This document shows, piece by piece, positions 1-64,000 of a stretch of 64,000 bases of DNA. Both the position numbers and the translations under genes were made by a program. The stretch is taken from positions 409 through 64,408 of the forward strand of contig CAJOMN010000011.1 in the NCBI GenBank assembly GCA_905235745.1, in the 5' to 3' direction. How positions within the stretch are numbered: position 1 is the stretch's first letter; every line of letters begins with the position of its first letter. Source of the DNA: an uncultured Lachnospiraceae bacterium. GTDB lineage: Bacteria; Bacillota; Clostridia; Lachnospirales; Lachnospiraceae. Below the pieces are notes generated by a model, which had not been told where the DNA came from, ran no database searches, and worked only from the letters and a program-made list of their open reading frames with translations.

Positions 1-28
1 TCGCCTGCGGCGACAGGGCGCTCCACGT

Positions 29-75
29 GCAGACAGGGTCCCACCGCTAAAGCGGTACCCCCTATCAGCATTCAT
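29..75. repeat. Partial copy of modular palindromic intergenic repeat
   Basis: This is the tail module of the repeat family seen again at 245-424 and 10801-11003. The arms gcag-a/g-cagggtcccacc and ccccta-ycarcattya match positions 10962-11007, while the core differs (CCGCT..AGCGG here, CCAC..GTGG there) yet stays self-complementary. Bases 1-28 hold another small hairpin and 76-172 show nothing I can name. Confidence 0.55.
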
Positions 76-172
76 TATCAGTATTTGGTCGTTAAGGTGC
101 AGCTAAGGGGTGTTGTTGGTATGGTTTTCCGTACCCGCTGAAACGGCTTTGCCGATCGAAGGTCGGTATATT

Positions 173-244
173 GGCTCCGTGGTCAAGCGGTTAAGACATC
201 GCCCTTTCACGGCGGTAACACGGGTTCAATTCCCGTCGGAGTCA
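173..244 (+). tRNA. tRNA-Glu (anticodon TTC)
   Basis: A full cloverleaf can be drawn. The acceptor GGCTCCG pairs with CGGAGTC (one G-U), the anticodon loop is CTTTCAC, giving TTC, and the T stem ACGGG/CCCGT encloses TTCAATT. The discriminator base is A, and no CCA is encoded. It is the first of three tRNAs embedded in repeat-rich spacers, so they may be processed from a common transcript. Confidence 0.95.
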
Positions 245-424
245 CTAAGGGCGTGTGTAAGGACGCTCAAATAGGAGTGTCGCGCCTAGTCAGTAGTATA
301 TTTGCTTCGCGGGTCGTCTAAGGACGCTCGCCCATTAGAATCCTGCTACGCAGGATAGGGGGCTCGCGGTGCAGAAAGGAATCCTCCCAATTCGCTATGC
401 GAATCGGGTCCCTCCTTTCAACAT
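245..424. repeat. Modular palindromic repeat array between tRNA-Glu and tRNA-Asn
   Basis: The stretch contains the shared modules taaggacgctcgcc and ggctcgcggtgcag, found twice at 10801-10965, but with a different self-complementary core (ATCCTG..CAGGAT instead of GATCGC..GCGATT). A further module, gcagaaagga..tcctttcaacatt, carries the palindrome ATTCGC..GCGAAT. The conserved arms with changing but always pairing cores suggest that hairpin formation is what is kept. Confidence 0.65.
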
Positions 425-496
425 TCCTCGATAGCTCAATGGTAGAGCATTCGGCTGTTAACCGAAGGGTTGTTGGTTCGAGCCCAACTCGGGGAG
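425..496 (+). tRNA. tRNA-Asn (anticodon GTT)
   Basis: Acceptor TCCTCGA pairs with TCGGGGA (one T-G). The D arm is GCTC..GAGC, the anticodon stem TTCGG/CCGAA holds the loop CTGTTAA (anticodon GTT), and the T stem is GTTGG/CCAAC. The discriminator is G, as is usual for tRNA-Asn. CCA is not encoded. Confidence 0.95.
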
Positions 497-628
497 TTAA
501 TGCACGGATCTGAAAGATCCGCGCAAGGTGACATCGCGATGCGATGTTGGGAAGAATACTTTTTATTATGCCGGAGTCCGCTCAAGCGGCGCTCGGTCTG
601 TCATGATTGCTTCGCAATCCTGACATCT
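497..628. repeat. Palindromic spacer modules between tRNA-Asn and tRNA-Cys
   Basis: Several short hairpins follow one another: CGGATCTGAAAGATCCG, ACATCGCGATGCGATGT and GATTGCTTCGCAATC. The stretch gagtccgctcaagcggcgctcgg near 575-597 recurs almost unchanged near 10877-10900, which ties this spacer to the same repeat family. No coding region is visible. Confidence 0.55.
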
Positions 629-699
629 GGCGACATAGCCAAGTGGTAAGGCATGGGTCTGCAACACCCTGATCACCAGTTCAAATCTGGTTGTCGCCT
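629..699 (+). tRNA. tRNA-Cys (anticodon GCA)
   Basis: Acceptor GGCGACA pairs with TGTCGCC. The anticodon stem GGGT/ACCC holds the loop CTGCAAC (anticodon GCA), and the discriminator is T, the base that marks tRNA-Cys. A terminator-like hairpin follows three bases later. Confidence 0.95.
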
Positions 700-702
700 C
701 TT

Positions 703-746
703 AAAGTCTGATGTTGTTGTTATTGCAATGATGTCGGACTTTTTTT
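703..746 (+). terminator. Rho-independent terminator after tRNA-Cys
   Basis: The arms AAGTCTGA and TCGGACTT (one G-U pair) enclose a loop of about 25 nt and are followed by eight T. It probably ends the tRNA transcript. It lies just upstream of the next gene. Confidence 0.6.
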
Positions 747-772
747 TGAATATTTCGTGTGGACAGGCGTTT

Positions 773-1531
773 ATGAAAAAGAGATATGACCTTATTGATT
801 CATTAAGAGGATTGGCGATCATCAGCATGATAGGATTTCATGCGTGCTTTATCATGAATTATTTTGGAATCCTTATTTCCGATGAAACCCTTTTCGGCCC
901 GTTGTTTTCAGTGTGGGAAAGGAGTATATGCATTTCCTTTATTACAATAGCCGGTTTCTCGTTTTCGCTCGGGCATGATCATATCAGATCCGGTCTTATC
1001 GTTTTCGGATGGGGGCTTATCATTACAATCGTCACGTGTCTGTTTTTGAGCGACCTTAGGATCATTTTCGGTGTCTTAACATTGATCGGGTCATCTATTC
1101 TCTTGACGATCCCGATCGATAAGCTGCTTGCCGGAAAGCTTTTTGGGACAAAGCGGCCGGGAGTGGTGCTTTTTATCGTTTCGTTACTGCTGTTTTTGTT
1201 TACTTATAATATCAACAAGGGGTATTTGGGATTTTCTTCCATGCTTCGGATCGATCTTCCCGGCTCATTGTACAGCGGTTATGCGGCGACTTTTTTCGGA
1301 TTTATGGCTCCGGGATTTTATTCGGCGGATTATTTTTCGCTGTTCCCATGGTTTTTCCTGTATTTGTCAGGCTATTTCCTTCATAAGATCATAACCGGAT
1401 ATTCTCTGGATCGTTTTCTGACAAAGGGCATCCCCTTTGTAAAAGTCATGGGACGCCATTCTCTTCCTATATATATAATTCACCCTATAGTGCTGTTTAT
1501 TATATTCTATTGTATCAGTACTGTTCTTTGA
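773..1531 (+). CDS. Multi-pass membrane protein, DUF1624 / heparan-alpha-glucosaminide acetyltransferase-like
   Basis: The protein starts KKRYDLIDSLRGLAIISMIGFH, the N-terminal pattern of the DUF1624 branch of membrane acyltransferases, where an Arg-Gly pair and a His in the first helix are typical. I count about seven hydrophobic helices over 252 residues, ending in RHSLPIYIIHPIVLFII, another family hallmark (the final helix with a conserved His). Proteins of this type are thought to pass acyl groups across the membrane to sugars; the substrate here is unknown. The open frame extends upstream into tRNA-Cys, so that start cannot be real. ATG 773 fits the family N-terminus, though its ribosome binding site is weak; ATG 728/731 are alternatives. 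It stands alone between the tRNAs and hup. Confidence 0.75.
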   Translation: MKKRYDLIDSLRGLAIISMIGFHACFIMNYFGILISDETLFGPLFSVWERSICISFITIAGFSFSLGHDHIRSGLIVFGWGLIITIVTCLFLSDLRIIFGVLTLIGSSILLTIPIDKLLAGKLFGTKRPGVVLFIVSLLLFLFTYNINKGYLGFSSMLRIDLPGSLYSGYAATFFGFMAPGFYSADYFSLFPWFFLYLSGYFLHKIITGYSLDRFLTKGIPFVKVMGRHSLPIYIIHPIVLFIIFYCISTVL

Positions 1532-1616
1532 TCGCGTAAATAACGGGAAAATGGTGTTATGTAAAGTGCAAATTGCCTAAAAATCAATGTTTTCCGCTGT
1601 TTTTGACAAAAATTTC

Positions 1617-1645
1617 TTGACTTTTAGCGGGGTAGAGATTATAAC
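1617..1645 (+). promoter_or_regulatory. SigA promoter of hup
   Basis: TTGACT, 17-bp spacer, TATAAC. The -10 box ends 55 bp before the start codon of hup, leaving a short leader with AAGGAGG. Confidence 0.8.
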
Positions 1646-1700
1646 TTGTATAGGCGCTGTAAGTGGCGTCAGTACTCATGATTCTAAGGAGGAGTTCAAA

Positions 1701-1979
1701 ATGAACAAAACAGAGTTAGTAGCAGCTATGGCAGCAAGTGCTGGATTATCAAAGAAGGATGCAGAAAAGGCTCTTAAGGCTTTCACAGACACAGTTTCAA
1801 AGGAACTTAAGAAGGGTGGAAAGGTTCAGTTAGTTGGTTTTGGTACATTTGAAGTTACCAAGAGAGCTGCTAGAACAGGCAGAAATCCTCAGACAGGTAA
1901 GGAAATGAAGATCGCAGCTTCCAAGGCTCCTAAGTTCAAAGCTGGTAAGGCTCTTAAGGATCTTGTAAACAAGAGATAA
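1701..1979 (+). CDS. hup: DNA-binding protein HU
   Basis: A 92-residue histone-like protein with the complete HU fold. It begins [23 protein letters not shown], has the dimer-core sequence [14 protein letters not shown], and has the DNA-grasping arm with [14 protein letters not shown] including the Pro that wedges into bent DNA. HU dimers compact and bend DNA non-specifically in the nucleoid. The start is set by AAGGAGG at 1686-1692; the frame stays open upstream but that part shows no conserved residues. The gene has its own promoter (1617-1645) and terminator (1999-2029), so it is a single-gene unit, and its codon use (AAG, GCT, GTT) is that of a highly expressed gene. It heads the rqcP-divIC-tilS order familiar from Firmicutes. 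Confidence 0.97.
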
Positions 1980-1998
1980 TTACTAACCCTAATGAATA

Positions 1999-2029
1999 AA
2001 GAACTCCGGAAGTACCGGAGTTCTTTTTT
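1999..2029 (+). terminator. Terminator of hup
   Basis: The stem AAGAACTCCGG / CCGGAGTTCTT with loop AAGTA is followed by a T-run. It starts 20 bp past the hup stop codon. Confidence 0.92.
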
Positions 2030-2104
2030 CTATAGTAACAAATCATAGTGAACGGGTTTAATTCGCTGCTATGATATTACCCGGATAACAAAGATAGGAT
2101 CGAT

Positions 2105-2344
2105 ATGCGTTTAGATAAGTATTTGAAGGTTTCAAGAATAATCAAGAGACGTACTGTCGCAAATGAGGCGTGTGATGCGGAAAGAGTGACGGTCAACGGA
2201 AGGGCGGCCAAAGCATCAACGCAGGTCAAAGAAGGAGATGTTCTCGAGATCATGTTCGGAACCAGTCCTCTCAAAGTGGAGGTGCTCTCCGTGAAGGAGA
2301 CGGTAAAGAAAGACGAAGCAAAGGAGATGTACAGGGTCATATAA
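2105..2344 (+). CDS. rqcP: RqcP (YabO), S4-domain ribosome quality control factor
   Basis: A 79-residue protein that is essentially one S4 RNA-binding domain: MRLDKYLKVSRIIKRRTVANEACDAERVTVNGR followed by a short beta part. In Bacillus the homologue (YabO/RqcP) binds stalled 50S subunits together with RqcH and helps add C-terminal alanine tails to the nascent chain, marking it for destruction. The same fold occurs in Hsp15 (HslR), so the exact role rests on the gene neighbourhood: rqcP lies directly after hup and before divIC, as in Bacillus. Here yabP and yabQ, which normally follow it, are missing. GGAT upstream of ATG 2105 is a modest ribosome binding site. Confidence 0.88.
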   Translation: MRLDKYLKVSRIIKRRTVANEACDAERVTVNGRAAKASTQVKEGDVLEIMFGTSPLKVEVLSVKETVKKDEAKEMYRVI

Positions 2345-2378
2345 TGTTATGTAACCTGACAACCACCATATATAGTAT

Positions 2379-2407
2379 TTGACATGGATATCATACTTAT
2401 ATATAAT
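2379..2407 (+). promoter_or_regulatory. Consensus SigA promoter of divIC
   Basis: TTGACA, 17-bp spacer, TATAAT: a perfect match in both boxes with ideal spacing. The leader that follows has a CCGGTC/GACCGG hairpin at 2434-2452 and a GGGGAG ribosome binding site before divIC. Confidence 0.88.
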
Positions 2408-2487
2408 ATATTATGTTAACAAATGACGTTTGAGCCGGTCTGGGGGCGACCGGTTTAGACGGGGGAAACCGAAAAGGGGAGTATGAT

Positions 2488-2799
2488 ATGGCCAGAAGAG
2501 TTGCGTTTCGCAAGCGAAGGCAGAACCGGCTGGGTATGGCTCTTGTTAGTTTTGTTGTTCTGATACTTATGGCGGTTATGCTGTTTAAGGGTCGGGAGCT
2601 TAAGCTTAAACAGGAGGAATATCAGCAAAGGGAAACGGTTTTGCAGGCTCAGATCGAGGAAGAGCATGAGCGCACCCGTAAGCTTACGGACTACGAAAAG
2701 TATACCAAGACCGACAAATTTGTTGAGGAGATTGCAAAAGAGAAGCTCGGACTGCTGTATGAAAATGAGATCCTGTTCAGATCTGATATCAATAAATAA
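2488..2799 (+). CDS. divIC: Septum formation initiator DivIC/FtsB-like
   Basis: A small bitopic protein of 103 residues: a basic N-terminus (ARRVAFRKRRQNR), one membrane segment (residues about 17-33, MALVSFVVLILMAVMLF) and an extracytoplasmic coiled coil rich in Glu, Lys and Gln (about 36-75), ending in a short DivIC-type tail EKLGLLYENEILF. DivIC partners with FtsL and DivIB at the septum and signals to the wall synthase FtsW/PBP2B. Family members are called by this architecture and by position between rqcP and tilS. It has its own strong promoter and a terminator directly after the stop codon, so it does not form one transcript with tilS. Confidence 0.85.
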   Translation: MARRVAFRKRRQNRLGMALVSFVVLILMAVMLFKGRELKLKQEEYQQRETVLQAQIEEEHERTRKLTDYEKYTKTDKFVEEIAKEKLGLLYENEILFRSDINK

Positions 2800-2831
2800 G
2801 CACGGGGAAAATAGTTCCTGTGCTTTTATTT
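2798..2831 (+). terminator. Terminator after divIC
   Basis: AAGCACGGGGAA pairs imperfectly with TTCCTGTGCTT across a short A-rich loop and is followed by TTATTTAT. The stem overlaps the last bases of divIC. Confidence 0.65.
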
Positions 2832-2953
2832 ATCATAAATGACAGCAAACTTGTTACCATAGTGTCTGCTGCGCCGGATTATGGATGCATTAGCGGCATA
2901 ATTCCTTGCAAGATCCGGGCGCATCTGCCGTATGTGAGGTTATATCGGACAAA

Positions 2954-4474
2954 ATGACCCAGGAAAACATATATGAGAAAGTAATTACCTATATAAAAGA
3001 GAACAGTCTGATCAATCCGGGAGATACTGTCGTAGAGGGTATATCGGGCGGCGCCGATTCGGTGTGTATGTTCCTGATACTGGAACAATACAAGAAAGAG
3101 CTCGGATTTAATACCGTTGCGGTTCATGTCAATCATGGCATCCGTAAGAAGAGCGCGGATAAGGATCAGAAATTCGTTGAGGAGCTTTGCAGATCAAAAG
3201 GCGTTGATCTGAAAACATACAAAAAAGACATTCCTTTGATATGTAAGGTAACGAAGGAGTCCGAAGAAGAATGCGGACGCCGGGTCAGATATGAGATATT
3301 TGACGAGGTATGCAGGCAGTATGACAACGCCAGGATAGCAGTTGCGCATCACATGAACGATCAGGCGGAAACGGTTATATTCCGCATCATAAGAGGAAGC
3401 GGTATCAAGGGTCTCGGAGGCATGGAACCCAAAAGGGACAATATCATTCGACCGCTGCTGTGCTTAAAGCGAGATGAGATCGAACAGTATCTTGAGGAAT
3501 CAGACCAGAGCTACCGGACAGATGAAACAAATAATGCTGTCAAGTACAGCAGGAATTATATCCGTAAGAAGATAATCCCCAAATTTGAAAATGTACGTAC
3601 CAACTCCGTCGAGCATATCAATTCTCTCTCAATTGAAGCAGCGCAGATTAATGATTTTATGGAGAAGAAGGCTGCCGAGCTTCTTGAGGAAGCATCAAAG
3701 GAAGCCGACAGGAACTATATTACCAGGGGAGTATCACAGAAATACAAATCGGATGTCCTGTCGGATGCCGAGCCGATACTTCTGAAATTCGCCGTAAGAG
3801 CTATCATTACAGAAGCGGGCATCTCCGTCAAGGATGTATCGAGGAGCCATGTGGATTCGCTCTGCGAGCTTGTCATGAAGCCCAAAAGCGGCGAGATCCA
3901 TCTTCCCGGGGGCGTAACCGTTGTCAAGGAGTCGGGGATAGTCTACATCAGGTCAAAGGAAGATGTTGCCCCGCAGATACAGGAAGTATCTCGTGATCCC
4001 AAGACCGGCAGTCCGGAGGAGAGCTTATATAAGTACTATTTTCCGGTTACCGGAGAGGGTGATTATGTGCTTCCCGACGGGAGCGAGGTATCATGCAGGA
4101 TATTAAACAGGTTTAGTCTGAACGATATTCCGGAAGATACTTGTACGAAATGGATGGATTATGCTAAAATGTCGGAAGATTTGTGCATCAGGACGCGCAA
4201 ATCGGGAGATTACCTTGTTATCAACAAAAACGGCAATGAGGGCAATCTGAAAAACTATATGATAAATGAGAAGATCCCGAAAAGCGAAAGGGACATTGTT
4301 CCGCTGCTTGCAAGCGGATCGAGGATCTACTGGGTGCTCGGTTACAGAATATCGGAAGATATCAAGGTAACAAATGACACAACCACTGTGATCGAGTTCA
4401 GATACCGGAAGAAAGATACTGAACCAGATATGACGGCACAACCGGAACGTTCGGAAGGAGTAGGAAATGGATGA
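2954..4474 (+). CDS. tilS: tRNA(Ile)-lysidine synthetase TilS
   Basis: TilS attaches lysine to C34 of the CAU anticodon of a minor tRNA-Ile, changing both its codon and its amino acid identity; it is essential in most bacteria. The N-terminal PP-loop ATPase domain carries SGGADS at residues 31-36, then VAVHVNHGIR and the VAHHMNDQAETVIFRIIRGSG block that binds ATP and tRNA. The C-terminal half includes the TilS substrate-binding and tRNA-binding domains, ending near TVIEFRYRKK, for 506 residues in all. ATG 2954 matches the family N-terminus; a TTG at 2906 in the same frame would add 16 unconserved residues. hpt overlaps its end by 8 bp, as in Bacillus, where TilS and Hpt also act together in regulating ftsH. 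Confidence 0.95.
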   Translation: MTQENIYEKVITYIKENSLINPGDTVVEGISGGADSVCMFLILEQYKKELGFNTVAVHVNHGIRKKSADKDQKFVEELCRSKGVDLKTYKKDIPLICKVTKESEEECGRRVRYEIFDEVCRQYDNARIAVAHHMNDQAETVIFRIIRGSGIKGLGGMEPKRDNIIRPLLCLKRDEIEQYLEESDQSYRTDETNNAVKYSRNYIRKKIIPKFENVRTNSVEHINSLSIEAAQINDFMEKKAAELLEEASKEADRNYITRGVSQKYKSDVLSDAEPILLKFAVRAIITEAGISVKDVSRSHVDSLCELVMKPKSGEIHLPGGVTVVKESGIVYIRSKEDVAPQIQEVSRDPKTGSPEESLYKYYFPVTGEGDYVLPDGSEVSCRILNRFSLNDIPEDTCTKWMDYAKMSEDLCIRTRKSGDYLVINKNGNEGNLKNYMINEKIPKSERDIVPLLASGSRIYWVLGYRISEDIKVTNDTTTVIEFRYRKKDTEPDMTAQPERSEGVGNG

Positions 4475-4988
4475 CAAGATATCGGTGCTGTATAGCGAAG
4501 AGACAATAAACGCCCGGATTAAAGAGATAGGCGAGCAGATAAGCAGGGATTACGCCGGAAAGAGCGTTCATCTTGTGGGAATCCTCAAGGGAGCGACTTT
4601 TTTCACATGTGAGCTCGCAAAGCGGATCACGGTACCTGTAACCATGGATTTTATGAGTGTATCAAGCTATGGAGATTCAACGGAATCATCGGGCATCGTG
4701 AGGATTACAAAAGACCTTGATGATCCCCTGGAAGGAAAAAATGTGATCGTCGTCGAAGACATCGTGGATACGGGAAACACGCTCAGCTATCTGCTTGATA
4801 ATCTGCAAAAGCGCGGCGTGGATTCGCTCAGATTATGCGCTTTGCTCAACAAACCGGAAAGAAGAGAAAAAGATGTTGTTGTTGATTATACAGGATTTGA
4901 GATCCCGGATGCTTTTGTTGTGGGCTACGGACTTGACTATGCGCAAAAATACAGAAATCTGCCTTATATCGGCATAATAGAACCTTAA
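4467..4988 (+). CDS. hpt: Hypoxanthine phosphoribosyltransferase
   Basis: This enzyme salvages hypoxanthine and guanine by coupling them to PRPP. The PRPP loop VIVVEDIVDTGNT (residues 93-105) with its paired acidic residues E97-D98 is unmistakable, and LVGILKGATFF and VPVTMDFMSVSSYG are the other two family blocks. The length of 173 residues is usual. Its start lies inside the end of tilS (8-bp overlap) with GGAAGGAG upstream, so the two are translationally coupled; ftsH follows 28 bp downstream. The tilS-hpt-ftsH order is conserved across Firmicutes. Confidence 0.96.
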   Translation: MDDKISVLYSEETINARIKEIGEQISRDYAGKSVHLVGILKGATFFTCELAKRITVPVTMDFMSVSSYGDSTESSGIVRITKDLDDPLEGKNVIVVEDIVDTGNTLSYLLDNLQKRGVDSLRLCALLNKPERREKDVVVDYTGFEIPDAFVVGYGLDYAQKYRNLPYIGIIEP

Positions 4989-5016
4989 CAGGCATAAGAG
5001 AGGATACGTTTGACAG

Positions 5017-6867
5017 TTGATTAATCACGGAAAAAAAGGAATCAGTTTTTATATAACGATACTGCTGATATTTGTCGTTCTTGCAATGGTCTGGTCGAGA
5101 ATGCAGAGCGGTGTGGTACAGCAGATCGATCACGAAAAATATGAATCGTGTCTGGAGTCCGGAGACGTTCTTGCGATCAATCTCGTACAGAACGCGGAAG
5201 TTCCTACCGGAAAAGTCGAGATCACGTTAGAATCCGGCGTGGTGATGTATATGAACACCCCGGATATCAGCGAAGTGGCACATGAACTCGACTCAAAATT
5301 CCCCGCATATACCATTGAAGATGTTAAGAGAGAAGGCTGGTTTGCCGCATATGTGCTTCCGGCTCTTATTATCGGTCTGATGATGATCGTGTTCATTACA
5401 TATATGAACGGATCGGCAGGCGGCGGAAACAAAATGATGAATTTCGGCAAGAGCCACGCCAAGCTTTCCAACAGCGATAACAAGATCAAATTTAAGGATG
5501 TTGCGGGTCTCGACGAGGAAAAGGACGACCTCGAAGAGATAGTCGATTTTCTGAGGAACGCGAAAAAATATGTCGATGTCGGAGCCAGGATCCCGAAGGG
5601 AGTAATACTGGTGGGCCCTCCCGGAACAGGTAAAACGCTGCTTGCAAAGGCAATTGCCGGAGAAGCCGGAGTGCCGTTTTTCTCGATATCGGGATCGGAT
5701 TTTGTGGAAATGTTCGTCGGCGTCGGTGCCAGCCGTGTAAGGGATCTGTTTGAGGAAGCCAAGAAGAATGCTCCGTGTATAGTATTTATCGATGAGATAG
5801 ACGCTGTTGCAAGACGGCGCGGAACAGGAATGGGCGGCGGACACGACGAGAGAGAGCAGACGCTCAACCAGCTGCTTGTAGAGATGGACGGTTTCGGAGA
5901 AAATCAAGGGATAATCGTTCTTGCGGCGACCAACCGCGTAGATATCCTCGACCCTGCAATAATGCGTCCGGGCAGATTTGACAGAAAGATCGCGGTAGGC
6001 ACGCCTGATATCAAAGGCCGCCGTGAGATACTTGACGTACACAGCAAGAACAAACCGCTCGCCGATGATGTTGATCTTGATGAGGTGTCCAAATCAACTG
6101 CGGGATTTACCGGAGCGGATCTGGAGAACCTCATGAATGAAGCTGCAATTAGAGCGGCCAAGTCCGACCGCAAGTTTATTATGATGACCGACATAAGGGA
6201 ATCTTTCCTGAAGGTCGGCGTTGGTGCCGAAAAAAAGAGCAAGGTCGTATCGGACAAGGAAAAGCGTATCACTGCTTTTCATGAAAGCGGACATGCGATA
6301 CTGCATTATATCCTGCCGGATATAGATCCGGTCAATACGGTTTCGATCATTCCGACGGGTCTCGGAGCAGGAGGCTACACGATGGCAATGCCCGAAGAGG
6401 ATGTAATGTTTGAAACCCGCGGCAGAATGCTCAATGAGATAGTAGCTATCCTTGGGGGAAGAGCCGCAGAGGCGATCGTACTCGACGACATAACAACGGG
6501 TGCATCATCCGATATCAAGAGAGCCACCCAGATGGCCAAAAATATGGTCACGAGATACGGTATGAGCGATAATATCGGAGCGATCTGCTATGATGATGAA
6601 GGCGACGAAGTATTCATCGGAAGGGATCTTGCACATGCCAGGGCACACAGCGAGCTGATGGCTTCCAAGATAGATGAAGAGGTTAAGTATATAATCGACA
6701 CATGCTACGAAAAGGCGGTCAAGCTTATCAACGAGAACAGAGACAAGCTTGACGCATGTGCCTCGCTCCTGCTTGAAAAGGAGAAGATCAATCGCGCCGA
6801 ATTTGAGTCGATATTCGGGGCACCCGATCCCGATAATGAAACGTCGGAGGGTGTCGATATCTATTGA
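5017..6867 (+). CDS. ftsH: ATP-dependent zinc metalloprotease FtsH
   Basis: FtsH is a membrane-anchored AAA+ hexamer that degrades damaged membrane proteins and short-lived regulators. Seen here: membrane segment 1 (about residues 8-26), an extracytoplasmic part, membrane segment 2 (about 108-128, [18 protein letters not shown]), Walker A GPPGTGKT (200-207), Walker B IVFIDEID, the second region of homology MRPGRFDR, and the zinc site HESGH (H422, E423, H426). HEAGH is commoner, but the variant keeps all ligands. It starts with TTG at 5017 after AGAGAGGA, because a stop codon lies two codons upstream and the next Met would remove the first membrane segment. At 616 residues it is near usual length and has the family's poorly conserved acidic tail. 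Confidence 0.96.
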
Positions 6868-7037
6868 ATTATAGATAGTTGGTGATAATGCACAAACATA
6901 CACGGTCGAAATTGTAATATTTGTGAATTTAATGAATAGATTTTATACCAAGCGGGGACTATAATCTGTTTGTAACCCCCCAATAAGAGGATGGTTTATA
7001 GAATCATCCCCCATAAGAAAGAAATACCTTCTCCAAA

Positions 7038-7065
7038 AACGGCTCCTTTTCAGGGAGCTGTTTTG
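7038..7065 (+). terminator. Terminator downstream of ftsH
   Basis: The stem AACGGCTCC / GGAGCTGTT (one G-U pair) is followed by TTTTGTT. It lies 170 bp after ftsH; the bases between hold no gene that I can see. Confidence 0.6.
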
Positions 7066-7109
7066 TTATGTCATGATTTTCATCGGGGGCAGCACTTGTG
7101 CCGAGTATA

Positions 7110-7118
7110 TGATATAAT
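7110..7118 (+). promoter_or_regulatory. Extended -10 promoter of the GH13 operon
   Basis: TG-A-TATAAT is an extended -10 box 32 bp before the start codon. No convincing -35 box sits 17 bp upstream, which is acceptable for this promoter class. Confidence 0.55.
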
Positions 7119-7150
7119 ACTACATGTTGATTACATGTAAGGGGTATTGT

Positions 7151-9325
7151 ATGGATTTTGAAAAAAACAATGATTCTATCCGTAAGAGCAAATTCATAAC
7201 AGGCTACAGACCTGTTCTTAACCGGAGGGCTATCTTTTCCGACTATTCGGAGGATTATATCATCCCGTTGGAACCAAATGCATACGGAAATGTTACGATC
7301 AGGCTCAGGAGCATCAAGAACAATATTGATACAGCCATGCTTGTATGTAACGGCGAGAATATACTTATGGATCTTTCCGAAACAACGGATGAGTTTGATT
7401 ATTACTCCGTTGATTACAGGCTGAGCAGTGAGATGATCAGATATCATTTTGAGGTCTCGTCGGCAGGCGCAAAATGCTTCTATGATACAAGAGGTGTTGT
7501 AAAGGAAACGAATGAATATTATGATTTTCGGATAAGACCGGGATTCAAGACGCCGGACTGGGCGAAGGGCGCCGTAATGTATCAGATATATACGGACAGG
7601 TTCTATAACGGTGATCCTTCGAATGACGTGCTTACGGACGAATACAGATATATAGGCGAAAATGTCAGTAAGGTGGATGACTGGAGCAAATATCCCGCGT
7701 TCATGGGAGTAAGGGAGTTCTACGGCGGCGATCTTGAGGGCGTCATTAAAAAGCTCGACTACCTGCAGGATCTCGGAATTGATGCAATATACTTCAATCC
7801 GCTGTTCGTATCACCTTCCAATCATAAATATGATATTCAGGATTATGATTATATCGACCCTCACTTTGGCAGGATCGTGGATGATGCGGGAGAGCTGCTT
7901 GATGCCAAGAGCACCGATAACAAAAATGCTACCCGGTACATAAACAGGGTTACCAACAAGGCTAATCTTGAGGCGTCCAACAGGTATTTTGCGTCCTTTG
8001 TCGAAGAAGCCCATAAAAGAGGCATAAGGGTCATCATTGACGGCGTGTTCAACCATTGCGGTTCATTTAACAAATGGATGGACAGGGAAAGGATATATGA
8101 AGATCAGGAGGGATACGAAAAGGGTGCCTATGTGGACAGGAACAGTCCCTATCATGATTTTTTCAGATTCTTTGAAGATCGCTGGCCGTATAACGGGACA
8201 TACGACGGCTGGTGGGGACATGATACGCTCCCCAAGCTCAATTACGAAGGATCAAGAGAACTGAAGGATTATGTGCTTCGCATTGCGAAGAAATGGGTAT
8301 CCCCGCCATACAATGTCGACGGATGGAGGCTTGATGTTGCTGCGGATCTGGGACACAGTCCCGAGTTCAACCATCAGTTCTGGAAGGAGTTCAGAAGGGC
8401 TGTCAAGGAGGCAAATCCCAATGCGATAATAATCGCCGAGCATTACGGTGATCCTTCGGGCTGGCTTGCCGGGGACGAGTGGGACACGATAATGAATTAC
8501 GATGCTTTTATGGAACCGGTCACATGGTTCCTTACCGGAATGGAGAAGCACAGTGATGATTTCCGGCAGGATCTTCTCGGAAATGCGGATGCGTTTGATA
8601 ATATGATGCGCGAAGGCACTAACAAGTTTATGGCACCCACGCTGTATACGACGATGAACGAACTGTCCAACCACGACCACTCAAGATTCCTGACGAGGAC
8701 CAATCATGTCGTGGGAAGGGTTGCCGACAAAGGATACGAAGCGGCAAGCACGGGAGTAAACAAGGCAGTCATGAGGGAAGCTGTCGTCATGCAGATGACG
8801 TGGGTCGGTGCGCCGACGATATATTATGGCGACGAGGCCGGTGTATGCGGATTTACCGATCCGGATAACAGAAGAACCTATCCGTGGGGCAGCGAAGATA
8901 AGGAACTTATCAGGTTCCACAAGGAAATGATCCGTATACACAAGGATAATCGCGAGCTGATAGCCGGTTCCGGGATCATACTATATAAGGAATACAATGT
9001 TATCGCTTACGGGCGTTTCCTCAGAAATAATGAGATCATTGTCATAGTCAACAACAATGACTGCGACAAAGAGATCGAAATGAGAGTATGGCAGACGGGA
9101 ATACCGAGAAAATCAAAGCTCACAAGACTGATGCTGACAGATGCAGACGGATTTGCGACAGAGCCGGAGGAATATGAGGTCGAAAACGGACAGCTTAAGA
9201 TCACACTCGGCAAGACATCGGCCATAGTATTAAAGGGCAGACAGGATGGAACCCAAAAGGCAGAGACAAAGGAAGATACCGGTAAGGTTAGTCCTTTACA
9301 GAAGCTTGAATATCTGCTACATTAA
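7151..9325 (+). CDS. Intracellular GH13 alpha-glucanase (neopullulanase / maltogenic amylase type)
   Basis: The protein has 724 residues, no signal peptide, an N-terminal beta-sandwich-like domain (about 1-130), the (beta/alpha)8 barrel and a C-terminal beta domain. All four GH13 motifs are present: DGVFNH (from 297), GWRLDVAAD with nucleophile D395, IIAEHYG with acid/base E430, and LSNHDHSR with D509. The layout with the extra N-terminal domain and the cytoplasmic location fits cyclomaltodextrinase/neopullulanase/maltogenic amylase enzymes that split imported maltodextrins; the exact specificity cannot be read. ATG 7151 is preceded by AGGGGT at proper distance; an upstream ATG at 7124 lacks this. 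The next two genes follow at 22 and 3 bp and probably share its transcript. Confidence 0.88.
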   Translation: MDFEKNNDSIRKSKFITGYRPVLNRRAIFSDYSEDYIIPLEPNAYGNVTIRLRSIKNNIDTAMLVCNGENILMDLSETTDEFDYYSVDYRLSSEMIRYHFEVSSAGAKCFYDTRGVVKETNEYYDFRIRPGFKTPDWAKGAVMYQIYTDRFYNGDPSNDVLTDEYRYIGENVSKVDDWSKYPAFMGVREFYGGDLEGVIKKLDYLQDLGIDAIYFNPLFVSPSNHKYDIQDYDYIDPHFGRIVDDAGELLDAKSTDNKNATRYINRVTNKANLEASNRYFASFVEEAHKRGIRVIIDGVFNHCGSFNKWMDRERIYEDQEGYEKGAYVDRNSPYHDFFRFFEDRWPYNGTYDGWWGHDTLPKLNYEGSRELKDYVLRIAKKWVSPPYNVDGWRLDVAADLGHSPEFNHQFWKEFRRAVKEANPNAIIIAEHYGDPSGWLAGDEWDTIMNYDAFMEPVTWFLTGMEKHSDDFRQDLLGNADAFDNMMREGTNKFMAPTLYTTMNELSNHDHSRFLTRTNHVVGRVADKGYEAASTGVNKAVMREAVVMQMTWVGAPTIYYGDEAGVCGFTDPDNRRTYPWGSEDKELIRFHKEMIRIHKDNRELIAGSGIILYKEYNVIAYGRFLRNNEIIVIVNNNDCDKEIEMRVWQTGIPRKSKLTRLMLTDADGFATEPEEYEVENGQLKITLGKTSAIVLKGRQDGTQKAETKEDTGKVSPLQKLEYLLH

Positions 9326-9347
9326 ATGATGTTTTGGAGAGATCTGT

Positions 9348-9581
9348 ATGCGTGAAATGGAGTTCAAGATGGAGCGCCCGGGACTGCTTGAGGCAGGAAA
9401 AAGCGTCACGGTTACCGAGGGAGTGCTCCCAAACAGTTATTATTATACGATAGATCCTTCACTTGCGATGAGCGCAAACTACGAATTCAGGCAGAGGCTT
9501 AAGAGCAGTGAAGGCATAGTGAAAAGCGTTGAAGAAAGACCTGCGGGTTTCTATGTTACCGTAGAATTTGCCGAGGATTGA
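9348..9581 (+). CDS. Small conserved-looking protein of unknown function
   Basis: A 77-residue soluble protein, Glu-rich at both ends ([12 protein letters not shown] ... YVTVEFAED). It has no membrane segment, no Cys and no recognisable motif; the pattern suggests a compact alpha/beta fold. I do not recognise the family. It is sandwiched between the GH13 gene and the HisKA-REC gene with gaps of 22 and 3 bp, so it is most likely co-expressed and translated with them. A GGAGAG ribosome binding site precedes ATG 9348. Confidence 0.65.
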
Positions 9582-9584
9582 AGC

Positions 9585-10271
9585 ATGTTCGGAATCGGAA
9601 AGAAAAAGGATGCGAATAGCAGTGATAAGATAGAACAGGAAAGGCGTTTTGTTTCTGATCTGTCATATAATGTGCGTAATCCCTTAAATACAATATGCGG
9701 GATAACCGAGATTACCAGAAAGGCCATAGAGAATGAAAGCGATAAGGATACGGTTCTTTCCTATGTGGATATTCTGGGAGATGCGGCAACGGAGCTGCAA
9801 CAGACGATAGATCATTTCTTCGAATGCTTTGAATCCGGTAATTACGCGTCTCTTCACGGTAATGACGCGGTAGAGATTGACAGCAATGTATTGAACAATC
9901 TTCGGGTGATGGTCGTTGAGGACAGCAACGTCAGTCAGCTGATCGCAAAGGAGCTGCTGGAGTCACAGGGCGCGATCGTAACGACGTGTGACAGCGGTAA
10001 AGAGGCAGTGGAGCTGTTCTGCGGATCAGTTACCGGAACATATGATGTTATCCTGATGGACATTAATATGCCCGGAATGGATGGGTATGAGGCAACGGAT
10101 GCGATCCGCAGCAGCAGTCATGCCCAGGGTAAGACGATACCGATAATAGCAATGACCGCGGAAGCGCTTCCGGAGGATATACAGACAGCACTCAAGAACG
10201 GAATGAACGGTCATATAAGCAAACCTATCAATATAGAGAAGATCGTATCGGCGATCAAGGGAGTAATATAG
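9585..10271 (+). CDS. Degenerate HisKA domain fused to a response-regulator receiver domain
   Basis: Residues about 18-85 read like a histidine kinase dimerisation helix pair: RRFVSDLSYNVRNPLNTICGI aligns with the usual pattern F-x-x-x-x-SHE-x-RTPL-x-x-I. The phospho-accepting His is Tyr28, and the following Glu and Thr are both Asn. No ATP-binding HATPase domain follows. Instead a complete receiver domain occupies about 106-228, with VVEDSN, phospho-acceptor D159 in LMDINMPGMDG, the switch Thr in AMTAEA and the Lys in SKPI. The receiver therefore looks functional, while the dimerisation helices can neither be phosphorylated nor make phosphate. It may serve as a phosphate sink or a dimeric single-domain regulator. 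It is the last gene of the GH13 operon, with a 3-bp gap to the gene before. Confidence 0.85.
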   Translation: MFGIGKKKDANSSDKIEQERRFVSDLSYNVRNPLNTICGITEITRKAIENESDKDTVLSYVDILGDAATELQQTIDHFFECFESGNYASLHGNDAVEIDSNVLNNLRVMVVEDSNVSQLIAKELLESQGAIVTTCDSGKEAVELFCGSVTGTYDVILMDINMPGMDGYEATDAIRSSSHAQGKTIPIIAMTAEALPEDIQTALKNGMNGHISKPINIEKIVSAIKGVI

Positions 10272-10297
10272 AAACGCTGGTATTTGTAAATACGGTG

Positions 10298-10306
10298 TGG
10301 TATAAT
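10298..10306 (+). promoter_or_regulatory. Extended -10 promoter before 10391
   Basis: TG-G-TATAAT, 85 bp before the start codon of the 121-residue protein; there is no clear -35 box. Confidence 0.5.
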
Positions 10307-10390
10307 ATCAAAAGGAATGCGCACAGTTCCTGTCGTTAACAAGGATGTTTATTGGTTTTATTATTATGCACGGAAGCATGGGGGTACAGA

Positions 10391-10756
10391 ATGGATACTA
10401 TCAGAGAACAGAAGTTAGAGGCGCTGAAGACGGCGGAAGAATATCTTGAGAAATTGATTCCCACTATGGAGGAGGTTATATCCGAGATTAAGGGGGACAT
10501 GAAAGAGGATACGGTCGATTATCTCCTTCAGGTTATTGACGGATTCAATTTCATGATAGAGACGTATAATGTTACAAGAGATATAGTCAATGATCCGGAA
10601 CCGCTTATTAATGATGACGAGCTGGAGAAAACGGTCGGAAATCTAAGCGACGGATTTTCACGGAAAGATTACCCGTATATTGCGGATGAACTTGCAAATG
10701 ATATAATCCCGTTCCTGAAGGTATTCAAGGAAGCGGCAGCCAAGAAGACCGTATAA
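10391..10756 (+). CDS. Small acidic helical protein, unknown
   Basis: 121 residues, strongly predicted by eye to be all-helical with many Glu/Asp (EEYLEKLIPTMEEVISEIKGDMKED). It has no membrane segment, no Cys and no signal peptide. I do not recognise the family. ATG 10391 is preceded by GGGG at a short distance, whereas an upstream TTG in frame (10352) adds residues unlike the rest. The gene has its own promoter and terminator and sits between the HisKA-REC gene and, convergently, a FliD-like gene, so a link to motility is possible but unproven. Confidence 0.65.
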   Translation: MDTIREQKLEALKTAEEYLEKLIPTMEEVISEIKGDMKEDTVDYLLQVIDGFNFMIETYNVTRDIVNDPEPLINDDELEKTVGNLSDGFSRKDYPYIADELANDIIPFLKVFKEAAAKKTV

Positions 10757-10768
10757 GAGATATGAAGA

Positions 10769-10798
10769 AAAGCCCTGCGAATGCAGGGCTTGTTTTTT
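10769..10798 (+). terminator. Terminator after the 121-residue protein
   Basis: AGCCCTGC / GCAGGGCT with a GAAT loop is followed by TTGTTTTTT. Confidence 0.88.
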
Positions 10799-10800
10799 GA

Positions 10801-11003
10801 AGGAGTGTCGTAAGGACGCTCGCCAACTGAGATCGCTTCGCGATTAGGCTCGCGGTGTAGAGGTTGTTATCTGGATAGAGTCCGCTCAAGCGCCGCTCGG
10901 GAACAAGGAGTGTCGTAAGGACGCTCGCCAACTGAGATCGCTTCGCGATTAGGCTCGCGGTGCAGGCAGGGTCCCACCACTTCGTGGTTCCCCCTACCAA
11001 CAT
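10801..11003. repeat. Two tandem copies of the modular palindromic repeat
   Basis: Positions 10801-10860 and 10906-10965 are 60-bp copies differing at one base (t/c). Each has the hairpin GAGTGTC..GACGCTC, a core palindrome GATCGC-TT-GCGATT and the arm GGCTCGCGGTG. Between them lies the module gagtccgctcaagcgccgctcgg, also present at 575-597, and after the second copy the tail module also present at 29-75. Apparent open frames here merely translate the repeats. Confidence 0.8.
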
Positions 11004-12311
11004 TTAACAATAACTTGAGAACATCATGCCGCTGTAGTTGCTTGTTACATACGGGGTAGCATATCCGTGACCGGGATTCTTGTATGCTACGACGGTCTTC
11101 TGCGTGTATTCCATCGGGTCAAGAGCTACCTTGTTGGCACGGGACAGGACGTTTTCGGTAAATTTCTTAATAGGAAGAAACTGTTCCATTGCATCATCTT
11201 CGCGCGCGGTCTGCGTCAGAAGATTGTTGTCCACCGAAATGGTACCGTCCGAATTGAAGCTAAGACCAATTGATTCAAGCTCCGAAGAATACAGCCTTGC
11301 GACCTTGTTCATCTCGCCGATCAGCTTTTTCGAATAGGGCTGTGACTCGGAGTATGAATTGATATTGTCGATAAAACCGTTATATCCGTTAACGAGATTA
11401 TTGATATTCTCGGTGACGGATTCAACGTCAGTTTTCAATCCCACGCTGACGGAAGAACCTTCTTCGCTGATGCCCTTAAGGTTGATATCATACATTCTCT
11501 CGATGGAGAAATGATTGGAGAAGGTGCTTCGCTCTTCACCGTTCAATGTAAAGAGGGAGTTCTGCGGATATACCGTAACGTCCCCGATCCCGAAATAATC
11601 TACCGTTCCGGATGTCTTGTGTGTATTGTTATCGGAAATCTCAAAATTGGTGTTCCCTCTGCCCCTTACTCCGGTATCGTCGGACTTGATGGACAGAGCC
11701 ACTCTTCCGGCATCATCGGTCAGAACAGTTGCATTAACTCCGATGTTGGAGCGTGTTATAAGTCTGGAAAGCTTTTCCTCGATGAGCTTGTTGGTGTCGC
11801 CTTCACTTATATTAAACTGGAATTCGTAATCCATATCCCTTGAATGGATATCAAACGAATACGTTCCGGGTTCAAGACCCATTGTATCGGGTTCAAGGAA
11901 TTTACCTCTGTTTTCCTGTTCGCCGGCAAGCTGTTCGACGGAAATCTCAAGAGTCGGGATCGAATCGGGGTCAACATCGGCCTTGCCGATAAATGACGCT
12001 TCAATTACATTCCCGTCACTGGATGAGACTGCTTTCTGATCGAGCATGTTCTCGGAATTCTCCATTGACAGGGATGATATGACGTTTTTGAGTGAACGCG
12101 CACTCTCCTTGAGGCCGACCGCAAATTCCTGGGTTGCCGGTGAAGTATCAAGCAGGAACAGGGGCGCTTCTTTATTCATTTTAACAATGGAATTATAAAG
12201 ACCGCGAAGCTCGCTCTTCTTATGGGTATCATACTTGCTGTTGGTACCCTGCGGCGCGTACGTGGTCAGGAAATGATTATATACTGTAGATATAGCGGTA
12301 TTATCTGCCAT
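11004..12311 (-). CDS. FliD-like (flagellar filament cap-related) protein
   Basis: The 435-residue protein has the layout of the middle and C-terminal parts of FliD/HAP2: TYSFDI..DYEFQFNISEGDTNKLIEEKLSRLITRSNIGVNATVLTDDAGRVALSI, then FTLNGEERSTFSNHFSIERMYDINLKG and a C-terminal helical part VTENINNLVNGYNGFIDNI with LESIGLSFNSDGTISVDNNLL. FliD caps the growing flagellar filament; the usual N-terminal signature for export and polymerisation is replaced by NHFLTTYAPQGTNSKYDTHKKSELR. There is no Sec signal, so any export would be through the flagellar apparatus. ATG 12311 has GGAAAGGAGGGG in front. No other flagellar genes adjoin it. It may be a diverged cap or an adhesin-like filament protein. 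Confidence 0.7.
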   Translation of the reverse strand: MADNTAISTVYNHFLTTYAPQGTNSKYDTHKKSELRGLYNSIVKMNKEAPLFLLDTSPATQEFAVGLKESARSLKNVISSLSMENSENMLDQKAVSSSDGNVIEASFIGKADVDPDSIPTLEISVEQLAGEQENRGKFLEPDTMGLEPGTYSFDIHSRDMDYEFQFNISEGDTNKLIEEKLSRLITRSNIGVNATVLTDDAGRVALSIKSDDTGVRGRGNTNFEISDNNTHKTSGTVDYFGIGDVTVYPQNSLFTLNGEERSTFSNHFSIERMYDINLKGISEEGSSVSVGLKTDVESVTENINNLVNGYNGFIDNINSYSESQPYSKKLIGEMNKVARLYSSELESIGLSFNSDGTISVDNNLLTQTAREDDAMEQFLPIKKFTENVLSRANKVALDPMEYTQKTVVAYKNPGHGYATPYVTSNYSGMMFSSYC

Positions 12312-12424
12312 TGCTGCCCCTCCTTTCCTCCTTGAATGGTAAGACTTCCACGGAATCAGTTCCGAGTTCTGTTTGTAAGGAATCAAACAGACGTCTGGGC
12401 ATAAGATGCTACTTTTATGTCTCT

Positions 12425-12453
12425 ATACTACTACGGGAATTGTGTAAAATCAA
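12425..12453 (-). promoter_or_regulatory. SigA-type promoter of the FliD-like gene
   Basis: On the minus strand: TTGATT, 17-bp spacer, TAGTAT, about 115 bp before the start codon. No sigma-28 box was found here. The 445-bp spacer 12312-12756 holds this promoter and the rpmG promoter and nothing else that I can identify. Confidence 0.5.
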
Positions 12454-12641
12454 GCGATTTTAAGCGAAATAGCGACAAAAAAATAACAATAATTATTTAA
12501 TAAAATTGGGCAATATTACAATAAAATCCGCCGATTATCTATATGTTGTGTCACATATACGCTCTGACATCATAATATGCACCCTCCGATGATGTTCTGG
12601 AATTTAATATCAAAATTAAGGAAAATCATTGCAAAAACTGA

Positions 12642-12670
12642 TTGACGGCGCTGCTTTGCTGTGTTATATT
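12642..12670 (+). promoter_or_regulatory. Promoter of rpmG-secE-nusG-rplKA
   Basis: TTGACG, 17-bp spacer, TATATT, with TG one base before the -10 box, 87 bp before rpmG. Confidence 0.78.
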
Positions 12671-12756
12671 TATCCGGCGAGACGAATTCAGGTCTTTTTT
12701 TTGTGCTGTAAATGATCTTGCGAAACGGTACAACGTTATTATAGAGAGGTGAAAAT

Positions 12757-12906
12757 ATGCGTACCAGAATAACACTTGCCTGCACGGAGTGCAAGAACAG
12801 AAATTACGATACAACGAAGGATAAGAAGACTCATCCCGATCGTATGGAGACAAAGAAATACTGCAGATTCTGTAAAAAGCACACATTACACAAGGAGACG
12901 AAGTAA
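12757..12906 (+). CDS. rpmG: Ribosomal protein L33
   Basis: A 49-residue protein of the large ribosomal subunit: [20 protein letters not shown] ending [17 protein letters not shown]. The two CxxC pairs (C9/C12 and C36/C39) mark the zinc-binding form, which in Firmicutes can be replaced by a Cys-free form under zinc shortage. AGAGAGGTG precedes ATG 12757. Its stop codon overlaps the secE start by one base. The rpmG-secE-nusG order is standard. Confidence 0.95.
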
Positions 12907-13124
12907 TGGCGGATTCAAAGGCTCAGAAAGAGACGATCACCAAAAAGAGCAAGGGATGGTTCAAAGGTCTTAAAGCGGAATTTCATAAGATCAACTGGAC
13001 ATCAAAGGAAGATATTACAAAGCAGACCATAGCGGTTCTTGTCGTATCGGTCATCCTTGGTCTTTTGATCGCGTTGGTGGATTTTGTTCTTCAGGCGGGA
13101 ATCAATTTCCTTGTTAGTCTGTAA
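12906..13124 (+). CDS. secE: Preprotein translocase subunit SecE
   Basis: A 72-residue single-span membrane protein that clamps SecY in the translocon. The conserved cytoplasmic amphipathic part WFKGLKAEFHKINWTSKEDITKQT is followed by one membrane helix (about 42-68, VLVVSVILGLLIALVDFVLQAGI). This is the short Gram-positive form. It overlaps rpmG by one base and precedes nusG by 11 bp. Confidence 0.95.
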   Translation: MADSKAQKETITKKSKGWFKGLKAEFHKINWTSKEDITKQTIAVLVVSVILGLLIALVDFVLQAGINFLVSL

Positions 13125-13135
13125 GGAGGGACAAC

Positions 13136-13744
13136 ATGTCAGATACAAATAACATGGAACTTTCCGAAGAGATAAAGGAAGAAGTGACGGAGGAATTTGC
13201 CGAAGACGAAGCCAAAGAGAGCGGACCTAAGGCAAACTGGTACGTTGTTCATACATATTCCGGATATGAGAATAAGGTAAAGGCAAACATCGAGAAGACG
13301 ATAGAGAACAGACATCTTGAAGACGAGATACTCGAAGTGCGTGTTCCGATGCAGGATGTTACCGAGGTTAAGAACGGCGTCCGCAAAACGAGCGCCAAAA
13401 AGATGTTCCCCGGTTATGTTCTTATCAATATGATAATGAACGATGTTACGTGGTACGTTGTCAGAAATACAAGAGGCGTTACCGGATTCGTCGGACCCGG
13501 GAGCAAACCGGTTCCTCTTTCGGACGGCGAGATGAAGCCGCTCGGCATCAAGACGGAGAACGTATTCATCAACTTTACAGAGGGAGACACCGTCAACGTC
13601 ATCGCGGGCGTATGGAAAGATACGGTCGGCGTTGTACAGCGTATGGATATGGGTAAACAGACCGCGACCATCATGGTTGAACTGTTCGGTCGAGAGACAC
13701 CCGTAGAGATCAGCTTTGATGAGATAAACAAAGCAAATTATTAA
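13136..13744 (+). CDS. nusG: Transcription termination/antitermination factor NusG
   Basis: NusG binds RNA polymerase through its NGN domain and contacts ribosome or RNA through its KOW domain. The NGN domain runs from about residue 33 (NWYVVHTYSGYENKVKANIEK) to about 135, and the KOW domain from about 148 (FTEGDTVNVIAGVWKDTVGVVQ) to the end. The 202-residue protein is longer than usual because of an acidic N-terminal extension (about 30 residues, Glu/Asp-rich). GTAAGGAGG precedes ATG 13136. The gene lies between secE and rplK as in nearly all bacteria. Confidence 0.96.
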   Translation: MSDTNNMELSEEIKEEVTEEFAEDEAKESGPKANWYVVHTYSGYENKVKANIEKTIENRHLEDEILEVRVPMQDVTEVKNGVRKTSAKKMFPGYVLINMIMNDVTWYVVRNTRGVTGFVGPGSKPVPLSDGEMKPLGIKTENVFINFTEGDTVNVIAGVWKDTVGVVQRMDMGKQTATIMVELFGRETPVEISFDEINKANY

Positions 13745-13747
13745 TGA

Positions 13748-13802
13748 GTTCATGGGGAAACCCTTTATATATGAACTGTGGGAGGGAAATCGTTCCCGCC
13801 AC
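13748..13802 (+). promoter_or_regulatory. Two-hairpin leader before rplK
   Basis: GTTCAT..ATGAAC (13748-13776) is followed by GTGGGAGGGAA-ATCG-TTCCCGCCAC (13778-13802). Folded leaders at this place are candidates for ribosomal-protein feedback control. No T-run follows, so this is not a terminator. Confidence 0.4.
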
Positions 13803-13830
13803 TACCACATTTATATTTTAGGAGGCTATT

Positions 13831-14256
13831 ATGGCTAAGAAAGTAGAAGGTTACATCAAACTTCAGATTCCTGCCGGCAAAGCTACACCGGCACCCCCTG
13901 TCGGACCGGCTCTCGGTCAGCACGGTGTGAACATCGTGGAGTTCACCAAGCAGTTTAACGCAAGAACAGCAGATAAAGGCGATGTTCTTATCCCTGTTGT
14001 TATTACTGTTTACGCAGACAGAAGTTTTTCATTCATCACGAAGACACCCCCTGCGGCAGTTCTTATCAAGAAGGCATGCAACATCAAGTCAGGCTCGGGC
14101 GTTCCGAACAAGACAAAGGTTGCCACGCTTTCAAAAGAAAAATGCCGTGAGATAGCTGAGATGAAGATGCCGGATCTTAACGCCGCATCTATCGAGGCAG
14201 CTATGAGCATGATCGCCGGTACCGCCAGAAGCATGGGCGTTACGGTTGAAGAATAG
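13831..14256 (+). CDS. rplK: Ribosomal protein L11
   Basis: L11 forms the base of the GTPase-associated centre and binds 23S rRNA. The sequence shows the flexible N-terminal domain with [23 protein letters not shown] (the proline-rich loop targeted by thiopeptides) and the C-terminal RNA-binding domain with [17 protein letters not shown] and [13 protein letters not shown]. It has 141 residues, the usual length. TTAGGAGG precedes ATG 13831. It is followed by rplA at 11 bp. Confidence 0.97.
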
Positions 14257-14267
14257 GAGGGGGCTAT

Positions 14268-14957
14268 ATGAAACACGGAAAGAAATATACTGAAGCAGCA
14301 AAGCTTGTTAATCGCGCAACTTCCTATGAGCCTGCAGAGGCGATAGCGCTTGTCAAGAAGACCGCTACCGCAAAGTTTGACGAGACCGTTGAGGTTCATA
14401 TACGTACAGGCTGTGACGGAAGACATGCCGAGCAGCAGATAAGGGGAGCGGTCGTTCTTCCCAACGGAACAGGTAAGACGGTAAGAGTGCTTGTGTTTGC
14501 CAAGGGCGATAAGATATCCGAGGCAGAGGCAGCAGGCGCGGATTATGTCGGAGGCGAAGAGCTTATTCCGAAGATCCAGAATGAAGGATGGCTTGATTTT
14601 GACGTAGTTGTTGCTACACCCGATATGATGGGTGTTGTAGGTCGTCTCGGTAAGGTGCTCGGTCCCAAGGGACTCATGCCCAACCCGAAGGCAGGTACGG
14701 TTACGATGGACGTTGCCAAGGCAATCGCCGATATCAAGGCAGGTAAGATCGAGTACAGGCTTGACAAGACAAACATCATTCACTGCCCTGTAGGAAAGGC
14801 AAGCTTCTCCGAGGAAAAGCTTACGGAGAACTTCAACGCTCTTATGGAGGCTATTGTCAAGGCTAAGCCCTCGGCTCTTAAGGGTCAGTATCTGCGCAGC
14901 ATCAGCCTGTCCACGACAATGGGTCCCGGCGTAAAAGTATCTACTGCTAAATATTGA
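14268..14957 (+). CDS. rplA: Ribosomal protein L1
   Basis: L1 forms the mobile stalk at the ribosomal exit site and in many bacteria represses its own operon. The 229 residues include the family signatures [38 protein letters not shown] and the C-terminal [44 protein letters not shown] precedes ATG 14268. A strong terminator follows 14 bp after the stop, so rplJL are cut off from this transcript, which is confirmed by the island inserted between them. Confidence 0.97.
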
Positions 14958-14971
14958 TTTATGATATGATG

Positions 14972-15003
14972 TACCCGGCAGGATTCTGCCGGGTATTTTT
15001 TTG
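14972..15003 (+). terminator. Terminator after rplA
   Basis: The perfect stem TACCCGGCAG / CTGCCGGGTA with loop GATT is followed by seven T. Confidence 0.94.
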
Positions 15004-15056
15004 CCGCGAAACTTGAAATCATATTAATTGCTGCACCGGGGAGCCGTGTCTGACAA

Positions 15057-16502
15057 ATGTTCATGAACCGCAATACGAAGAAAATCATAAGGATCTGCAG
15101 TATCGCTTTGATATCGGCATTATGCCTTGCAGGGTGCGATCTGTCGTTTGTCCTGCCATCGGATAATGCAAATGATGACGGGAAGGTTGAGGCGCCGCCT
15201 GCTGTCACCCCGCAGCCTGTAATATCCTTAACTGACAGTGCTTCGCCTGTTATCACGCAGGCCGATATAGAACCTGAGGTCGAGGAGATCGAATACGAAG
15301 AGATATTTGATCCTGTCGAAAAAGAGTATTCTGTCCGCGCATCCGATCCGGGAGAGATCACACTCGGATTTGCCGGAGATGTGGGATTTGCGGCAGGGTA
15401 TGCAACGATCAGGGTATACCGGGAGAACGGAAGCGATATCCGTAACTGCATTGACGACGGAGTCCTGACTCTTATGCAGTCGGTTGATATCATGATGGCC
15501 AACAATGAGTTCCCGTACAGCGACAGAGGAACTCCGACACCGGACAAAACATACACGTTCAGAGCAGATCCGAAGGACGTGCATATCATGCAGGATATGG
15601 GCGTGGATATAGTCGGTATCGCGAACAATCACGCGTACGATTACGGTCCGGAAGCCCTGTCGGATACTATTGATACTTTGAATGATGCAAGACTTCCGTT
15701 TGTCGGTGCCGGTAAGAATATTGATGAGGCTATGCATCCGGCGTATTTCCATGTAAACAGGCATGTGATCTCGTTCGTTGCCGCAACGCAGATAGAGCGA
15801 TACGGGAATCCCGATACAAAAGAAGCAACTGCCGATTCTCCGGGCGTATTGCGCACGCTTGATCCCGGCAAGGCTGTCGCGGCGATTGAAGAAGCAGCCG
15901 CAAACAGTGATTTTACGGTAATGTTTGTTCACTGGGGATCCGAAAGCACTGATCTTGTAGAACAGAGCCAGCGCGATCTGGCAAGAGCATACGTTGATGC
16001 CGGAGCGGATCTTGTGATCGGGGCGCATTCCCACTGCCTGCAGGGCATAGATTATGTGGATGATGTTCCGGTATTCTACAGTCTCGGAAACTTCTGGTTT
16101 AATTCCAAAACTCTTGATACATGCATAGTCCGCGTGACCATTGATAAAAACTGCGCACTTAAGAGCGTGGAATTCATTCCGTGCATTCAGAGGGGTTCGG
16201 GTGTTATGACCGCCACGCCTTCCGAAAAGCGCAGGATAATTGAGTACATGCGCGGCATTTCCAATTATGCCGAGATAGACGATGACGGAATAGTGACCAG
16301 GTCGGAAACGGATCACAATACACAGAACGGGCAGAATACTTCTCCCACGAGAAGACCGGCCACGGAAGCTCCGGCGGAGAACGAGGCGGGAACAGATCCT
16401 GTCTTGCAGCCGGCGGATGAGCCTGCACAGGCACAGACTGCTCCTGCACCACAGTCTGAAGCGGCCGAAGCCCTGCCTGACTGGGCGGTAACAACGGAGT
16501 GA
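15057..16502 (+). CDS. CapA-like metallophosphatase-fold lipoprotein
   Basis: The N-terminus is a lipoprotein signal (IIRICSIALISALCLAGCD, lipobox LAGC), so the protein is anchored outside the membrane. Residues about 95-360 form a CapA/PgsA-type calcineurin-like domain: ITLGFAGDVGF, MMANNEFPYSD, VGIANNHAYDYG, FTVMFVHWGSE, VIGAHSHCLQGID and PVFYSLGNFWFN carry the expected metal ligands (D, N-E, NNH-D, HWG, HSH). CapA proteins take part in polyglutamate capsule synthesis, but many Clostridia copies stand alone and their substrate is unknown, as here. A Pro/Ala/Glu-rich tail of about 50 residues follows. It is the first gene of the island between rplA and rplJ; its base composition is like that of the housekeeping genes. 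The start site (15057 or 15063) is uncertain. Confidence 0.82.
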   Translation: MFMNRNTKKIIRICSIALISALCLAGCDLSFVLPSDNANDDGKVEAPPAVTPQPVISLTDSASPVITQADIEPEVEEIEYEEIFDPVEKEYSVRASDPGEITLGFAGDVGFAAGYATIRVYRENGSDIRNCIDDGVLTLMQSVDIMMANNEFPYSDRGTPTPDKTYTFRADPKDVHIMQDMGVDIVGIANNHAYDYGPEALSDTIDTLNDARLPFVGAGKNIDEAMHPAYFHVNRHVISFVAATQIERYGNPDTKEATADSPGVLRTLDPGKAVAAIEEAAANSDFTVMFVHWGSESTDLVEQSQRDLARAYVDAGADLVIGAHSHCLQGIDYVDDVPVFYSLGNFWFNSKTLDTCIVRVTIDKNCALKSVEFIPCIQRGSGVMTATPSEKRRIIEYMRGISNYAEIDDDGIVTRSETDHNTQNGQNTSPTRRPATEAPAENEAGTDPVLQPADEPAQAQTAPAPQSEAAEALPDWAVTTE

Positions 16503-16506
16503 TTAT

Positions 16507-16558
16507 TTGACGAAATATCGTCGTACCGATATAATAATATCGGTGGGGCGATATTTTT
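16507..16558 (+). promoter_or_regulatory. Promoter overlapped by large palindrome, before HTH-HipA pair
   Basis: TTGACG, 17-bp spacer, TATAAT (16530-16535). The -10 box lies inside the perfect palindrome ACCGATAT-AATA-ATATCGGT (16525-16544), itself nested in a longer inverted repeat AAATATCG..CGATATTT ending in six T. It can act both as terminator for the CapA gene and as operator for the next promoter. Nearly the same sequence stands before fic at 20627-20676. Confidence 0.7.
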
Positions 16559-16571
16559 TGCGAGGAAATAT

Positions 16572-16946
16572 ATGTTAAAAGATGAATTAAAAAGAAGAAA
16601 TCTTTCTATAAAAGATATACAAAAAGAGAGTAATATACCTTATACAACATTGAATGATCTTGTAAATGGACGTACAGATATTGATAACGTGGGAACAAGG
16701 GTTTTGGTTGCTGTTTCCAATTCTCTGGGAATATCAATGGATGATGCATACAGATTATGCAAGGAAAATCAACCGGTAAAAGAAGGAAGGATTGAAGTTA
16801 AGGGGAAGAAGTATCTTCTCATATATAATAATAGACAATACGAGTTATGCAGTGTTAATAAGGATAATACCGAATACATCAAAGAAATAGCAATGACTGC
16901 AATCAAAAACCTTCAGGAAGAAGAAAGGATAACATCATGGCATTAG
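16572..16946 (+). CDS. HTH (XRE-like) regulator, probable HipB-type partner
   Basis: 124 residues. The N-terminal 65 form a helix-turn-helix domain (LKDELKRRNLSIKDIQKESNIPYTTLNDLVNGRTDIDNVGTRVLVAVSNSLGISMDDAY); the remainder looks like a small beta-rich domain (GRIEVKGKKYLLIYNNRQYELCSV) and a C-terminal helix. It overlaps the HipA-like kinase gene by 10 bp, the typical coupling of an antitoxin to its toxin. I infer that it binds the palindrome over its own promoter. GCGAGGAAATAT precedes ATG 16572. The gene is clearly more AT-rich than rplA or capA, suggesting recent acquisition of the pair. Confidence 0.75.
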   Translation: MLKDELKRRNLSIKDIQKESNIPYTTLNDLVNGRTDIDNVGTRVLVAVSNSLGISMDDAYRLCKENQPVKEGRIEVKGKKYLLIYNNRQYELCSVNKDNTEYIKEIAMTAIKNLQEEERITSWH

Positions 16947-18109
16947 GTTATTATATAATGCGAAAAAATGACATAATAACTTATGCTGAGTTTACCGAAG
17001 ACGGAATAATGACTTCGTATTCCTCTAATTTCAGGGACATGGAAATAGCCCCGCTCGCGCATAGATGTTTAAAGGAACAGTGGCTAAGAAAATGGTGGAG
17101 AGAACGTGCGGTTCCGGTTACGAGAGATCAGATAAATGATTTCCTGAAAAAAAGCGGGTATTCCGGACCCGAGGAATACCTGATTAATAACCTTGGATTA
17201 AGCTTGACTGATTATTATTGGATAAAACCTATTGATTCGGATCTTACATGGGAGAAGGTTAATCTTTTCGATAATGATTTTCACGCGGATATATTTCTTC
17301 CGGAACGTGAATGCGAAGAAGATGATATACCTCGATATTCTCCAAACAGCTCCCTTCAGGGGGATATTGAAAAGACCTGGACTATAATAAACAACGAACG
17401 CTCTCTTATAAAAGGTAATCATACAAAGTATTCAAGTGAAAGCATCAATGAAGTAATTGCCAGCAGGATTCATAAAGATCAAAAATATGATAATTACTTA
17501 AACTATGAACTTCTTAAGATTAAGGGAAAGAGTTATGACTATGGCTGTGTCTCAAAGATGTTTACGTCTCAAGAGCTTGAGCTTGTACCCGCATGGGCTG
17601 TGTGCACTTCGGAAAAAAGGGAAAATGATGTATCATATTTCGAACATTTTCTTAATGTATGTGTCAAACATGGAATGGACTTGGACAGACTGAAAGCGGA
17701 TTTGGACTATCTTATACTGACGGACTTCATTTTAAGTGGATATGACCGACACCTTAATAATATAGCGGTTCTCAGAAACGCTGAAACATTAAGGTTCGAA
17801 CGACTGGCACCGATATTTGATAGCGGAGGCTCGATGTTTGTTAACAGATCCTATCCGAAATCCATAAGAGAATTGGAGAATTTCGCGACAACGGGGTTTG
17901 CGAGCAGAGAATCAAAGATGCTTAAACTGGTTACGGATCCTTCTGTTATTGATTTATCACTATTGCCTGCAGGAGACTATATTCGGGAAATGTATCATAA
18001 AGACTCGCAGATAGATGATAATACTGTTGAGAAGACGGTTATATGGTACGAGAAGAAAATTGAATTATGCAGGCGGTTCCAGATGGGTAAAAACGTTTAT
18101 CATACATAA
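16937..18109 (+). CDS. HipA-like serine/threonine kinase toxin
   Basis: 390 residues. The C-terminal half carries the HipA kinase signatures: the catalytic loop LSGYDRHLNNIAVLRN with D270 and the metal-binding FDSGGSMF with D295 (the equivalent of the DFG motif). The N-terminal part does not show the usual short HipA N-domain motifs, so this is closer to the HipA/CtkA-like group than to E. coli HipA. HipA kinases phosphorylate translation factors such as GltX and induce dormancy; the target here is unknown. The XRE gene directly upstream overlaps it by 10 bp. AAAGGA precedes ATG 16937. The AT-rich composition matches its partner and sets both apart from the flanking ribosomal genes. Confidence 0.78.
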   Translation: MALGYYIMRKNDIITYAEFTEDGIMTSYSSNFRDMEIAPLAHRCLKEQWLRKWWRERAVPVTRDQINDFLKKSGYSGPEEYLINNLGLSLTDYYWIKPIDSDLTWEKVNLFDNDFHADIFLPERECEEDDIPRYSPNSSLQGDIEKTWTIINNERSLIKGNHTKYSSESINEVIASRIHKDQKYDNYLNYELLKIKGKSYDYGCVSKMFTSQELELVPAWAVCTSEKRENDVSYFEHFLNVCVKHGMDLDRLKADLDYLILTDFILSGYDRHLNNIAVLRNAETLRFERLAPIFDSGGSMFVNRSYPKSIRELENFATTGFASRESKMLKLVTDPSVIDLSLLPAGDYIREMYHKDSQIDDNTVEKTVIWYEKKIELCRRFQMGKNVYHT

Positions 18110-18114
18110 CCTAT

Positions 18115-18150
18115 GTCAAAAGGTATATTGGAACCGTCCCTTTTGTCATC
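18115..18150. repeat. REP-like element after the HipA-like gene
   Basis: TGTCAAAAGG..GAACCGTCCCTTTTGTC: the core (18131-18147) is the exact reverse complement of 21736-21752 behind fic. Similar GACGGTTC / GTCAAAA palindromes are common dispersed repeats in bacterial intergenic DNA. Confidence 0.55.
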
Positions 18151-18207
18151 TGGTATAAACCAGATTTAATCGCTCTTTCGATATAACCAACGGGGCGATT
18201 TTTGTTA

Positions 18208-18236
18208 TTGCGCTTTAGAACAAAATATTCTATAAT
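18208..18236 (+). promoter_or_regulatory. Promoter of the secreted YxxxNPDV protein
   Basis: TTGCGC, 17-bp spacer, TATAAT. It lies just after a hairpin with T-run (AATCGCTC..GGGCGATTTTTG, 18169-18204) that can end transcription of the HipA-like gene. Confidence 0.65.
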
Positions 18237-18270
18237 CCATTATATCAATTTGAAAGGAGATACAAAACCA

Positions 18271-18963
18271 ATGAAAAAAAGAAAAATTTTTGTAGTTACG
18301 GTATTGTGTTGCATCATGGCATTTGCTGAATGTGTGACAGTCTTTGCTGCTCCGAAATACATGTCGGATGGTTCCGTATTTGACCCGGAGTACTATGCAA
18401 TATCCAATCCGGATGTCGTTAATGTTTTTGGATTGTCTGAGGAGGGATTGTGGAAGCATTACAGAAACTGGGGAAGAAAAGAGAAAAGATGGGCTTATGA
18501 TGAGGTGGCCTATCAGGTTCTGCTTGCTCAATTAAGTAACGCACAGGCAGTAGCGGCTGCGGCAAATGAAGGTATTGCAGATCAGCAGACTGCCACAAGC
18601 GAAACACCGGCACAGTCTGTACCGCAGCAGACCAATAGTGTTGCTGCAGGAATAAACATTAATGATGTAGATGCAGTTATAACTGCAATTGGTGCTGCCG
18701 CCACACAGAAAGGGTTTTCGCCGTATGACGTAATGGTCGTTCCTGAAAATGCGGCAACTATTGATGCGGCAGAATTTATAATGATTAAGTTTGCTACAAG
18801 CGATATGCAGAACGGATTTTATATTGCATATGGACCGAAGGGTAATGTTTCGGGTCTGGTATCAGACGGAAATACTCTGCCTCCGTTCAGATTGGCAGTG
18901 TTGAAACAAGGATTCTATATTACTTGCAATTCTGTTGAGGAAGTTATAGCTCAAATGAAATAA
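18271..18963 (+). CDS. Secreted protein with YYAxxNPDV repeat-like domain
   Basis: The first about 28 residues are a Sec signal peptide (MKKRKIFVVTVLCCIMAFAECVTVFA). Mature residues about 35-75 read DPEYYAISNPDVVNVFGLSEEGLWKHYRNWGRKEKRWAYD, a motif seen in many exported bacterial proteins with unknown role (Y-x-x-x-NPDV-x(5-10)-L-x-x-HY-x-x-xG-x-x-E-x-R). A Gln/Ala/Thr-rich linker follows, then an alpha/beta domain of about 110 residues (VDAVITAIGAAATQKGFSPYDVMVV) that I do not recognise. AAAGGAGA precedes ATG 18271. It is a single-gene unit with its own promoter and terminator. Confidence 0.72.
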   Translation: MKKRKIFVVTVLCCIMAFAECVTVFAAPKYMSDGSVFDPEYYAISNPDVVNVFGLSEEGLWKHYRNWGRKEKRWAYDEVAYQVLLAQLSNAQAVAAAANEGIADQQTATSETPAQSVPQQTNSVAAGININDVDAVITAIGAAATQKGFSPYDVMVVPENAATIDAAEFIMIKFATSDMQNGFYIAYGPKGNVSGLVSDGNTLPPFRLAVLKQGFYITCNSVEEVIAQMK

Positions 18964-18978
18964 ATAGAATGAACAGTT

Positions 18979-19015
18979 GGGTTCTGAAGGCAGATTGCCC
19001 TCAGAACCCGTTTTT
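18979..19015 (+). terminator. Terminator between the secreted protein and the convergent XRE gene
   Basis: GGGTTCTGA / TCAGAACCC with an inner GGCAGATTGCC hairpin, followed by GTTTTT. It overlaps the 3' end of the minus-strand XRE gene and may serve both directions. Confidence 0.8.
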
Positions 19016-19228
19016 GGTATAGGGTTCTTTTAAATCAGTTCGATTAAGAAGATAATCAGTACTTGTGTCATATAGGTCTGCCAGTTTTGATAATATTTCA
19101 AGTGGCATATCGTGTTCTCCGTTTTCATAGTACGAATATGTTCTTTGAGAAATGTTTAAATATTCACCTACTTTTGTCTGGGTATAGTCATTATCTTCCC
19201 TTAAATCTCTTATTCTTGTATATTTCAT
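19001..19228 (-). CDS. Small XRE-family transcription regulator
   Basis: 75 residues, almost only an HTH_3 domain: KYTRIRDLREDNDYTQTKVGEYLNISQRTYSYYENGEHDMPLEILSKLADLYDTSTDYLL. Such minimal Cro/CI-type proteins bind short palindromes. It is convergent with the secreted protein and divergent from the CxxC-repeat lipoprotein gene (121-bp spacer), which it may regulate. GGAGGTTTTATAGTA precedes the start on the minus strand. Composition is AT-rich like the rest of the island. Confidence 0.85.
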   Translation of the reverse strand: MKYTRIRDLREDNDYTQTKVGEYLNISQRTYSYYENGEHDMPLEILSKLADLYDTSTDYLLNRTDLKEPYTKNGF

Positions 19229-19349
19229 TACTATAAAACCTCCATGAGTAAATAGTAATAAAATAAAGAAATTTTATTGATTTTAGAATATATTAGGCTA
19301 AACAGGCAAGGATTTGATCTATACTATGTTTATCTTATGGGAGGAATAG

Positions 19350-20567
19350 ATGAGAATAATACAATTATTATTAACAGCAATTATGGTATTAATACTCTCA
19401 GGGTGTGGTCATGTGCATACTTGGGAAGATGCAACCTGTACAGAACCCCAAAAGTGTATTGAATGTGGAGCTACGGAAGGAGAGGCACTTGGGCATGACT
19501 GGGCAGAGGCGACTTGTGACTCGCCAAAAATATGTAACCGTTGCGGTATAACCGAGGGAGAGGCGTTAGGACATGATTGGGTGGATGCAACTTGTGAGAC
19601 TCCCAAAACGTGTAGTCGCTGTGGAATCACGGAAGGAGAAGCGTTGGGACATGAGTGGATGTCAGCAACAACTGAGGCGCCCAAAACATGTAAAGTGTGT
19701 GGAAAGACAGAAGGTGATCCTATTTCTGTAAAGATATATGACTTTTCAGAATACTATAAGGGATACAGAAGGGGCGCATTTAACTCGGATCTTGGTGTAT
19801 TTGTTAGGTATAAACAGGAAGATTATGGTCAGGATATTGTTGAAATACTTGATGCATCTGATGGAGAGGTCGTTTCGTCTCAGATTATTACTTATGGCGA
19901 GTATGATGGTAGATATGCATTTTGGGGGAATAATTTCCCTTATAGTTATAGGCTAACTGCATGTGACAAGGATCCAAACCATCAGAATTCTCGAGTTATT
20001 CTTCTTGGCTGGGATGGAGAAATACTGATAGATGACACGGTTCCGATCAATCTATATCTGGAAAACAATAAGTGGAATGTTGTATTTACAAGTGATGATA
20101 ATATAATCTCAATTGTTGTAGGTGATGACAGTAAACCGATAAGGTACTATAACCTTCAAACTTCTGAAATACTTGACCCCGGAGAAATTGATGTAGAACT
20201 CCTGGGAGATGTTAATACTCACAGGTTTAGTGAAAAAATTGATGAGCCGTATGATGAAACAGTATGGAGCTATTGCGATTATCAGCCGATCATAGACGGA
20301 TTTTTAGTAAAACGTGCAAGTGATGAAAAATGGGGATATGTTGATAAAGATTTCAACGAGATTGTTATATACGATGATGCTACAGCCTTCTGTGAATTGG
20401 GATATGCGTTAGTATCAGAAGATAGGAATCATTATTACCTTATTGACAGCGATTTTAACAAGATATGTGACCTCGAAGGAGACTATAAGAGTGCAGGAAT
20501 GTGCGGTGGAAATTTGTTTAGCGTCTGTAAACCGGATGATAGTTATATAGAGGTCGTTTTAAAGTAA
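19350..20567 (+). CDS. Lipoprotein with CxxC repeats and a WG-repeat-like tail
   Basis: The signal ends in the lipobox LSGC (residues 1-19). Residues about 21-125 hold four repeats of about 30 residues with the pattern W-x-x-ATC-x-x-P-(K/Q)-x-C-x-x-CG-(I/A)-TEGEALGH; each has a CxxC and a preceding single Cys, which suggests zinc or disulfide-linked knuckles outside the cell. The fourth copy lacks the first Cys. The rest is mostly beta (YDFSEYYKGYRRGAFNSDLG) with segments like EKWGYVDKDFNEIVIYDDATAF and HYYLIDSDFNKI that resemble WG-type propeller repeats. The function is unknown. GGGAGGA precedes ATG 19350. Confidence 0.72.
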   Translation: MRIIQLLLTAIMVLILSGCGHVHTWEDATCTEPQKCIECGATEGEALGHDWAEATCDSPKICNRCGITEGEALGHDWVDATCETPKTCSRCGITEGEALGHEWMSATTEAPKTCKVCGKTEGDPISVKIYDFSEYYKGYRRGAFNSDLGVFVRYKQEDYGQDIVEILDASDGEVVSSQIITYGEYDGRYAFWGNNFPYSYRLTACDKDPNHQNSRVILLGWDGEILIDDTVPINLYLENNKWNVVFTSDDNIISIVVGDDSKPIRYYNLQTSEILDPGEIDVELLGDVNTHRFSEKIDEPYDETVWSYCDYQPIIDGFLVKRASDEKWGYVDKDFNEIVIYDDATAFCELGYALVSEDRNHYYLIDSDFNKICDLEGDYKSAGMCGGNLFSVCKPDDSYIEVVLK

Positions 20568-20626
20568 TACTCATAAATTGTATATTTATATCAGATATAT
20601 TTGTTTATAAGAGTTAATAGTATTAT

Positions 20627-20676
20627 TTGACGAAATACCGTCCTACCGATATTATTAAAGTGGTAAGGCGGTATTT
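20627..20676 (+). promoter_or_regulatory. Promoter inside inverted repeat, before fic
   Basis: TTGACG (20627-20632), 17-bp spacer, TATTAT (20650-20655). AAATACCGTCCTACC and GGTAAGGCGGTATTT form a 15-bp inverted repeat with two mismatches around it, ending in TTTTTG. Positions 20623-20658 match 16503-16538 at 32 of 36 bases, including both promoter boxes. Confidence 0.7.
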
Positions 20677-20678
20677 TT

Positions 20679-21722
20679 GTGAGATCAAACACTATTTATA
20701 GAAGAATGAGCAGATTGACCGAAGTAATAAAAGAATACAGATCAGTTGGTATACCGGATCAGATAGACTTTGAAAAACTCTATTTGTATTCGATAATTAC
20801 GCATTCCACAGCGGTAGAAGGCTCTACTGTTACAGAGATCGAGAACAGGCTCCTGTTTGATGAGGGAATTAGCCCCAACAAGCCACTTGCCATGCAACTT
20901 ATGAACCTTGATTTGAAGCGTGCTTATGAAGAAGCAATAGCGTTAGCTAAGAGACATAAGGATTATGATGTGGATCTACTTTGTCATTTGTCGGGAATGG
21001 TAATGAAAAATACCGGCTCGGATTATAGCACTTTTGCTGGAAAGTTCAGCAGTTCGGAAGGTGAATTACGACTTCTGAATGTGACTGCGGGAAGAGGTGG
21101 TAAGAGTTATATGTCTTATCGGAAGGTTCCGCAGAGAGTTAAGGATTATTGCGATTGGTTGAATCATCAGAGGAGGACAGTTAATCCTGAGGATATAGAA
21201 TCGGTGTATGAGCTTAGTTTTATGGCTCATTACAATCTTGTCTATATCCATCCTTGGGCAGATGGAAACGGGCGTATGTCCAGATTAGTGATGAATATGA
21301 TCCAAATAGAATATGGACTTATTCCGTCTATCGTAAAAAACGAAAGCAGAAATGAGTATATCAGTAGCCTTGCTAAAGCTCAGGATGAGGAAAAACCGAA
21401 AATATTCATTGACTTTATGATTGATCATCATATAAGTAATATTGAAAAATCCATCGCGGAATACAAAGCATCCATTGAGAATGATACTTTAAACCTTGAA
21501 AATGATACTTTAAATGATACTTTAAAGTTATCGGACAAAGAGAGAACGGTGCTGGAGATTATAAAGGATAATCCGGGCATTGTCATAATGGAGATCGTGG
21601 AAAAGACCGGATTCAGTCGACCTACTGTTATGAGAACAGTCAAAAGTCTAAAAGAAAAGCAGATACTTGAACGAATCGGAGCAAAGAAAAACGGCCATTG
21701 GATGATAAATAGATATGATTAA
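20679..21722 (+). CDS. Fic-domain protein (probable AMP-transferase) with C-terminal winged helix
   Basis: 347 residues. The Fic active site HPWADGNGRM starts at H191 (consensus HPFxDGNGRxxR), with the helix before it VYELSFMAHYNLVYI. An N-terminal inhibitory motif S43-TAV-E47-G48 fits class II Fic proteins, in which the Glu blocks ATP. The C-terminal 70 residues form a winged helix (LSDKERTVLEIIKDNPGIVIMEIVEKTGFSRPTVMRTVKSL), so the protein may also bind DNA. Between them the linker has the repeat ENDTLN, encoded by short direct DNA repeats. Fic enzymes attach AMP to target proteins; the target is unknown. GTG 20679 has AAGGCGG 8 bases upstream; ATG 20706 is the alternative. No separate antitoxin gene is seen. 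Confidence 0.85.
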   Translation: MRSNTIYRRMSRLTEVIKEYRSVGIPDQIDFEKLYLYSIITHSTAVEGSTVTEIENRLLFDEGISPNKPLAMQLMNLDLKRAYEEAIALAKRHKDYDVDLLCHLSGMVMKNTGSDYSTFAGKFSSSEGELRLLNVTAGRGGKSYMSYRKVPQRVKDYCDWLNHQRRTVNPEDIESVYELSFMAHYNLVYIHPWADGNGRMSRLVMNMIQIEYGLIPSIVKNESRNEYISSLAKAQDEEKPKIFIDFMIDHHISNIEKSIAEYKASIENDTLNLENDTLNDTLKLSDKERTVLEIIKDNPGIVIMEIVEKTGFSRPTVMRTVKSLKEKQILERIGAKKNGHWMINRYD

Positions 21723-21723
21723 A

Positions 21724-21762
21724 ATGTCAAAAGGTGACAAAAGGGACGGTTCTTTTTGACAC
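21724..21762. repeat. REP-like element after fic
   Basis: TGTCAAAAGG-TGACAAAAGGGACGGTTC-TTTTTGACA; the 17-bp core 21736-21752 is the exact inverse of 18131-18147. Confidence 0.55.
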
Positions 21763-21803
21763 GTTAATATTCCGAATAAAGAGTAAAAATCAATCATAAA
21801 CTG

Positions 21804-21831
21804 TTGACAGCACCTGTTAAGGTGTGATAAT
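21804..21831 (+). promoter_or_regulatory. Promoter of rplJ-rplL
   Basis: TTGACA, 16-bp spacer, GATAAT with an upstream TG. It lies just before the L10 leader and restores transcription after the island. Confidence 0.8.
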
Positions 21832-21835
21832 TTAG

Positions 21836-21950
21836 ACAAGGTCGCGTAAGCGGCCGGCCGAAGACAGTTGGTGAGGCTCCTTCTCGTAAGTAACATTAGT
21901 TCGCCAGCCGAGGAGAATACGAGTAGTTTGTAATTGTTTATTGTGATTAT
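21836..21950 (+). ncRNA. Ribosomal protein L10 leader
   Basis: The transcribed stretch contains the conserved pieces of the Firmicutes L10 leader (GGCCGAAGACAGTTGGTGAGG and GCCAGCCGAGGAGAAT) in the expected order and place. The L10(L12)4 complex is known to bind this RNA and repress its own operon. A terminator (21954-21981) directly follows, so control is probably by attenuation. Confidence 0.85.
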
Positions 21951-21953
21951 GAT

Positions 21954-21981
21954 ACCCGTTCCGTCTTCGGAGCGGGTTTTT
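21954..21981 (+). terminator. Attenuator terminator of the rplJ leader
   Basis: ACCCGTTCCG / CGGAGCGGGT (one G-U pair) with loop TCTT and a TTTTT tail, 76 bp before rplJ. Confidence 0.85.
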
Positions 21982-22057
21982 AATTAGGTCTCTCGGACCG
22001 GAAAACCTCGTTCTCTAGATACAGTCTTCAGAAAGAAAATCTATAAGGAGGTAAAAA

Positions 22058-22678
22058 ATGGCTAAGGTAGAACTTAAGAAACCTGTTATTGATGAGATTT
22101 CGGAAGTTGTCAGGGATGCCCAGGGAGTTGTGCTTGTTGATTACCGCGGACTGACGGTAGAAGAGGACACCAATCTGCGCAGACAGCTTCGTGAAGCCGG
22201 CGTCACCTACAAGGTTTACAAGAATTCGATGATGAATTTCGCATTCAAGGGTACCGATTTTGAACAGCTCGCGCCCCATCTTGAGGGTCCTTCCGCCATT
22301 GCGGTATCGAAGGACGATGCAACGGCACCCGCAAGGATCATCGTCAAGTTTGCCAAGGAAGCACCTGCGCTTGAACTTAAGGCAGGCGTTGTAGAAGGAG
22401 TGCTTTACGACGCAAAGGGTATCGCGGAAGTTGCCAAGATCCCGGGAAGAGAAGAGCTTCTCTCAAGACTGCTTGGTTCACTGCAGTCGCCTGTTGCTAA
22501 CTTTGCCCGTGTTCTTAATCAGATCGCCGAGAAGGGCGGAGCACCTGCAGAAGCAGCGGCACCCGTAGAAGAAGCGACACCTGCGGAAGAAGCAGCAGCA
22601 CCCGCAGAAGAAGCGGCAGCACCTGCGGAAGAAGCAGCAGCGCCCGCAGAAGAGGCAGCAGCACCTGCAGAAGAATAG
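22058..22678 (+). CDS. rplJ: Ribosomal protein L10 with long Ala/Glu/Pro tail
   Basis: L10 anchors L7/L12 dimers to the ribosome stalk. The first about 165 residues are standard (KPVIDEISEVVRDAQGVVLVDYRGLTVEEDTNLRRQLREAGVTYKVYKNSMM ... GREELLSRLLGSLQSPVANFARVLNQIAEKG). The end is unusual: about 38 further residues made of repeats of (A)PAEEAA, encoded by imperfect direct repeats over 22545-22676. Ala/Glu tails occur on some clostridial L10 proteins, but this one is long. AAGGAGG precedes ATG 22058. rplL follows after 86 bp containing hairpins. Confidence 0.95.
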   Translation: MAKVELKKPVIDEISEVVRDAQGVVLVDYRGLTVEEDTNLRRQLREAGVTYKVYKNSMMNFAFKGTDFEQLAPHLEGPSAIAVSKDDATAPARIIVKFAKEAPALELKAGVVEGVLYDAKGIAEVAKIPGREELLSRLLGSLQSPVANFARVLNQIAEKGGAPAEAAAPVEEATPAEEAAAPAEEAAAPAEEAAAPAEEAAAPAEE

Positions 22679-22764
22679 GAAGACAGGAGAAACCCTGTCG
22701 CCGCACATGATCATAATGGCGAGTCACCATTGTTATAACTATCAGATATAGGAGGAATATTAAA

Positions 22765-23148
22765 ATGGCAAAACTGTCAACCCAGGAATTTATTGATGCT
22801 ATCAAAGAGTTAACTGTTATAGAACTTAACGATCTCGTTAAGGCATGTGAAGAAGAGTTCGGTGTTTCCGCAGCAGCAGGTGTTGTTGTGGCAGCAGCAG
22901 GCGGCGCGGCTGAGGGCGCAGCAGCAGGCGAAGAGAAGTCCGAATATGATATCGAACTTACAGAGGTTGGTCCCAACAAGGTTAAGGTTATCAAGGTTGT
23001 TCGTGAAGCAACAGGTCTTGGCCTCAAGGAAGCAAAGGATCTCGTTGATTCCGCTCCCAAGGTGCTCAAAGAGGGTGCATCCAAGGAAGAAGCAGACGAT
23101 ATCAAGGCTAAGCTTGAAGCTGAAGGCGCAAAGGTTACTCTTAAGTAA
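22765..23148 (+). CDS. rplL: Ribosomal protein L7/L12
   Basis: L7/L12 recruits and activates translational GTPases. N-terminal dimerisation part [32 protein letters not shown], an Ala/Gly hinge, and the C-terminal factor-binding domain [71 protein letters not shown], 127 residues. TAGGAGG precedes ATG 22765. It shares the L10-controlled transcript. Confidence 0.97.
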
Positions 23149-23184
23149 TTAAGTAAGAAAAATCATCAGAAATAAAAATATTTC

Positions 23185-23249
23185 TTGACTCTAAAAAGAG
23201 CTTGTGATACCATGGATAACGCACTATTGTGGTTTCATAGGCTCTTTTT
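23185..23249 (+). promoter_or_regulatory. rplL-rpoB intergenic attenuator-like hairpin with possible promoter
   Basis: AAAAAGAGC (23193-23201) pairs with GCTCTTTTT (23241-23249), with an inner TGATACCA/TGGTTTCA stem. A possible promoter, TTGACT-17-TACCAT with a TG before the -10 box, overlaps its left arm (23185-23213). Partial termination between rplL and rpoB is known in other bacteria. Confidence 0.45.
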
Positions 23250-23356
23250 GCGTGCCTTTTTTCCGGAAAACCGCTAAATATGGGGGTTTTCGGGAACATG
23301 TCCACAAGTGTATGCACTGAATGAAATCTAAATAGAAAAACGGGGTGAAAACGTCA

Positions 23357-26300
23357 ATGGAAAAGAACAGGATACGTCCGGTTACAGTTGGCAAGAGCAC
23401 GCGAATGAGCTTCTCGCGTCAGAAAGAAGTTCTTGAGATGCCTAATCTCATAGAAGTTCAGAAAGACTCTTATCAATGGTTTCTGGATGAAGGTCTGAAG
23501 GAAGTCTTTGCGGACATCTCACCGATCACCGACTACAGCGGGCAGTTAAGTCTGGAGTTTGTTGATTTTAAGTTATGCGAAGAAGATGTCAAGTATTCTA
23601 TTGAAGAGTGTAAGGAAAGAGACGCTACATACGCTGCCCCCCTTAAGGTTCGTGTTCGTCTGTACAACAGGACGGATGACAAGATCATAGAGCACGAGAT
23701 CTTCATGGGCGACCTTCCTCTTATGACAGCGACCGGTACATTTGTCATCAATGGCGCAGAACGTGTAATCGTCAGCCAGCTGGTTCGTTCCCCGGGAATC
23801 TATTACGGAATCACACATGATAAATTCGGTAAGAAACTGTATTCCTGTACAGTGATCCCCAACAGAGGCGCATGGTTGGAGTATGAGACTGACTCCAATG
23901 ATGTCTTTTTTGTGCGCGTGGATCGTACGAGAAAAGTTCCCGTTACCGTTCTTCTTCGTTCCCTTGGACTCGGAACCAATCAGGAGATACTGGATCTGTT
24001 CGGCGATGAGCCGAAGATCCTCGCGTCATTCGGCAAGGATGTTGCGACCAATTATCAGGAAGGTCTTCTTGAATTATATAAGAAGATCCGTCCCGGTGAG
24101 CCTCTGGCGGTTGAAAGCGCAGAGAGCCTCATTAATTCGATGTTCTTTGATCCGAGAAGATACGATCTTGCCAAAGTTGGCCGCTACAAATTCAACAAAA
24201 AGCTCAGACTGCGCAACCGTATTAAGAACAGGACTCTTGCAGAGGAAGTTATCGATCCGAATACCGGAGAGATACTTGCCGAAGCCGGAACCGTTGCAAC
24301 CGCGGAGCTTGCCGACAGGATACAGAATGCGGCTGTTCCTTATGTTGTCGTTCAATGTGAGGATCGCAACGTAAGAGTTCTTTCCAATATGATGGTGGAT
24401 ATTACAAGCTTTATCGATTGCAATCCCAAGGATCTCGGGATCAATGAGCTTGTATATTATCCTGCGCTGCAGGCGCTTCTTTCCGAATATCAGGACGATT
24501 CGGAAGCGCTTGTTGATGCCATCAGGGAATCGGTTCATGCGCTTATACCCAAGCACATTACTCCGGAAGATATATTTGCTTCCATTAACTATAATATGCA
24601 TCTCGAATACGGGATCGGTCATGATGATGATATCGACCATCTCGGCAACCGTCGTATCCGTGCGGTCGGCGAGCTGCTTCAGAACCAGTACAGGATTGGT
24701 CTTTCAAGACTTGAAAGAGTAGTCAGGGAGAGAATGACGACTCAGGATCTTGAGGGTATATCACCGCAGCAGCTTATCAATATCAAGCCGGTTACGGCGG
24801 CGGTCAAGGAGTTCTTCGGATCTTCCCAGTTGTCGCAGTTCATGGATCAGAACAATCCTCTCGGAGAACTGACGCATAAGAGAAGGCTCTCCGCACTCGG
24901 CCCCGGCGGTCTGTCAAGAGACCGTGCCGGATTTGAGGTCAGGGACGTTCATTATTCGCATTACGGAAGAATGTGTCCCATTGAGACACCCGAAGGTCCC
25001 AACATCGGTCTTATCAACTCGCTTGCGTGCTATGCGAGGATCAATGAATACGGATTTGTTGAGGCACCCTACAGAAAGATAGATCATTCGGATCCCGATA
25101 ATCCGGTCGTTACGGATGATGTTGTATACATGACAGCTGATGAAGAGGATGAATACCATGTAGCACAGGCTAACGAGCCTCTTGATCAGGACGGACATTT
25201 TGTCAGGAACAATGTATCGGGACGTTTCCGCGAGGAGACACAGGAATATGACAAGTCCATGTTCGATTTCATGGACGTATCGCCCAAGATGGTGTTCTCG
25301 GTTGCTACGGCCCTTATACCGTTCCTTGAGAACGACGACGCAAACCGTGCCCTTATGGGATCTAACATGCAGCGTCAGGCTGTTCCGCTTCTGTGCACCG
25401 AAGCTCCCGTGATCGGTACGGGAATGGAGCCCAAGGCGGCGGTCGATTCCGGCGTGTGCGTAGTTGCGAAGAAGTCCGGAACTGTAGTGAGCGTTGTGTC
25501 GGATGAGATAGTGATCAAGAACGATGACAAGACAACGGAAACGTATCATCTTACCAAGTTCCTTCGTTCCAACCAGTCGAACTGCTACAACCAGAAGCCT
25601 ATTGTCGATAAGGGCGAGCATGTTGAAGAAGGGCAGGTGATCGCCGACGGTCCTTCAACATCAAACGGTGAGATGGCGCTCGGTAAGAATCCTCTTATAG
25701 CATTTATGACATGGGAAGGCTATAACTACGAAGATGCCGTACTTATCTCGGAAAGACTCGTACAGGAGGATGTATACACTTCCGTTCATATCGAGGAACA
25801 TGAGGCCGAATCGAGGGATACCAAGCTCGGACCCGAAGAGATAACAAGAGATGTTCCGGGTGTCGGCGAGGATGCGCTTAAGGATCTGGATGAGAACGGT
25901 ATCATCAGGATCGGTGCCGAAGTAAGAGCCGGTGACATACTTGTCGGAAAGGTAACTCCCAAGGGAGAGACCGAACTTACCGCCGAGGAGAGACTGCTTC
26001 GTGCGATTTTCGGCGAAAAGGCAAGAGAGGTAAGGGATACTTCCCTCAAGGTTCCTCACGGAGAATACGGTATCGTTGTTGACGCCAAGGTATTTACAAG
26101 GGAGAACGGAGACGAGCTTCCGCCCGGAGTCAACAAATCAGTCAGAATATATATTGCGCAGAAGAGAAAGATCTCCGTCGGAGACAAGATGGCAGGCCGG
26201 CACGGTAACAAAGGTGTTGTTTCCCGTGTGCTTCCTATAGAAGATATGCCTTATCTTCCCAACGGACGTCCGGTGGATATAGTCCTTAACCCTCTTGGCG

Positions 26301-27256
26301 TTCCTTCGCGTATGAATATCGGACAGGTTCTGGAGATCCATCTGTCTCTTGCGGCCAAAGCGCTTGGCTTTAATATTTCGACGCCTGTATTTGACGGTGC
26401 CGATGAGGATGACATCATGGATATCCTCGATCTTGCGAACGACTATGTCAATCTTCCGTTCGATGCCAAGGAGGCAAAGAGCTTGAAGGATGCGTCGGGC
26501 GTAACATTCGAGAGTCTTCATAAGGACGAGCTTCTGCCCGAGGTATATGAATATCTGTCGGAAAACCGGGATCACAGATCTGTCTGGAAGGGTGTTCCGA
26601 TTTCAAGAGACGGTAAGGTAAGACTTCGTGACGGACGAACCGGTGAATATTTTGACAGTCCGGTTACGATTGGACATATGCATTATCTGAAGCTTCACCA
26701 TCTGGTAGACGATAAGATACATGCACGTTCGACAGGACCGTATTCACTTGTAACTCAGCAGCCTCTCGGAGGAAAGGCGCAGTTTGGCGGACAGCGTTTC
26801 GGAGAGATGGAAGTATGGGCACTGGAAGCATACGGTGCATCCTATACACTGCAGGAGATCCTGACCGTCAAGTCCGATGATGTTATAGGACGTGTCAAGA
26901 CATATGAGGCGATAATAAAGGGAGACAATATCCCCGAAGGCGGCATCCCCGAATCGTTCAAGGTTCTGCTCAAGGAACTGCAGTCGCTCGGTCTTGATGT
27001 ACGTGTACTCAAAGATGACAATACGGAAGTAGAAATAAAAGAAACCGTTGATTACGGGGAAACGGATATGCGTTCCGTTCTCGAAGGGGATTTCAAGGAT
27101 TTTCGCAAGGAAGAAAACTTCTCAAAGAGCGGCTATTCCACACGGGAATTCGATGAATCCAGCGGTGATCTTGTTGACGTCGAGGAGGACTTGGAAGATG
27201 AATATGACGAGTCCGAAGAGGATTTTGAAGAAAGCTACGACGATACAGAAGAATAA
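23357..27256 (+). CDS. rpoB: RNA polymerase beta subunit
   Basis: Full-length beta subunit of 1299 residues. The rifampicin region reads [38 protein letters not shown] with the sensitive residues (D in MDQ, H in THK, S in RLSA) all intact. Other landmarks are [14 protein letters not shown], the C-terminal [13 protein letters not shown] and the end block [24 protein letters not shown]. After the last conserved block the protein has an Asp/Glu-rich tail ([18 protein letters not shown]). GGGGTG precedes ATG 23357; the in-frame GTG 23345 lacks a ribosome binding site. rpoC follows after 33 bp. Confidence 0.98.
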
Positions 27257-27289
27257 TCTTTATCAATACTTTTCGTAAAGGAGCAGAAA

Positions 27290-30200
27290 ATGGCAGAACA
27301 AAATAAAGAAGCTTATGAGCCTTTAACTTTTGATGCGATCCGTATCGGGCTCGCATCACCCGAAAAGATAAGAGAATGGTCAAGGGGAGAGGTCAAGAAG
27401 CCGGAGACGATCAACTACAGAACGCTGAAGCCCGAAAAGGACGGACTATTCTGCGAAAGGATCTTCGGACCCTCCAAGGACTGGGAGTGCCACTGCGGCA
27501 AATACAAGAAGATACGTTACAAAGGCGTTATATGCGACCGGTGCGGCGTTGAAGTCACGAAAGCAAACGTTCGCCGTGAGCGTATGGGTCACATTGAACT
27601 TGCGGCACCTGTTTCACATATCTGGTACTTCAAGGGTATACCGAGCCGTATGGGTCTGATCCTCGATCTGTCGCCAAGAACACTTGAAAAGGTTCTGTAT
27701 TTCGCGAATTATATCGTACTCGATCCTATGGACACGGATCTCAAATACAAGCAGGTTCTGACCGAGGCCGAGTATCAGAAGGAATATGAGCAGTACGGAT
27801 ACGGAAAATTCCGTGTGGGAATGGGCGCAGAGGCGATCAAGGAACTTCTCATGGCTATCGATCTTGATGCCGAGGCCGAGCAACTCAAAGCCGAACTTCT
27901 CGAGTCAACGGGTCAGAAGAAGGCAAAGGTTATCAAGAGACTCGAGGTTGTAGAGGCATTCCGTGAATCCGGCAACAAGCCCGAATGGATGATACTGGAT
28001 GTGATCCCGGTCATTCCGCCCGATCTTCGTCCTATGGTCCAGCTTGACGGCGGCAGATTTGCCACGTCCGATCTTAACGATCTGTACAGAAGGATAATAA
28101 ACCGTAATAACCGTCTGAAGAGACTTCTCGAGCTCGGAGCTCCCGATATCATTGTACGTAACGAGAAGAGGATGCTTCAGGAGGCTGTTGACGCGCTTAT
28201 AGATAACGGCCGCCGCGGACGTCCGGTAACGGGTCCGGGCAACAGACCGCTGAAATCGCTTTCGGATATGCTCAAGGGAAAATCAGGACGTTTCCGTCAG
28301 AATCTTCTCGGAAAGCGTGTTGACTATTCGGGACGTTCGGTTATTGTCGTAGGTCCCGAGCTTAAGATCTATCAGTGCGGTCTGCCCAAGGAGATGGCGA
28401 TCGAGCTTTTCAAGCCTTTTGTCATGAAAGAGCTTGTAGCTAATAAATCGGCTCATAATATCAAGAATGCCAAGAAGATGGTTGAGCGTCTTCGTCCCGA
28501 AGTATGGGATGTTCTCGAGGACGTTATCAAGGAACACCCTGTAATGCTTAACCGTGCACCAACTCTTCACAGACTCGGTATTCAGGCGTTTGAGCCCATT
28601 CTTGTTGAAGGTAAGGCGATCAAGCTTCATCCGCTTGTATGTACGGCGTTTAATGCCGACTTCGACGGCGACCAGATGGCAGTGCATCTTCCTCTTTCGG
28701 TAGAGGCACAGGCAGAGTGCAGATTCCTGCTGCTGTCGCCCAACAACCTGCTCAAGCCTTCCGACGGCGGACCGGTTGCGGTTCCTTCGCAGGATATGGT
28801 TCTCGGGATATACTACCTTACAATGGAGAAGCAGAGAGACCTTTCCAAGGATCCCGATTTTGAGGGCGAGGCAGCGGTTAGCTTCCCGGCAACCGATGAA
28901 GAGGCGCAGAAAGCAAAAGCAAAGATCAAGGCTCTCGATAAGAGCAAGGACAGGGAAGCGGTGGAAGATATCCGCAATTCATTCATCGAGGCCGCAAAAG
29001 ATGCTTACAATTCATACCAGAACGCAAAAGCAGCGGCTGTCAAGGCCGGTAAGAGTGTTGACGGCATCAAGCAGACCGCCATTGAGCGCGACACGATCAT
29101 AAGAGTTAATATCGATCCGGAGCGTGACCGGTGGATCGTGTGCGAGATGGTTGATATACTCGGAAGATATTTCACTACGATGAACCAGGCGCTCCTTGCG
29201 TATGAAAATCATGAGATAACGCTTCATCAGCCGATAAATGTCCGTCGCGAGAAAGTGCTTGCCGACGGAACAAAGGTTTCGGGCATGATAGCTACAACGC
29301 TCGGACGTCTCATATTCAATGAGATACTTCCGCAGGATCTCGGATTTGTCAAGAGAGAGAAGCCGGAAGACGCGCTCAAGCTTGAGATCGCTTTCCATGT
29401 GGGAAAATCAGACCTCAAGAAGATACTTGAACAGGTCATCAATAATCATGGCGCTACAAAGACGGCAGAAGTTCTTGATGATATAAAGGCAATGGGATAC
29501 AAGTATTCGACCCAGGCAGCCATGACGGTTTCGATCTCGGATATGACGGTTCCGGCTCAGAAGCAGCAGATGCTCGATGAAGCACAGCAGACCGTTGAGG
29601 TGATCACCCGCAACTATAAGAGGGGTCTTATTACCGAAGAAGAGAGACATGACGGCGTTATCAATACATGGAAAGAGACCGACGAGAAGATCACAAACGA
29701 ACTGATCGACGGACTTGACAAGTACAACAATATTTACATGATGGCCGATTCGGGCGCCCGTGGTTCGAACAAGCAGATCAAACAGCTTGCCGGTATGCGT
29801 GGTCTTATGGCGGATACGACAGGTAAGACGATAGAGCTTCCCATCAAGTCGAATTTCCGTGAAGGACTGGACGTTCTGGAGTACTTCATGTCGGCACACG
29901 GAGCACGTAAGGGTCTGTCTGATACGGCTCTTCGAACGGCTGACTCAGGATATCTTACAAGACGTCTTGTAGACATCTCGCAGGAGCTTATCATCCGTGA
30001 ACAGGATTGCTCCGAAAAGCGCGCCGAGATTCCCGGAATGTACGTCAAGGCATTTGCGGACGGCAAGGAGGTCATAGAGACGCTCCGTGACCGTATACTC
30101 GGAAGATATGCCGCCGATGACATTCTTGATAAGGACGGAAATGTGCTCGTTGCGAAAAATCATATGATCACACCGAGACGTGTTGAGCTTGTATTAAACA

Positions 30201-31357
30201 GCGCGGTCGATTCGGAAGGCGTTCCTGTTCTTGAGTCTAAGATCGGGATCAAGATCCGTACGATACTGACATGTAAGTGCCATAACGGCATATGCAGTAA
30301 ATGTTACGGTGCGAACATGGCATCGGGAGAAATGGTTCAGGTAGGTGAGGCAGTCGGTATAATAGCCGCACAGTCGATCGGTGAGCCCGGTACACAGCTT
30401 ACGATGAGAACCTTCCATACCGGCGGTGTTGCCGGAGATGATATCACACAGGGTCTTCCCCGTGTAGAGGAGCTGTTCGAAGCGCGTAAGCCCAAGGGTC
30501 TTGCGATCATTTCCGAGATCGCGGGTCACGCGGTACTGCAGGATACAAAGAAGAAACGTGAAGTAGTAGTTACCAATGACGAGACCGGTGAGAGCAAGAC
30601 ATATCTGATCCCTTACGGTTCGCGTTCCAAGATAACCGAAGAGGGTACGGATATAGAAGCCGGTGACGAATTAACGGACGGTTCCGTCAATCCTCACGAT
30701 ATACTGAAGATCAAGGGCGTTCGTGCGGCACAGGATTATATGCTTCGCGAAGTTCAGAGAGTATACAGGCTGCAGGGTGTTGAGATCAACGATAAGCATA
30801 TCGAGGTTATCGTTCGTCAGATGCTCAAGAAGGTTCGTGTAGAGGATGACGGTGATTCCGATCTGTTACCCGGATCGCTTGTGGATGCACTCGAGCTTGA
30901 GGATATCAACGAAGCTCTCGAGGCAGAAGGCAAGAAGCCTGTTGAGGCCAAGCAGGTCATGCTTGGTATCACGAAGGCAAGTCTGGCAACAAGCTCGTTC
31001 CTGTCGGCTGCTTCGTTCCAGGAAACTACAAGGGTACTCACGGAAGCCGCTATCAAGGGTAAGGTCGATCCGCTTATCGGACTGAAGGAAAATGTCATCA
31101 TCGGTAAGCTGATTCCCGCAGGAACGGGAATGAAGCAGTACAGAAAAGTAATGCTTGATACATCGGTTCCCGACAGCCTTGAGGTTGTGAAGGAACAAGA
31201 GTATGTTACAGCTGCTGAGGACGACGAAGATGAGGATTCCCTGGACATCATCGGGGATGCGGACGAGTCTTTTGAGGAAGACGCGGAAGAATCCTTTGAA
31301 GAAGAGATTGTAGAGGAATTTGATGAAGAGCTGGTAGCCGAAGATACGGAAGAATAA
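27290..31357 (+). CDS. rpoC: RNA polymerase beta' subunit
   Basis: Catalytic subunit of 1355 residues. The zinc ribbon [23 protein letters not shown] and the active-site [16 protein letters not shown] with three Mg-binding Asp are seen, as are the bridge helix/trigger loop region and the second zinc site [13 protein letters not shown]. Past the NADFDGD block a lysine/alanine-rich insertion of roughly 80 residues (about 28835-29090) separates [18 protein letters not shown] from the [15 protein letters not shown] strand. The C-terminus carries a Glu/Asp-rich tail. AAAGGAG precedes ATG 27290. A strong terminator ends the rplJL-rpoBC unit 17 bp later. Confidence 0.98.
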
Positions 31358-31373
31358 TATCAGCGTTCACTAT

Positions 31374-31408
31374 AAAAGGCAGAGGAGCACGGCTCCTCTG
31401 CCTTTTGC
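31374..31408 (+). terminator. Terminator of the rpoBC operon
   Basis: A perfect 15-bp stem, AAAAGGCAGAGGAGC / GCTCCTCTGCCTTTT, with an ACG loop. Confidence 0.95.
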
Positions 31409-31501
31409 TTGTATGACGGGCGCATATAACTTTTCTTTTTATGACGCAGGGTATATAATAAATCCTGATAATCTGTTATATTCCTGATATGGAGGGTGGA
31501 T

Positions 31502-32449
31502 TTGTTCAGGCGGTTTTGTCCAAACAAGATAATAGCTCTGATCATCGTATCGGTACTTGCGGCATCACTTGCCGCATGTTCTGATTCCGAAGAGGAGACC
31601 GAGGTTGAGATCTCCAAAGTAGGATCTACCCAGAACAGGAGTAACGAGCCCAAATGTCTGACACCGCTTGCCGGGGGCAGAACGATATTTGGCAGCGGTG
31701 AGCTCACGGTTGATGTTACAAACAGCGGAGACGGTTATCTGTATGTCAGGAGCACGGGAGAGATCGACGATATCAAGATACAGCTGACATGCAATGACAG
31801 TGTCACTTACACATATATCATACCGTCCGGTGATTCGGTGATCCCTTTGTCGCTTGGAGACGGAACGTATTCCGTCATTGCGTATGAAGGAATGGGCGAG
31901 CCGGGAATGTACGCGACCAAATTTGCGGAGCAGCTTGATGTTGTCCTGTCCGACCCTTATCTGCCGTACCTGTATCCGAACTGTTACGTCCAGTTTGATA
32001 TCAACTCTGCCGTAGTTGCGCTTGGTAAGGATCTGGCGGAGGGGAAGGCAACCGATATAGAGGTTGTCGCTGCGGTATACGATTATGTTGTCAAGAATAT
32101 AACATACGATCATGAAAGAGCCGCGAGTGTTAAGCCCGACTATGTTCCTAACGTTGATCAGGTGCTTCGGGAGAAAAAGGGCATATGCTTTGATTATGCC
32201 GCGCTGATGGCCGCAATGCTCAGAAGCCAGAGGATCCCGACCAGGCTGGAATTCGGATATGCCGGAGACGCATACCATGCATGGGTTACGGCATATATAG
32301 AAGATGAAGGTTGGATCAACGGGATAATAGAGTTTGACGGCGTGGACTGGACGCTTATGGATCCGACGTTTGCGGCAAATGCCGGATCGAAGAAGATCAA
32401 GAGCTTTATCGGAGACGGAAACAACTATACAACAAAGTATATTTATTAA
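31502..32449 (+). CDS. Transglutaminase-like lipoprotein
   Basis: The signal peptide ends in the lipobox LAAC (near residue 24), so the protein is membrane-anchored outside the cell. The C-terminal half is a transglutaminase/cysteine protease fold with the full Cys-His-Asp triad: KGICFDYAALMAAMLRSQRIPTRLEFGYA (Cys), YHAWVTAYIE (His) and WTLMDPTF (Asp). The middle is a beta-rich domain. Such proteins may cut or crosslink wall-linked proteins; the target is unknown. TTG 31502 is placed 5-6 bases after GGAGGG and is preferred to GTG 31496, which overlaps that site. It is followed by the pilus-like operon 21 bp downstream and may act on its products. Confidence 0.82.
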   Translation: MFRRFCPNKIIALIIVSVLAASLAACSDSEEETEVEISKVGSTQNRSNEPKCLTPLAGGRTIFGSGELTVDVTNSGDGYLYVRSTGEIDDIKIQLTCNDSVTYTYIIPSGDSVIPLSLGDGTYSVIAYEGMGEPGMYATKFAEQLDVVLSDPYLPYLYPNCYVQFDINSAVVALGKDLAEGKATDIEVVAAVYDYVVKNITYDHERAASVKPDYVPNVDQVLREKKGICFDYAALMAAMLRSQRIPTRLEFGYAGDAYHAWVTAYIEDEGWINGIIEFDGVDWTLMDPTFAANAGSKKIKSFIGDGNNYTTKYIY

Positions 32450-32470
32450 ATGCTGCCGGGAGGAATAGCA

Positions 32471-33520
32471 ATGAGCAACAAGAACAAGCTTCTCAATAAT
32501 CAGGAACTTTCGATGTTCTGCGATCAGATCGCGATGATATTGAATGCGGGAATAACCCCTATGGAGGGGATCTCCATCATGCTTGAGGATGCTACGACGG
32601 AAGAGGGACGCCGGATATTGCAGACGATCCTTGATAAATGCAATGAGGGAGACACGTTCCATCATTCACTTGAAGCATCGCAGGTATTTCCCAAGTATGC
32701 GCTCGATATGATCGAGATCGGGGAACAGTCCGGTAAGCTTGAAGAGGTCATGAGATCCCTGGCGTTTCATTATAACCGCGAGGAAAGCGTCGCAAAGGGA
32801 ATCAAGAGCGCCGTAACATACCCGATGATGATAGTGGGTATGATGCTGATCGTTATCCTTGTACTTGTTATCAAGGTCCTTCCTATATTCAATGACGTAT
32901 TCAAGGAACTCGGAACCGAAATGACCGGTTTTTCCAAGGGAATGCTTGACTTCGGCAATGCTGTCAGCAAATATGCGCTTGTCATAGTAATAGTGGCAGC
33001 GGTGCTCGTTGCCGGATTATTCATACTTACCAAGACCGAAGGCGGACGGGCGAAACTTAAGGGATTCCTGTCCAGATTTATCGCCACGAGGAGCCTGTAT
33101 GACAAGATCGCCGCCGGAAGGTTTGCCTCCGGTATGGCGCTTACAATGAGCGCCGGCCTTGATACGGACGAGAGCCTGGCGATGGTTTCCAATCTTGTGG
33201 ATAACAGCGATATGATCGAGAAGATCAATAAGAGCAAGGAACTAATGGCGGAAGGCAAATCTTTTGCGGATGCACTCAGCCTGTCCGGAATATTCTCCAA
33301 TATGTATTCGAGGATGATATCGGTAGGTTTCAGGACGGGATCGGTGGATAAGGTTCTTGAGAAGATCGCCGTCGGGTACGATGAGGAGGTCGATGAGAAG
33401 ATGTCCAATCTCATCTCGGTACTTGAGCCTACGCTTGTTATCATTTTGTCGGTTGTCGTCAGCCTTATCCTTCTGTCGGTAATGCTGCCTCTTATGGGAG
33501 TCATGGGTAGTATCGGATGA
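32471..33520 (+). CDS. Type II secretion/type IV pilus inner membrane platform protein (GspF/PilC family)
   Basis: 349 residues with two copies of the GspF domain: ELSMFCDQIAMILNAGITPMEGISIMLEDA (N-terminal copy) and RFASGMALTMSAGLDTDESLAMVSNLVDN (C-terminal copy), each followed by hydrophobic helices (about residues 118-142, 165-190 and 320-345). PilC/GspF is the platform on which the assembly ATPase turns to build or remove pilin subunits. GGGAGGA sets the start at ATG 32471; an ATG at 32450 adds seven unconserved residues. It opens a tightly packed six-gene operon; the next gene overlaps by 4 bp (ATGA). Confidence 0.9.
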   Translation: MSNKNKLLNNQELSMFCDQIAMILNAGITPMEGISIMLEDATTEEGRRILQTILDKCNEGDTFHHSLEASQVFPKYALDMIEIGEQSGKLEEVMRSLAFHYNREESVAKGIKSAVTYPMMIVGMMLIVILVLVIKVLPIFNDVFKELGTEMTGFSKGMLDFGNAVSKYALVIVIVAAVLVAGLFILTKTEGGRAKLKGFLSRFIATRSLYDKIAAGRFASGMALTMSAGLDTDESLAMVSNLVDNSDMIEKINKSKELMAEGKSFADALSLSGIFSNMYSRMISVGFRTGSVDKVLEKIAVGYDEEVDEKMSNLISVLEPTLVIILSVVVSLILLSVMLPLMGVMGSIG

Positions 33521-33852
33521 ACAGATTCAACAGACCGGGATTGAAAAAACGCATACTGGACTCAATGAATTTCTCCGTTATCTTTTTTGTGGTCATTATA
33601 GCGATCTTTCTGATGGGGATATCTTTCATTGCGTCTACGTCGTCCAAAGACCAGAAGCAGATACTGACCGAAGCGGTCAACAAAGACGTGATCCACTGCT
33701 ATGCCGTTGAGGGCTATTATCCGCCGAGTCTGGCATATATCGAGGAGCACTACGGTCTGACATATGACAAATCAAAATATCTGGTCGATTATGTTCCTAT
33801 AGGCGACAATATCATGCCGACGGTTACCATTGTGGAGATACGCGGGGAATGA
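33517..33852 (+). CDS. Small single-span protein of the pilus-like operon
   Basis: 111 residues with one N-terminal membrane segment (about 19-38, FSVIFFVVIIAIFLMGISFI) after a basic stretch (NRPGLKKRILDS), then a soluble domain with YAVEGYYPPSLAYIEEHYGLTYDKSKYLVDYVPI. The layout, N-terminal helix then outside domain, and the phrase G-Y-Y-P-x-S-L are reminiscent of pilin/pseudopilin proteins (compare the G-x-Y-P pattern of major pseudopilins), but a recognisable prepilin cleavage site is missing. It overlaps both neighbours by 4 bp. I infer a minor pseudopilin-like role. Confidence 0.7.
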   Translation: MNRFNRPGLKKRILDSMNFSVIFFVVIIAIFLMGISFIASTSSKDQKQILTEAVNKDVIHCYAVEGYYPPSLAYIEEHYGLTYDKSKYLVDYVPIGDNIMPTVTIVEIRGE

Positions 33853-34370
33853 ATTTTGCCAAGAGAAAAAAATCAATAGTTGATTTTCTGTTTATCCTTG
33901 CACTGTTTGGCGCATTTGCCATAACGGCTCTGTTTGTTGTGCTTTTCGGCGCCAGGATATACGAGACGACCGTTACCAATATGAACACCAACTTCGAGAA
34001 GCGTACCGCCATGTCGTATATTACCGAGAAGATAAGGTCTCATGACTATACGGGCGGCGCCAAAGTTTCCGAAATGAACATGTCGGATGCAGCGGATCAG
34101 GGCTCGGTCCTCAGGCTGTATCAGGATGTGGGTGATAAGAGATATGTAACTTATCTGTTTGTCGACGACGGGTATCTGAAGGAGTTTACGGCAGATGAGG
34201 ATTATGATTTTGACTTCGCAAGCGGCACCACGATACTTGCGATAAATGATTTTTCGGTAAGGAAGGAAAATGACTCGCTGTACCGGTTCAATATTACCGA
34301 TTCAAACGGTGAGAAGACGGAATTCTTTGTAGCACTGTACAGCGGAACCGACGGGGAAGACAGTGAATAA
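33849..34370 (+). CDS. DUF4860-like pilus-operon protein
   Basis: 173 residues with a basic start (NFAKRKKSIVD), one membrane segment (about 12-34, FLFILALFGAFAITALFVVLFGA) and an outer domain (YETTVTNMNTNFEKRTAMSYITEKIRSHDYTGGAKV). This resembles DUF4860, a family I remember from clostridial genomes next to PilC/PilT-like genes. The N-terminal helix followed by a long amphipathic helix is pilin-like. It overlaps the previous gene by 4 bp and the next by 8 bp. Confidence 0.72.
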   Translation: MNFAKRKKSIVDFLFILALFGAFAITALFVVLFGARIYETTVTNMNTNFEKRTAMSYITEKIRSHDYTGGAKVSEMNMSDAADQGSVLRLYQDVGDKRYVTYLFVDDGYLKEFTADEDYDFDFASGTTILAINDFSVRKENDSLYRFNITDSNGEKTEFFVALYSGTDGEDSE

Positions 34371-34803
34371 GTATCTGAAATCCAAAACATCATTGTTCCT
34401 GATGGAAATGATCATAACGATACTCCTGTTCGCGGCATGCAGCGCGGTCTGCGTGAAGCTGTTTGTTAATTCCTACGTCATGACGAAGGAGACGGTCGAG
34501 CTCAATGAAGCGGTATCGATAGCTCAGGGATTTGCGGAAGTGATGCGGGGAACGGACGGAGACATCGATTCGGTCATAGCGCACTATCCGGATGCCGTGT
34601 ACGGAGGAGACGGATTCTTCGAAGTGTTCTACGACGGGAATTTTGATATATGCGGATTCAATGATGCCGTTTATGTTTCGGACGTGACCATGACGCCGAA
34701 CGGGGCAATCCAGAACATGGAAGTACGCATCGTAAGACTCAGTGATTACAAGGATATATACACGCTTAACGCCACAAAATACATGAACACCACGAGAGGT
34801 TAA
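34363..34803 (+). CDS. Prepilin-like protein with Glu at position 5
   Basis: 146 residues. The N-terminus NKYLKSKTSLFLMEMIITILLFAACSAVCVKLF has the type IV prepilin shape: a short basic leader, then a hydrophobic helix with Glu five residues after a possible cleavage after Ser (S-LFLME), where Gly is usual. The rest is a small beta domain (GDGFFEVFYDGNFDICGFNDAVYVSDV). It starts with GTG 34363 (GGGGAAG upstream), overlapping the preceding gene. It probably forms part of a pseudopilus; no prepilin peptidase gene is in the window. Confidence 0.72.
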   Translation: MNKYLKSKTSLFLMEMIITILLFAACSAVCVKLFVNSYVMTKETVELNEAVSIAQGFAEVMRGTDGDIDSVIAHYPDAVYGGDGFFEVFYDGNFDICGFNDAVYVSDVTMTPNGAIQNMEVRIVRLSDYKDIYTLNATKYMNTTRG

Positions 34804-34806
34804 CGG

Positions 34807-35319
34807 ATGGACAGGAAACAGTCCGGAGGGATCAATATAGGAACAAGCTCAATACTTGTAACATTTGTGCTGCTGGCACTTGTTACGTTTGCCGCCCTGT
34901 CATACATGTCGGCAAGGTCGGACTATGTCCTTTCCAAAGAGGCGGCTGACAGGACTGCGAGCTATTATGATGCCAACAGGATGGCAGAGATATATCTTGC
35001 AAATATTGAAGGGCTTCTTGCCAAGCATAACAGCACATGCGCCGGCGAAGAAGAATATATGGCAGGCATTGACAGGGTATTTGAAGACAACGAGAACATC
35101 GAAGTAAGCGAAGGTGCGGACGGCTCTAAGATACTGTCGTATTCGGTCGCGGTGACGAGCGGGCAGAACCTTAATGTTTCGCTGACAGTGCATTATCCGG
35201 ATATAAATGATGACAGTCTGTTCAAAATAGACAAATGGACGACAAACGTCAACAGGGAATGGCTCGAAGGCGTCAAGGAAGAATCCGAAAGGGATTCCGG
35301 AACAAAACTATTATTCTAG
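34807..35319 (+). CDS. Single-span extracytoplasmic protein of the pilus-like operon
   Basis: 170 residues: membrane segment (about 17-35, ILVTFVLLALVTFAALSYMS), then an outer domain beginning with a helix (DYVLSKEAADRTASYYDANRMAEIYLANIEGLL) and continuing with a beta part (LSYSVAVTSGQNLNVSLTVHYPD). This again is a pilin-like layout without a clear cleavage motif. I do not recognise a named family. AGAGG precedes ATG 34807. Gaps of 3 and 10 bp tie it to its neighbours. Confidence 0.68.
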   Translation: MDRKQSGGINIGTSSILVTFVLLALVTFAALSYMSARSDYVLSKEAADRTASYYDANRMAEIYLANIEGLLAKHNSTCAGEEEYMAGIDRVFEDNENIEVSEGADGSKILSYSVAVTSGQNLNVSLTVHYPDINDDSLFKIDKWTTNVNREWLEGVKEESERDSGTKLLF

Positions 35320-35329
35320 GAGAAATGAC

Positions 35330-36394
35330 ATGACGGTTGAAGAAACGCTGGCAAAGATCACCCAGGAAGGGGCATCCGATATATTTATAGTAGCGGGGCT
35401 TCCGCTTTCGTACAAGAAAAAAGGCGTATTTGTGGAAGAGAGCAGTGAAAAGCTCATGCCCGGAGACACACTGGTGCTCATAACCGGAATATACGAGCTT
35501 GCGGGAGGGCGCGATATGTCGCGTCTGCAGAAGACCGGCGATGATGATTTTTCGTTTGCGATCAAGGGTGTTGCCAGATTCCGTATTAATGCGTACAAGC
35601 AGAGGGGCTCGCTTTCCGCTGTTATCCGTGTCATCACGTTCATGATCCCGGATCCGAAGGAGAGGAATATCCCGGATAATATCATTGAATTTGCCGATAA
35701 AAAGAAGGGCATGGTTCTTGTCACGGGACCTGCCGGGAGCGGAAAATCAACAACGCTCGCATGCATGATAGACCATATCAATACAACAAGACATGCCCAT
35801 ATCATCACGCTGGAGGATCCGCTTGAGTATCTTCATATGCATAAGATGAGCATTGTCAGCCAGAGAGAGGTCGTCACGGATACGGAGAGCTACCTCACGG
35901 CTCTTCGCGCATCGCTCCGCCAGAGCCCTGACGTTATACTTCTCGGCGAGATGCGTGACTATGAAACGATGAACGTCGCAATGACGGCCGCAGAGACCGG
36001 TCATTTGATCCTCTCCACGCTTCATACGATCGGGGCTTCCAATACGATCGATCGTATAATAGATGCGTTTCCGCCCAACCAGCAGCATCAGATCGCACTC
36101 CAGCTGTCGATGGTACTGCAGGCGGTAGTATCCCAGCAGCTTGTTCCGTCCGTGGACGGCGGGCTCATTCCCGCGTTCGAGATCATGACGCTTACTCCCG
36201 CGATCAGAAACATGATAAGGGAATCCAAGGTTCACCAGATAGACGGAATGATCTATGCGTCCGCAGCGGATGATATGATCGCAATGGACACAAGTCTTCT
36301 TAATCTATATAAGGAAGGAAAGATCACGGATACGGTCGCTCTTGCCCACGCAACGAATCCGGAACTGCTGCAGAAGAAGCTCAATCTTCTGTAA
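35330..36394 (+). CDS. pilT: PilT-type hexameric ATPase
   Basis: 354 residues, the usual PilT length. The N-terminal PAS-like domain shows ASDIFIVAGLPLSYKKKG; the motor domain has Walker A GPAGSGKST (133-141), an Asp box ITLEDPLEYLH, Walker B PDVILLGEMRDYETM and the His box TGHLILSTLHTIGASNTIDRIID. PilT normally powers pilus retraction, while extension needs PilB. No PilB is found in this operon, so this ATPase either works alone in both directions or with an ATPase elsewhere. CTAGGAG precedes ATG 35330. It is the last gene of the six-gene operon; rpsL follows with its own promoter. Confidence 0.9.
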   Translation: MTVEETLAKITQEGASDIFIVAGLPLSYKKKGVFVEESSEKLMPGDTLVLITGIYELAGGRDMSRLQKTGDDDFSFAIKGVARFRINAYKQRGSLSAVIRVITFMIPDPKERNIPDNIIEFADKKKGMVLVTGPAGSGKSTTLACMIDHINTTRHAHIITLEDPLEYLHMHKMSIVSQREVVTDTESYLTALRASLRQSPDVILLGEMRDYETMNVAMTAAETGHLILSTLHTIGASNTIDRIIDAFPPNQQHQIALQLSMVLQAVVSQQLVPSVDGGLIPAFEIMTLTPAIRNMIRESKVHQIDGMIYASAADDMIAMDTSLLNLYKEGKITDTVALAHATNPELLQKKLNLL

Positions 36395-36409
36395 TAAGTG
36401 ATAAAATCC

Positions 36410-36438
36410 TTGACATCCCAATAATTAATACTTATAAT
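36410..36438 (+). promoter_or_regulatory. Consensus promoter of rpsL-rpsG-fusA
   Basis: TTGACA, 17-bp spacer, TATAAT; perfect match. Confidence 0.9.
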
Positions 36439-36447
36439 CGTGTAGCG

Positions 36448-36505
36448 AATGCCTTGATTGTATGATCAGGGCATTTAATCGGCGCTTTGGCATATACTGT
36501 ATGCC
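36448..36505 (+). promoter_or_regulatory. Two hairpins in the rpsL leader
   Basis: AATGCCTTGAT / ATCAGGGCATT (36448-36475, 11 bp with one T-G) and GGCATA / TATGCC (36489-36505). No T-run follows the first beyond TTT, so a regulatory or stabilising role is likelier than termination. Confidence 0.45.
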
Positions 36506-36548
36506 ATGCAGCCGGCATAATAAGATAATCAGACAGGAGGTGAAAAGA

Positions 36549-36962
36549 ATGCCAACATTTAACCAGTTAGTCAGAAAGGGTAGACAGACTTCGGTCAAAA
36601 AGTCAACCGCACCCGCTCTCGGCAAGGGATTCAACTCTCTTCACAAGAGACCCATCGATACTGCTTCTCCGCAGAAACGTGGCGTGTGCACTGCTGTTAA
36701 GACAGCTACCCCCAAAAAGCCTAACTCGGCTCTTCGTAAGATCGCCAGAGTACGTCTTTCGAACGGGATCGAAGTAACAAGCTACATTCCCGGCGAAGGT
36801 CACAATCTTCAGGAGCACAGCGTTGTTCTTGTAAGAGGCGGAAGAGTAAAGGACTTACCCGGAACACGTTATCATGTTATCCGCGGTACGCTCGATACGG
36901 CCGGCGTTGCCAACAGAAACCAGGCACGTTCAAAGTACGGCGCTAAGCGTCCCAAGAAGTAA
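36549..36962 (+). CDS. rpsL: Ribosomal protein S12
   Basis: S12 sits at the decoding centre. The 137 residues start [24 protein letters not shown] and include the streptomycin-critical [17 protein letters not shown] and [19 protein letters not shown] in the sensitive form. AGGAGGTG sets ATG 36549; the open frame upstream is leader. rpsG follows after 114 bp. Confidence 0.97.
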
Positions 36963-37043
36963 GGTTGTTACCACAGGAACTGTTGAGTGTTGGAGTTTGG
37001 ATCACCAGCGCGAAACACAGAAGTTTCTATTGTGAGTACCTAA

Positions 37044-37547
<504 letters not shown>

Positions 37548-37562
37548 CAGGAGGAAAAATAC

Positions 37563-39683
37563 TTGGCTGGAAGAGATTATCCATTGGAGAGAACCAGGAA
37601 TATCGGTATCATGGCTCATATCGATGCGGGTAAGACCACAACGACAGAGCGTATACTGTATTACACCGGTATCAATCATAAGATAGGTGAGACTCATGAC
37701 GGAACCGCCACCATGGACTGGATGGAGCAGGAACAGGAAAGAGGTATCACCATCACTTCTGCAGCTACAACATGCCATTGGACATTGCAGGATCAATGCA
37801 AGCCCAAGGCAGGCGCACTTGAGCATCGTATCAATATTATCGATACTCCGGGTCACGTGGACTTTACAGTTGAAGTTGAGAGATCGCTTCGCGTCCTTGA
37901 TGGAGCTGTAGGGGTATTCTGTGCTAAGGGCGGTGTTGAACCCCAGTCCGAGAACGTCTGGCGTCAGGCGGATACATACAATGTTCCCCGTATGGCGTTT
38001 ATCAACAAGATGGACATTCTCGGTGCTGATTTCTACGCAGCCGTAGATCAGATCAGAAATCGTCTGGGTAAGAACGCCATTGTTATCCAGCTTCCTATAG
38101 GTAAGGAGGATGAATTCAAGGGGATCATCGATCTCTTTGAAATGAAGGCGTATATCTACAACGACGATAAAGGCGAGGATATTTCGGTTACGGATATCCC
38201 CGAGAATATGAAGGAAGAAGCCGAAATGTATCATGAGGAGCTCGTCGAGAAATGCGCAGAGCTGGATGATGATACCATGATGGCTTACCTTGAGGATGCA
38301 GACAGCGTAACGGTAGACGACCTGAAGAAGGCGCTTCGTAAAGGTACATGCGAATGTACGGCAGTTCCGGTATGCTGCGGAACGGCATACAGGAACAAAG
38401 GTATACAGAAGCTTCTTGATGCGGTCATCGAGTATATGCCCTCTCCTCTTGACATTCCCGCTATCAAGGGAGTCGATCTTGAGGGTAATGAAACCGAGAG
38501 ACATTCCTCGGATGAGGAACCGTTCTCTGCGCTCGCATTCAAGATCATGTCAGACCCGTTCGTGGGAAAGCTGGCGTTTTTCAGAGTTTATTCGGGTACG
38601 ATGAACTCGGGTTCATATGTACTCAATGCAACAAAAGGTAAAAAGGAACGTGTGGGACGTATCCTTCAGATGCACGCAAACAAGCGGGAAGAGCTTGAAA
38701 AAGTATACTCGGGCGATATTGCCGCGGCAGTAGGCTTTAAGCTTACAACAACCGGTGATACGATCTGCGATGAGCAGCACCCTGTTATTCTCGAGTCAAT
38801 GGAGTTCCCCGAGCCCGTTATCGAGCTTGCGATCGAACCCAAGACAAAGGCAGGACAGGGAAAGCTCGGAGAATCACTTGCAAAGCTTGCGGAAGAAGAT
38901 CCCACATTCCGTGCCCATACCGATCCGGAAACGGGTCAGACGATCATCGCAGGTATGGGTGAGCTTCACCTTGAGATCATCGTAGACAGGCTTCTTCGTG
39001 AGTTCAAGGTTGAGGCAAATGTCGGAGCACCTCAGGTTGCGTACAAGGAAGCGATCACCAAGGCTGTGGATATCGAGAGCAAATATGCCAAGCAGTCAGG
39101 CGGACGCGGACAGTACGGTCACTGTAAAGTACGTTTCGAGCCCATGGATGCCAACGGAGAAGAACTGTTCAAGTTTGATTCCGAAGTTGTCGGCGGAGCT
39201 ATTCCCAAGGAATATATTCCCGCAGTCGGCGAAGGCATCGAAGAGGCAACAAAAGCAGGACTTCTCGGTGGATTCCCGGTTGTCGGGGTTCACGCGACCG
39301 TATACGACGGATCATACCATGAGGTCGATTCATCCGAAATGGCATTCCATATTGCAGGATCTCTTGCGTTCAAGGATGCCATGCAGAAGGCGGGAGAGAT
39401 ACTTCTTGAGCCCATTATGAAGGTTGAAGTAACAATGCCCGAGGAATATATGGGCGATGTTATAGGCGATATCAACGCACGTCGGGGACGTATAGAGGGA
39501 ATGGACGATGTCGGAAACGGCAAGATCGTTCGCGGATATGTACCTCTGTCCGAGATGTTCGGATATGCAACGGATCTTCGTTCCAAGACACAGGGGCGCG
39601 GTAATTACTCGATGTTCTTTGAAAAGTATGAGCCGGTTCCCAAGTCGGTTCAGGAAAAAGTTCTTGCCGCCAAGAAAGCATAA
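37563..39683 (+). CDS. fusA: Elongation factor G
   Basis: The translocation GTPase, 706 residues. G1 AHIDAGKTT, the switch II block [24 protein letters not shown] and NKMD are present, as are domains II-V (e.g. [14 protein letters not shown] and RGRIEGMD). It begins with TTG 37563, preceded by AGGAGG, an unusual start for so highly expressed a gene. It belongs to the rpsL-rpsG-fusA transcript; tuf has its own promoter. Confidence 0.97.
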
Positions 39684-39696
39684 ATCCAAAAATTCC

Positions 39697-39725
39697 TTGA
39701 TAATAGAGGAAAAATGAAATATAAT
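39697..39725 (+). promoter_or_regulatory. Promoter of tuf
   Basis: TTGATA, 17-bp spacer, TATAAT, 67 bp before the tuf start codon. Confidence 0.82.
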
Positions 39726-39792
39726 CTTTGTTATCGAGCGTAAAGCTCATAAGAAGAGAAGAGAGTTTTAATCTTAAGGAGGATTAATTAAA

Positions 39793-40980
39793 ATGGCAAA
39801 AGAGAAATTTGACAGAAGTAAACCCCATTGTAATATCGGTACCATCGGTCACGTTGACCATGGTAAGACAACTCTTACTGCAGCTATCACAAAGGTTCTT
39901 GCAGAGAGAGTTCCCGGTAACCAGAAGGTAGATTTTGAAAATATCGATAAGGCACCCGAAGAGAGAGAGCGTGGTATCACTATCTCAACAGCTCACGTTG
40001 AGTATTCTACAGAGAAGAGACACTATGCACACGTTGACTGCCCGGGTCATGCCGATTACGTTAAGAACATGATCACAGGTGCTGCACAGATGGATGGTGC
40101 TATCCTCGTTGTTGCTGCTACAGACGGTGTTATGGCTCAGACCAAGGAGCACATCCTCCTGTCACGTCAGGTTGGTGTTCCTTACATCGTTGTATTCCTT
40201 AACAAGTGTGATATGGTAGACGATCCCGAGCTTATCGAGCTCGTTGAGATGGAAGTTACCGAGCAGCTTGAAGAGTATGGATTCAAGGATTGCCCGATCA
40301 TCAAGGGTTCCGCTCTTAAGGCTCTTGAAGATCCTTCAGGAGAGTGGGGCGACAAGATCATGGAGCTTATGGATACGGTTGATTCATATATCCCCGATCC
40401 TCAGCGTGATACAGATAAGCCTTTCCTTATGCCTGTCGAGGACGTATTTACGATCACAGGACGTGGTACTGTTGCTACAGGTAGAGTTGAGCGTGGTACT
40501 CTTCATATGTCTGATGAAGTTGAGATCATCGGTATCAAGGAAGAGACACAGAAGTCTGTTGTAACCGGTATCGAGATGTTCAGAAAGCTTCTTGACGAGG
40601 CAGTTGCAGGTGATAACATCGGTATCCTTCTTCGTGGTATCAACAGAACAGATATCGAGCGTGGTCAGGTTGTAGCTAAGCCCGGTTCGGTTACATGCCA
40701 CAAGAAGTTCACGGCTCAGGTATACGTACTTACCAAGGATGAGGGTGGACGTCATACACCTTTCTTCAACAACTATCGTCCCCAGTTCTATTTCAGAACA
40801 ACAGACGTTACAGGTGTTTGCATGCTTCCTGCAGGTACAGAGATGTGCATGCCCGGCGATAACATCGAGATGACGATCGAGCTGATCCATCCCGTAGCCT
40901 GCGAGCAGGGTCTTACATTCGCTATCAGAGAAGGCGGACGTACAGTAGGTTCAGGAAGAGTTGCTTCCATTATCGAATAA
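39793..40980 (+). CDS. tuf: Elongation factor Tu
   Basis: EF-Tu delivers aminoacyl-tRNA to the ribosome. 395 residues with G1 GHVDHGKTT, switch [34 protein letters not shown] and the complete domains II and III. Codon use is strongly biased to the preferred set. TTAAGGAGG precedes ATG 39793. A separate promoter and terminator make it a single-gene unit. Confidence 0.98.
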
Positions 40981-41007
40981 TCGGAAGATAATTCACAGTA
41001 AACAAAT

Positions 41008-41038
41008 AAAAGTCCGGTGCGGTAAGCACCGGACTTTT
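41008..41038 (+). terminator. Terminator of tuf
   Basis: A perfect 13-bp stem, AAAAGTCCGGTGC / GCACCGGACTTTT, with loop GGTAA; it could serve the convergent gene as well. Confidence 0.95.
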
Positions 41039-41062
41039 GCAATTGGAAAAACACCTTACAAT

Positions 41063-41836
41063 CTAAAAACCGCTGAGCCTTGCGATAATGGGTTCAAGAG
41101 CCGCTTCAAGATCCTCTTTGTCCACCCCGATCAGTTCACTGAGTTCAGGGCTTATAGTGATCGTTCCTTCACTGATGCTTATGATAGGAATATTAGCGGG
41201 ATTGTTTCCGTCAATGAGAATGCTCTTGGCCATGTTGGCAGCACCGATCCCGAGAGCGGTCAGATCATTTTGATAATCCTCGATCGTTCCCGTAAGAACA
41301 AACGGTGTCGTATCGTTGACAAGGTCGATAACGGCATTATAGTCAATATAATTGAGAACACTTATAATGTCCGTATCGGCTGCGCCTTCCTTGACAAGCC
41401 CCGAGCCTTCGGGATTTGATAACGCCGCAAAGATCACGGGAGTGTTTACGCTTTCTGCCATTATCTCGAACGATTTGGCAACAGGAGTGGCAATTCCTAT
41501 CATCAGATCGACCTCATCCGTAATATATTTTGCCACAACCTGATCAAGCACTTCGGGATCTGCATTGCAGTATTCGTATACAACCTCAAAGTTGACATTG
41601 TATTGCTCGCCTATGCTTTCAAGCTGTTTTCTGAGGCTTTCAACTATCGAATCAAGTGAATTGTCGCCGAAATAATTGTATATACCTATTGTGTACGTTA
41701 CGATCTCTTCACCTGTCTGTTGCGCCTGTTTCTGCACCTCATTGACTGTGGGAACGGCAGCAGCGCATCCGCACAGTCCCGTAATCAATGCTGTTGTTAG
41801 AAATAATGCGAGAGTTTTTTTAATTGTTTTACCCAT
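41063..41836 (-). CDS. ABC transporter substrate-binding lipoprotein (TrpX/ABC_sub_bind type), shortened
   Basis: The N-terminus is a lipoprotein signal with lipobox LCGC. The mature part begins like the ABC_sub_bind (TrpX/YtsA) family: YTIGIYNYFGDNSLDSIVESLRKQL, then VDLMIGIATPVAKSFEIMAESVNTPVIFAALSNPEGSGLV. After about residue 165 the usual lobe (the stretch with PNVKTIGVLYN and DAIYVPTDN in full-length members) is absent, and the sequence resumes with LGIGAANMAKSILIDGNNPANIPI. At 257 residues it is about 70-80 shorter than I would expect. The reading frame is intact, so this is an internal in-frame deletion or a compact variant; ligand binding may be altered. No permease or ATPase gene is nearby. 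GGAGAAGG precedes the start. Confidence 0.72.
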   Translation of the reverse strand: MGKTIKKTLALFLTTALITGLCGCAAAVPTVNEVQKQAQQTGEEIVTYTIGIYNYFGDNSLDSIVESLRKQLESIGEQYNVNFEVVYEYCNADPEVLDQVVAKYITDEVDLMIGIATPVAKSFEIMAESVNTPVIFAALSNPEGSGLVKEGAADTDIISVLNYIDYNAVIDLVNDTTPFVLTGTIEDYQNDLTALGIGAANMAKSILIDGNNPANIPIISISEGTITISPELSELIGVDKEDLEAALEPIIARLSGF

Positions 41837-41935
41837 TGTCCTTCTCCTTATACCCTTTAGTAAAAAAACTCATTAAGTGATAGGACAATAATATCATATT
41901 TTTGAAATTGTTGCCTTATTTTTTCAAAACTGCTA

Positions 41936-41963
41936 TAAAGTTTCCGTTACTTTTGTCCGATAA
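41936..41963 (+). promoter_or_regulatory. Sigma-28 (FliA/SigD) type promoter
   Basis: TAAAGTTT (41936-41943), 12 bp, TCCGATAA (41956-41963): eight of eight at -35 and seven of eight at -10 against the flagellar sigma consensus TAAAGTTT-N11-GCCGATAA, with one extra spacer base. It lies 88 bp before the GTG start of the next gene. A GTCTCAAA/TTTGAGAC hairpin (42002-42021) is in the leader. Confidence 0.65.
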
Positions 41964-42051
41964 ATATAAGGAACGAATTTATTCGTTTGCTTATAGATGG
42001 TGTCTCAAACGGATTTGAGACTTGATTACTTCAGGGAAGAAGGTGTTAATC

Positions 42052-42855
42052 GTGACAAATTCCATTTATGGTACAGCCGGCGTTTCATCGCCGGTATCCG
42101 CGTATTCTGCGCAATCAAAGCCCGTCAGAAAAGACCAGCCGAATAAAGCTGCCGAAACCGTTAGTAAAAGCGACTGGAAGCCGGTTTCGGGGAACAGTTC
42201 GCTCATTCCGACCGAAAAGGCCGGATACGGGACTGTTGTTGGCGACGTACAACTGTCTGACAAGGCAAAGGAGTATTATTCCAAGCTCAAGGAGAAGTTT
42301 GGAGGAGTTGATTTTATACTCGTAAGCCGTGATATGAAGGAGCAGGTTGAGGCAAATGCCAGCCGTTACGGCAATGCCAGCCGTCCGATAGTCCTCATTG
42401 ATGACGAGAAGATCGAGAAGATGGCAAACGATCCGGCATATGCGAAGAAATACGAGGGAATAATCGAATCCTCACTCGGAAAGCTTGAGGCTGCAAGGAA
42501 TTCTCTTGCCGCAAGCGGCGCTTCGATCAAGAATTTCGGCATGTCAGTCGGCGAGGACGGCAAGACGTCATTCTTTGCGGTTCTGGAAAAGGCAAGCGAT
42601 GCTGCCAACAGGATCAGAGAGAAGAACCTTGCAAAGCACAGAGCCGAGAAGGCAGACGAGAAGAAGAAGGCCGAGAAAGAGGCAAACGCAAAACGGCTTG
42701 AGAAGAAACCGGACGAAGAAAAAGACTATGTGGAATTTCGTTCCGATTCGCTCGAGGATCTTCTCGACAAGGTATCCAAATATGCATACGAGAACTCCGA
42801 AAATGCGCTGTTTGCAAGCGAAGGAATAGGAAACTCCATAGACTTTAAGGGGTGA
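42052..42855 (+). CDS. DUF6033-like protein, probable flagellar-regulon member
   Basis: 267 residues, no signal peptide. The N-terminus (TNSIYGTAGVSSPVSAYSAQSKP) is Ser/Ala-rich and unstructured-looking. The middle has VDFILVSRDMKEQVEANASRYGNASRPIVLIDDEKIEKMANDPAYAKKYEGIIESSLGKLEAARNSL, a module also seen in the proteins at 62352 and 63287; I associate it with DUF6033. A highly charged Lys/Glu helix (about 195-230) and a short end follow. The function is unknown. GTG 42052 has GAAGAAGG at good distance. The sigma-28-type promoter upstream suggests co-expression with flagella. The next gene starts 6 bp downstream. Confidence 0.7.
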   Translation: MTNSIYGTAGVSSPVSAYSAQSKPVRKDQPNKAAETVSKSDWKPVSGNSSLIPTEKAGYGTVVGDVQLSDKAKEYYSKLKEKFGGVDFILVSRDMKEQVEANASRYGNASRPIVLIDDEKIEKMANDPAYAKKYEGIIESSLGKLEAARNSLAASGASIKNFGMSVGEDGKTSFFAVLEKASDAANRIREKNLAKHRAEKADEKKKAEKEANAKRLEKKPDEEKDYVEFRSDSLEDLLDKVSKYAYENSENALFASEGIGNSIDFKG

Positions 42856-42861
42856 TGCGTT

Positions 42862-43833
42862 ATGGCAGGAATGATAAACCTGTCTCCGAAACCTGTCGGC
42901 GCGTTTGCCGCCATGCTCACCCAAAAAGACAACGGCAGCAGTACCGCCGGAGCAGATGTATCCAAGATACGCCGGGCACTTCGGAGCGGAGCCGCCAACT
43001 GCACCGCTGCCACGCCGGTTTCAGTTATCGACGGCATGAAGATGTATTCGGAAACTCTCAGGAAGCAGAGGAAGACGAACAAAGACACCTCACTTGCCAA
43101 AATGAAGCTCAAATACAGCTTCAATAAGATCTCTTCCAAGATCATCAGCAGTAAGACATCAGCATCGGCGCGAGAAGTCGTCTCTTCTGCCAGGAGAGAG
43201 ATCCAGAAGCTGAAAGCCGCCAGGAGAACGGGCAAATATGACGAGGAAGAGCTTGAAGCCGCTCTCGACCACGCAAAGGCAATGGAAAGGGTTGCCCGCA
43301 AGAAAGTAAGGCATCTCGAGGAAGAGGAAATGGCAAAGCGGTGCCGGAAGGAAGACGGCAGAACAGATACTCCTGCGGTCGATGCTGCTGACTGCGGACA
43401 GGAAGAGGATCCGGAAGAACAGGAATTGCGGGAGCTTCGCGGGCAGCTGGGTGAGATAGAAGAGACAGCGGAAAATGAACAATACATCGAGTCCGCCGAG
43501 GTTACCAATGAGATGATAAGCGAAATATGCGACGGCATGGAAGAAATGCTTGATGCTATGGAAGACCTCAATGATCTGCTGGATGAGATGGCAGAAAACC
43601 CTGTAAACATGGACCCCGAAGATATCGATGCTCTCGTGATAAAGCACCGGAACAATGAAATGAAGGAAATTACAAAGGCTGATGCCGATTACCTAAAAGC
43701 GCTGTTTGATCATTACGAGAAGATCAAAGCAGGCGGCGGATGTTTGTATGGCGGCGGTACGGGGAGTACAGCGATCCCTGATATCGCGCCTGTGTCCGCA
43801 GAGGCATGCCCCGCAATAGATGTTGCGTTGTAA
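42862..43833 (+). CDS. Coiled-coil protein of the sigma-28 two-gene unit
   Basis: 323 residues, no signal peptide. It starts AGMINLSPKPVGAFAAMLTQK, then a Ser/Thr-rich basic helical part (LAKMKLKYSFNKISSKIISSKTSASAREVVSSARREIQKLKAARRTGKY) with long charged helices (about 125-160 and 185-240), and ends in a Gly-rich tail. The region EEELEAALDHAKAMERVARKKVRHLEEEE is a predicted coiled coil. I do not recognise a named family, but the layout resembles the helical proteins at 61146 and 61775. GGGGTG precedes ATG 42862; the 6-bp gap couples it to the DUF6033-like gene. Confidence 0.68.
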   Translation: MAGMINLSPKPVGAFAAMLTQKDNGSSTAGADVSKIRRALRSGAANCTAATPVSVIDGMKMYSETLRKQRKTNKDTSLAKMKLKYSFNKISSKIISSKTSASAREVVSSARREIQKLKAARRTGKYDEEELEAALDHAKAMERVARKKVRHLEEEEMAKRCRKEDGRTDTPAVDAADCGQEEDPEEQELRELRGQLGEIEETAENEQYIESAEVTNEMISEICDGMEEMLDAMEDLNDLLDEMAENPVNMDPEDIDALVIKHRNNEMKEITKADADYLKALFDHYEKIKAGGGCLYGGGTGSTAIPDIAPVSAEACPAIDVAL

Positions 43834-43851
43834 TGTTTTATTCCCCGTCCA

Positions 43852-43882
43852 GGGCCCGAAGGTTTAACCTCCGGGCCTTATT
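43852..43882 (+). terminator. Terminator after the two-gene unit
   Basis: GGCCCGAAGGT / ACCTCCGGGCC with loop TTA (one mismatch), followed by TTATTC. Confidence 0.7.
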
Positions 43883-43977
43883 CGTTCATTATAAAATATA
43901 TGGAGCGGATTTGATGCGTTTACTGTATAATGTATACAGTAAACGTTTTATTATTTCGTTATACTCGGAGGATCGGT

Positions 43978-45096
43978 ATGTCAAGATCATATGATTATCT
44001 CATAGTGGGAGCGGGGCTCTACGGCGCGGTCTTTGCACACGAAATGACAGCAGCGGGCAGAAAATGCCTTGTAATAGATAAAAGGGATCACATAGGCGGT
44101 AACGTATATACCGAGAAAATTGAAGGAATCAATGTCCACAGGTACGGGGCACACATATTCCATACGAGCAACAAAAGAGTATGGGACTATATGAATTCCT
44201 TTGCGGAGTTTAACAGGTATACGAATTCACCGGTTGCAAGGTACAGGGATGAACTGTATAACCTTCCGTTCAACATGAATACATTTCATGAGCTCTGGGG
44301 CGTCACAACACCTGATGAGGCAAGAGCCGAGATAGAGAGGCAGAAGAGGGAAGCACAGCTTCCCGACGGAAGGGAGCCCGCCAACATGGCCGAGGCTGCC
44401 GTCAGTCTGGTCGGAAGGGATATTTTTGAAAAGCTTGTCAGCGGATATACCGCCAAGCAGTGGGGAAGACCGGCAGAAGAGCTGCCTGCCTTTATAATAA
44501 AGCGTCTTCCGGTCAGATTTACATATGATAATAACTATTTCAATGACAGCTATCAGGGGATACCGGTCGGCGGATATACTGCTATAATAGAGAAGATGCT
44601 TGACGGAGCCGAGGTAAGGCTTGTAAGTGATTACTTCGCGGATCGCGGCGGATATTCAAGCGCGGCGGATACTGTTGTGTTTACCGGAATGATAGACGAG
44701 TATTACGATTACTGCTACGGACCGCTTGAATACAGGAGTCTCAGATTCGAGGACAGGATAATGGACACGGATAACTTCCAGGGCAATGCTGTCGTCAACT
44801 ATACCGAATACGAGGTTCCGTACACGAGGATAATAGAGCACAAACATTTTGAATTCGGAACGCAGGAGAAGACCGTGATCACATATGAATACCCTGCTGA
44901 GTGGAAAATCGGAGGAGAGCCTTATTATCCGCTTAATGACGATAAGAATAATGCGTTGTATGCGAAGTACAGGGCTCTTGCGGACGAAGAGGATAACGTC
45001 ATCTTCGGCGGCAGGCTTGGAGAATACAGATACTATGACATGCATCAGGTGGTCGCGGCGGCCCTTGATGCCACGAGAAGAGAGCTTGAAGGATAA
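43978..45096 (+). CDS. glf: UDP-galactopyranose mutase
   Basis: Converts UDP-galactopyranose to UDP-galactofuranose, a precursor for cell-surface polysaccharides, using reduced FAD. The FAD motif YLIVGAGLYGAVFAHEM opens the protein; further family blocks are RDHIGGNVYTEKIEGINVHRYGAHIFHTSNKRVWDYMN, YTAKQWGR and GGRLGEYRYYDMHQVVAAAL. The length is 372 residues. CGGAGG precedes ATG 43978; an upstream start would add residues with no family match. TATAAT at 43926-43931 is a possible -10 box, without a good -35. dnaE starts 3 bp after its stop. Confidence 0.95.
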   Translation: MSRSYDYLIVGAGLYGAVFAHEMTAAGRKCLVIDKRDHIGGNVYTEKIEGINVHRYGAHIFHTSNKRVWDYMNSFAEFNRYTNSPVARYRDELYNLPFNMNTFHELWGVTTPDEARAEIERQKREAQLPDGREPANMAEAAVSLVGRDIFEKLVSGYTAKQWGRPAEELPAFIIKRLPVRFTYDNNYFNDSYQGIPVGGYTAIIEKMLDGAEVRLVSDYFADRGGYSSAADTVVFTGMIDEYYDYCYGPLEYRSLRFEDRIMDTDNFQGNAVVNYTEYEVPYTRIIEHKHFEFGTQEKTVITYEYPAEWKIGGEPYYPLNDDKNNALYAKYRALADEEDNVIFGGRLGEYRYYDMHQVVAAALDATRRELEG

Positions 45097-45099
45097 TAT

Positions 45100-48000
45100 A
45101 TGTCTTTTGTTCATTTGCACACCCATACGGAGTATTCGCTCCTTGACGGGTCCAACAAGATAAAAGAATACGTTAAATATGTCAAAGAGCTTGGCATGAA
45201 TGCGGCGGCGATAACCGATCACGGAGTAATGTACGGCGTTATTGATTTTTACCGTGCCGCGATCGCCGAAGGGATCAAGCCGATAATAGGCTGTGAAGTG
45301 TATGTGGCGCCGGGCTCCAGACTTGACAGGGAGCTTACGGGCGGTGATGACAGATACTACCACCTGATATTGCTCGCGGAGAACAATACGGGATATCATA
45401 ACCTGATGAAGATAGTCAGTATCGGGTTTACGGAAGGCTATTATTACAAGCCCCGTGTTGATATGGAGACTCTAAGGCAATATCACGAGGGTATAATCGC
45501 GACATCGGCGTGCCTTGCGGGTGAGGTGGCAAGATACATTCAGAAGAATATGTACGACGAGGCAAAAGAGGCGGCTTCAAGATACCTTGAATGCTTCGGA
45601 AGGGGCAATTATTATCTGGAGCTTCAGGATCACGGGATCCCGGAACAGAAAATGGTAAATCAGGCGCTTCTGCGTATTTCAGGGGAACTTGACATACCGC
45701 TTGTTGCCACGAATGACGTACACTATACATATAAGAACGACGCAGAGGCTCATGACCTTCTTCTGTGCATCCAGACCGGCAAGAAGGTTACCGATGAGGA
45801 CAGGATGCGTTATGAGGGCGGCCAGTTCTACATTAAGAGCGAAGAGGAGATGAGGGAACTCTTTCCATACGCTCCGGAAGCAATAGACAATACACAGAAG
45901 ATAGCCGACAGGTGCAATGTTGAGATCGAGTTCGGAAAATCAAGGCTCCCTCATTTTGAGGTTCCGGCCGGGTACGACTCGTGGACATATCTGAACAAGC
46001 TCTGCTATGACGGTCTGGAGAAAAGATACCCCGGCTACGGGGAGGATATCGAAAACAGGCTGAAGTATGAGCTTGATACGATCAGAACGATGGGATTCGT
46101 CGATTATTTCCTGATCGTATGGGATTTCATCCACTTTGCGAAGTCAAGCGGGTATGCGGTGGGACCGGGCCGCGGAAGCGCGGCGGGCTCCATAGTGTCA
46201 TACTGTCTTGAGATAACCAATATCGATCCGATCAGGTATCAGCTTCTGTTCGAGAGATTCCTCAATCCGGAGAGGGTCACGATGCCTGATATAGACGTGG
46301 ACTTTGACGAGCACCGTCCGGATGTCATCGATTATGTTGTCAACAAGTACGGCAAGGACAAGGTTGTCCAGATAGTGACTTTTGGAACGCTGAAGGCAAA
46401 GGGCGTTGTAAGGGACGTGGGAAGGGTAATGGATCTTAGCTACTCGTACTGCGACAATATTGCCAAGTCCATACCGAACGTGATGAATATCACCCTGCAG
46501 GAAGCGCTTGATATGGGCGGGGATTTTAAGAACATCTACGATACGGATCCCCAGGCCAAAAAGCTTGTGGATATGGCCATGAGGCTTGAGGGACTGCCGA
46601 GGCATTCTTCAATGCATGCAGCCGGAGTCGTCATATGCCCCGATTCCGCAGATGAGCTCGTGCCTCTTGCGAGGGGAGCGGACGGTACGATCGTCACGCA
46701 GTACGTCGCAACCACTCTTGAGGAACTGGGTCTTCTGAAAATGGATTTTCTCGGCCTTGTCACTCTTACGGTGATCAAGGAGGCGGCGCGGTTCGCATAT
46801 GAGAACAAAGGCGTGAAGGTCGATCCGAATGAACTGGATTACGATGACATCAATGTATACAATTACATCGGAACCGGTAAGACGGACGGTATATTCCAGC
46901 TTGAAAGTTCGGGCATGAAAAGCTTCATGAAGGAACTTAGACCCAAGAATCTTGAAGACGTCATTGCGGGGATATCACTGTACCGTCCGGGACCAATGGA
47001 TTTCATACCCGTATATATAAAGGGCAAGAATTCACGATCTGATATAACGTATGACTGCCCGCAGCTTGAACCGATCCTCAAACCGACATACGGATGTATC
47101 GTCTATCAGGAACAGGTAATGCAGATAGTGAGGGATCTGGGCGGGTATACGCTCGGCCGATCCGATCTTGTGCGCCGCGCCATGAGCAAGAAGAAGAAGG
47201 ACGTCATGGAGAAGGAGCGCCGGAACTTTGTATACGGGAACGAGGAGGAGAACGTCCCGGGGTGTCTGTCAAAGGGCATCCCCGAGTCGGTGGCGAACAA
47301 GATATATGACGAGATGATGGATTTTGCCAGCTATGCGTTCAACAAATCACACGCTGCCGCATATGCGGTCGTTGCATACCAGACGGCTTATCTGAAATAC
47401 TATTATCCCGTTGAGTTCATGGCAGCGCTCCTTACGAGCGTAATAGACAATTCGGGCAAGGTAAGCGAATATATCTATTCGTGCAGAACTATGGGTATTG
47501 CTATACTTCCGCCCGACATCAATCACGGCGTGGCAGGATTTTCCGTAAACGGCGATTCCATCGTGTACGGTCTTGCTTCTATCAAGGGCGTCGGGTGGCC
47601 GGTCATAGAGGCGATCGTCGGCGAGCGTAATGCAAACGGCGAATTCTCGGATATATATGATTTTCTGAACAGGATGGACGGTAAAGACGTCAACAAGCGG
47701 GTGGTTGAGAACCTGATCAAAGCGGGAGCGTTTGATTCCCTGCCCGGAAACCGCAAACAGCTTATGAACGTATATGCCCGGTACATGGATGGTATACTGA
47801 AGGACAGGAAGCAGAATATGGCGGGACAGCTCTCGCTGTTTGATATTGCCGGTCAGGATGAAAAGAGTGCTCTTGCGGTCGAATTGCCGGATATTGAAGA
47901 ATATTCGAAGGAAGAACTTCTGTCTCTTGAGAAGGAGGTTCTCGGCGTATATGTATCGGGACATCCGCTCGAAGAGAGCGAGGCAATGTGGCGCAGGAAT

Positions 48001-48546
48001 ATCACAAACATGACTACGGATTTCATATATGATGAGGATATCCGGCGTGCAAAGGTCGAAGATAACGCCAGGGTAACGATCGGCGGGATCATTGATTCGA
48101 AGACCGTCAAGTACACCAAGACCAACAGGATAATGGCATTTCTGACGATAGAGGATCTCGTGGGAAACGTTGAGGTAATAGTATGGCCCGATGACTACGA
48201 GAAATATTCACGATATCTTAACGAAGATTCCAGAGTCTTTGTAGAAGGAAGGGTTTCAGCGGAGGAAGAAAAGGATGCAAAGGTCAAATGCAGCCGCATC
48301 ATTCCGTTCGAAAGTATCCCGAAGAAGGTCTGGATCAAGTTCGCAACGAAGGAAGATTATAAAAAAAATGAGGAGAGATTGAATTTTTTAATTGCGGATT
48401 CCGACGGTAAGGATATAATTGTTATATATATTGAAGAGACAAGAGAAAAGAAGATGCTGCCGCAAAGCAGCAGTGTAAATGCCGACGGGGAGCTGATGAC
48501 GAAACTGTCGGAAGCATTCGGAAGTGAAAACGTCAGACTAACATAA
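45100..48546 (+). CDS. dnaE: DNA polymerase III alpha subunit (DnaE type)
   Basis: 1148 residues. The N-terminal PHP domain starts FVHLHTHTEYSLLDGSNKI; the polymerase active site has RGSAAGSIVSYCL and PDIDVDFDEHRPDVIDYV with the catalytic Asp residues; LEQ-type linker, tandem HhH (GYTLGRSDLVRRAMSKKK) and C-terminal OB fold (VTIGGIIDSKTVKYTKTNRIMAFLTIEDLVGNVEVIVWP) follow. In Firmicutes with PolC, DnaE extends primers on the lagging strand. It lacks an exonuclease domain. It sits between glf and pfkA; the pairing with pfkA is common in clostridia. Confidence 0.97.
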   Translation: MSFVHLHTHTEYSLLDGSNKIKEYVKYVKELGMNAAAITDHGVMYGVIDFYRAAIAEGIKPIIGCEVYVAPGSRLDRELTGGDDRYYHLILLAENNTGYHNLMKIVSIGFTEGYYYKPRVDMETLRQYHEGIIATSACLAGEVARYIQKNMYDEAKEAASRYLECFGRGNYYLELQDHGIPEQKMVNQALLRISGELDIPLVATNDVHYTYKNDAEAHDLLLCIQTGKKVTDEDRMRYEGGQFYIKSEEEMRELFPYAPEAIDNTQKIADRCNVEIEFGKSRLPHFEVPAGYDSWTYLNKLCYDGLEKRYPGYGEDIENRLKYELDTIRTMGFVDYFLIVWDFIHFAKSSGYAVGPGRGSAAGSIVSYCLEITNIDPIRYQLLFERFLNPERVTMPDIDVDFDEHRPDVIDYVVNKYGKDKVVQIVTFGTLKAKGVVRDVGRVMDLSYSYCDNIAKSIPNVMNITLQEALDMGGDFKNIYDTDPQAKKLVDMAMRLEGLPRHSSMHAAGVVICPDSADELVPLARGADGTIVTQYVATTLEELGLLKMDFLGLVTLTVIKEAARFAYENKGVKVDPNELDYDDINVYNYIGTGKTDGIFQLESSGMKSFMKELRPKNLEDVIAGISLYRPGPMDFIPVYIKGKNSRSDITYDCPQLEPILKPTYGCIVYQEQVMQIVRDLGGYTLGRSDLVRRAMSKKKKDVMEKERRNFVYGNEEENVPGCLSKGIPESVANKIYDEMMDFASYAFNKSHAAAYAVVAYQTAYLKYYYPVEFMAALLTSVIDNSGKVSEYIYSCRTMGIAILPPDINHGVAGFSVNGDSIVYGLASIKGVGWPVIEAIVGERNANGEFSDIYDFLNRMDGKDVNKRVVENLIKAGAFDSLPGNRKQLMNVYARYMDGILKDRKQNMAGQLSLFDIAGQDEKSALAVELPDIEEYSKEELLSLEKEVLGVYVSGHPLEESEAMWRRNITNMTTDFIYDEDIRRAKVEDNARVTIGGIIDSKTVKYTKTNRIMAFLTIEDLVGNVEVIVWPDDYEKYSRYLNEDSRVFVEGRVSAEEEKDAKVKCSRIIPFESIPKKVWIKFATKEDYKKNEERLNFLIADSDGKDIIVIYIEETREKKMLPQSSSVNADGELMTKLSEAFGSENVRLT

Positions 48547-48557
48547 GGAGACCAAAG

Positions 48558-49532
48558 ATGGGCAAAGAAGTTCATACTATAGGCGTACTTACAAGCGGAG
48601 GAGATGCTCCGGGAATGAATGCGGCGATACGTGCCGTTGTCAGGAAAGCGATCGCACAGGGCAAGAAGGTCATGGGTATCGAGAAGGGATACAGAGGGCT
48701 TCTTGACGAGGAGATATACGAGATGACGCCGAGAGACGTTTCCGATTCCATTCAAAGAGGAGGAACGATCCTTCGTACGGCAAGGTGCGAGGAGTTCCTT
48801 TCCGAAGAGGGGCAGAAGGCCGGAGCCAAGGTGTGCATGAAGCACGGTATTGACGGGCTTGTTGCGATCGGAGGCGACGGAACATACCGCGGAGCCCAGA
48901 AGCTTGCCGCGCTCGGTATCAATACGATAGGTGTTCCCGCTACAATAGATCTGGATATCTCATCAACGGATTATACGATCGGTTTCGATACCGCGGTCAA
49001 TACTGCAATGCAGGCGATCGATAAGATAAGGGATACGTCATCATCTCACGAGAGATGCTCTATCATTGAGGTTATGGGAAGGAATGCCGGATATATCGCG
49101 CTGTGGTGCGGCGTCGCAAACGGTGCCGAGGATATCCTGTTGCCGGAGAAGTACGGATATGATGAGCAGGAGCTGATAGACAACATTATCAACAACCGCA
49201 AGAAGGGCAAGACACATCATATAATTATCAATGCCGAGGGAATAGGACATTCCACCTCCATGGCCAGGAGAATAGAAGCGGCAACAGGACTCGAGACGAG
49301 AGCTTCGATACTCGGACATATGCAGCGCGGCGGATCTCCCACATGCCGTGACAGGTATTACGCGTCGATGATGGGCGCTTACGCGGTTGATCTGTTGTGC
49401 GAAGGCGCCAGTAACCGTGTTGTTTCGTACAGAAACGGTGAATGGATCGATTATGACATAGACGAAGCGCTTGCGATGGAAAAGCATATCTCCGAATACG
49501 AATATGATGTCAGCAAGGCACTGGCTATCTGA
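48558..49532 (+). CDS. pfkA: ATP-dependent 6-phosphofructokinase
   Basis: Catalyses the committed step of glycolysis. GVLTSGGDAPGMNAAIRAVV, IGGDGTYRGAQKL (Gly after GGD is typical of ATP rather than PPi users), TIDLDISSTDYTIGFDTAVNTA and the substrate block EVMGRNAGYIAL are in place; 324 residues is usual for the bacterial allosteric form. AAGGAG precedes ATG 48558, 11 bp after dnaE. The next gene follows 13 bp later. Confidence 0.96.
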   Translation: MGKEVHTIGVLTSGGDAPGMNAAIRAVVRKAIAQGKKVMGIEKGYRGLLDEEIYEMTPRDVSDSIQRGGTILRTARCEEFLSEEGQKAGAKVCMKHGIDGLVAIGGDGTYRGAQKLAALGINTIGVPATIDLDISSTDYTIGFDTAVNTAMQAIDKIRDTSSSHERCSIIEVMGRNAGYIALWCGVANGAEDILLPEKYGYDEQELIDNIINNRKKGKTHHIIINAEGIGHSTSMARRIEAATGLETRASILGHMQRGGSPTCRDRYYASMMGAYAVDLLCEGASNRVVSYRNGEWIDYDIDEALAMEKHISEYEYDVSKALAI

Positions 49533-49545
49533 GTCGTGACCTGCC

Positions 49546-50331
49546 ATGAAGATGATCACAAGCACCTCTAACGAGACGATCAAACATGTGACAACGATCG
49601 TCAATGATGCAAAAGCCCGCCGCAAGGAGGGTCTTTTTGCAGTAGAGGGTATGAGGATTGCAAGAGAGATCCCAAGGGAGCTTCTGGAAGAGTGTTACGT
49701 TTCGGAAGGCTTTGCCGCGGAACATGATCTGTCGGATATATTCGGTTATGATCCCGATCCCGTTGTTGTATCATCTGCCGTATTTAACAAGATCTCCGAT
49801 ACCAGAAGTCCCCAGGGCATACTGTGCGTGTGCAGGCAGATAAAGGATACGGCGGAGGATTTTCTCGCAAGGAATGCTCACGGTGATCTGAAGTTGCTGG
49901 TTCTGGAGAAGATACAGGATCCGGGAAATCTGGGGACCATGATCAGGACTGCCGAGGGAGCAGGCTTTGATGCGGTCATTGCCGATGAGAATACAGTGGA
50001 TGTATATAATCCGAAGGTCACAAGATCGACGATGGGTTCGCTGTTCAGGGTGCCTGTGCTTTACACGGATGATCTTGCCGCGACGGTTGATTCCCTCAAA
50101 CGATCGTACGTTACGGTCTATGCCGCGCATTTAAACGGCAGCAGATCCTACAGGGATGCGGACTATGGAAGAAGGGTCGCTTTTCTGATCGGAAATGAAG
50201 GCTCGGGGCTGTCGGATGAGATCACGGCGAAGGCGGATGAGCTTGTTACGATCCCCATGCACGGCAGGCTGGAATCATTAAATGCAGCAGTCGCAGCGGC
50301 GCTGTTGATGTATAATATCTTGGAACTATAG
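49546..50331 (+). CDS. SpoU-family RNA 2'-O-methyltransferase
   Basis: 261 residues. The N-terminal L7Ae/L30-like substrate domain (KHVTTIVNDAKARRKEGLFAVEGMRIAREIP) is followed by the SPOUT knot: LVLEKIQDPGNLGTMIRTAEGAGFDAVI (motif 1), RSTMGSLFRVPV (motif 2) and LIGNEGSGLSDEITAKADELVTIPMHGRLESLNAAVAAALLMY (motif 3). These enzymes methylate ribose in rRNA or tRNA using SAM; which nucleotide cannot be read. ATG 49546 has a weak ribosome binding site and ATG 49552 is an alternative. It is the last gene of the glf-dnaE-pfkA run. Confidence 0.92.
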   Translation: MKMITSTSNETIKHVTTIVNDAKARRKEGLFAVEGMRIAREIPRELLEECYVSEGFAAEHDLSDIFGYDPDPVVVSSAVFNKISDTRSPQGILCVCRQIKDTAEDFLARNAHGDLKLLVLEKIQDPGNLGTMIRTAEGAGFDAVIADENTVDVYNPKVTRSTMGSLFRVPVLYTDDLAATVDSLKRSYVTVYAAHLNGSRSYRDADYGRRVAFLIGNEGSGLSDEITAKADELVTIPMHGRLESLNAAVAAALLMYNILEL

Positions 50332-50406
50332 ACATATGATCCGGTTCGGGCATAATTGGCGATGCAGCCTGTTGAGCCGGTGGTTGGGATGATATAGGAG
50401 GCGTAT

Positions 50407-51198
50407 ATGAAACTTGGAGTTATCGGATTGGGAAACATGGCTACCGCAATGACGGGAGGCATTATCAAGGCAGGATTGTTTGCTCCGGCGGATATTACGG
50501 GGTCGGATGCAAGCGCCGCCCAGAGAAAAACAGCTGCTGACAAGCTCGGGATCGGCACATGTGAGGATAATGAGGAAACGGTAAGAAACAGTGACTATGT
50601 GATAATTGCCGTCAAACCTCAGGTGTATGCGGACGTACTCCCTCAGATAAAGTCCTCAATGAACGGGCAGGTTATTATCTCAATAGCTCCGGGTAAGACT
50701 ATCTCATATCTGCAGGACAGTCTTGCAGAAGGGGCGAAGATAGTCCGCCTGATGCCCAACACCCCTGCTCTTGTGGGCGAGGGATGTACCGGAGTGTGCG
50801 GGAACGACAGAGTATCAGACGAGGAGTTTGATTTTGTGTTAAAAATGCTGTCCGGATTCGGGAAAGCATATGAAGTAAAGGAGAGCCAGATGGATGCGGT
50901 CGTGGCAGTATCCGGAAGCTCGCCGGCATATGTATTCATGCTGATAGACGCGATGGCAGACGGAGCCGTGGCCGAGGGACTCGACAGGGCGACTGCGATC
51001 AAAATGGCATCCCAGGCAGTTCTCGGAAGCGCGAAAATGGTTCTTGAGACCGGAGAGCATCCCGCGAAGCTTAAAGATATGGTCTGTTCGCCCCAAGGTA
51101 CAACTATCGATGCCGTTGCGGTTCTCGAAGAAGCCGGTTTTCGTGGAGCCGTGATAGATGCGATGAGGGCATGTGCCGAAAAATCGCGCAAAATTTGA
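50407..51198 (+). CDS. proC: Pyrroline-5-carboxylate reductase
   Basis: Last step of proline synthesis. NAD(P) fold KLGVIGLGNMATAMTGGIIKAG at the N-terminus, VKPQVYADVLPQI, IVRLMPNTPALVGEG and the C-terminal signature AVSGSSPAYVFMLIDAMADGAVAEGLDRATAIKMASQAVLGSAKMV, with EHPAKLKDMVCSPQGTTI. 263 residues. ATAGGAGG precedes ATG 50407. The promoter of the next gene overlaps its stop codon. Confidence 0.96.
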   Translation: MKLGVIGLGNMATAMTGGIIKAGLFAPADITGSDASAAQRKTAADKLGIGTCEDNEETVRNSDYVIIAVKPQVYADVLPQIKSSMNGQVIISIAPGKTISYLQDSLAEGAKIVRLMPNTPALVGEGCTGVCGNDRVSDEEFDFVLKMLSGFGKAYEVKESQMDAVVAVSGSSPAYVFMLIDAMADGAVAEGLDRATAIKMASQAVLGSAKMVLETGEHPAKLKDMVCSPQGTTIDAVAVLEEAGFRGAVIDAMRACAEKSRKI

Positions 51199-51223
51199 CA
51201 TTCACACGAGTCTTTGATATAAT
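51195..51223 (+). promoter_or_regulatory. Perfect consensus promoter before the SH3/SleB gene
   Basis: TTGACA, 17-bp spacer, TATAAT, plus TG one base before the -10 box. The -35 box overlaps the proC stop codon. Confidence 0.9.
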
Positions 51224-51270
51224 GCGAAAGCCAAGTATGTAATAAATTTGTAACATTTTTGGAGGAATGT

Positions 51271-52437
51271 ATGAAGAAACTTACATGGCCGGCTCTGGTG
51301 GCTGCGATAGCACTCATCGTTGCCGGAACATGGGGGAGTAGCATTACGGTGTCGGCGGCAGAGGCGCAGATGCGCATTGTGACTGCGGGGGCAGCCAGGG
51401 CAGCCGGGATCGAAAGATCAAAAGTTGTTGCATCGGGCAACACGATCAACATCGAAATAGTGGAAGATGAGTCAAAATCATCGGCAACGACCGCAACAAA
51501 GAAGGGAGAGGTTGCGGGAATACCATATGACAAGCTTGTCATGGCAAATGTCGATGAGGCTGTTAATGTAAGGGATTCCGCTTCCGAAGACGGAAAGCTT
51601 ATCGGTAAGTTTTTCAAGGAATGCGGCGGTGAGATAATAGAAAAAGGAAACGGATGGACAAAGGTCAAAACAGGGGATCTTACGGGCTGGATCAAGAATG
51701 ACTATCTCCTGTTTGGGGATGATGCGGTAAAGCTTGCCGAAAAGGTTGTTGAGAAGACGGCGACCTGTACTACGGACTGCCTGAGAGTGCGTAAAAGCGC
51801 GGATCCCGACGGTACCGTACTTGATCTTCTTGCCAAGGGCGACAAGATCGGAGTCCTCGGAGAAGAGGGAGACTGGACTAAGGTCGAGTTCTCGGACGGT
51901 CAGGAAGGCTATGTGTCATCCGAATATGTGACGATTGCGGATTCTCTCGGAAGCGGCAAGTCGATGGAAGTTATCAGTGCCGAGGAGGAAGCCGTCAGGA
52001 AGGAAAAAGAAAAGGCAGCGGAAGCCGCTAGAAAGGCAGAAGTTGAAGCAGGGCGCACTACGGAAACAACCAAGACCAATACAGGCGCGGTTGCTGCCGA
52101 TGTATCCGATCAGGTTCTGCTCGCAGCACTTATTCAGGCAGAGGGCGGCAACCAGCCGTATGAAGGACAGGTCTCCATCGGCACGGTAGTAATGAACCGG
52201 CTGAAGAGCGGCAGATACGGAAGCAGTATCTCGTCCGTTATATATGCAAAGGGTCAGTTCGGACCGGCCGGAAGCGGACAGGTTGCGCAGATCGCTGCAG
52301 CAGGACCCAAGGCATCATGTCTTCAGGCTGCGCAGGATGCGCTTAGCGGAGTCAGTTATATCGGTGGGGCAACCCATTTTAGAAATATCAGATCCGGATA
52401 CACGGGAATCGTGATCGGGTCACATGTTTTCTGGTAA
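51271..52437 (+). CDS. Secreted cell-wall hydrolase with two SH3b domains and a SleB-like domain
   Basis: 388 residues. A Sec signal peptide (about 1-34, ending TVSAAEA) is followed by two bacterial SH3 domains (about 95-155, VNVRDSASEDGKLIGKFF..GWIKNDYLLF; and about 168-230, CLRVRKSADPDGTVLDLLAKGDKIGVL), a charged linker and a C-terminal Hydrolase_2/SleB domain (about 275-388: VLLAALIQAEGGNQPYEGQVSIGTVVMNRLKSGRYGSSISSVIYAKGQF with the catalytic Glu in AEGG). SleB-type enzymes cut peptidoglycan; in spore formers they act on the cortex, but with SH3 domains a vegetative wall role is likelier. GGAGG sets ATG 51271. The GH25 lysozyme gene follows. Confidence 0.9.
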   Translation: MKKLTWPALVAAIALIVAGTWGSSITVSAAEAQMRIVTAGAARAAGIERSKVVASGNTINIEIVEDESKSSATTATKKGEVAGIPYDKLVMANVDEAVNVRDSASEDGKLIGKFFKECGGEIIEKGNGWTKVKTGDLTGWIKNDYLLFGDDAVKLAEKVVEKTATCTTDCLRVRKSADPDGTVLDLLAKGDKIGVLGEEGDWTKVEFSDGQEGYVSSEYVTIADSLGSGKSMEVISAEEEAVRKEKEKAAEAARKAEVEAGRTTETTKTNTGAVAADVSDQVLLAALIQAEGGNQPYEGQVSIGTVVMNRLKSGRYGSSISSVIYAKGQFGPAGSGQVAQIAAAGPKASCLQAAQDALSGVSYIGGATHFRNIRSGYTGIVIGSHVFW

Positions 52438-52500
52438 ATGCAACGGTCTTTGCCGGCGCAGAAAGAGTGGCGCCTGAGCGGATCAGATAAGGAGATTATT

Positions 52501-53214
52501 GTGAAACTATTTAGAAGGATTACAGCGCTTGCGTGCATAATGGCGTGCCTTGTTGTCACACCGGTGTTTGCAACGGAAGCAGACTATTATGACATAGGAT
52601 TCATGAATTTTAATGGGGTATATGTTAACCGTCTGGGACAGCCGTTATCGAACGTTACGGCAAGAGGTATAGACGTATCCTCATATCAGGGCGTGATCAA
52701 CTGGGCGGAGGTTGCAACGGATGATGTAAGCTTTGCATTTATCAGGTGCGGCACGACCAATACGGGCGTTGACAAGATGTTTGAAGCAAACGCAACGGGT
52801 GCGGCCGCAAACGGGATTCCCTTCGGTCTGTACTACAGGACATATGCGCCCAATGAAGAGATAGCAAGACTCGAGGCACAATATACTGTCATGTGTGCTC
52901 AGAACTACGGCGCAACGCTTCCGCTTGTAATTGATGTAGAGGGCAGCACTCTTGCGGCACTGGGGACGGCACAGCTTCAGAAGAATATCGAGGCGTTCAG
53001 TGACGTTGTAAGGGCAGCGGGCTACACCCCGATGGTATATTCGTCCAAGAGCTTTATGAGCACGTATATCAAATCATGCTCATGTGATAAGTGGATTGCG
53101 CAGTACGGAGACAATTTCACATATGCAGGCGGCGCAAAGTACTGGCAGTGTTCCAGCCACGGATGGGTTAAGGGAATCGAAGGACGTGTCGATATAGATT
53201 TCAGACTGAATTAG
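52501..53214 (+). CDS. Secreted GH25 lysozyme-like muramidase
   Basis: 237 residues: signal peptide (about 1-24, RRITALACIMACLVVTPVFATEA), then a GH25 barrel with ARGIDVSSYQGVINWAEV (first catalytic Asp), FAFIRCGTTNTG, GLYYRTYAPNEEIARLEAQ, LPLVIDVEGS (Asp and Glu of the active site) and DKWIAQYGDNFTYAGGAKYWQCSSHGWVKGIEGRVDIDFRL. GH25 enzymes cleave MurNAc-GlcNAc bonds. GTG 52501 has AAGGAG upstream; the open frame before it is spacer. With the SH3/SleB gene it forms a pair of wall hydrolases under one strong promoter. Confidence 0.93.
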   Translation: MKLFRRITALACIMACLVVTPVFATEADYYDIGFMNFNGVYVNRLGQPLSNVTARGIDVSSYQGVINWAEVATDDVSFAFIRCGTTNTGVDKMFEANATGAAANGIPFGLYYRTYAPNEEIARLEAQYTVMCAQNYGATLPLVIDVEGSTLAALGTAQLQKNIEAFSDVVRAAGYTPMVYSSKSFMSTYIKSCSCDKWIAQYGDNFTYAGGAKYWQCSSHGWVKGIEGRVDIDFRLN

Positions 53215-53248
53215 TCAGCTGGCAAGAGCAGAACAAGAGACATTTTAC

Positions 53249-53277
53249 TTGCAATAGCAAGAGCGTTCGTGTATAAT
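53249..53277 (+). promoter_or_regulatory. Promoter of tRNA-Gln
   Basis: TTGCAA, 17-bp spacer, TATAAT, 27 bp before the mature tRNA. Confidence 0.78.
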
Positions 53278-53304
53278 AATTTCCGTTGCGACAGCAACGG
53301 ATAT

Positions 53305-53376
53305 AGGGCTATCGCCAAACGGTAAGGCAACGGACTCTGACTCCGTCATGTGAAGGTTCGAATCCTTCTAGCCCTG
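53305..53376 (+). tRNA. tRNA-Gln (anticodon CTG)
   Basis: Acceptor AGGGCTA / TAGCCCT, D arm with AAACGGTAAGGC, anticodon stem ACGGA/TCCGT with loop CTCTGAC (anticodon CTG), T stem GAAGG/CCTTC; discriminator G. Its 3' end borders the integrase-bearing element, so it is the likely integration site. Confidence 0.95.
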
Positions 53377-53381
53377 CGAAG

Positions 53382-53408
53382 AGGAACCGGTCATCCGGTT
53401 CCTTTTTT
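53382..53408 (+). terminator. Terminator of tRNA-Gln
   Basis: AGGAACCGG / CCGGTTCCT with loop TCAT and a T-run. Confidence 0.9.
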
Positions 53409-53450
53409 GATGCCACAAAGCCAGTGTTTATGCGATTTTCGGAGATTGGT

Positions 53451-53511
53451 AAAAAACAACCTCCTGACTTTTACTGATTGATTCTGACAGTAAAAATCAG
53501 GAAGTTTTTTC
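53451..53511. terminator. Bidirectional terminator facing the repressor gene
   Basis: 53460-53476 and 53488-53504 are inverted repeats matching at 15 of 17 bases, with TTTTTT on the right and AAAAAAC on the left. It would end the minus-strand repressor transcript. Confidence 0.7.
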
Positions 53512-53529
53512 TGAAATAAAGGTCAAAAT

Positions 53530-53571
53530 AGGTAACTTTTCTGATCGATAGGTAACTTTACAGGTAACTTT
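53530..53571. repeat. Three direct repeats AGGTAACTTT (possible integrase arm sites)
   Basis: AGGTAACTTT at 53530-53539, 53550-53559 and 53562-53571. Tyrosine integrases of the Tn916 type bind such short direct repeats near element ends. AAAATAGGTAAC, which includes the first copy's left flank, recurs at 56940-56952 beyond mobC. Confidence 0.5.
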
Positions 53572-53582
53572 TCGATTCCGGA

Positions 53583-54065
53583 TTACCATCCCTTTATCTG
53601 TTTGATCTGTTCAGCGCGTTCGGGGTCCTTGTGGTACTGAAGCTTGAATTTGATCGTTTCCACTATCTCTTTTCGGGATTCATCATCAAGCTGATAGAAT
53701 GAGGTGAGAAGATTGTCCACGTCAGGCATGCTGTTCTTGCCATATAGGTGCATTAAGGGATAGAGAGAGTACTTTATATAGGTCTTTACCCTTGAGGCAT
53801 CCAGGCTGCCTTTAAGGCCGTCAGGGAGGGTAGGATATATCTCTTCTTCCTTGATCTCCCCGGAAAACGGCATAGCTGAACATATCTCATTAACATCGAT
53901 CTCCAGTTCGTTTGCAAGTCTCAAGGCATAATCAAACCGGATATTTGAATCCTTCTGAATAATGGAATAAAGCGTTGTAGCGCTTATTCCGGTCGCTTTT
54001 GCTATTCTGCGGACATTTGTACCCTTGGCATCCAGATACTCTTTTAATTTGATCCCATCGCCCAT
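53583..54065 (-). CDS. XRE-family repressor of the mobile element
   Basis: 160 residues. The N-terminal HTH reads LKEYLDAKGTNVRRIAKATGISATTLYSIIQKDSNIRFDYALRLANELEIDVNEIC; the C-terminal part is helical (SLDASRVKTYIKYSLYPLMHLYGKNSMPDVDNLLTSFYQLDDESRKEIVETIKFKL) and probably mediates dimerisation. It is divergent from xis-int across a 246-bp spacer holding three copies of a TACGA-AAA-TCGTA palindrome, one beside each promoter, as expected for a repressor holding the element quiet and controlling itself. GGAGTG precedes the start. Confidence 0.85.
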   Translation of the reverse strand: MGDGIKLKEYLDAKGTNVRRIAKATGISATTLYSIIQKDSNIRFDYALRLANELEIDVNEICSAMPFSGEIKEEEIYPTLPDGLKGSLDASRVKTYIKYSLYPLMHLYGKNSMPDVDNLLTSFYQLDDESRKEIVETIKFKLQYHKDPERAEQIKQIKGW

Positions 54066-54093
54066 AATTCACTCCTTTAGTAAACAACTCATA

Positions 54094-54244
54094 TACGAAA
54101 ATTGTAAATCTGTAACAAATCATAGCACACAAATTACAATAAAACAAGGCATTTCTAACAAATATACGAAAATCGTAAAATATCCACCTACGAAGTATTG
54201 ACAAGTATAAAACAGGCTGTTATATTAAAAGTACGAAAATCGTA
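54094..54244. promoter_or_regulatory. Divergent control region with three repressor operators
   Basis: Operators: TACGAAAATTGTA 54094-54106, TACGAAAATCGTA 54165-54177 and 54232-54244. Rightward promoter TTGACA-17-TATATT (54198-54226) with the third operator just downstream; leftward promoter TTGTTT-17-TATGAT on the minus strand (54147-54119) with the first operator at its start point. The middle operator lies between the two. The centres are 71 and 67 bp apart. Confidence 0.75.
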
Positions 54245-54311
54245 AATGTGATAATTACGAAACAGAAATACCAAGAGGTTTTCGGAATAAAAAAGAAAGG
54301 AGGTAAACAGG

Positions 54312-54521
54312 ATGGAAACGATCAATATTCCGGAAAGCGAGATCAGGATGCTGACAGTAAAGGAACTGTGCAGAGTTCTCCGTATCGGAAGGGACAAGGG
54401 ATACGCGCTGATGAAGTCTACCGGATTTCCGTCGGTAGTCATCGGCAAAAGATACTTCGTCTCAACCAGAGCACTCGATGACTGGCTCAAGAGATATGAG
54501 TACAAGAGATATGCAGTCTGA
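54312..54521 (+). CDS. xis: Excisionase-like HTH protein
   Basis: 69 residues with an MerR/Xis-type winged helix: IRMLTVKELCRVLRIGRDKGYALMKSTGFPSVVIGKRYFVSTRALDDWLKRYEYKRY. Such proteins bend DNA at element ends and turn the integrase towards excision. AAAGGAGG precedes ATG 54312, and the integrase gene follows at 72 bp, the usual pair in Tn916-like elements. Confidence 0.85.
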   Translation: METINIPESEIRMLTVKELCRVLRIGRDKGYALMKSTGFPSVVIGKRYFVSTRALDDWLKRYEYKRYAV

Positions 54522-54593
54522 TAGAGCAAAGTAAAAAAAGGGCAGTAAAGAAATGCAAAAGGTATCAAATCAAAAAAGAAAGGGGGTGAGGAA

Positions 54594-55862
54594 ATGGAGA
54601 AAACTTCAAAAAGGAACGCCAAAGGACAGGGCTGCTTCATAAAGTGCGAAGATGGCGGAATCAAGTACAGGAAGGGTGTAGGAAGTGCACCTAACGGAAA
54701 GAGAAAGGTACTGGTTGTCAAAGCGGCTACCAAGGCTGCCTGCATAAAGAAAATGAAGGAAAAGGAAGAAGAGTGGAACCGTAGGAGACAGGCACTCAGC
54801 ATCAGCAAGGCAAATACCGTTGAGGAACTGTGCTCAAGACATCTGCAGTTTCAGATGCAGAACAACGAACTCAAGCCCAAATCCGTGGACCGAAGAGAAG
54901 GTACTATCGTAAACCAGATCGGTAAATACGGACTTGGGCACATGCAGGTTGCATCGGTCACACCGGCTGACATAGAGAATCATATTGCCGGACTGATCAA
55001 AAAAGACCTGTCAACATCGTCCATAGAAAAAGCACTGGATGTCCTGAATGCGGCCTATGAATGGGCGGTGGCCCGGGGAGAACTTGAGACCAATCCGGTC
55101 CTGCAGATAAAAAGAACAATAAAGCGACGACTGGCAAAACTTGAGCAGAAGAATGAGTATGACGCGGATGTGATCATACTGTCGGAAGAGGAAGAACAAA
55201 AGTTTCTGACAGAGTGTCTCAGGAAGAATGTTAATAACGGGGAATACAAGTATTCGGGAGGACTCTATGGAAGACTTCTGCTCCACACCGGGATGAGAGT
55301 CGGAGAACTGATAAGCCTCAAATGGAAAGATTACGATGAAAACAGCGGAACACTTACGATCAACAAAAGTACATCCGTGATAAAGAATCGTAACAAAAAA
55401 ACCGGTGAGAACAATTATATCTCGGTTCAGGGTTCCACCAAAAATCAGAAGGCAAGGGTCATAGGACTGTCGGATGAAGCGATACTTGATCTCAAACTGA
55501 TAAGAGGATACAGACCGGGAAGGGATGACGAACTTATCTGCCGGACCAGGACGGGAGAGGCTTATACCGGAACCAAAATGGCACACTGTATGGAAACAAT
55601 ATACAGCAAGCTCGGATCGGAAACAAAGATAAGCGGACTGCACATTCTCCGCAGGACATTTGCGACAAGAATGTATGAGAACGGTGCCGGTGTCAAAGAA
55701 ATCGCGGCTTATATCGGGGATCTTGAATCAACCACGATGCAGTACTATATCGCGGCAAGAAAGAAGATAAAGATCAAGGATAAGCTGAACCAGTACGTGC
55801 CATTGCCGGGGAAGAAAAGAGAAAACGTCCCTGATGCGAACAAGGACGTTTCTCTAAGATAA
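54594..55862 (+). CDS. int: Tyrosine recombinase/integrase, Tn916-like
   Basis: 422 residues. N-terminal arm-binding domain (KRNAKGQGCFIKCEDGGIKYRKGVGSAPNGKRKVLVVKAATKAACIKKMK), SAM-like core-binding domain (about 70-170), and the catalytic domain with R235 in HTGMRVGELISLKWKD, H350 and R353 in HILRRTFATRMYENG and the nucleophile in TTMQYYIAA (Tyr384 or Tyr385). It integrates and excises the element; the tRNA-Gln 3' end is the probable target. GGGGGTG precedes ATG 54594. Hairpins with AAACGTCC/GGACGTTT (within the end) and AACGCCTTT/AAAGGCGTT (55870-55914) follow, the latter a possible terminator. Confidence 0.95.
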   Translation: MEKTSKRNAKGQGCFIKCEDGGIKYRKGVGSAPNGKRKVLVVKAATKAACIKKMKEKEEEWNRRRQALSISKANTVEELCSRHLQFQMQNNELKPKSVDRREGTIVNQIGKYGLGHMQVASVTPADIENHIAGLIKKDLSTSSIEKALDVLNAAYEWAVARGELETNPVLQIKRTIKRRLAKLEQKNEYDADVIILSEEEEQKFLTECLRKNVNNGEYKYSGGLYGRLLLHTGMRVGELISLKWKDYDENSGTLTINKSTSVIKNRNKKTGENNYISVQGSTKNQKARVIGLSDEAILDLKLIRGYRPGRDDELICRTRTGEAYTGTKMAHCMETIYSKLGSETKISGLHILRRTFATRMYENGAGVKEIAAYIGDLESTTMQYYIAARKKIKIKDKLNQYVPLPGKKRENVPDANKDVSLR

Positions 55863-55935
55863 GAAGGACAACGCCTTTCCTATCTGCGTATATCAAGAGT
55901 ATAGCAAAGGCGTTTCCCTTACTAAATGAAAGGAG

Positions 55936-56445
55936 GTGAGAAAGACGGTTATTAAGAACAAAACAAAGGGAAACTTCGTTATGGTCTCAAAAGAAATACT
56001 GAAGGACAGTCGCCTTAAGCTGCGCGAAAGGGGACTCCTGATCACGCTGTTATCGTTGAAGGATGATTGGGATTTTTCAATAAGGGGACTGGCAGCAATA
56101 CTTCCTGATGGTCGCGATGCTATAGACAAGAGTTTTAAGAAGCTGATCGAGCTGGGATACGTGTCGATAAAACCGGTTAGAGGAGAAAACGGGACTTTTG
56201 CAGGGAATGATGTCGAAATATTTGAAATACTGGCATCCGCACCGATTACTGAAAATCCGGACACGGTTATTCCATATACGGGAAGACCGGATGCGGGAAA
56301 AACGTCCCAATATAAGAATAAGAAATATAAAGATATTAAAGAATATAAAAATAAAAAAAGGCAGTGTGTCAACAGCTTCAGTCAGTTCAATCAGAGGACT
56401 TATGACTATGATGCTTTGCAAAGGGAAGCGTTGGGATTTTCATAG
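55936..56445 (+). CDS. Element HTH protein (replication-initiator-like)
   Basis: About 169 residues; the first 85 form a winged helix: IKNKTKGNFVMVSKEILKDSRLKLRERGLLITLLSLKDDWDFSIRGLAAILPDGRDAIDKSFKKLIELGYVSIKPV, as in helix-turn-helix proteins of many Firmicutes elements. The C-terminal part is Lys-rich and unordered. The start is doubtful: the best ribosome binding site AGGAGG (55931-55936) overlaps the first possible GTG (55936), and no other ATG/GTG/TTG lies before Met at 55981, so translation may start at a rare codon near 55945-55951. A nine-codon frame starting ATG 55926 overlaps it. Confidence 0.7.
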   Translation: MRKTVIKNKTKGNFVMVSKEILKDSRLKLRERGLLITLLSLKDDWDFSIRGLAAILPDGRDAIDKSFKKLIELGYVSIKPVRGENGTFAGNDVEIFEILASAPITENPDTVIPYTGRPDAGKTSQYKNKKYKDIKEYKNKKRQCVNSFSQFNQRTYDYDALQREALGFS

Positions 56446-56485
56446 TTTCCTGATCTTTCCTTTTTCAAGAAGAGCAAGCATCGCC

Positions 56486-56531
56486 AAATGGTACCATTTT
56501 GCTGAAAAACTGCCCTTGGGGATAACCCCAA
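56486..56531. promoter_or_regulatory. Candidate oriT: palindrome and hairpin before mobC
   Basis: AAATGGTACCATTT (56486-56499) is a perfect palindrome and TTGGGG-ATAA-CCCCAA (56516-56531) a perfect hairpin, followed by ACCC and T-rich DNA just before mobC. Transfer origins usually sit beside mobC and hold such inverted repeats. The nick site cannot be told. Confidence 0.35.
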
Positions 56532-56565
56532 ACCCTATTTTTTTACCAGAGGAGAAAATCATAAT

Positions 56566-56907
56566 ATGGAAAATCTATCCAGATCAATACAGGTTAAGTT
56601 CCGCGTAAATGCCCTTGAACGAGAAAAGATCAGGGACAGAATGAAGGAATGTAATATCAGAAACCTGGGACGATATTTAAGGAATATGGCTATCAACGGA
56701 TGCATTATCAAACCCGATTATACCGAGATCAAGAGGATGAATTGTGAACTTCATAAGATAGGAGTGAACATCAATCAGGTTGCCAAGAAGGCGAATGAGA
56801 CCGGCAGCATCTATGCCGAGGATTTGAGATTGTTACAGGAGATGATGGATACAATATGGCAATTGCAGAGATATATTCTATCCGAAGAACCTATACCGGG
56901 AGCATAG
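56566..56907 (+). CDS. mobC: Mobilization protein MobC
   Basis: 113 residues with the MobC relaxosome pattern: SIQVKFRVNALEREKIRDRMKECNIRNLGRYLRNMAINGCIIKPDYTEIKRMNCELHKIGVNINQVAKKANETGSIYAEDLRLLQEMMDTIWQLQRYI (HKIGVNINQVAK is the typical stretch). MobC opens DNA at oriT and helps the relaxase to nick. A relaxase gene normally follows; here there is none, only a repeat-rich spacer. AGAGGAG precedes ATG 56566. Confidence 0.9.
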   Translation: MENLSRSIQVKFRVNALEREKIRDRMKECNIRNLGRYLRNMAINGCIIKPDYTEIKRMNCELHKIGVNINQVAKKANETGSIYAEDLRLLQEMMDTIWQLQRYILSEEPIPGA

Positions 56908-57050
56908 TTTTGGCATAAGTTATAATTCGGATTTGGATAAAAATAGGTAACGCCGATAAATGAAAAATCGAAAAACAGCTGTAATTCAGCTCCGAGCAAA
57001 AGCGAGGTTCAGGGGAATTGGGGAGTTCCCCAACAAGCAGCAAACAGGTG

Positions 57051-57160
57051 TCGCGATATCGCGATGCACTGCTTGCGAATATGCATTCGGTGGCCACCGA
57101 TGCCCTGCTTGCGAATATGCATTCGGTGGCCACCGATGCCCTGCTTGCGAAGAATATGCA
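57051..57160. repeat. 36-bp tandem repeat with palindromes
   Basis: Units 57063-57098 and 57099-57134 differ at one base, and a third partial unit begins at 57135. Each holds GGTGGCCACC (perfect palindrome) and TGCTTGCGAATATGCA. Directly before the array is TCGCGATATCGCGA (57051-57064), also perfect. The rest of 56908-57050 has a GGGGAA..TTCCCC hairpin and no credible gene. Confidence 0.75.
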
Positions 57161-57195
57161 ATTCACGTCGAAAAAAGTGCGTTTCATGTAATGTG
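57157..57195 (+). promoter_or_regulatory. LytTR-type operator before the response regulator gene
   Basis: A 39-bp block, 35 of 39 identical to 59522-59560. It contains two boxes TTCACGTCG and TTCATGTAA whose centres are 21 bp apart, i.e. two helical turns, with AAAAAGTGC between. A TG-G-TATACT extended -10 box (57231-57239) starts its hexamer 48 bp after the second box. Confidence 0.7.
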
Positions 57196-57264
57196 TATTA
57201 TTTTTCGCCTGCATAATCCGATAGATCAGGTGGTATACTGAGGCCATAGGAGTTAATCTATGCC

Positions 57265-58014
57265 ATGGATCAAGATATTAAGATAGCCATATGCGATGAT
57301 GAAAAACCTATAAGGGACTATATCGAGAAGTGTGTACGGGAAGTTGATCCGGACGCTTTGGTGTCACAATACTCTGATGCATCGGATATGGTATCGGCTA
57401 GTTTTGATGCGGATATCCTGTTTCTCGATATTCAAATGCCAGGGATGGACGGGATGAAGGCCGCACGGATACTCCGTACGATGGGCAATAAAACTATCCT
57501 TGTATTTGTAACTGCGGTGGAGGAATATGTTTTTCAGGCATTCGACGTCGGTGCCGTTCAGTATATAGTAAAACCGTTTGACAGAAACAAACTCGTTGAG
57601 ACAATAAAAAGATCGATCGACCTTGCCGGTGAGCGGAGGAGTATTGAGGATGCTATGTCCGAAACAAAAGACAGCACAGATAATGAGTCCTTTTTGATCA
57701 AATCTGGTGGTGTTAATCGGAAGATTATTCTTGCGGATATTTCATATGCAGAGGTACTTGAACACCGTATCATCCTTCATATGAAAGACCGTGAGCAGAT
57801 AGAGTACTATGGAAAAATGTCTGATCTCGAAAAGGTAGCGGGCGATGACTTTTTCAGAGTTCACAGAGCATATCTTATAAACCTGTCTTGTGTGAAGTCC
57901 TATGATGCAAAGACAGTGACTGTTCAAGGTGAGGAAATACCTGTTGCCCGGGGTAAGTATCAGGAACTGGTTAAATCATATCTGTCTTACTTTACGGGTA
58001 AGGAGCATCTGTGA
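57265..58014 (+). CDS. AgrA/LytR-like response regulator (receiver + LytTR)
   Basis: 249 residues. Receiver domain 1-125 with AICDDEKPIRDYI, phospho-acceptor D55 in LFLDIQMPGMDG, FVTAVEEY and KPFD. LytTR DNA-binding domain about 145-245: FLIKSGGVNRKIILADISYAEVLEHRIILHMKDREQIEYYGKMSDLEKV and DDFFRVHRAYLINLSCVKSYD..EIPVARGKYQEL. Such regulators bind paired direct repeats two turns apart. The operator directly upstream suggests autoregulation. GGAG stands 12 bases before ATG 57265. The kinase gene overlaps its stop codon by one base. Confidence 0.93.
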   Translation: MDQDIKIAICDDEKPIRDYIEKCVREVDPDALVSQYSDASDMVSASFDADILFLDIQMPGMDGMKAARILRTMGNKTILVFVTAVEEYVFQAFDVGAVQYIVKPFDRNKLVETIKRSIDLAGERRSIEDAMSETKDSTDNESFLIKSGGVNRKIILADISYAEVLEHRIILHMKDREQIEYYGKMSDLEKVAGDDFFRVHRAYLINLSCVKSYDAKTVTVQGEEIPVARGKYQELVKSYLSYFTGKEHL

Positions 58015-59417
58015 TGGACTATATCGTGTCAAACTTTGAATCATTTGCAGATATCTATATAAGGTGTCTGGTGATAGCATACATCATCAGCATGGCCGTT
58101 CTGTTCGAGTTTTGGATGAAACCATTCGTTCAGGAGCTGAAGGCGGCGTATCTTGCGGCGATTATCTACTTTGTTTTCAGATTCATTTATTATCTGATCC
58201 CGATAGACAGTGAGTTACTAGAGGGGATTTCGCTAATAATAGTATTAATAGCCTTCGTTGCTGCATGGCTGGCGGATAAGAAACGTAATCCAATCCAGAA
58301 GCTGTTCCTGTGCATATTGTTTTATGTAATGAGTTTTCTGACATATGAGATATCTGTTGAGATCGGTCTTTTTGAGAGCGAGTATATATCGCGGTTTGAC
58401 TGGTATCATTCTGACGCCAAAGCCATTGCGATCGAGTTTATCATATGGAATCTTATCGATTATGCACTAGCTGCTGTGATAATGTTTGTCTCCATGCGGA
58501 TCATACATAAGACATACAAAAGAAAACACGAAGAACTGTCATGGAAGGAATTGTTGATTCTGCTTACTCCTTCATGGGCAATTCTTATAGTAAAGCCGAT
58601 CATGCTTGCATATTTCAGGCTTTGGATGGATGGGATCGGGAACGGGAGTATTAAGGAGAATATCCCGGCAAGTATTTTCCGTCTTGGCTTCTGCGTATTA
58701 TCCGTGCTGTCGCTGGTCGTGATCATCATGCTCTATCAGAACATAAAGGAATCGAAGGAAAATGAGTTCGCCATGCAGGCGCTTGAAAGCCAAAAAGAAG
58801 ATACTGTCCGTCACGCAGAGCAGATTGAGGATATGTATGAGAAAATAAGGGCCATGCGGCATGATATGGGCAATCATATGGCTGTTATAGAAGGCCTGAT
58901 CGATAGAGGCGAACGGGAAGCACTGGATGAATACATCGGACAATGGAAAAAGAATTACGAAGAGTCAGGAATGTCCGTAAAAACAGGCAATCCGATCATT
59001 GACGTTGCGATATCAGAGTTCGCCGGAAGATTTGAAAAGGAAAATATACCGTTTGAGCATTCGTTCCGCTACCCGGAACAGTTACAGATAAACCCGTTTG
59101 ATATGAGTGTTGTCATCACAAATGCCCTCCAGAACGCCTATGAGGCATCTGTGTCCGCACAGGATCCATCTGTAAAGCTTACATCCGTCATCCATGACAA
59201 TACATTTATCATAAGTCTTAAAAATCATATCGATAGCAAAGCATATATCGATCCAGAAGAGGAACTCCCGGTCTCGTCCAAGAAGGAGGACGGCCATGGG
59301 TACGGACTCAAGAATATAAGAACGATCGCCCAAAAGTATAAGGGGGATATCGAAATACGTCAGGAATCTGATAAATACGGCTACATTTTTGTCCTGAACG
59401 TCATGTTCATCGGCTGA
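58014..59417 (+). CDS. AgrC/VirS-like sensor histidine kinase (GHKL)
   Basis: 467 residues. Six membrane segments fill the first about 235 residues, then a coiled linker (KENEFAMQALESQKEDTVRHAEQIEDMYEKI), H283 in RAMRHDMGNHMAVIEGLI, the N box VVITNALQNAYEAS and the G box GHGYGLKNIRTIAQKYKG, close to AgrC/VirS/ComD peptide sensors. No agrB or agrD peptide gene is in the window, so the signal is unknown. ATG 58014 is preferred to GTG 58011, with GGAG upstream; it overlaps the regulator's stop. Confidence 0.92.
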   Translation: MDYIVSNFESFADIYIRCLVIAYIISMAVLFEFWMKPFVQELKAAYLAAIIYFVFRFIYYLIPIDSELLEGISLIIVLIAFVAAWLADKKRNPIQKLFLCILFYVMSFLTYEISVEIGLFESEYISRFDWYHSDAKAIAIEFIIWNLIDYALAAVIMFVSMRIIHKTYKRKHEELSWKELLILLTPSWAILIVKPIMLAYFRLWMDGIGNGSIKENIPASIFRLGFCVLSVLSLVVIIMLYQNIKESKENEFAMQALESQKEDTVRHAEQIEDMYEKIRAMRHDMGNHMAVIEGLIDRGEREALDEYIGQWKKNYEESGMSVKTGNPIIDVAISEFAGRFEKENIPFEHSFRYPEQLQINPFDMSVVITNALQNAYEASVSAQDPSVKLTSVIHDNTFIISLKNHIDSKAYIDPEEELPVSSKKEDGHGYGLKNIRTIAQKYKGDIEIRQESDKYGYIFVLNVMFIG

Positions 59418-59423
59418 TCTACT

Positions 59424-59456
59424 ATTCACGTTATAAAAAGTGCACTTCACGTCAAA
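59424..59456 (+). promoter_or_regulatory. LytTR-type operator, distal copy before the six-gene run
   Basis: ATTCACGTTA and CTTCACGTCA with ACGT cores at 59428 and 59449 (21-bp spacing) and AAAAAGTGC between; it aligns without gaps with the copies at 57157 and 59522. It starts 7 bp after the kinase stop. TTGATT-16-GATACT (59461-59488) may be a promoter just downstream. Confidence 0.6.
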
Positions 59457-59521
59457 TCTATTGATTATTCCCGTTAATTCCCGATACTGAAATCAAACGA
59501 TCAATACATTTTCCGGCCAAA

Positions 59522-59560
59522 TGCATTTTACGTCGGAAAAAGTGCGTTTCACGTAATGTG
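59522..59560 (+). promoter_or_regulatory. LytTR-type operator, proximal copy before the six-gene run
   Basis: TTTTACGTCG and TTTCACGTAATG with ACGT cores at 59530 and 59551 (21-bp spacing), AAAAAGTGC between. A weak GATACA lies 48 bp after the second box, the same distance as the TATACT of the 57157 copy. Confidence 0.68.
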
Positions 59561-59659
59561 GGTTTATTTGATGCTGTCCTATTACGATAGAACGATTAGA
59601 TACAGCATCTTATGTTGCAAGGAAACGGATTTCATAAGAAGAACAGGAGGTTCAGGAAG

Positions 59660-60436
59660 ATGTCAACAATAAGACAAACAGCAGGCAGTAATTATTTTGA
59701 TGAAACATATGGTGGAGGCAGTTCGGGTTATTCCAACGATTTTCTGTCAGGATTGAGCGTCAATACCAACAGTAATGGTGGCGGTTCATTAGATCTGGCG
59801 GATTATGCCATGATCAAGAACGGATCATACGGCAAGCTTATGAAGGCGTACTACGGACAGGAAAAGGCACAGAAGGCCGCAGAGTCCAAGGAAAGTACTT
59901 CCAAGCTTACACAGATGGCCGGTAACGCCGGAGGAATGGCGAATGCAGCAAAAACTTTGATGGATGATTCATTATGGCAGAAGAAGACCATTACGGAGAA
60001 AGACGATAAGACCGGAGAGGAAACGACCAAAGAGGATTACGACTGGAAGGCTATCACAAAGGCTGTTAAAGGCTTTATCGAGAACTATAACAACACAGTA
60101 TCCGGTGCGGGTGAATCCGATACAAAGGGTGTGCTGAGAAATGCATCCTTCATGGTCAAGACAACCGCGGCATATAAGAAAACACTTGAAAAGGCCGGTA
60201 TCACGATCACAAGCGGTAATAGGCTCGAACTTAACGAGGAAGACCTTAAGAATGCTGACATTTCAACGCTTAAGACACTGTTTACGGGTTACAACTCTTT
60301 TGCCGACAAGATTGCAACAAAGGGTAATACGATAGCAAACGAAGCCGCAAGTGCCGGCGGAACATATACGAGCAATGGAACGTATTCTAAAGCACTGTCA
60401 CAGATAGTATCGACCAAGATCGATACCAAAGAATAA
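59660..60436 (+). CDS. FliD C-terminal-like protein, first gene of the six-gene run
   Basis: 258 residues, no Sec signal. The N-terminus is Gly/Ser/Asn-rich (QTAGSNYFDETYGGGSSGYSNDFLSGLSV). From about residue 125 it reads AITKAVKGFIENYNNTVSGAGESDTKGVLRNASFMVKTTAAYKKTLEKAGITITSGNRLELNEEDLKNADISTLKTLF, which has the shape of the FliD/HAP2 C-terminal domain (FV-x-x-YN, L-x-x-x-GI-x-x-x-x-x-x-L-x-L-x-E-x-x-L). It may be a cap-like or filament-associated protein passing through the flagellar export route. AGGAGG sets ATG 59660. Two LytTR operators lie upstream. Confidence 0.7.
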   Translation: MSTIRQTAGSNYFDETYGGGSSGYSNDFLSGLSVNTNSNGGGSLDLADYAMIKNGSYGKLMKAYYGQEKAQKAAESKESTSKLTQMAGNAGGMANAAKTLMDDSLWQKKTITEKDDKTGEETTKEDYDWKAITKAVKGFIENYNNTVSGAGESDTKGVLRNASFMVKTTAAYKKTLEKAGITITSGNRLELNEEDLKNADISTLKTLFTGYNSFADKIATKGNTIANEAASAGGTYTSNGTYSKALSQIVSTKIDTKE

Positions 60437-60482
60437 CAAGGATGTTAATGAAAATCACGGAAGATTAAGGAGGATGAAAATC

Positions 60483-61130
60483 ATGTCAATGAACGTAGGA
60501 ACAGATTATACGAATTACAAAACCGGATACACTAACGCAGATAATCAGAAAAAGGATGTCGATATTTCCGAAAAGACTGCAGAGCAGGGCAAGACTGCGT
60601 ATGTTAAGGAAGGCGTTGTTTATGACAAGTCCGGGGAAAAAGTAGACAACTCAACATATTCGATCAATAAAATGAGCGTGTCAGACAGGGCTGCAATCGT
60701 CGATCAGCTGAAAGAAGATGCAAGGCAGAGGGAACAGCAGCTTGTAAGCATCGTACACAGAACAATAGCGGATCAGGCCGGAGCATATGGAAAAGCCACC
60801 GGAAATGATATCTGGACACTCCTTTCCGGCGGGAAGGTAACTGTAACAGCAGCTGAAAAGGCGCAGGCACAGAGGGATATCAGCGAAGACGGGTATTACG
60901 GCGTTAAGCAGACATCCCAGAGACTGTTTGACTTTGCATGCGCACTTGCTGGGGATGATGTTGATAAGATGAAGGAAATGCAAAAAGCCATGGAGAAGGG
61001 CTTCAAGCTTGCTACAAAATCATGGGGCAAGGAACTTCCGGGCATATGCGGAGAGACTTTTGATGTGGCTAACAAGTTGTTCGAGGAGTATTACAGGTCA
61101 AAAGATCCCGGGGCTGTACTGTCAGAGTAG
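60483..61130 (+). CDS. DUF5610-like protein
   Basis: 215 residues, no Sec signal. N-terminal half polar (SMNVGTDYTNYKTGYTNADNQKKD), then helical: MSVSDRAAIVDQLKEDARQREQQLVSIVHRTIADQAGAYG and EDGYYGVKQTSQRLFDFACALAGDDVDKMKEMQKAMEKGFKLATKSWGKELPGICGETFDVANKLFEEYY. The last stretch matches what I remember of DUF5610 (V-x-x-T-x-x-R-x-x-x-FA...A-x-x-x-GF-x-x-A...LP-x-I-x-x-x-T-x-D). The function is unknown. AAGGAGG at 60467-60473 makes ATG 60483 the probable start rather than 60474. Confidence 0.72.
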   Translation: MSMNVGTDYTNYKTGYTNADNQKKDVDISEKTAEQGKTAYVKEGVVYDKSGEKVDNSTYSINKMSVSDRAAIVDQLKEDARQREQQLVSIVHRTIADQAGAYGKATGNDIWTLLSGGKVTVTAAEKAQAQRDISEDGYYGVKQTSQRLFDFACALAGDDVDKMKEMQKAMEKGFKLATKSWGKELPGICGETFDVANKLFEEYYRSKDPGAVLSE

Positions 61131-61145
61131 GAAAGGACTCGTGTT

Positions 61146-61733
61146 ATGAACATAGCTATGAAAGGCACCGGCCTTCTCGGAATGGGTAATCCCGGTCTTA
61201 AGAGTACACAGGACCGTTTGGACAGAATGGCCAAAAGAGATAATAAAATAGCGTTCTTTGAGCAGCAGAAAGAGAATCTGAAGACCATGAAGACGGATTC
61301 GCTTGAAGATATCTCAAGAAAACTGGAAATGCTTCATGGTTATGATGATCAGATCGCGCTTGCCAAGGTTGAGTTCAACAACAGTCAGGTCTTCCATATG
61401 CTTGATGAAGCAAGGGAACTTGGCGAGAAGATCGCTGAGGCAGCCGAGAAGAATGCTCCGAAGACTCCTGAAGAGAGACGAGAGGATATGATCGAAGAGG
61501 CTACAGGAGTAGATATGGACGGTGGAATCCTCGGAGAAGTGATGGACGAACTCGAGGATATCACGGAAGAGATGACGGAGAAAGCTGCGGAAGAACTTGA
61601 GGAAATGGCAGAGGAGACTCTTTCGGAGCAGGATCTGAAACAGGCGTTGTATCAGGAACCTATAAAAACAGAAGATCCGGTGGAAGATGATCTGTTGCCG
61701 GATAAGTATAAACGGATCGATTACCGGGTATAG
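61146..61733 (+). CDS. Acidic coiled-coil protein of the six-gene run
   Basis: 195 residues, no signal. It starts NIAMKGTGLLGMGNPGLKSTQDRLDRMAKRDNKIAFFEQQKENLKTMK, then mostly helix with an acidic heptad-rich stretch (EELEEMAEETLSEQDL). I do not recognise a family. Gln/Lys-rich helices like FEQQKENLKTM suggest a coiled coil. AAAGGA precedes ATG 61146; gaps of 15 and 41 bp link it to its neighbours. Confidence 0.68.
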   Translation: MNIAMKGTGLLGMGNPGLKSTQDRLDRMAKRDNKIAFFEQQKENLKTMKTDSLEDISRKLEMLHGYDDQIALAKVEFNNSQVFHMLDEARELGEKIAEAAEKNAPKTPEERREDMIEEATGVDMDGGILGEVMDELEDITEEMTEKAAEELEEMAEETLSEQDLKQALYQEPIKTEDPVEDDLLPDKYKRIDYRV

Positions 61734-61774
61734 GAAACGGATTTCCTATCACGATAGTCAAAGGAGGACGAAAC

Positions 61775-62323
61775 ATGGCATTATCAGGTATCATGACAAC
61801 ATCGCTGTTGTCGGCAAATAATTCAATGAAGATCGCAAGAGTACAGCAGGGTGCCAAGAACCAGATGGATGGACACGCCGGTGTGCTTGATGCAGAGATA
61901 AAGCTGGATAGCGCCCGGGGCGGAGATGTTAAGAAAAAACAGGAAGAGCTTGAGGAGACAAAGAAAAAGGCTTCCGAACTTGAAGAATCCACTATGAACA
62001 CGCTTTCGGCTGCATCCGATGATCTGAAGAAGGCGGCTAAAGACGATCTTGAAGCCAGAAGGGCAGAGAAGGCTGAAGAAAAGAAGAAAGCCGAAAAAGC
62101 AGCAGAGAAAAAGAGGGCGGAGAAGAAGGCTACCGAAGAGAGGATTGAGAAGATCGGCGAAGCAGCTACTTCTGAAACCGGAGAGGTATCTGATGGTGAT
62201 CATAGTGTATCGGTAGAGGGAACAACGCTTGAAGGTGCCACGATCAATGTCGTTGTAGACGGTGTAACTCCGAGCACGGGCGTAACCGGAACAATAGGTG
62301 TATCGGTGGACGAAAAAGCATAA
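61775..62323 (+). CDS. Charged helical protein of the six-gene run
   Basis: 182 residues, no Sec signal. The N-terminal part ALSGIMTTSLLSANNSMKIARVQQGAKNQMDGHAGVLDAEIKLDSARGG recalls flagellin-type export ends in its Ser/Asn/Ala make-up, but it is not a match. A long Lys/Glu/Ala helix (about 50-130, KKKQEELEETKKKASELEESTMN ... RRAEKAEEKKKAEKAAEKKRAEKKATEER) follows, then a Gly/Thr/Val-rich end. The function is unknown. AAAGGAGG precedes ATG 61775. Confidence 0.68.
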   Translation: MALSGIMTTSLLSANNSMKIARVQQGAKNQMDGHAGVLDAEIKLDSARGGDVKKKQEELEETKKKASELEESTMNTLSAASDDLKKAAKDDLEARRAEKAEEKKKAEKAAEKKRAEKKATEERIEKIGEAATSETGEVSDGDHSVSVEGTTLEGATINVVVDGVTPSTGVTGTIGVSVDEKA

Positions 62324-62351
62324 CAGCTGAAAGATGAAGGCAGGTGGTGGT

Positions 62352-63167
62352 ATGTCTATGAATATTGTTTCTGCATTAGGATCCAATTCAATCAACAGCA
62401 TTCGAAATACAGTCAAGAATGCTTCAAAGCCGACATGGAATGGCTTGAAGGCCTATAAATATCTTGAGGATATGAACAGTGCTGCTTTGGACTATGGTGC
62501 GCAGGCAACAAAATACTATTCATCTCAGACATCTAAAGATGGTGAGATGTCTGTAGATGATTTAAGAAAACAGATCAAAGAACTCTTTCCTGAATACACG
62601 CTTTCAAGTTCTGAACCACAAAAAGTGGTAAATGGAAAACATTATCTTTATATAGATGAGAGCCAGTTAAAAAAGATGGCTGCTGATTCAGGATATCGAG
62701 CAAAAGTATACGGCCTTATGGATCGCGAATATGCTTGTGGTAAAGAGTATACGCTAACATACAGTGACGGGCAGAATAAAACCCTTCATTGTACGGGGAG
62801 TATATTCTCTCTGAGTGAAAAGAACAGAAAATATGCAGGGGCAGATGGTGTACCATATCTTGGCAGTTGTACAACAGATGGTGGGTTTTCATCTACACAA
62901 TCTCATCCTCAGGTTCGTAGTCAAAGTTTCTTATATAACAACATAGATCCTGCAAAATCGGCAAAGAAAAGCAGGACAATGGCTACAAAATCAATAACTG
63001 AAAAGTTGGCTAAAAAGCGGGCAGATAATAAGAAAATAGAAGCTAAGAAGGTAAAAAAGGCGGAGCAAAAGAAACTAGAAGAAAAGCGTGAGGAAAGAAA
63101 AGCCGAGGAAGAGGAACGCATGGAAAAATTCTTCTCAGAAGGGTCATTATTTGACGCAATGGCATAA
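62352..63167 (+). CDS. DUF6033-like protein with Lys/Glu coiled coil
   Basis: 271 residues, no signal. NIVSALGSNSINSIRNTVKNASKPTWNGLKAYKYLEDM at the start; then MSVDDLRKQIKELFPEYTL, HYLYIDESQLKKMAADSGYRAKVYGLMDREY, GKEYTLTYSDGQNKTLHCTGSIFSLSE and a C-terminal charged helix (about 215-265). The Y-I-D-E-x-x-L-K-K-M-A-x-D-x-x-Y stretch parallels LIDDEKIEKMANDPAY in the protein at 42052. It starts ATG 62352 (AGGTGGTGG upstream); ATG 62334 is the alternative. It is clearly more AT-rich than the four genes before it. Confidence 0.68.
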   Translation: MSMNIVSALGSNSINSIRNTVKNASKPTWNGLKAYKYLEDMNSAALDYGAQATKYYSSQTSKDGEMSVDDLRKQIKELFPEYTLSSSEPQKVVNGKHYLYIDESQLKKMAADSGYRAKVYGLMDREYACGKEYTLTYSDGQNKTLHCTGSIFSLSEKNRKYAGADGVPYLGSCTTDGGFSSTQSHPQVRSQSFLYNNIDPAKSAKKSRTMATKSITEKLAKKRADNKKIEAKKVKKAEQKKLEEKREERKAEEEERMEKFFSEGSLFDAMA

Positions 63168-63185
63168 AGAGCATTCTTGGGTAAA

Positions 63186-63213
63186 TTAACTAAATTCATA
63201 ATTATGCCGATAT
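63186..63213 (+). promoter_or_regulatory. Possible sigma-28 promoter
   Basis: TTAA, 16 bp, GCCGATAT: the -10 half is an exact SigD consensus; the -35 half matches TAAA at three of four and has the same 16-bp TAAA-to-CCGATA distance as at 41936. It lies 73 bp before the last gene. Confidence 0.4.
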
Positions 63214-63286
63214 ATATTACAGATAAGCAATAATATCGCCTGATCAGAAAAGGAATTCGGATCAGTATTGTCAAGGAGGATGACAC

Positions 63287-63940
63287 ATGAGCGGGATAAA
63301 TGCGGTTAATAACGGTAAATCCGGTGGATTTCTACAGGGAATTCAGACGACGATAAAAGAAAAACTGAATAATGCTATTGAGGAAGGAGCTGTCTCCAAC
63401 GCATTTGATGAAGGAGCAGCTGCAACCCTTTCAATATCGTCATCCGGGATCGCTCAGGCCAGTCGAGCAGAAAGAGAGACTATACTTCAGCAATCTATAG
63501 TCCAGTTGGATGGCGGATACAGAAAGTTTAATCTTACTGATGAAGAGGCCTGTATTCTCAAGAGTTTCAGACTGGAAGAATACTATGATATCCGAAATAG
63601 AATGAAAAATGAGGATATCAACGCATATAATGATCTGTTAAAGTCTGAAGAGATTGCCGACAAGAATTCCGATCCGAGCGAAAAGTTTAAAGTATATGCA
63701 AAAGCATATAACTGGGCTTACGGGGACGTTTTTGACAGAATCCATAAGGAAAATCCGGAAGTTGATATTTATGTAAGATCACCGGGAACGGAGGAAAATC
63801 ATAACTATCAAATTAGAAATAACAGAACCTCACTTATTATTTCCACGGATGAAATAAAACTCCTTCAGTCAAAAAATGATGATGATAAGAAAGCACAGGA
63901 AGAACTGTGGAAAAGGATTCTGGATAAGATTAGGTCATGA
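63287..63940 (+). CDS. DUF6033-like protein, last gene of the six-gene run
   Basis: 217 residues, no signal. SGINAVNNGKSGGFLQGIQTTIKEKLNNAIEEG, then LTDEEACILKSFRLEEYYDIRNRMKNEDINAYNDLLKSEEIADKNSDPSEKFKVYAKAYNWAYGDVFDRIHKENPEVDIYV, ending NRTSLIISTDEIKLLQSKNDDDKKAQEELWKRILDKI. The ending has the I-x-x-(D/E)-x-I-x-x-L module shared with the 42052 and 62352 proteins. The function is unknown. AAGGAGG precedes ATG 63287. It may have its own sigma-28 promoter. The last 60 bases of the window hold nothing I can identify. Confidence 0.68.
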   Translation: MSGINAVNNGKSGGFLQGIQTTIKEKLNNAIEEGAVSNAFDEGAAATLSISSSGIAQASRAERETILQQSIVQLDGGYRKFNLTDEEACILKSFRLEEYYDIRNRMKNEDINAYNDLLKSEEIADKNSDPSEKFKVYAKAYNWAYGDVFDRIHKENPEVDIYVRSPGTEENHNYQIRNNRTSLIISTDEIKLLQSKNDDDKKAQEELWKRILDKIRS

Positions 63941-64000
63941 GTTTGGTGAAATGACATTTCGGGCATTATTGTATGGTGCTATTGTTCAATATAAATCAGT

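Follow-up and report, generated by a model that had tools for sequence, protein, structure and literature searches.

Putative activation of sigma28-type promoters of a flagellum-linked gene cassette by a LytTR two-component system in Lachnospiraceae

In an uncultured bacterium of the family Lachnospiraceae, a LytTR-type response regulator and its neighbouring sensor kinase are accompanied by operators that stand at a nearly fixed distance from MCGATA, the -10 hexamer of sigma28 promoters, and a six-gene cassette with resemblance to flagellar proteins follows. We consider it very probable that this LytTR system regulates its own gene and has a genuine regulon. A more far-reaching model, in which the weak promoters of the flagellum-type cassette depend on the kinase/LytTR pair for activation of sigma28 polymerase, appears rather probable to us. 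All coordinates given below without further designation refer to the forward strand of the window, i.e., the whole 64-kb stretch of DNA that was analysed, and the operators, -10 elements, regulator and kinase genes and cassette genes described in it lie on this strand.

The Regulator and Its Sensor Kinase

The gene at 57265-58014 encodes a protein of 249 aa with a receiver (PF00072) and a LytTR domain (PF04397), both above the Pfam cut-off, and the adjoining gene at 58014-59417 specifies a GHKL sensor kinase of 467 aa with matches to SPOB_a and HATPase_c_5, an MRHDMGNH motif and about seven predicted transmembrane segments in its N-terminal part. In AgrCA/ComDE-type quorum-sensing systems, a receiver-LytTR regulator is likewise combined with a polytopic GHKL kinase bearing an RHD-type motif, and direct repeats with a 21-bp period likewise lie upstream of the regulator's own gene. 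The window system shares the characters of the AgrA/ComE type, namely receiver plus LytTR domain, an adjacent multispan GHKL kinase and upstream 21-bp repeats, but differs in that its targets have a sigma28-type -10 element. Matches to the NCBIfam models for AgrA and AgrC are far below the cut-off, and inspection of the lists of open reading frames, to which this search was confined, did not bring out any adjoining agrB/agrD-type signal-peptide gene.

LytTR Regulatory Systems such as HdrRM and BrsRM resemble the window system in autoregulation and in repeat period, their 9-bp direct repeats being located 12 bp apart (period 21) directly ahead of the -35 region, from where HdrR and BrsR act as activators (PMC6193735). 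These systems, however, consist of a LytTR protein and a membrane inhibitor protein, whereas a receiver-bearing regulator and a kinase are encoded here. A relation to motility has been described for agr of Clostridioides difficile 027, the LytTR regulator of which is needed for flagellar gene expression; this effect is global as seen by RNA-seq, and no binding site is mentioned in the text (PMC3754575).

Operators and Extent of the Regulon

The preliminary description of this DNA had proposed three near-identical LytTR operators governing the regulator gene and the gene run starting at 59660. Reading of the sequence bears out the three boxes (cores at 57162-57189, 59425-59452 and 59527-59554), their repeat period of 21 bp and the identity of 35 of 39 bases between the first and third blocks. 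Two details need amendment: the two copies of TTYACGT ascribed to each box are present in the second and third, the second half of the first reading TTCATGT, and the element AAAAAGTGC reported to lie between the repeats is present but partly constitutes the 5' end of the second repeat. Comparison across loci yields a fuller operator unit, RTGCNTTTCACGT (13 bp), which occurs twice with a period of 21 bp and an A-rich spacer of 8 bp. The cores have the form TTYAYGT-N14-TTYAYGT; allowing for up to three mismatches, three matches were obtained in the window and none in any of 100 dinucleotide shuffles of it.

Operator 1 (TTCACGT-N14-TTCATGT, period 21; fuller unit from 57157) is situated upstream of the regulator gene and is kept in front of orthologous regulators in relatives. 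Operator 2 (TTCACGT-N14-TTCACGT) starts 8 bp past the stop codon of the kinase gene, the same position being found in genomes G022, G045, G041 and G002, and operator 3 (TTTACGT-N14-TTCACGT) follows 102 bp after it, such that both reside between the kinase gene and gene 1 of the cassette. This tandem arrangement recurs with a spacing of 101-103 bp on contig C23 of the same genome as well as in G022 and G045. A 36-bp tandem repeat (57062-57151, 2.5 copies, 98% matches) ends just before operator 1.

In the complete 2.5-Mb genome, the pattern TTYAYGT...AAAAGTGC occurs at five sites, i.e., the three in the window and two on C23 that are 101 bp apart and precede an operon that lacks a regulator gene and is composed of paralogues of genes 1, 2 and 4. 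A sixth operator at C11:68162, about 3.8 kb beyond the window, consists of TTCACGT twice at 21 bp without AAAAGTGC and is followed by a solitary LytTR gene together with two cargo-like genes. The designation of the regulon as local therefore holds for the window genes and falls short of the operons on C23 and at C11:68162. A strict 34-bp pattern retrieved 13 sites in seven of 37 congeneric genomes, all of them beside orthologous regulators or cassette genes, and the reversed pattern retrieved none in the same genomes. Conservation of the boxes next to orthologous LytTR genes, the absence of which had been named as grounds for abandoning the proposal, was found in front of orthologues of 73-85% identity, and looser scans detected operators also at regulators of about 53-56% identity. 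The conserved boxes thus support the proposal that the regulator controls its own gene and the six-gene run.

In G015, at the chromosomal position also used in G022, only a 34-aa remnant of the regulator persists. The operators are still there (locus L063, around 5731 and 12938), one being that of the regulator and one preceding gene 6.

A sigma28-Type -10 Element at Fixed Distance

Each operator in the window is followed by a sigma28-type -10 hexamer, CCGATA at 57218-57223 (28 bp after operator 1), CCGATA at 59481-59486 (28 bp after operator 2) and ACGATA at 59584-59589 (29 bp after operator 3). In a set of 23 operators, [ACG]CGATA, mostly as CCGATA or ACGATA, occurs 28 or 29 bp past the second repeat in 18 cases and at none of the other offsets from 0 to 94. 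Many of the 23 operators are orthologous and these counts are not independent; grouping by spacer similarity leaves about ten unrelated spacers and shared spacer descent therefore does not explain the fixed offset. When 565 kb were scanned blindly for 21-bp direct repeats that start with T[TC][CT] and are followed by NCGATA, counts had their maximum at offsets 28-30, with 34 at 28-29, about one per offset outside 28-30 and 0-2 in shuffled sequence. The same geometry is present at loci with unlike repeats (L071, L045, L131, L128, L121 and L118). Loci of this kind found by the blind scan have CCGTTCGTTACA before a FliD_C-like gene of Butyrivibrio MC2021 (L071), ACCGTTYACTACA in G008 (L045) and CCATTCATTACA in G024 (L131), and cassettes of G403, G241 and G016 are likewise among them. 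As far as these sequences go, the repeats vary with the regulator, and MCGATA and its distance are constant.

The sigma28 consensus of Butyrivibrio fibrisolvens is TAAA-N16/17-MCGATAa (PMC3720852). Its -10 element, MCGATA, is common to class III (sigma28/FliA) promoters of B. fibrisolvens, flagellin-type genes of the genome studied here and the operator promoters. The latter differ from class III promoters in lacking the TAAA -35 element and in having a LytTR operator that abuts the -35 region; within two mismatches, no full sigma28 promoter was found upstream of gene 1 or of the regulator gene in the window. Due to this absence of TAAA, the case for sigma28 is built on the -10 element and its context. 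FliA and FlhA are encoded in the genome, and CCGATA or ACGATA precedes three of its five Flagellin_N genes within about 80-135 bp. The sigma28 pattern alone is not specific, because several of its 18 perfect matches in the genome are without a plausible gene behind them. Taking hexamer and context together, we consider it likely that the cargo promoters are transcribed by sigma28 polymerase.

For the regulator genes the situation is more varied. In G266 and in Butyrivibrio proteoclasticus P18 the regulator promoter carries TATAAT or a GATAAT-like hexamer and the cargo promoter TCGATA or ACGATA at the same place. This contrast points to a -10 element the sigma type of which changes, and suggests that the cargo, more than the regulator, is tied to sigma28. 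A sigmaA-like -10 also takes the place of MCGATA in the regulator promoters of L047, L075 and Butyrivibrio L032, L033 and L072, from which it appears that such regulators can work with sigmaA.

These promoters lend some weight to another reading, according to which an ordinary autoregulated LytTR system uses promoters of the sigmaA type, MCGATA being a degenerate form of their -10 element (GATACT, GATAAT) and the flagellar likeness of the cargo incidental. The -10 elements of both sigma types share the same place, TATAAT or a similar hexamer is found exactly there in some related regulator promoters, known LytTR sites lie just upstream of -35 (PMC6193735) and the regulator gene of the window has a possible sigmaA -10 element, TATACT (57234-57239), 10 bp past its CCGATA. 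We nevertheless regard this reading as unlikely, since the conserved part is MCGATA including the C before GATA and not the 3' T of the sigmaA hexamer, and since the cargo families go together with FlhA, other copies of them often having sigma28 promoters (see below). Less probable still is that sigma28 promoters are repressed by the regulator and not activated. A repression loop could arise between the tandem operators, which lie about 102 bp apart, but a missing TAAA -35 combined with an operator just upstream of -35 is typical of activation, and HdrR and BrsR activate from such positions (PMC6193735). A role of MCGATA as an additional, third site contacted by the LytTR regulator, and not as a promoter element, would agree with its constant spacing from the repeats but is highly improbable in view of TATAAT at that place in the regulator promoter of G266, the cargo promoter of which has TCGATA, and of the same hexamer upstream of flagellin-type genes that lack LytTR repeats.

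The Cassette and Its Link to Flagella

Gene 1 of the cassette (59660-60436, 258 aa) is FliD-D1-like. Its own match to FliD_C (E 7e-4) is below the cut-off, its homologues are above it, and one homologue that passes is a member of a second gene pair of this genome, at C10. A profile of the gene-1 family found Pseudomonas FliD in the PDB at 1.2e-4. In the AlphaFold model the core comprises residues 77-234, the N-terminal 76 residues being of low confidence. The top nine VIA matches of this core are all FliD (Z 15.0 to 10.8, other helical bundles reaching at most 10.3), with E. coli FliD first at Z 15.0 over 156 aligned residues and an rmsd of 4.2. The top four Foldseek matches are FliD as well, at weak E-values (0.13). 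Gene 1 shares the match to FliD_C and the D1 fold with the flagellar cap protein FliD; it differs in its length of 258 aa and in that the Pfam scan gave no FliD_N match.

Gene 2 (60483-61130) belongs to a family present in 160 of 392 Lachnospirales genomes, and its AlphaFold model (pLDDT 57) is too poor for a fold search. Gene 3 (61146-61733) encodes a charged protein that lacks a signal peptide and transmembrane segments and is conserved in cassettes of Butyrivibrio and others, the G008 homologue of gene 4 (61775-62323) is FlxA-like (PF14282), gene 5 (62352-63167) matches DUF6033 weakly while relatives have a clear DUF6033 protein at the same place in the cassette, and the G015 orthologue of gene 6 (63287-63940) has an operator of its own with ACGATA upstream. 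None of the six is named by NCBIfam. The preliminary statement that the function of these genes is undescribed has to be qualified given their flagellum-related relatives. Hydrophobic segments are predicted in none of the six proteins, and secretion via signal peptides was rejected on these grounds. An anti-phage function was likewise rejected, as PADLOC gave two marginal matches only, and marginal Pfam matches, for example to FapA, MLLE and SMP_2, were set aside because they fell below the cut-off.

The gene-2 and DUF6033 families are nearly confined to Lachnospirales that have flagella. FlhA is present in 156 of the 160 genomes with the gene-2 family, the four others each being less than 90% complete, and in 84 of 85 with the DUF6033 family, counts that are uncorrected for phylogeny. 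Among 40 gene-2 and DUF6033 genes without LytTR operators, 21 have a full sigma28-like promoter on the coding strand, compared with one of 40 on the reverse strand (expected 0.36); in the LytTR-driven copies tested, no such promoter was found within one mismatch. Family resemblance and co-occurrence with flagella lead us to favour, by a slight degree, exit of the cassette products through the flagellum.

Operator-less copies in the genome studied here are the gene-2/gene-1 pair at C10 and a DUF6033 gene in the window (42022-42855). The latter is full-length (E 7e-64), is preceded by the sigma28-like promoter TAAA-N17-CCGATAA and is followed by a gene (42862-43833) the product of which resembles Butyrivibrio cassette proteins by eye. 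No paper on DUF6033 was found in the full-text collection searched.

Proposed Mechanism

From the operators, their conservation, the promoter geometry, the linkage of the cargo to flagella and the FliD-like fold model, we infer regulator binding, activation, sigma28 use and export as follows. The GHKL kinase would sense a signal and phosphorylate the LytTR regulator, which would bind the paired 13-bp repeats immediately upstream of the -35 region and thereby activate its own gene, the six-gene cassette and two more cargo operons of this genome. Polymerase at these promoters would most likely be the sigma28 (FliA) form, with the regulator standing in for the -35 element, because the -10 is MCGATA and TAAA is missing. 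Expression of the cassette would in that case require both presence of the signal and free sigma28, i.e., a finished basal body, and the products, devoid of signal peptides, would probably be exported via the flagellar gate. Combining a LytTR system, sigma28 promoters and flagellar export would amount to an AND gate of signal and flagellar completion. Whether widespread, horizontally moving LytTR systems of the Lachnospiraceae generally activate sigma28 polymerase in this manner, integrating an outside signal with an assembly checkpoint and deploying variable cassettes as a signal-controlled flagellar secretome, is a tentative extension to which we give somewhat less than even weight.

Taken by themselves, LytTR systems, 21-bp repeats and sigma28 promoters are all familiar. 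The LytTR activators known act at housekeeping-type promoters, and those of the sigma28 class are usually regarded as independent of activators. A literature search on LytTR with sigma28 and on activators at sigma28 promoters returned no LytTR case in titles or abstracts, an absence that is no proof. If the model is true, Lachnospiraceae of gut and rumen make a set of flagellum-linked and probably exported proteins depend both on a signal from outside and on completion of the flagellum, and a concrete, testable rule would be available for many unannotated small genes including those for DUF6033.

Mobility and Variation of the Cassettes

Horizontal movement of the cassette is likely. In the window it follows genes for an integrase, an HTH_17 protein and MobC/NikA, in G045 it adjoins a relaxase gene, other genomes offer other surroundings and the strict pattern places it in seven of 37 genomes of the genus. 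The region at 53583-56907 encodes an Xre-type protein, an excisionase-like HTH_17 protein, a tyrosine integrase, an HTH_36 protein and NikA/MobC and represents an integrative mobilizable element; next to MobC there is no relaxase gene and the regulator cassette is found there instead.

Among the loci L064 (9714-10511 and 13011), L065 (10183-10980) and L028 (11761), the cassette contains an additional LytTR protein whose receiver is weak, and another type of repeat, GTTTTATGTCA...GTTTATGCA, is followed at 29 bp by ACGATA ahead of a cargo gene of 736-737 aa. A gene 1/gene 2 pair on contig C12 of the genome studied here (L067, 8561-12720) lies directly 3' of a penicillinase-repressor/BlaR1-type (M56) pair, and M56 genes are also present in Butyrivibrio cassettes, which suggests that regulators of more than one type go with these cargo families.
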